A DNA stretch of 12,623 nucleotides from Candidatus Fermentibacterota bacterium (lineage in GTDB: Bacteria > JAFGKV01): positions 1 through 12,623 of the forward strand of contig JAUXFG010000112.1 in NCBI GenBank assembly GCA_030620115.1, given 5' to 3'. Below, one piece after another: positions 1-12,623 of this stretch (the stretch's first letter is position 1; every line of letters starts with the position of its first letter). The notes under the pieces were generated by a model. It saw only the letters and a program-made list of their open reading frames with translations, had not been told where the DNA came from and did not search any database. A program made the position numbers and the translations under genes.

Positions 1-1005
1 AGGCCAGAAAGATGGTCCGAATTCATAGATCACATCGAGCAGATCATTGGTCGGCGCTTGTCCCACAGCCTCAAATGTCACGATCTCTGGATGTACCTCG
101 AAACTGCTGCTATCCCAATTGGCCCGGACGAGCTGGTACCCGACTAGGTACGGCCCGGCTTCGGCCTTCCAACTCGGAGGCGTCCAGTCATCGATGTTGG
201 CGATGACATCAACTTTTCCGTCGAGAGTGTATGATCGTGTTGACGGTGGGTCCCACCAATGACCGCTCTTCTCGATGTATGTGCCATCCGGCTCGTTCCT
301 CCTGAACTTGAGCTCGCTGATGCCTCCGTCTCCTCCGGGGATGCGGGGTGGATTGCTGTCTGTATACCCATCAAGAAGCGCCAAGGGATTCTCAACACCG
401 ACCGCATCCCACTCCCAGTAAGTGAGGCCCGGGTACGTCCGTCTCGACAGATGCACGTGGGGATTGGCCTTGAACCCGAAACCCACATCGGAGGACGGCT
501 TCGCCACCTGACCGATCACCTGGCCGACGGTGACTGCGTCGCCCACCACCCAAGGCTTGCGAGGATTCCCATCTCTGCCCAGATACGTAGTGTGCATATA
601 CGCCCACAACGGACCACCCAGGCCGGCAGAATCGTCCGCTATGTCCAGGCGGTGATAGTAGCGGTTGAGATTCCCGCGGAACATCAAGCGCCTTGTCCGC
701 GTCGTTCCCTCGATTGGCTGATCCTGTCCTGCTTCGACGAAACCGTCCGCCACCGCCCTCACCGGCTCACCTTCCGGTGCGATGATGTCCACCGCATGAT
801 GAAACGTACCCTTCTCTCCTGGAGGCTGCCCCCCCGCGAGACGAGAGCGATAGTCAAGGTAGTTTCCACCGATGGAAGTGTCGTTGGACGGCACGTTCAC
901 TGGCCAAGGAATGGCATCCGCTCCTCGGATCATCAAGGAATAGAGGAACAAAGCTACGAATAAAACGGCCACTACCGCGCTCAATTGGTTCTTTGGTTGC
1001 CTCAT
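1..1005 (-). CDS. M23-type (LytM-like) peptidase domain protein, 3' end cut by window edge
   Basis: This frame is open for 335 codons from the ATG at 1005 to the left edge with no stop, so the C-terminus is missing. Residues 1-30 form an export signal or membrane anchor (hydrophobic stretch AVVAVLFVALFLYSLM). The M23 zinc-peptidase signatures are all visible: HHAVDIIAP with H69 and D73 (the HxxxD ligands), YMH at 136-138, the lysostaphin-like VGDAVTVGQVIGQV strand at 154-167, and NPHVHL with H183 and H185 (the HxH motif). The family cleaves peptidoglycan cross-bridges or regulates amidases at the cell envelope. About 120 further residues follow the domain and are not recognised. The start lies 10 bases after the stop of the upstream beta-propeller gene, behind a G-rich stretch, so the two are probably cotranscribed. 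Some M23 relatives are inactive, but here all four expected ligand and catalytic positions are present. Confidence 0.85.
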   Translation of the reverse strand, partial: MRQPKNQLSAVVAVLFVALFLYSLMIRGADAIPWPVNVPSNDTSIGGNYLDYRSRLAGGQPPGEKGTFHHAVDIIAPEGEPVRAVADGFVEAGQDQPIEGTTRTRRLMFRGNLNRYYHRLDIADDSAGLGGPLWAYMHTTYLGRDGNPRKPWVVGDAVTVGQVIGQVAKPSSDVGFGFKANPHVHLSRRTYPGLTYWEWDAVGVENPLALLDGYTDSNPPRIPGGDGGISELKFRRNEPDGTYIEKSGHWWDPPSTRSYTLDGKVDVIANIDDWTPPSWKAEAGPYLVGYQLVRANWDSSSFEVHPEIVTFEAVGQAPTNDLLDVIYEFGPSFWP

Positions 1006-1015
1006 CTCCCACCCC

Positions 1016-2215
1016 CTACAACGAGATTTCATAGAGAACGAGGGTTATGTCCCCATCCGGCCAGGTAGGCGGTTCCAACCGCAGCACAAGATAAGCCCCT
1101 TCCGGGGTCATCTGTGCCGTGATGACACCGATAGTCGGAAGGCTCTCCTCATACAGCTCAGTCCCGGCGGTGTCGAAGATCTCCAGGCGAGCCGAGCTGC
1201 TGTCTCCTTGCGATGCGCAACCTACAACCAAGCTGCCGTCTCCAGAGATCTCAACGGAGCGGTAGGATCTGGCCTGAAAACCATCCGGATCCGTAGTGCT
1301 CCACTCGATAGAAGAAGTCGCGCGGGTGAGGCAATACAGCGTCCCCCTTGCCCCTAACACCGCGTGCTCACCATCGTCGCTGATATCGAGGTCCGCATGC
1401 CACGAGGCCGCTACATCGATCGGCGTTCCGAAAGCGCCTGTGCTATCGTTGAATATGATCTTTCCGGCCGGTGAGGGTAGCCCTTTCGAGAAGTAGGATA
1501 CGGAGAAACCGTGCGACGGAGTAGAGACGTCTATCTCTGGGTTGTAGCCCTCCAATCCGGGTAGCTGCATGGGTTCCACTCGAAGAATTGAGCCCGCACT
1601 GTCGAGTTCGAACACACTGTCCATCGTGCAGTAGGTGAATCGGGTACCATCATCAGAGACCGCTATGTTGTAGTGCGAAGGACGGATCCCCTCATGGCTC
1701 ACCGCCCCACTCGGGTCGCGGATGAGGTAATCATGGTAGACGTGGTCGAACTCACCATACTCTGGCATGGTCGATATCGACCATGGTCCAACGTCCGCCA
1801 GCCCGATCTTCCGGTAGGCCGTTCCCGTTACTTCCCAGACCAGCGCACCCTCTGCGTCCATCACCCGAATGTCTCCCACCCACGTCCATGTCTCTTCGTC
1901 TTCGAGTCGATTGGTGATGATCGCCACATAATTCCCAGACGCCGACAATACCGCGCTCTGGAACTGCGTGCTATCGCCCTCGGCAAACGTCCAGATCATC
2001 GTCTGTGCCCCCGTGTGGTCAACGGTGAACACGCCCGAATCAGTCCGGCAAACCACCAGTGGGTCTCCACTCCCGTCGTAGTGAATGCCAAAGTATTGAA
2101 TCTCCGCCCACTCCGCCGGCCTGGTAATCTCCCACACGGGCGTCAGAGTGAGACCAAATGCCGTGGTGATCCAGAGAATCGATATCAAGACCATAACCAT
2201 CTGTCTACGATGCAT
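1016..2215 (-). CDS. Exported beta-propeller-like (WD40/PQQ-type) protein
   Basis: This is a 399-residue protein of unknown function. The start at 2215 (MHRRQMVMVLIS) is preferred over an ATG 45 bases upstream because a GGAGG lies 6 bases before it and the signal peptide then starts at once (hydrophobic MVMVLISILWITTAFG). The mature part shows repeated blade-like strands with the pattern hydrophobic-S-D/G-D-G, for example AVSDDGTRFTYC, DISDDGEHAVLGARG and EISGDGSLVVGCASQ, with Trp-ending strands between them. That is typical of WD40/PQQ-like propellers that act as binding scaffolds in the periplasm or outside the cell. I see no catalytic motif. It is followed after 10 bases by the M23 peptidase gene, so a shared envelope role is plausible but inferred. 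Confidence 0.75.
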   Translation of the reverse strand: MHRRQMVMVLISILWITTAFGLTLTPVWEITRPAEWAEIQYFGIHYDGSGDPLVVCRTDSGVFTVDHTGAQTMIWTFAEGDSTQFQSAVLSASGNYVAIITNRLEDEETWTWVGDIRVMDAEGALVWEVTGTAYRKIGLADVGPWSISTMPEYGEFDHVYHDYLIRDPSGAVSHEGIRPSHYNIAVSDDGTRFTYCTMDSVFELDSAGSILRVEPMQLPGLEGYNPEIDVSTPSHGFSVSYFSKGLPSPAGKIIFNDSTGAFGTPIDVAASWHADLDISDDGEHAVLGARGTLYCLTRATSSIEWSTTDPDGFQARSYRSVEISGDGSLVVGCASQGDSSSARLEIFDTAGTELYEESLPTIGVITAQMTPEGAYLVLRLEPPTWPDGDITLVLYEISL

Positions 2216-2221
2216 GAGGAA

Positions 2222-2226
2222 CCTCC
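2222..2226 (-). promoter_or_regulatory. Shine-Dalgarno site fixing the beta-propeller start
   Basis: GGAGG on the minus strand lies 6 bases before the ATG at 2215. The upstream in-frame ATG at 2260 has no comparable site and would put 15 charged residues before the signal peptide. Confidence 0.7.
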
Positions 2227-2350
2227 ATTCCAAGAGAGAATACTTGCTTCCTTTGCTCATAGTCCATATGAGGCGGAAGTTCAGCCAGAAGCATCAGAAT
2301 AGCCTCGCAACCATATGTCTGAAAAGGACGCTGTACTGTATGAAAGAACG

Positions 2351-2370
2351 ATTATGTCGTGCGACATAAT
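2351..2370. promoter_or_regulatory. 20-base palindrome, operator-like
   Basis: ATTATGTCGTGCGACATAAT consists of two perfect 9-base arms around a TG centre. It lies about 135 bases before the beta-propeller start and 215 bases after the parB stop. A palindrome of this length with an AT-rich outer part and a tight 2-base centre fits a dimeric repressor site better than an RNA hairpin. It is not the canonical parS sequence, and the regulator is unknown. Confidence 0.45.
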
Positions 2371-2585
2371 TCATGATGAGCATGTTGGATCGCTTCCCGC
2401 TTGGCTGGGCCTCGGTCTCCAGAGACCACACGAGCCGGTGCGGTGCGACTGGTACCTGAGATTCGATATCATACGCGATCCTGTCGCACGCTATGGCGCT
2501 CTGCGCTGACATCTCGTATTTCCAAGTGCTTCGTGTCATGCAATCGGCCGGCATGTGTCTCACGCTCTTGTGATCTGCTCGATCA

Positions 2586-3371
2586 TCACGCCTCTCCCTT
2601 ATCATGAGGCCGTTTGATCAACAGAGTGGCGATTCTTTCCAATTCTTCGAACGATTGAAAGTGTATCTCGATCTTCCCCCTCTTGCCGCGATACTTGAGT
2701 CTGACCTTGGCGGCCAATGCCCCTTCGAACCTGTGCTGAAGCACCTCCATGTCGGGGTTCTTTGCTTGGGCAGCCTTTGCTCGGCGTGCGGACTTCTTCG
2801 CAATCCTCTCCATATCTTGTAGGGAGAGATCCCCCGCGATTACTGCGGTCGCGAGCATTTTCTGCTCCTCAAGGCTCGCTATCCTCAGCAGAGCTCTGGC
2901 GTGGGCAGGCGGCAGCCGCCCATCTGCCACAGCTTCCTGCAACTCCGGAGGAAGGGTAAGCAGCCGAAGCGCGTTTGCGATTGCCGGCTGGCTCTTCCCA
3001 ATCGTTTCGCCTAGCTTTTTCTGCGTTTGGCCTGTTCTTTCCAGCAGGTCCCTGTATGCTCTCGCCTCTTCAATGGGATTCAGATCCTCTCTCTGGATGT
3101 TCTCAACCAGCGCCAACGTGAGCAGCTCCGTGTCTTCGAGATTGCCTCTCACCACGGCGAGCACCGCCTCCAGACCTGCAAGGCGTGCGGCTCTGACTCT
3201 TCGCTCCCCAATGACAACCTCGTACCCACCCTCCACCTCGCGTACTACGATGGGTTGAAGCATGCCTTGCCGCTTCAACGATTCCGCCAGTTCAGTGAGG
3301 GACTTCTCTTCGAACTGTTGTCTGGGCTGCAACGGGCTGGGTTGTATCTCGTCAATTGGCAGGAGAGCCAT
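2586..3371 (-). CDS. parB: ParB/Spo0J-family chromosome partition protein
   Basis: This is a 261-residue ParB-family CTPase and DNA-binding clamp. From the ATG at 3371 the order is: N-terminal ParB/Srx domain with LQPRQQF, LAESLKRQGMLQPI and the CTP-binding GERRVRAARLAG motif (55-67); the ENIQREDLNPIEEA box (90-103); a helix-turn-helix with GKSQPAIANALRLLTLP (125-141); a basic Lys/Ala linker; and a C-terminal dimerisation domain (VRLKYRGKRGKIEIHFQSFEELERI). The ATG at 3371 is chosen for a GGAGGAGG 8 bases upstream. A GTG at 3425 would add 18 residues (DRSEEPKVSG and so on). With either start the usual N-terminal ParA-contacting segment (LGRGL-like) is absent. No parA is adjacent, and I found no TGTTTCACGTGAAACA-type parS in the window. 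A sigma70-like promoter lies at 3770-3797. Confidence 0.93.
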   Translation of the reverse strand: MALLPIDEIQPSPLQPRQQFEEKSLTELAESLKRQGMLQPIVVREVEGGYEVVIGERRVRAARLAGLEAVLAVVRGNLEDTELLTLALVENIQREDLNPIEEARAYRDLLERTGQTQKKLGETIGKSQPAIANALRLLTLPPELQEAVADGRLPPAHARALLRIASLEEQKMLATAVIAGDLSLQDMERIAKKSARRAKAAQAKNPDMEVLQHRFEGALAAKVRLKYRGKRGKIEIHFQSFEELERIATLLIKRPHDKGEA

Positions 3372-3379
3372 CGCTGTGG

Positions 3380-3387
3380 CCTCCTCC
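3380..3387 (-). promoter_or_regulatory. Shine-Dalgarno site fixing the parB start
   Basis: GGAGGAGG on the minus strand lies 8 bases before the ATG at 3371. The alternative GTG at 3425 has only AGGGGG at a 10-base distance. Confidence 0.6.
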
Positions 3388-3542
3388 GGTTTGCCACTGA
3401 CCTTTGGCTCTTCCGATCTATCCACGAGAACTCAACCCCCTGTCTGCGTCGAGCATGAAATACTCGATCGCTTCATTCCCTTATGTATTGTTTCATCTCT
3501 CTCCGTATCTCAGGTGCTCCCAACCTCATCATCCATCTCGAT

Positions 3543-3701
3543 TCATTCGTCTCTTCTCAGATACTCCTCGTCTCTGCCTTCATCCCATCGCCCACGGTGG
3601 AACCGCTGCCTTCTGTCCGTTCCGTGGCGGCTTGGCCCCAACAACCAACCAACGAGCATCATAGCAAGAGCTACCAGCTCGCATGATTGTCTGCCATGCA
3701 T
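3543..3701 (-). CDS. Putative 52-residue single-pass membrane protein
   Basis: This small ORF lies between the promoter at 3770-3797 and parB. Its predicted product has one hydrophobic helix near the N-terminus (ELVALAMMLVGWLLG, residues 8-22) followed by a highly charged tail rich in Arg, Asp and Glu ending LRRDE. That is the usual layout of a small inner-membrane protein with a cytoplasmic tail. The ribosome site is weak (GGAA, 4 bases before the ATG). I recognise no family. It could be a chance ORF in a 5' leader, but its hydrophobic-then-charged layout and the match to two neighbouring small membrane ORFs favour a real gene. Confidence 0.35.
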   Translation of the reverse strand: MHGRQSCELVALAMMLVGWLLGPSRHGTDRRQRFHRGRWDEGRDEEYLRRDE

Positions 3702-3769
3702 CTGTTCCGGATGAATTGCCCGCTGCCTCCTGCTTGGGCATAGTATGTCTCAACTTGCCGGTGTCACTC

Positions 3770-3797
3770 ATAGTAGGGTGTTGCGCGAGCCTGTCAA
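3770..3797 (-). promoter_or_regulatory. Sigma70-type promoter for the parB transcript
   Basis: On the minus strand a perfect -35 box TTGACA (3792-3797) is followed after 16 bases by TACTAT (3770-3775, 4 of 6 matches to TATAAT, followed by G). Transcription would start near 3763 and cover the 52-residue ORF and parB. A second TACTATG lies 30 bases downstream without a good -35 box. Confidence 0.6.
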
Positions 3798-3806
3798 GTA
3801 CGCAAC

Positions 3807-4055
3807 TCACAGACCGGGCAGCCCAACGAAGGGTAACAGGTGAAGGTCTTCACCAACGTTTATGTGTCTTGAGGCGCGAGAAATGCGTGTCAAGCTACGA
3901 AACCAACCGAAGTCCCCCGCTTGGCCTTTCATTCGTGCGAGCAACATCAACAACCCCGTGAGTACCAGCGTTGCTACCAGGAACAAGGGTCCTTGACACC
4001 AAACCTGATATCGATACAAATCCTCAACCATACTCGGAAGAATTGTGGGGGTCAT
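3807..4055 (-). CDS. Putative 82-residue membrane protein
   Basis: This small ORF begins MTPTILPSMVEDLYRYQVW and has one clear hydrophobic helix (LFLVATLVLTGLLMLLA, about residues 24-40) followed by a basic, mostly polar tail. Its ATG overlaps the TGA of the upstream 22-residue ORF as ATGA (4052-4055), which is typical of translational coupling and explains the lack of its own ribosome site. No family is recognised. It ends just before the parB promoter. Confidence 0.4.
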   Translation of the reverse strand: MTPTILPSMVEDLYRYQVWCQGPLFLVATLVLTGLLMLLARMKGQAGDFGWFRSLTRISRASRHINVGEDLHLLPFVGLPGL

Positions 4056-4120
4056 GGCCGGGTAATTGCGCTGAATAGCAAGATCAATGTGTAGACAGCA
4101 AGGACTAGAAGCAGCGCCAT
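4052..4120 (-). CDS. Putative 22-residue membrane microprotein
   Basis: MALLLVLAVYTLILLFSAITRP is essentially one transmembrane helix. AGGGG lies 4 bases before the ATG. The same frame is open upstream as far as the stop of the sorting-domain protein, so a longer product from a TTG (about 36 residues, with an acidic stretch LEEDD) is possible. The stop overlaps the next ORF as ATGA. No family is recognised, and ORFs this short can arise by chance. Confidence 0.3.
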   Translation of the reverse strand: MALLLVLAVYTLILLFSAITRP

Positions 4121-4180
4121 CAGACCCCTCAGACCCGCCCGATCATCCTCCTCGAGCCCCAAGACGATCAGTGCGATCGA

Positions 4181-5710
4181 CTACTTGAGCAGAATGATCT
4201 TTCGGGTGCCCGCGAACTCGTGTGCCTCCATCCTGCAGAGATACACTCCCGCCGGGAGGCCTCCCGCAGGCATCGCAACTTCGTGGCGCCCGGCAGGATA
4301 CTCACACTCGGCGATCTTTCTCACCATTTCGCCACTCAGATTGAAGAGCGAGAGCGAGCATTTCGCCTGAACGGGCACGGCAAACGATAGGATAGTTGTG
4401 TCATCAAACGGATTAGGATAATTCTGGTACAACACATACGCGCCCGCGGCAAGCTCGTGCTTCTCTCGATTGATGTAGTCCTCACTGCCCACCAGCAAGA
4501 GAAAGCTTTTCTTTTTCTCACAATCGAAGCGGTATTCCTTTTTGTACCGGAGGTCAAGACAGAGCTTGCCCGAGCTGTCCAGAATCACTGCTTCAGATGA
4601 TCCCGGTATCGATTCAGCATGCTCGAAGCGTAGCGTAACCAACGAGCTCGTGATGTTGGTCTCCACTACAAACTCCCACATAGCGCCACCGGAAGACGGG
4701 GGGCGGAAGTCCGTCGTCAAACGATCCGGAGACGCACTCCATTCCAAATGAGGGAAGTAGACGGAGACATATGAGCCTACGGGAGGCGGCTCACTCAGGT
4801 CCAAGGCATCCCTTGCTTCCAGTGCCGCTCCGGAGCACCCGAGATAGTTGTACGGATCCATCGCTTCTTCACAAGACGCAATGATCCGGATATACCATTG
4901 GATGGCCAGGTCCTCCATGAAGCCTGATGTGGTTTTTGGGGATCCAAGGGAGGCGCCCGCACCGGAGCGGGACGGAATCGTCAAGACAACGTCGGAACCG
5001 GAAAGGTTCTTGATTGCATATCCTTTCCACGGATCCAATTGTGTGATGGTTGACGGAATGTCCCAGAATCTTTCGTACAGGTAGGGCCCGTTGATCTTGG
5101 ACGAATCCACATCTACGTCGCTCCAACTCGCGGAAAAGTTGAATGGGAGACCGATATCGTTCCATCCGGGGTTGAGTGTGATGGGAAACGAATCCTCGGT
5201 GGACACGGACATCCCTGCCCCCGCATCAATTTGCTTTCCCAGTTCTCTCACAATCAGCCAAAACGCTTTGCCCGGAGCGAAGCCACCGGTATGAGGATAT
5301 TCTACCCAATCCCCGTTCTTGTACTCCTGGAAGCGCCACTCCGTGTCGTCGTATGTACCCAAATCATCGACCAACACATCGTCGGCAGTGGGGTTATCCA
5401 GTTCCACGGGCACGGAGATCATGCGATAGGCCGTCTGATCGGAGCCTCCGGTCGGGGATTCAGTAGCCACCAAATTGCTCACGCGGACTCTCACCGCATG
5501 TGACGACGCCTGCCAATTGAGGGGAGGATCATAGCTTACATGCATCCCGTCCGAAGCGAAAATGTAGTACTCAATGCCGCGGGAGGTGACCTCAATCCCT
5601 GGAATGGTCCCGGTGAATTGATTGACCTGTGCTGACATCTCCACAAGCGTGTAGGAAGACTCACCACCCTTCCGATACTGAAGACCGGCACCTTCCCACC
5701 CCCATATCAT
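4181..5710 (-). CDS. C-terminal part of frameshifted exported protein with type IX-style sorting domain
   Basis: This frame continues the gene at 5661-6599 after a one-base frame change, so its nominal ATG at 5710 is probably not a real start. In this ORF's numbering, residues 5-80 complete an Ig-like domain (LQYRKGGESSYT, TIPGIEVTSRGIEYYIFASDG). Residues 95-215 are a module common in FCB surface proteins (YRMISVPVE, DDLGTYDDTEWRFQEY, APGKAFWLI, PGWNDIGLPF). Residues 419-509 are a C-terminal sorting/FlgD-Ig-like domain with NYPNPFDDTTILSFAVP, GLPAGVYLCR and the basic end GTRKIILLK. Such domains direct proteins across the outer membrane by type IX secretion and are cleaved on attachment. The intact gene would encode about 805 residues. 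It could be a true pseudogene or an assembly error; all downstream codons look intact. Confidence 0.85.
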   Translation of the reverse strand: MIWGWEGAGLQYRKGGESSYTLVEMSAQVNQFTGTIPGIEVTSRGIEYYIFASDGMHVSYDPPLNWQASSHAVRVRVSNLVATESPTGGSDQTAYRMISVPVELDNPTADDVLVDDLGTYDDTEWRFQEYKNGDWVEYPHTGGFAPGKAFWLIVRELGKQIDAGAGMSVSTEDSFPITLNPGWNDIGLPFNFSASWSDVDVDSSKINGPYLYERFWDIPSTITQLDPWKGYAIKNLSGSDVVLTIPSRSGAGASLGSPKTTSGFMEDLAIQWYIRIIASCEEAMDPYNYLGCSGAALEARDALDLSEPPPVGSYVSVYFPHLEWSASPDRLTTDFRPPSSGGAMWEFVVETNITSSLVTLRFEHAESIPGSSEAVILDSSGKLCLDLRYKKEYRFDCEKKKSFLLLVGSEDYINREKHELAAGAYVLYQNYPNPFDDTTILSFAVPVQAKCSLSLFNLSGEMVRKIAECEYPAGRHEVAMPAGGLPAGVYLCRMEAHEFAGTRKIILLK

Positions 5711-6599
5711 CCGTAATGGATACCGTGACGGTCAGGTCGCTTCCCTCCTGGGCAGTATCCAACGGAGTGTGGGTTATGGATGGTGGTTGGTCGCCCTCAA
5801 TCCATAGTTCGACATCATCGACGAATACACCCACCGAGGTGATAGACCAATCGCTCACGAAACGGTACGCTATCCAAACCTCTGGTTCTCCAGTGAGATC
5901 ACCAAGCTGGTAGACATCCGTGAGGTCAAACTCCTGATCCACCCAATCATGAGATTGGCCGCAAGCCCTGTACCCGGCGAAATACTCGCCATCCTTGGAA
6001 GCGTACCAGCTGAACCAATCATACCAGTTCTCGCCGTAGTTCAGCTCACAGTCAATCCAGTAGTGAAAGAGAAGTGTGGCATCCGTGGCGGAGCTCAAAT
6101 CGAATGGACCCCAAACCATATATGTTCTCAGACTATCCGGGTAGTCATCGGTAGCAGGATGAAGATCGGGAACTCCCGAATCATGCGCCCCCGCACACCA
6201 GGCGCTGTGAGTGCCATCAAAGGACATGTAGTCGCTCATGCCCCAGAAATAGGGCTGATATCCAGGGGCATAGTATACATCCCAGTCATTCGTCTTTGGG
6301 AAGCTATCCTCAAAGCCCTCCGCCAAGATGCGGTGCCATCCCTCTGAGGATTCAGGCTTTCCGGTGGCTTGGCTGTTGTTACCCGGGCGAGATCCCCTGT
6401 TCATCGTCGCTGTCTGAACCAATCTTGGCGTCTTGGCAACCAGCCCCGAGAGGGTGATTGCATGTGGTTGAACTGTAATACCAGCTGTATGCCTGCTGCG
6501 GTATCCCTTTGAATCCTCCGGTGCACGAGCAGTGCTCGGCAAGGAAGAATGACACAAGAGTAGCAATAGGGCCATTACCAAGGGAAAACATACTCTCAT
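5661..6599 (-). CDS. N-terminal part of frameshifted exported protein, MAM/immune-inhibitor-like domain
   Basis: The start at 6599 has GGAGGG 4 bases upstream; a TTG one codon earlier is less likely. Residues 1-26 are a clear signal peptide (MALLLLLCHSSLPSTARA). Residues 93-268 form a jelly-roll/MAM-like domain of the immune inhibitor A type (EGFEDSFP, GTHSAWCAGAHDSG, GPFDLSSATDATLLFHYW, ISVGVFVDDVELWIE-type end), a carbohydrate- or protein-binding fold often found beside peptidases. No peptidase domain is present. From 272 an Ig-like domain begins (PPSITHTPLD, DLTVTVSITDD), but after residue 300 the frame is lost and ends 12 codons later. Removing one G from GGGGGTGGG (5695-5703) restores DDMGVEGAGLQYR, in line with the domain. 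See the 4181-5710 entry for the rest. Confidence 0.85.
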   Translation of the reverse strand: MRVCFPLVMALLLLLCHSSLPSTARAPEDSKGYRSRHTAGITVQPHAITLSGLVAKTPRLVQTATMNRGSRPGNNSQATGKPESSEGWHRILAEGFEDSFPKTNDWDVYYAPGYQPYFWGMSDYMSFDGTHSAWCAGAHDSGVPDLHPATDDYPDSLRTYMVWGPFDLSSATDATLLFHYWIDCELNYGENWYDWFSWYASKDGEYFAGYRACGQSHDWVDQEFDLTDVYQLGDLTGEPEVWIAYRFVSDWSITSVGVFVDDVELWIEGDQPPSITHTPLDTAQEGSDLTVTVSITDDMGVGRCRSSVSEGW

Positions 6600-6627
6600 C
6601 AAGCCCTCCTCTCACACATGCCGTGGC

Positions 6628-6817
6628 TAAGGGTTCGCAGTCTTGGTGCACAGATTTGCCGCAGAATTGATCTCCCCCATGTAGGGGCATCCGCCAGCTG
6701 GCGGACCGTGCCCACGGGCCTGCCACGGCGGAGCCTTAGCGCAGACCGGAGGCGTAGTCCCGCGTACCGCGCGGGATGAAGACGGGATCAAAATGTGAAG
6801 TCATTTCTGCGCAAACC
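6628..6817 (+). repeat. MITE/REP-like dispersed element, copy 1
   Basis: This roughly 190 bp element is shared with 10395-10559 in the opposite orientation. Shared blocks include TAAGGGTTCGCA, GCACAGATTTGCCGCAGAATTG-like (6649-6670), CCCATGTAGGGGCA, GCGGGATGAAG and an AAATGTGAA block. Its ends are imperfect inverted repeats: GGTTTGCGCAGAAATG from the 6817 side against GGTTCGCAGTTATGG-like in the other copy. The middle holds the 16-base palindrome TCCGCCAGCTGGCGGA (6690-6705) in a stretch about 40 bases longer than copy 2. It fills the gap between the anchored Ig-like gene and the MAM-domain gene, ending 28 bases before that ATG. No transposase is encoded. Confidence 0.75.
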
Positions 6818-7288
6818 ATAGGGTCGATCAGGCGGATCCGGAAGCTGGTCTTTCCCGTTACCATCACCTTTTGCCCCGATGACAACCACCGCGACTGCTC
6901 CTCCCACCACTGCACCGCCAATAGCCAACCACAGCGTCTTTCTTCCATCTTTTCTCGTGCTTTGACTTGAAGGCATGGGAAGAACCGTACTTTCGAGAAA
7001 CTCTACGGCTGGGCTCACCGTGACCATGATGTAGGATTCGTCATCAGGATAGCGATCCATTTGCTTCCCATTGCCTGCGACCGCGGAAAGATAGTACTCC
7101 ACCCCTGGCGGCGAGACCATCCCTCCAGGAATCTCCGCAGTCTGGATCTTCCCCCTCTCACTCTGAAATGGGGCGGACTGAGACATCTCTTCTCCGACAC
7201 GGCGATAGTGGAGCAGCGTGGTGGCATCCCATCCCGAAATCTGGTCTACCGAAACCAGTACCGGATCACGGGCCTGTGCCCGGATCAC
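6788..7288 (-). CDS. Ig-like domain protein with C-terminal membrane helix, N-terminus uncertain
   Basis: The ORF from GTG encodes 166 residues. Residues 1-92 form an Ig-like domain similar to the one in the frameshifted 805-residue protein nearby (LLHYRRVGEE, AEIPGGMVSPPGVEYYLSAVAGNG, PDDESYIMVTV). Residues 119-138 are a Gly/Ala/Val-rich transmembrane helix (LWLAIGGAVVGGAVAVVVIG) after a basic patch, followed by a short tail LPDPPDRP. The domain homology starts 5 codons before the GTG (IHHTP), where the frame hits a TGA. An ATG at 7310 with GGGAGG 9 bases upstream is one base out of frame, so the 5' end probably carries a one-base change and any signal peptide is missing. The last 10 residues and the stop come from repeat copy 1. 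Function unknown; probably envelope-anchored or a gene remnant. Confidence 0.6.
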   Translation of the reverse strand: MIRAQARDPVLVSVDQISGWDATTLLHYRRVGEEMSQSAPFQSERGKIQTAEIPGGMVSPPGVEYYLSAVAGNGKQMDRYPDDESYIMVTVSPAVEFLESTVLPMPSSQSTRKDGRKTLWLAIGGAVVGGAVAVVVIGAKGDGNGKDQLPDPPDRPYGLRRNDFTF

Positions 7289-7781
7289 CGGCGTGTGATG
7301 AATCCGTCATGTGCGTTATCCTCCCTTGCAGAGAACAATCACCGTCTTAGGGTTCGCATTCCCTCATGGGAATGCCGGCAGCGGCACCTGGTGGTCCGCA
7401 GCGCTACGCTCCAAGCGTGCCACACAGCAAACGGTGACCACACCAAACGAAGCTCTGGGGGGAATGACCAATTAGTCAAGTCTGGCTGTTCACGCACCGA
7501 TTCGCTGCCAACGCAAAGGGTAACCCAATTAAAAGTGTCCACGGCGTGCTAAACGCTGTCATTCTGAGGGAGCGAAGCGACTGAAGAATCTGCAATTTCG
7601 TCCGATCGGATGCACTGAACTGATTAAGTTTCTGCGCAGGAACTTAATCAAATAACTGAACACCAAACAGAGGGCGTTGGATCGTTGTTTCGTTCTCAGG
7701 CACGGCATACCATGCCCACATCTTCACCAATCATCCCACTTCCTCAGCAGCTTATCAGCTCAGCAGCTCAATTCCCACTCC
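7289..7781. repeat. 490-base gene-free spacer made of palindromes and repeat fragments
   Basis: No convincing gene is present. From left to right it holds TTAGGGTTCGCA (7347-7358), matching one end of the dispersed element; a hairpin GCATTCCC-TCAT-GGGAATGC (7356-7375); a GC-rich stretch with GGTGGTCCGCAGCGCTACGC; the widely dispersed bacterial intergenic motif around ATTCTGAGGGAGCGAAGCGA (7561-7580); the 30-base palindrome at 7621-7650; GGCACGGCATACCATGCCC, a decayed version of the centre of repeat copy 2 (about 7700-7718); and a CAGCAGCT-rich stretch (7744-7768). It looks like a landing zone for mobile repeats. Confidence 0.6.
7621..7650. repeat. 30-base palindrome flanked by 7-base direct repeats
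   Basis: The left arm TGATTAAGTTTCTGC and right arm GCAGGAACTTAATCA pair over 15 positions with a single mismatch (T7631/G7640, a G-U pair in RNA). ACTGAAC occurs directly before it (7614-7620) and again 4 bases after it (7655-7661). The centre has no unpaired loop, so a protein site or cruciform is likelier than a terminator, and no T-run follows. Confidence 0.6.
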
Positions 7782-9833
7782 TCAGGGCAAGACTATACCG
7801 AAATCAAACTCGCCAAGCCGGTTGGATCTTCCCATCTCTAGCGGTGAGGAATCCACGGCAATGACCAAGTACACCCAGTTGGTGTCAGGATCACCGATTC
7901 CGTAGTCACTCGTCCAAGTGGCGGTCTCAGGAGGAAGCTCTTCCAACCTGTACTCATAGGGGGCGTCCAATCCTGGGTTGAACACCGGGTCTTCCGCACC
8001 ATAGACCCAGTATGCTGAGGCGCCCCAACAAGGAGTCCAGGACAGTATAAGATCCGTGCCGGAGAGGACGCCTGAGAGGAGGATATCATCCGTGTGAAGG
8101 CTCATCTTGCCAAATGCCGTCAGGCTGTCACCCGCATCATCCCACAGCGTAAGGCGAAGATCGTAGTCACCTTGATTCATTCCCGCGGTATTCCATACGG
8201 CGAGGGTATCGTTGTAGAATTCGGTTGTTGATTCCTCTATCAGTGTCCATGTGGAGCCGCTCTCTGGTGTCCAATACACCCCGTACCTGTCGAAACCAAT
8301 CGCACTGGAGGGCCCCGCATCGATCCACGCTGAACCGAATATGGCAATGGCATGGTCCACCAAGCCGATGAAGGGGCTATCAATAGCCGCTACCATTACC
8401 AGTGACGTATCAAGAGCCTCGGGTATGTAGTCAAAGTAGGAATTCACTGCCAGAAGATAAGAATGGCCATGGGCGAGATTCGTGGATTGATATGGCCAGA
8501 GCGGAACAACGGTGCTGTTCACCAATAGGAAGGTCGCTCTATCCCACGAACTCATAAACGCATAGCTAGCCCCATCGATGAATGAGAGGAACGCACTATC
8601 TTCCACACATAGAGTTACCGTAGCGCCATCGTGGATACAATTTGTTGCATAGGTCTCGGACCTATTCCTGCCGATCATCTCACCGAAAATGCACGCGTCA
8701 ATGTTGAACACCGTGGTTTCCATCGGATACCAGTTCCACCAGTAGACATAGGTATTTATGTACTCAACATGTCTGTCCTCAAGGGGAACTAAAAGATCCA
8801 GGTGCATTGCATAGTTAGCTATGTCGCTCACGTTGACGGTATCGGATCCGGGTATTCTCAGACACGAACCTCTTATTATTGAGTTGTTGATCGTGACCGA
8901 ACAGCCGGGAAATGTCTCCAGAGACCACCAGCATCGGCTGCAGGCATCGGCAAGGAATGTGTAGCCGATACCGTCCACGCCGGGCGCCGCGTCGGAGAAC
9001 TCGAAGCTCTCCACGTAATCCGGATCCGGAAACTGGAAGTCTATGACTGAACCATCCGGGGTTTGAAACCATGGCATCAACGTATCACATCTCGTGAAGT
9101 GCACGAAGCAGGAATCGCTCACCATGATGTCACCGACGTGACAGACGTCTTCGAGCAAGAGTGTTGCCCGATCGAAGACTTTCCTGAAGGTCCAATCGGG
9201 GAAAACGGTGTTCTTGGCTGTATAGACACTGTGATCATGCAGCTGGGCAAAGTGCATGACCCCGTTCGCATCAACTGTGGCGTCGGTGGCCTCAAATGTA
9301 GCGTTTTCTACAAGCCAGACATAGTACTGCCCCACATACGACTGGTTGAAATGCAGGTGCGCATGGTTTCGAAAGATGGCCTTTCCGGAATCCGCCGCGA
9401 CCAGGCTTCCAGACAGAGTGAGTCGCGCATTATCTACCAGAAGCACTCCTTGCCCGAAGATGACGATATCACCGTCTTGCACATGATCGGTCTCAATGCG
9501 CAAGGTGTCGGGGCCGGGGCCTATGTAGAGAGTATCCCTCTGATTGGGCGCAGCATCCGAGTTCCTGTCTCGTGGGGAGGTAACCCTGTACGTGGGGACC
9601 GCTCTGCTTTCAAGTGTCTCCCTGCTGTATCCCTCCATCGGCAATCCCCTTGGAGCGGAGCGGCTTTGATGGCCAAGAATCCCCCCCTTCGCCCTTGTCG
9701 CAAGACAAACCTTATCAACCTTGTCCTGGGGAAATGCGATCGCGCCAAAGGCGACGCTCCATGGATCCCATAGCAACACACCCATAATCATCGCTACAAA
9801 AAGCCTAATCTTTCCCCTTGATGATTGTCGCAT
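7782..9833 (-). CDS. Large exported beta-helix-like protein with C-terminal FN3-like domain
   Basis: This is a 683-residue protein. Its ATG has GAGGT 7 bases upstream. Residues 1-30 form a signal peptide (IRLFVAMIMGVLLW ending SVAFG). Residues 100-520 consist of many short strand-turn repeats rich in Asn, Asp, Ser, Thr and aromatic residues, with recurrent patterns such as LLVDNARLTLSG, VWLVENATFEATDATV, VTINNSIIRGS and VTLCVEDSAFLSFIDG. These are typical of right-handed parallel beta-helix proteins (pectate-lyase or adhesin type). Residues 580-683 form an FN3-like domain (LILSWTPCWGASAYWVY, YLVIAVDSS, SNRLGEFDF). No catalytic residues are identifiable and no sorting domain with YPNPF is present, so it is a surface or periplasmic protein of unknown role. 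It follows the TPR gene after a strong hairpin. Confidence 0.8.
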   Translation of the reverse strand: MRQSSRGKIRLFVAMIMGVLLWDPWSVAFGAIAFPQDKVDKVCLATRAKGGILGHQSRSAPRGLPMEGYSRETLESRAVPTYRVTSPRDRNSDAAPNQRDTLYIGPGPDTLRIETDHVQDGDIVIFGQGVLLVDNARLTLSGSLVAADSGKAIFRNHAHLHFNQSYVGQYYVWLVENATFEATDATVDANGVMHFAQLHDHSVYTAKNTVFPDWTFRKVFDRATLLLEDVCHVGDIMVSDSCFVHFTRCDTLMPWFQTPDGSVIDFQFPDPDYVESFEFSDAAPGVDGIGYTFLADACSRCWWSLETFPGCSVTINNSIIRGSCLRIPGSDTVNVSDIANYAMHLDLLVPLEDRHVEYINTYVYWWNWYPMETTVFNIDACIFGEMIGRNRSETYATNCIHDGATVTLCVEDSAFLSFIDGASYAFMSSWDRATFLLVNSTVVPLWPYQSTNLAHGHSYLLAVNSYFDYIPEALDTSLVMVAAIDSPFIGLVDHAIAIFGSAWIDAGPSSAIGFDRYGVYWTPESGSTWTLIEESTTEFYNDTLAVWNTAGMNQGDYDLRLTLWDDAGDSLTAFGKMSLHTDDILLSGVLSGTDLILSWTPCWGASAYWVYGAEDPVFNPGLDAPYEYRLEELPPETATWTSDYGIGDPDTNWVYLVIAVDSSPLEMGRSNRLGEFDFGIVLP

Positions 9834-9885
9834 TTCTGTTACCTCATTCCGCTTTTTCCCATCCGTTTGCCGGTCTTCGCAAATG

Positions 9886-9934
9886 GGGATTGGGGTTAGC
9901 CCCGCACTTCTGTGTGAGGCCCCGCCCCAATCCC
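9886..9934 (-). terminator. Strong stem-loop between the TPR and beta-helix genes
   Basis: GGGATTGGGG (9886-9895) pairs perfectly with CCCCAATCCC (9925-9934). An inner GGGGTTAGCCCC (9892-9903) can form a competing hairpin. On the minus strand it lies 13 bases after the TPR stop and about 50 bases before the beta-helix ATG. No clear T-run follows, so it could be an attenuator or mRNA-processing stem rather than a standard terminator. Confidence 0.4.
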
Positions 9935-9946
9935 GGGGTGGAAGCG

Positions 9947-10369
9947 CTACTTTGCGTTCTCCCGAATGAGTTCTCGGAGCATCCTGATCGCCTCGGTGGA
10001 CTTGCCGGATTTCTTGAGCATGTCCGCCAATTGGAGCCTGATCAGATTCCGGACTGGTTTGCTGCCTGTCTCCTTAAGAATCTCCTGGAACACTTCCACT
10101 ACCTCGTCCTTACGACCAGCATCCTCGTAGAGGTCCTTGAGCTGGAAGATCGCGAATCCCGCTGTGCGCGTATCGTCTGCCGCAATATCCTGCATCTGCC
10201 CGGTCAGGGTCACATACTTCTCCATGATATTGAGGAAGCCTATTACTCCTTCTACGTCTGCAGCGGACTTGTCGGCAGCCAGAGCAGTGCTCCATCCAAG
10301 AGAAATAATGGCGGCTATCAGCACGATAAGAAGCGCGGCTCCGGGCATAGATCGATGTTGGTGCTTCAT
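9947..10369 (-). CDS. Small exported TPR-repeat protein
   Basis: This is a 140-residue protein. The ATG at 10369 is chosen because AGGAG lies 7 bases upstream and the signal peptide follows at once (GAALLIVLIAAIISLGW, cleavage probably after ALA near residue 31). An upstream in-frame ATG (10402) would add 11 residues that derive partly from repeat copy 2. The mature part is all-helical, with two tetratricopeptide-like units: AGFAIFQLKDLYEDAGRKDEVVEVFQEIL and NLIRLQLADMLKKSGKSTEAIRMLRELI (second half of the protein; given in parts because of length). Such domains hold protein partners in the periplasm. Partner unknown. It lies two genes downstream of the sigma factor, separated from the anti-sigma gene by repeat copy 2. 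Confidence 0.75.
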   Translation of the reverse strand: MKHQHRSMPGAALLIVLIAAIISLGWSTALAADKSAADVEGVIGFLNIMEKYVTLTGQMQDIAADDTRTAGFAIFQLKDLYEDAGRKDEVVEVFQEILKETGSKPVRNLIRLQLADMLKKSGKSTEAIRMLRELIRENAK

Positions 10370-10394
10370 GATAAAGCTCCTTTCTTGTGGAAGG

Positions 10395-10559
10395 GGTCGC
10401 ACAGGAATAATTTCACATTTGACATCCCATCTTCATCCCGCGCAGTACGCGGAACTACGTCTCCGGTGGGCACGGCATGCCGTGCCCCTACATGGGGAGA
10501 CCAATTCTGCGGCAAATCTGTGCGCCATAACTGCGAACCTATCCCTGTGCGAACCCTAA
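10395..10559 (-). repeat. MITE/REP-like dispersed element, copy 2
   Basis: This 165 bp copy is inverted relative to 6628-6817. Its outer ends read GGTCGCACAGGAATAATTTC (from 10395) and GGTTCGCAGTTATGGCGCAC (reverse strand, from about 10538), which are imperfect inverted repeats, followed outward by TTAGGGTTCGCA. The centre is the perfect 20-base palindrome GGGCACGGCATGCCGTGCCC (10468-10487), different from the centre of copy 1. It fills the gap between the anti-sigma gene, whose last codons and stop lie inside it, and the TPR gene, whose ATG is 26 bases further on. Confidence 0.75.
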
Positions 10560-11066
10560 ACGACTTGGGCATGTCGGCATCGAGAAATCGATCGAAGGAA
10601 TCTCGCAACTTGGTGGCATACTGATGCTGAGGGCCGATCCCAATGAATCCATGGGGGACAACCCCCAAGGATTCACCAAGTTGGAGATCCCTCTTGCTCT
10701 CAGTATGTCGTATTCTCCGGACTGTTGAGGAAAATGTCGTCCTTGCCCCATCCAGAGCAGAAAAAAGGCCACACACGCCGCTGCGGGGAGAACCCAGGCG
10801 AGTCTCCACCACGTTCTCCGTTGAGGAAGCTCCTCGAGCCGGGTTTGGATCTGGGCAAAGGCATTTTCTGGATACCGTGTCTCGCGATACCGTTGCCCTG
10901 CGGCGTTCAGCGTTGCCTGGAGGTCGCGTAGTTGGCTCACGGCAGCCGCGCATTCAGAACACTGCTCCAGGTGCCGTTCGACCCCGGCCTTCTCTGCGGA
11001 AGGAAGATCTCCGGTCACATAGCGCTCCAGGGTGAAGGGCTGGAGGTGATTCTCTGGTTTGCTCAT
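10539..11066 (-). CDS. Membrane-bound zinc-finger anti-sigma factor
   Basis: This is a 175-residue protein encoded directly after the ECF sigma factor, with a 4-base ATGA overlap (11063-11066), so the two are translationally coupled. The N-terminus is a zf-HC2/ZAS anti-sigma domain: LERYVTGDLPSAEKAGVERH, then H32-x3-C36-x2-C39 (HLEQCSEC). Residues 86-106 form one transmembrane helix (LAWVLPAAACVAFFLLWM), leaving about 65 residues outside as a possible sensor tail. Such proteins hold their partner sigma at the membrane until a signal releases it. The last 7 residues and the TAG lie in repeat copy 2. An alternative frame over the tail (GESLGVVPHGF, KLRDSFDRFLDADMP) also looks protein-like, so the original C-terminus may have been lost or frameshifted. 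Confidence 0.85.
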   Translation of the reverse strand: MSKPENHLQPFTLERYVTGDLPSAEKAGVERHLEQCSECAAAVSQLRDLQATLNAAGQRYRETRYPENAFAQIQTRLEELPQRRTWWRLAWVLPAAACVAFFLLWMGQGRHFPQQSGEYDILRARGISNLVNPWGLSPMDSLGSALSISMPPSCEIPSIDFSMPTCPSRLGFAQG

Positions 11067-11644
11067 GGAGCTACCCCTCTTCTTTGAGATGACAGGGCGA
11101 CATCTTTCGGATCGATTGCTAACCAGGCCTTGCGCAAGTTCCCGAGAGCCTTATGGTAGTTGCTCTTGACCGTTCCGATGGGTATGCCTAACACCACTGC
11201 CACCTCTTTCAACTGCAGTCCCTCGAAGATGTGAAGCCAGACCACTTGCTCCTGGCGGGGAGGTAGTTCACGTACAAGTCGTTGTACGCGACAGTAGTCC
11301 TCCTCCTCGCTTTCGCGGCAATGCTCGGACATGGGAATCGGATCCTTATCGAAATCCCATGAACAGAGGGGATCTCGCCGCCTCCTGCGATGGAGCTCAT
11401 GGCACACATTGCGGGTTGTCCGATAGAGCCATGTGAACAGCTTTCCTCGTCCCCTCGACCAGTGTCTCAGCTTTGTCCAAGCCCGCAGGAAGACCTCCTG
11501 AACCGCTTCTCCGGCGGTCTCTCTGTCGCCCAACTGCCTCAGCGCCAGCCGGTAGACCACATCCTGGTACCGAAGAACCAGGGCTTCGAATGCCTTTTCG
11601 TTCCCCGCCCGGATCTGTCGGAGTAGCTCCTGGTCTGAATTCAT
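11063..11644 (-). CDS. ECF-type RNA polymerase sigma factor
   Basis: This is a 193-residue sigma-70-family protein of the extracytoplasmic-function class. The ATG at 11644 (MNSDQELLRQIRAGNEKAFE) has AGGG 7 bases upstream and matches the usual family start. An ATG further upstream (11713) would add 23 unrelated residues. Region 2 spans about 15-92 (ALVLRYQDVVYRLALRQLGD, AVQEVFLRAWTKL, LFTWLYRTTRNVCHELHRRR), which binds core polymerase and the -10 element. Region 4 spans about 122-175 (LPPRQEQVVWLHIFEGL, LKEVAVVLGIPIGTVKSNYH), the -35-binding helix-turn-helix. Region 3 is absent, as expected. The coupled downstream gene is its anti-sigma factor. Targets are not known; the exported proteins further along the same strand are candidates. 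No clear autoregulatory promoter was found upstream. Confidence 0.93.
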   Translation of the reverse strand: MNSDQELLRQIRAGNEKAFEALVLRYQDVVYRLALRQLGDRETAGEAVQEVFLRAWTKLRHWSRGRGKLFTWLYRTTRNVCHELHRRRRRDPLCSWDFDKDPIPMSEHCRESEEEDYCRVQRLVRELPPRQEQVVWLHIFEGLQLKEVAVVLGIPIGTVKSNYHKALGNLRKAWLAIDPKDVALSSQRRGVAP

Positions 11645-11713
11645 CACCAAGCCCTTTGTACCGTTTCTTCCTTCAATCACCCTACTCATGACAAAACCCC
11701 AAGAAAAGTTCAC

Positions 11714-11970
11714 TCGAGGAAAATCACACCTGTCCCGTACTTATCTCCAACACCGTTCAGTGGGGCAGGCGTCACTGCCTGCCATTCCTGACCTTCCAAA
11801 GCGCTCCAACTCAGCAAGAAACAGATCAGCTCGCACATTCCACAAATCGCATGCTCCAGAGGGTTGCAACGGCCGCCGTGGGCTCGGAGCCTCGCATGTG
11901 CAACAAGATCCGACAAAACCACGAAGGGCGTAGGCGCAACGAACTCGACTCATAAAATATCCTGACTTAT
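11714..11970. repeat. Repeat-like spacer between sigma factor and queE remnant
   Basis: No convincing gene is present. It contains the inverted repeat GGCAGGC-GTCACT-GCCTGCC (11764-11783) followed by CATTCCTGACCTTCC, and a stretch around 11840-11935 that reads through as low-quality Cys/Arg-rich frames on both strands. Motifs of the form GTGGGGCAGGCRTCACTGCCTGCC are, from general knowledge, widely dispersed in genomes rich in such repeats. The sigma-factor promoter should lie here; TTGGAG and TGTGAT separated by 16 bases (about 11721-11748, minus strand) is the best but weak candidate. Confidence 0.45.
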
Positions 11971-12255
11971 TTGTGCAGGCGCACAAGACAATATCCGGGC
12001 TATGGTGTCGCGTCTCGTCATGCTGTTGACCTGGAAAGATCTGGCTGGTTTCTCAACCAGGTTTCGCGCGTGATTCATGATGCACAAGAGGGAGAACCCG
12101 AGCATTTCGAGGGCCTTGACTTCAAGTACTTCTCCCTGCAACCCATGGACGGTCCCGATCGAGAAACGAACACCCGACTATCGACCAAGTACTGCCTACA
12201 ACATCCGAAATGGAGGCTCAGCCTGCAGACACACAAACTTCTCGGCATTCCTTGA
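11971..12255 (+). pseudogene. queE: C-terminal remnant of queE (7-carboxy-7-deazaguanine synthase)
   Basis: The last 65 or so codons encode a clear QueE C-terminus: YFSLQPMDGPDRETNT, LSTKYCLQHPKWRLSLQTHK and LLGIP before the TGA. The family's radical-SAM core (CxxxCxxC cluster, S-adenosylmethionine and substrate residues) is wholly absent. The frame's first 25-40 codons do not resemble QueE, and a full gene is about 210-250 codons. QueE converts 6-carboxytetrahydropterin to 7-carboxy-7-deazaguanine on the way to preQ0/queuosine. This fragment cannot be active. It lies on the plus strand, unlike the other genes, directly before the queD remnant, as expected for a former queE-queD pair. Confidence 0.8.
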
Positions 12256-12288
12256 GCCGATAAACTGTTGAGCTGATAGGCTATTGCT

Positions 12289-12519
12289 GGCCATTCCTTC
12301 CGCGTCACTATCTCTGTTGCAGGCCCGGTGGCCGAAGAGACCGGCTGGGTTCAGCACTTTGCGGAGATCAAAGAGGCATTTGAACCTCTCCATGAGCAAC
12401 TCGACCACTGTTACCTCAACGATATCGAGGGGCTCTCGAATCCGACCAGCGAAAATATCGCACGCTGGCTCTGGCAACGGTTGAAGCCATCACTTCCAAT
12501 GCTGACCAGAACTCACTAA
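12289..12519 (+). pseudogene. queD: Internal remnant of queD (6-carboxy-5,6,7,8-tetrahydropterin synthase)
   Basis: The open 76 codons encode the middle of QueD: GHSFRVTISVAGPV, ETGWVQHFAEIKEAF, LHEQLDHCYLND and NPTSENIARWLWQRLKP. The first 25-30 residues, including the first zinc histidine, the catalytic Cys and the first His of the HGH motif, are missing, and a TAG lies in frame shortly upstream (12277-12279). The end is lost after LPMLTRTH, before the conserved ETxTS segment with the catalytic Glu. The normally conserved Asp of the DF motif is His (QHF). The protein is therefore inactive. It starts 33 bases after the queE remnant in the same direction, so a block containing the queE end and queD start has probably suffered deletions. 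Confidence 0.82.
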
Positions 12520-12623
12520 AATGGCGGTTTTTCGGGGGAAACAAGCGCAAGCTTAATTCCGGACTTGTTGCCGAGTTTGAGAATGAGACGTCTCCCGGAG
12601 CCATCCGGCATGAGGGGATTTAC

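Follow-up and report, generated by a model that had tools for sequence, protein, structure and literature searches.

A dispersed MITE with REP-free, REP-bearing and tip-exchanged centres in a Candidatus Fermentibacterota genome

The 12,623-nt stretch of DNA analysed here (the window) carries two copies of a repeated element in opposite orientation, each located between co-directional genes and each providing the stop codon of the transcriptionally upstream open reading frame. The frames concerned are the minus-strand ORFs at 6788-7288 and 10539-11066, whose C-terminal residues and stops are encoded by the ends of the element, such that the insertions seem, judging from these frames, to have re-cut the ends of both proteins. 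The initial annotation had described two inverted copies with common ends and differing centres, and this is borne out: copies 1 and 2 have a 46-nt and a 44-nt arm in common, with 91% identity in either. Between the arms lie the slots listed below, where ‘REP-A’ (or core A) denotes the 24-mer GTAGGGGCACGGCATGCCGTGCCC and ‘MITE’ the element as a whole.

6628..6820, plus strand: MITE copy 1, including TWA-type target triplets (from arm identity and a blastn family in its own genome)
6631..6677, plus strand: left arm of copy 1, with a shortened terminal repeat (by comparison with 42 copies with paired terminal inverted repeats)
6681..6713, plus strand: slot 1 of copy 1, REP-A with exchanged tip, GTAGGGGCA[TCCGCCAGCTGGCGGA]CCGTGCCC
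6690..6705, no strand assigned: the exchanged palindromic tip TCCGCCAGCTGGCGGA, centre of copy 1 (from sequence match and genome count)
6719..6748, plus strand: slot 2, an optional 30-nt module, CCTGCCACGGCGGAGCCTTAGCGCAGACCG, in copy 1 and missing from copy 2
6754..6777, plus strand: slot 3 of copy 1, GTAG-headed hairpin GTAGTCCCGCGTACCGCGCGGGAT
6778..6817, plus strand: right arm and right terminal repeat of copy 1 (from arm identity)
7347..7358, plus strand: possible 12-nt MITE-end fragment TTAGGGTTCGCA (from sequence)
7698..7721, minus strand: decayed REP-A outside recognisable MITE copies (18/24 identical)
10391..10559, minus strand: MITE copy 2, the element reading along the minus strand (from arm identity and dispersed copies)
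10391-10409 and 10540-10558: terminal repeats of copy 2
10435..10458, minus strand: slot 3 of copy 2, hairpin GTAGTTCCGCGTACTGCGCGGGAT
10468..10491, minus strand: slot 1 of copy 2, intact REP-A GTAGGGGCACGGCATGCCGTGCCC
10492..10543, minus strand: left arm of copy 2 (29/29 to the arm consensus at 10497-10525)

The centres of the two copies differ exactly as first reported, copy 2 having the palindrome GGGCACGGCATGCCGTGCCC (10468-10487) where copy 1 retains the REP head and stem base around a tip replaced by TCCGCCAGCTGGCGGA, but the differences do not end there: copy 1 also carries the 30-nt module and has lost 16 nt from its left end, deleted between two GGTTCGC repeats relative to the 42 copies with paired terminal repeats. 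The target triplets of copy 1 are degenerate (TAA on the left, ATA on the right). A second hairpin, TCCCGCGTACTGCGCGGGA, is common to both copies in slot 3, with one mismatch in each (6754-6777 and 10435-10458). Shuffled windows contained none of the diagnostic modules, the loosest end-repeat patterns excepted. Between the two copies, the decayed core that had been suspected near 7700-7718 is real, and the proposed end fragment at 7347-7358 is plausible and insecure, as its 12 nt are missed by the longer end-repeat search. The region from 7300 to 7780 has the appearance of a repeat graveyard; further repeats, GTCATTCTGAGGGAGCGAAGCGACTGAAGAATCT and the palindrome GATTAAGTTTCTGCGCAGGAACTTAATC, lie between two genes at 7558-7591 and 7622-7650.

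Searching the whole genome (4.1 Mb in 296 contigs) yielded at least 81 left-arm copies, and their dispersal over the genome rules out a local duplication and supports the earlier proposal of a dispersed non-autonomous element with exchangeable centres. Arm matches with three or fewer mismatches number 64, against 0 for a reversed control in the same genome, and the end repeat is matched 139 times. The family unit is about 185 bp long, and its forms, mostly of 133-250 bp, occur on many contigs. Both ends are present in 42 copies, where imperfect terminal inverted repeats of about 30 bp have one and the same consensus at left and right. The aligned ends read C-T-W-A-GGGTTCGCGCAGGAATA on either side, with W being A or T evenly; the ends begin with GGG, and the element border is TWA followed by GGGTTCGCGCAGGAATAGGTTCGCA... 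A scan for target duplications of free length gave weak signals only, but the signal became clear once the ambiguous base was compared across aligned ends: the two ends have the same W in 25 of 31 copies (p = 4e-4), in all 11 scorable copies that combine a REP-free (GAG) slot 1 with a AAGCTACG / AAGCTACGTCGAGG slot 3, and in all seven copies where TWA is present at both ends (unequal in 0). Equal W at the two ends points to a 3-bp TWA target duplication. The family is thus a MITE, that is, a short, non-coding, multi-copy, dispersed element with terminal inverted repeats and a target duplication. With a total length of 150-220 bp, terminal repeats and a target duplication, the whole element is not a REP (a single 20-40 bp palindrome), and, as a correction to the original label, ‘MITE/REP-like’, the arms are not REPs.

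A 3-bp TNA target duplication is also characteristic of IS1031-type elements of the IS5 family (PMC12016507), and MITEs of that type resemble the present family in this duplication and in their short inverted ends. No transposase with these ends was found, and we do not claim membership. Among about 100 listed of the 139 end repeats, in an assembly of 296 pieces, no inward-facing pair at insertion sequence distance marked an autonomous partner. The arms have no exact match in 84,980 other species or in viral contigs, copy 2 has no match in the plasmid set, and the known range of the MITE is thus far this bacterium plus one genome of a sister genus. Its size variants include 44-bp end-to-end copies, which are the shortest forms (L181, L182), and forms of about 110 bp that lack most of the right half (L055, L079, L073, L146, L054), whose junctions at GGCG/GCG are as expected from deletions at short direct repeats. 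Larger composites (L187, L183, L197) have MITE ends around other dispersed repeats, for example GTCATTGCGAGG...GCGACGAAGCAATCTC.

Could such a structured element instead be selected as RNA, for example as a terminator or mRNA stabiliser, with its hairpins free to vary as long as they remain paired? The predicted folding of each window copy is stronger than that of all 200 of its shuffles (z = -3.6 and -4.2), and, of the 29 intergenic copies that could be classified (by rough gene calling), 21 have co-directional genes on their two sides; both observations would suit this explanation. We nevertheless hold it to be very improbable, given the target duplications, the terminal repeats, the 44-bp end-to-end and partial copies, and alternative centres that are discrete sequences found outside the element too. 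This last observation also divides the initial suggestion of a core that ‘is replaced or evolves fast’: replacement is supported and fast evolution is not, as the alternatives are discrete palindromes also present elsewhere in the genome. An effect of the MITE on host mRNA is possible.

REP-A consists of a GTAG head and the palindrome GGGCACGGCATGCCGTGCCC, which is within the 20-40 bp expected of a REP palindrome, and a GTAG head followed by a palindrome is the definition of the GTAG REP superfamily (PMC3733652); the centre of copy 2 is, by its sequence, a GTAG-headed REP. Like the GTAG REPs and RAYTs of that survey (PMC3733652), it combines this structure with high copy number and, in other genomes, with adjoining RAYT genes. 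The exact 24-mer occurs in at least 117 stretches from at least 21 named phyla, including the cultured Nitrosomonas halophila and Nostoc, and one record among these stretches (L214-L330) is labelled archaeal. In IMG/VR it is present in 13 stretches, as compared with 0 for each of three palindromes of equal make-up. REP-A adjoins Y1_Tnp genes in L242 (on either side and within the gene), L299 and L236, and lies in frame within such genes, 6-12 residues past the HUH motif, in Chlorobiota (L242, L299), Nitrosomonas (L303) and G026; a Y1_Tnp-like gene of G011 has a two-base variant of REP-A in frame after the motif. Of six RAYT-like frames examined, four are confirmed by Pfam's model of Y1_Tnp; recognition of those from G011 and Omnitrophota depends on our own profile. 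In-frame REP palindromes 5-12 residues after the HUH motif were seen at L242:4476-4964, L299:5-364, L303:1290-1748, L113:1281-1772, L116:1286-1750 and L208:1219-1695, and peptides read from REPs within RAYT genes include RGTACRAPT, RARHAVPLQ and VGAGLKPAL. The REP inserted in the L208 RAYT gene differs from REP-A and matches the REPs that flank the same gene. Our literature search for the core, end and RAYT-peptide sequences returned nothing relevant.

Within its own genome, REP-A stands alone at about nine sites (one of them a doublet) with unrelated flanks and clean GTAG...GCCC borders, so that core A has been mobile here by itself. This genome has four Y1_Tnp genes, of which none is flanked by REP-A and one is flanked by another GTAG palindrome. 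Its sole bona fide RAYT (L149:1204-2841, a 187-aa frame) has the flanking palindrome GTAGGTCGGGTTAGC...TAACCCGAC, and GTAGGTCGGGTTAGCGCAGCGTAACCCGAC, or a variant of it with one base changed, occurs four times in its flanks. This different palindrome led us to reject the RAYT of this genome as the driver of core A. A REP need not have its cognate RAYT in the same genome, and such a lack is common (PMC3686654). Neither hairpin B nor tip T is present in 0.93 Mb of loci from other genomes or beside the Y1 genes of this genome, except for tip-T near-matches several hundred bp from the L150 gene.

The clean borders of solo REP-A would also suit a different route, in which a RAYT or similar HUH enzyme put hairpins directly and independently into many MITE copies, with the hairpin or its GTAG head as target. 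GTAG opens both core A and the hairpins of slot 3, TnpA-REP is known to cut single-stranded DNA beside GTAG palindromes (PMC8266576), and three MITE copies (L012, L028, L099) contain the palindrome that flanks the bona fide RAYT. However, the junctions of REP-A in MITE copies are near-constant (CAT/GTAG...GCCC/ACCGG, slashes marking the borders), which argues for one entry and later spread, and the palindrome beside the only bona fide RAYT is a different one; we consider direct and repeated insertion of this kind unlikely.

The order of events can be approached through the three states of slot 1, which is REP-free in 23 copies, holds REP-A in 35 and has the tip-exchanged core in 18, frequencies that are biased by the use of the window copies as queries. 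The phylum is represented by three genomes in the collection searched (G000, which is this genome, G001 and G002), and REP-A, with 46 occurrences in G000, is absent from both G001 and G002. One full MITE copy is present in G001, of a sister genus (L106); it is REP-free, with a slot 1 of GAGGGAGCGA type and a slot 3 of AAGCTACGTCGAGG type, and resembles a G000 subfamily. Contamination from the present species was rejected as its source, the flank of this copy being absent from G000 and G002 in a search without a positive control. This one outgroup copy and the G000 subfamily, together with the absence of REP-A from G001 and G002, make the REP-free form probably the ancestral one. As for the exchanged tip, TCCGCCAGCTGGCGGA has 112 occurrences in the genome, and 15 sampled sites comprise six in MITE copies and nine in at least four other settings. 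Most copies with this core share an identical 3-nt asymmetry, which suggests that the exchange probably took place once and then spread; L006 is symmetric, and in L096 the core is inverted.

Across the family, with four types distinguished in slot 3, 11 of the 12 possible combinations with slot 1 are present, which implies recombination, barring recurrent identical replacement. The association between the slots is not nil (chi-square p = 0.002), mainly due to two REP-free cassettes travelling together. On a tree of the arms, which at 68 nt has little power and is used as support only, the labels of slot 1 require 31 changes (33.7 +/- 2.4 when shuffled, hence near random) and those of slot 3 require 32 (31.6 when shuffled). 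Replacement in place is indicated most directly by an apparently allelic pair: contig C34 at its end and contig C230 at its start show one locus with the same MITE insertion and a flank that is 93-94% identical, where essentially only slot 3 differs, although these are contig ends and the pair may reflect strain variants or an assembly effect.

Such swaps might also arise by template switching during replication between palindromes with only a stem base in common, a process that would exchange tips with neither a transposase nor long homology. The alternatives in slots 1 and 3 do share their stem bases (GGGCA/TGCCC and CCCGC/GCGGG) and differ in their tips, the inverted core of L096 is turned across that very stem, and the internal deletions end at GGCG/GCG repeats. 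But REP-free slot 1 lacks the GGGCA/TGCCC stem, leaving the first entry unexplained, and the sole allelic swap involves a whole cassette bordered by the MITE skeleton, such that we find template switching by itself a doubtful explanation.

We infer, with reasonable confidence, a DDE-type MITE that was colonised by a REP and whose hairpin parts were then reshuffled among copies by recombination. A DDE-type transposase, inserting at TWA and duplicating it, would have spread a MITE whose ancestral centre, to go by the G001 copy and the G000 subfamily, was presumably without REP. REP-A, presumably moved by a RAYT, would then have entered slot 1 in this lineage, probably once, as the near-uniform junctions in the MITE suggest of a sequence that also stands alone elsewhere. 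The tip of REP-A would subsequently have been swapped for the other palindrome, and slot 3 would have received several alternative hairpins. Homologous recombination in the form of gene conversion could have shuffled these cassettes from copy to copy, the skeleton and stem bases that all have in common providing the homology, and the window pair would represent two combinations drawn from the resulting pool.

Parts of this arrangement have precedents. REPs, mostly as dimers, were described within palindromes of A. variabilis, T. roseum and H. neapolitanus, and the same survey reported that the self-complementary loops of some REP families come in alternative versions (Di Nocera et al., 2013; PMC3733652). 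In contrast to those three cases, for two of which the survey found no palindromes free of REPs, the REP here resides in a genuine MITE that has duplicated its target and also exists in REP-free copies, and several different hairpins use the same slots. BOX elements of pneumococcus (PMC3049150), Correia elements and BIMEs are likewise dispersed, non-coding and built of variably combined modules, but BOX varies chiefly in how often one internal module is repeated, whereas here palindromes of different origin alternate in fixed slots. Thus REPs in palindromes, alternative loops and modular repeats are known, and the novelty lies in a MITE whose target duplication can be demonstrated, which has relatives without REP and in which several unrelated hairpins use the same slots.

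By its ends and its target duplication the MITE points to a DDE transposase, and by its centre to a RAYT. Two unrelated kinds of bacterial mobile DNA, the one a MITE of DDE type and the other a REP linked to RAYTs, are merged here in one amplified unit. More speculatively, and as a possibility that we hold only tentatively, REP-A may be a sequence-frozen hairpin that crosses phyla with a RAYT lineage carrying its own REP in the gene just after the HUH motif, and that docks in whichever local MITE is active, such that MITE and REP spread one another and hairpin cassettes become a currency shared by unrelated repeats. The cross-phylum 24-bp core and its presence in RAYT genes suggest that some REPs have travelled more widely than the family survey indicated (eight phyla, all families together). 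As REP-free, REP-bearing and tip-exchanged versions coexist in this genome, the order of events can be read, and the family offers a testable system for the movement and change of REP hairpins, which have so far been poorly understood.
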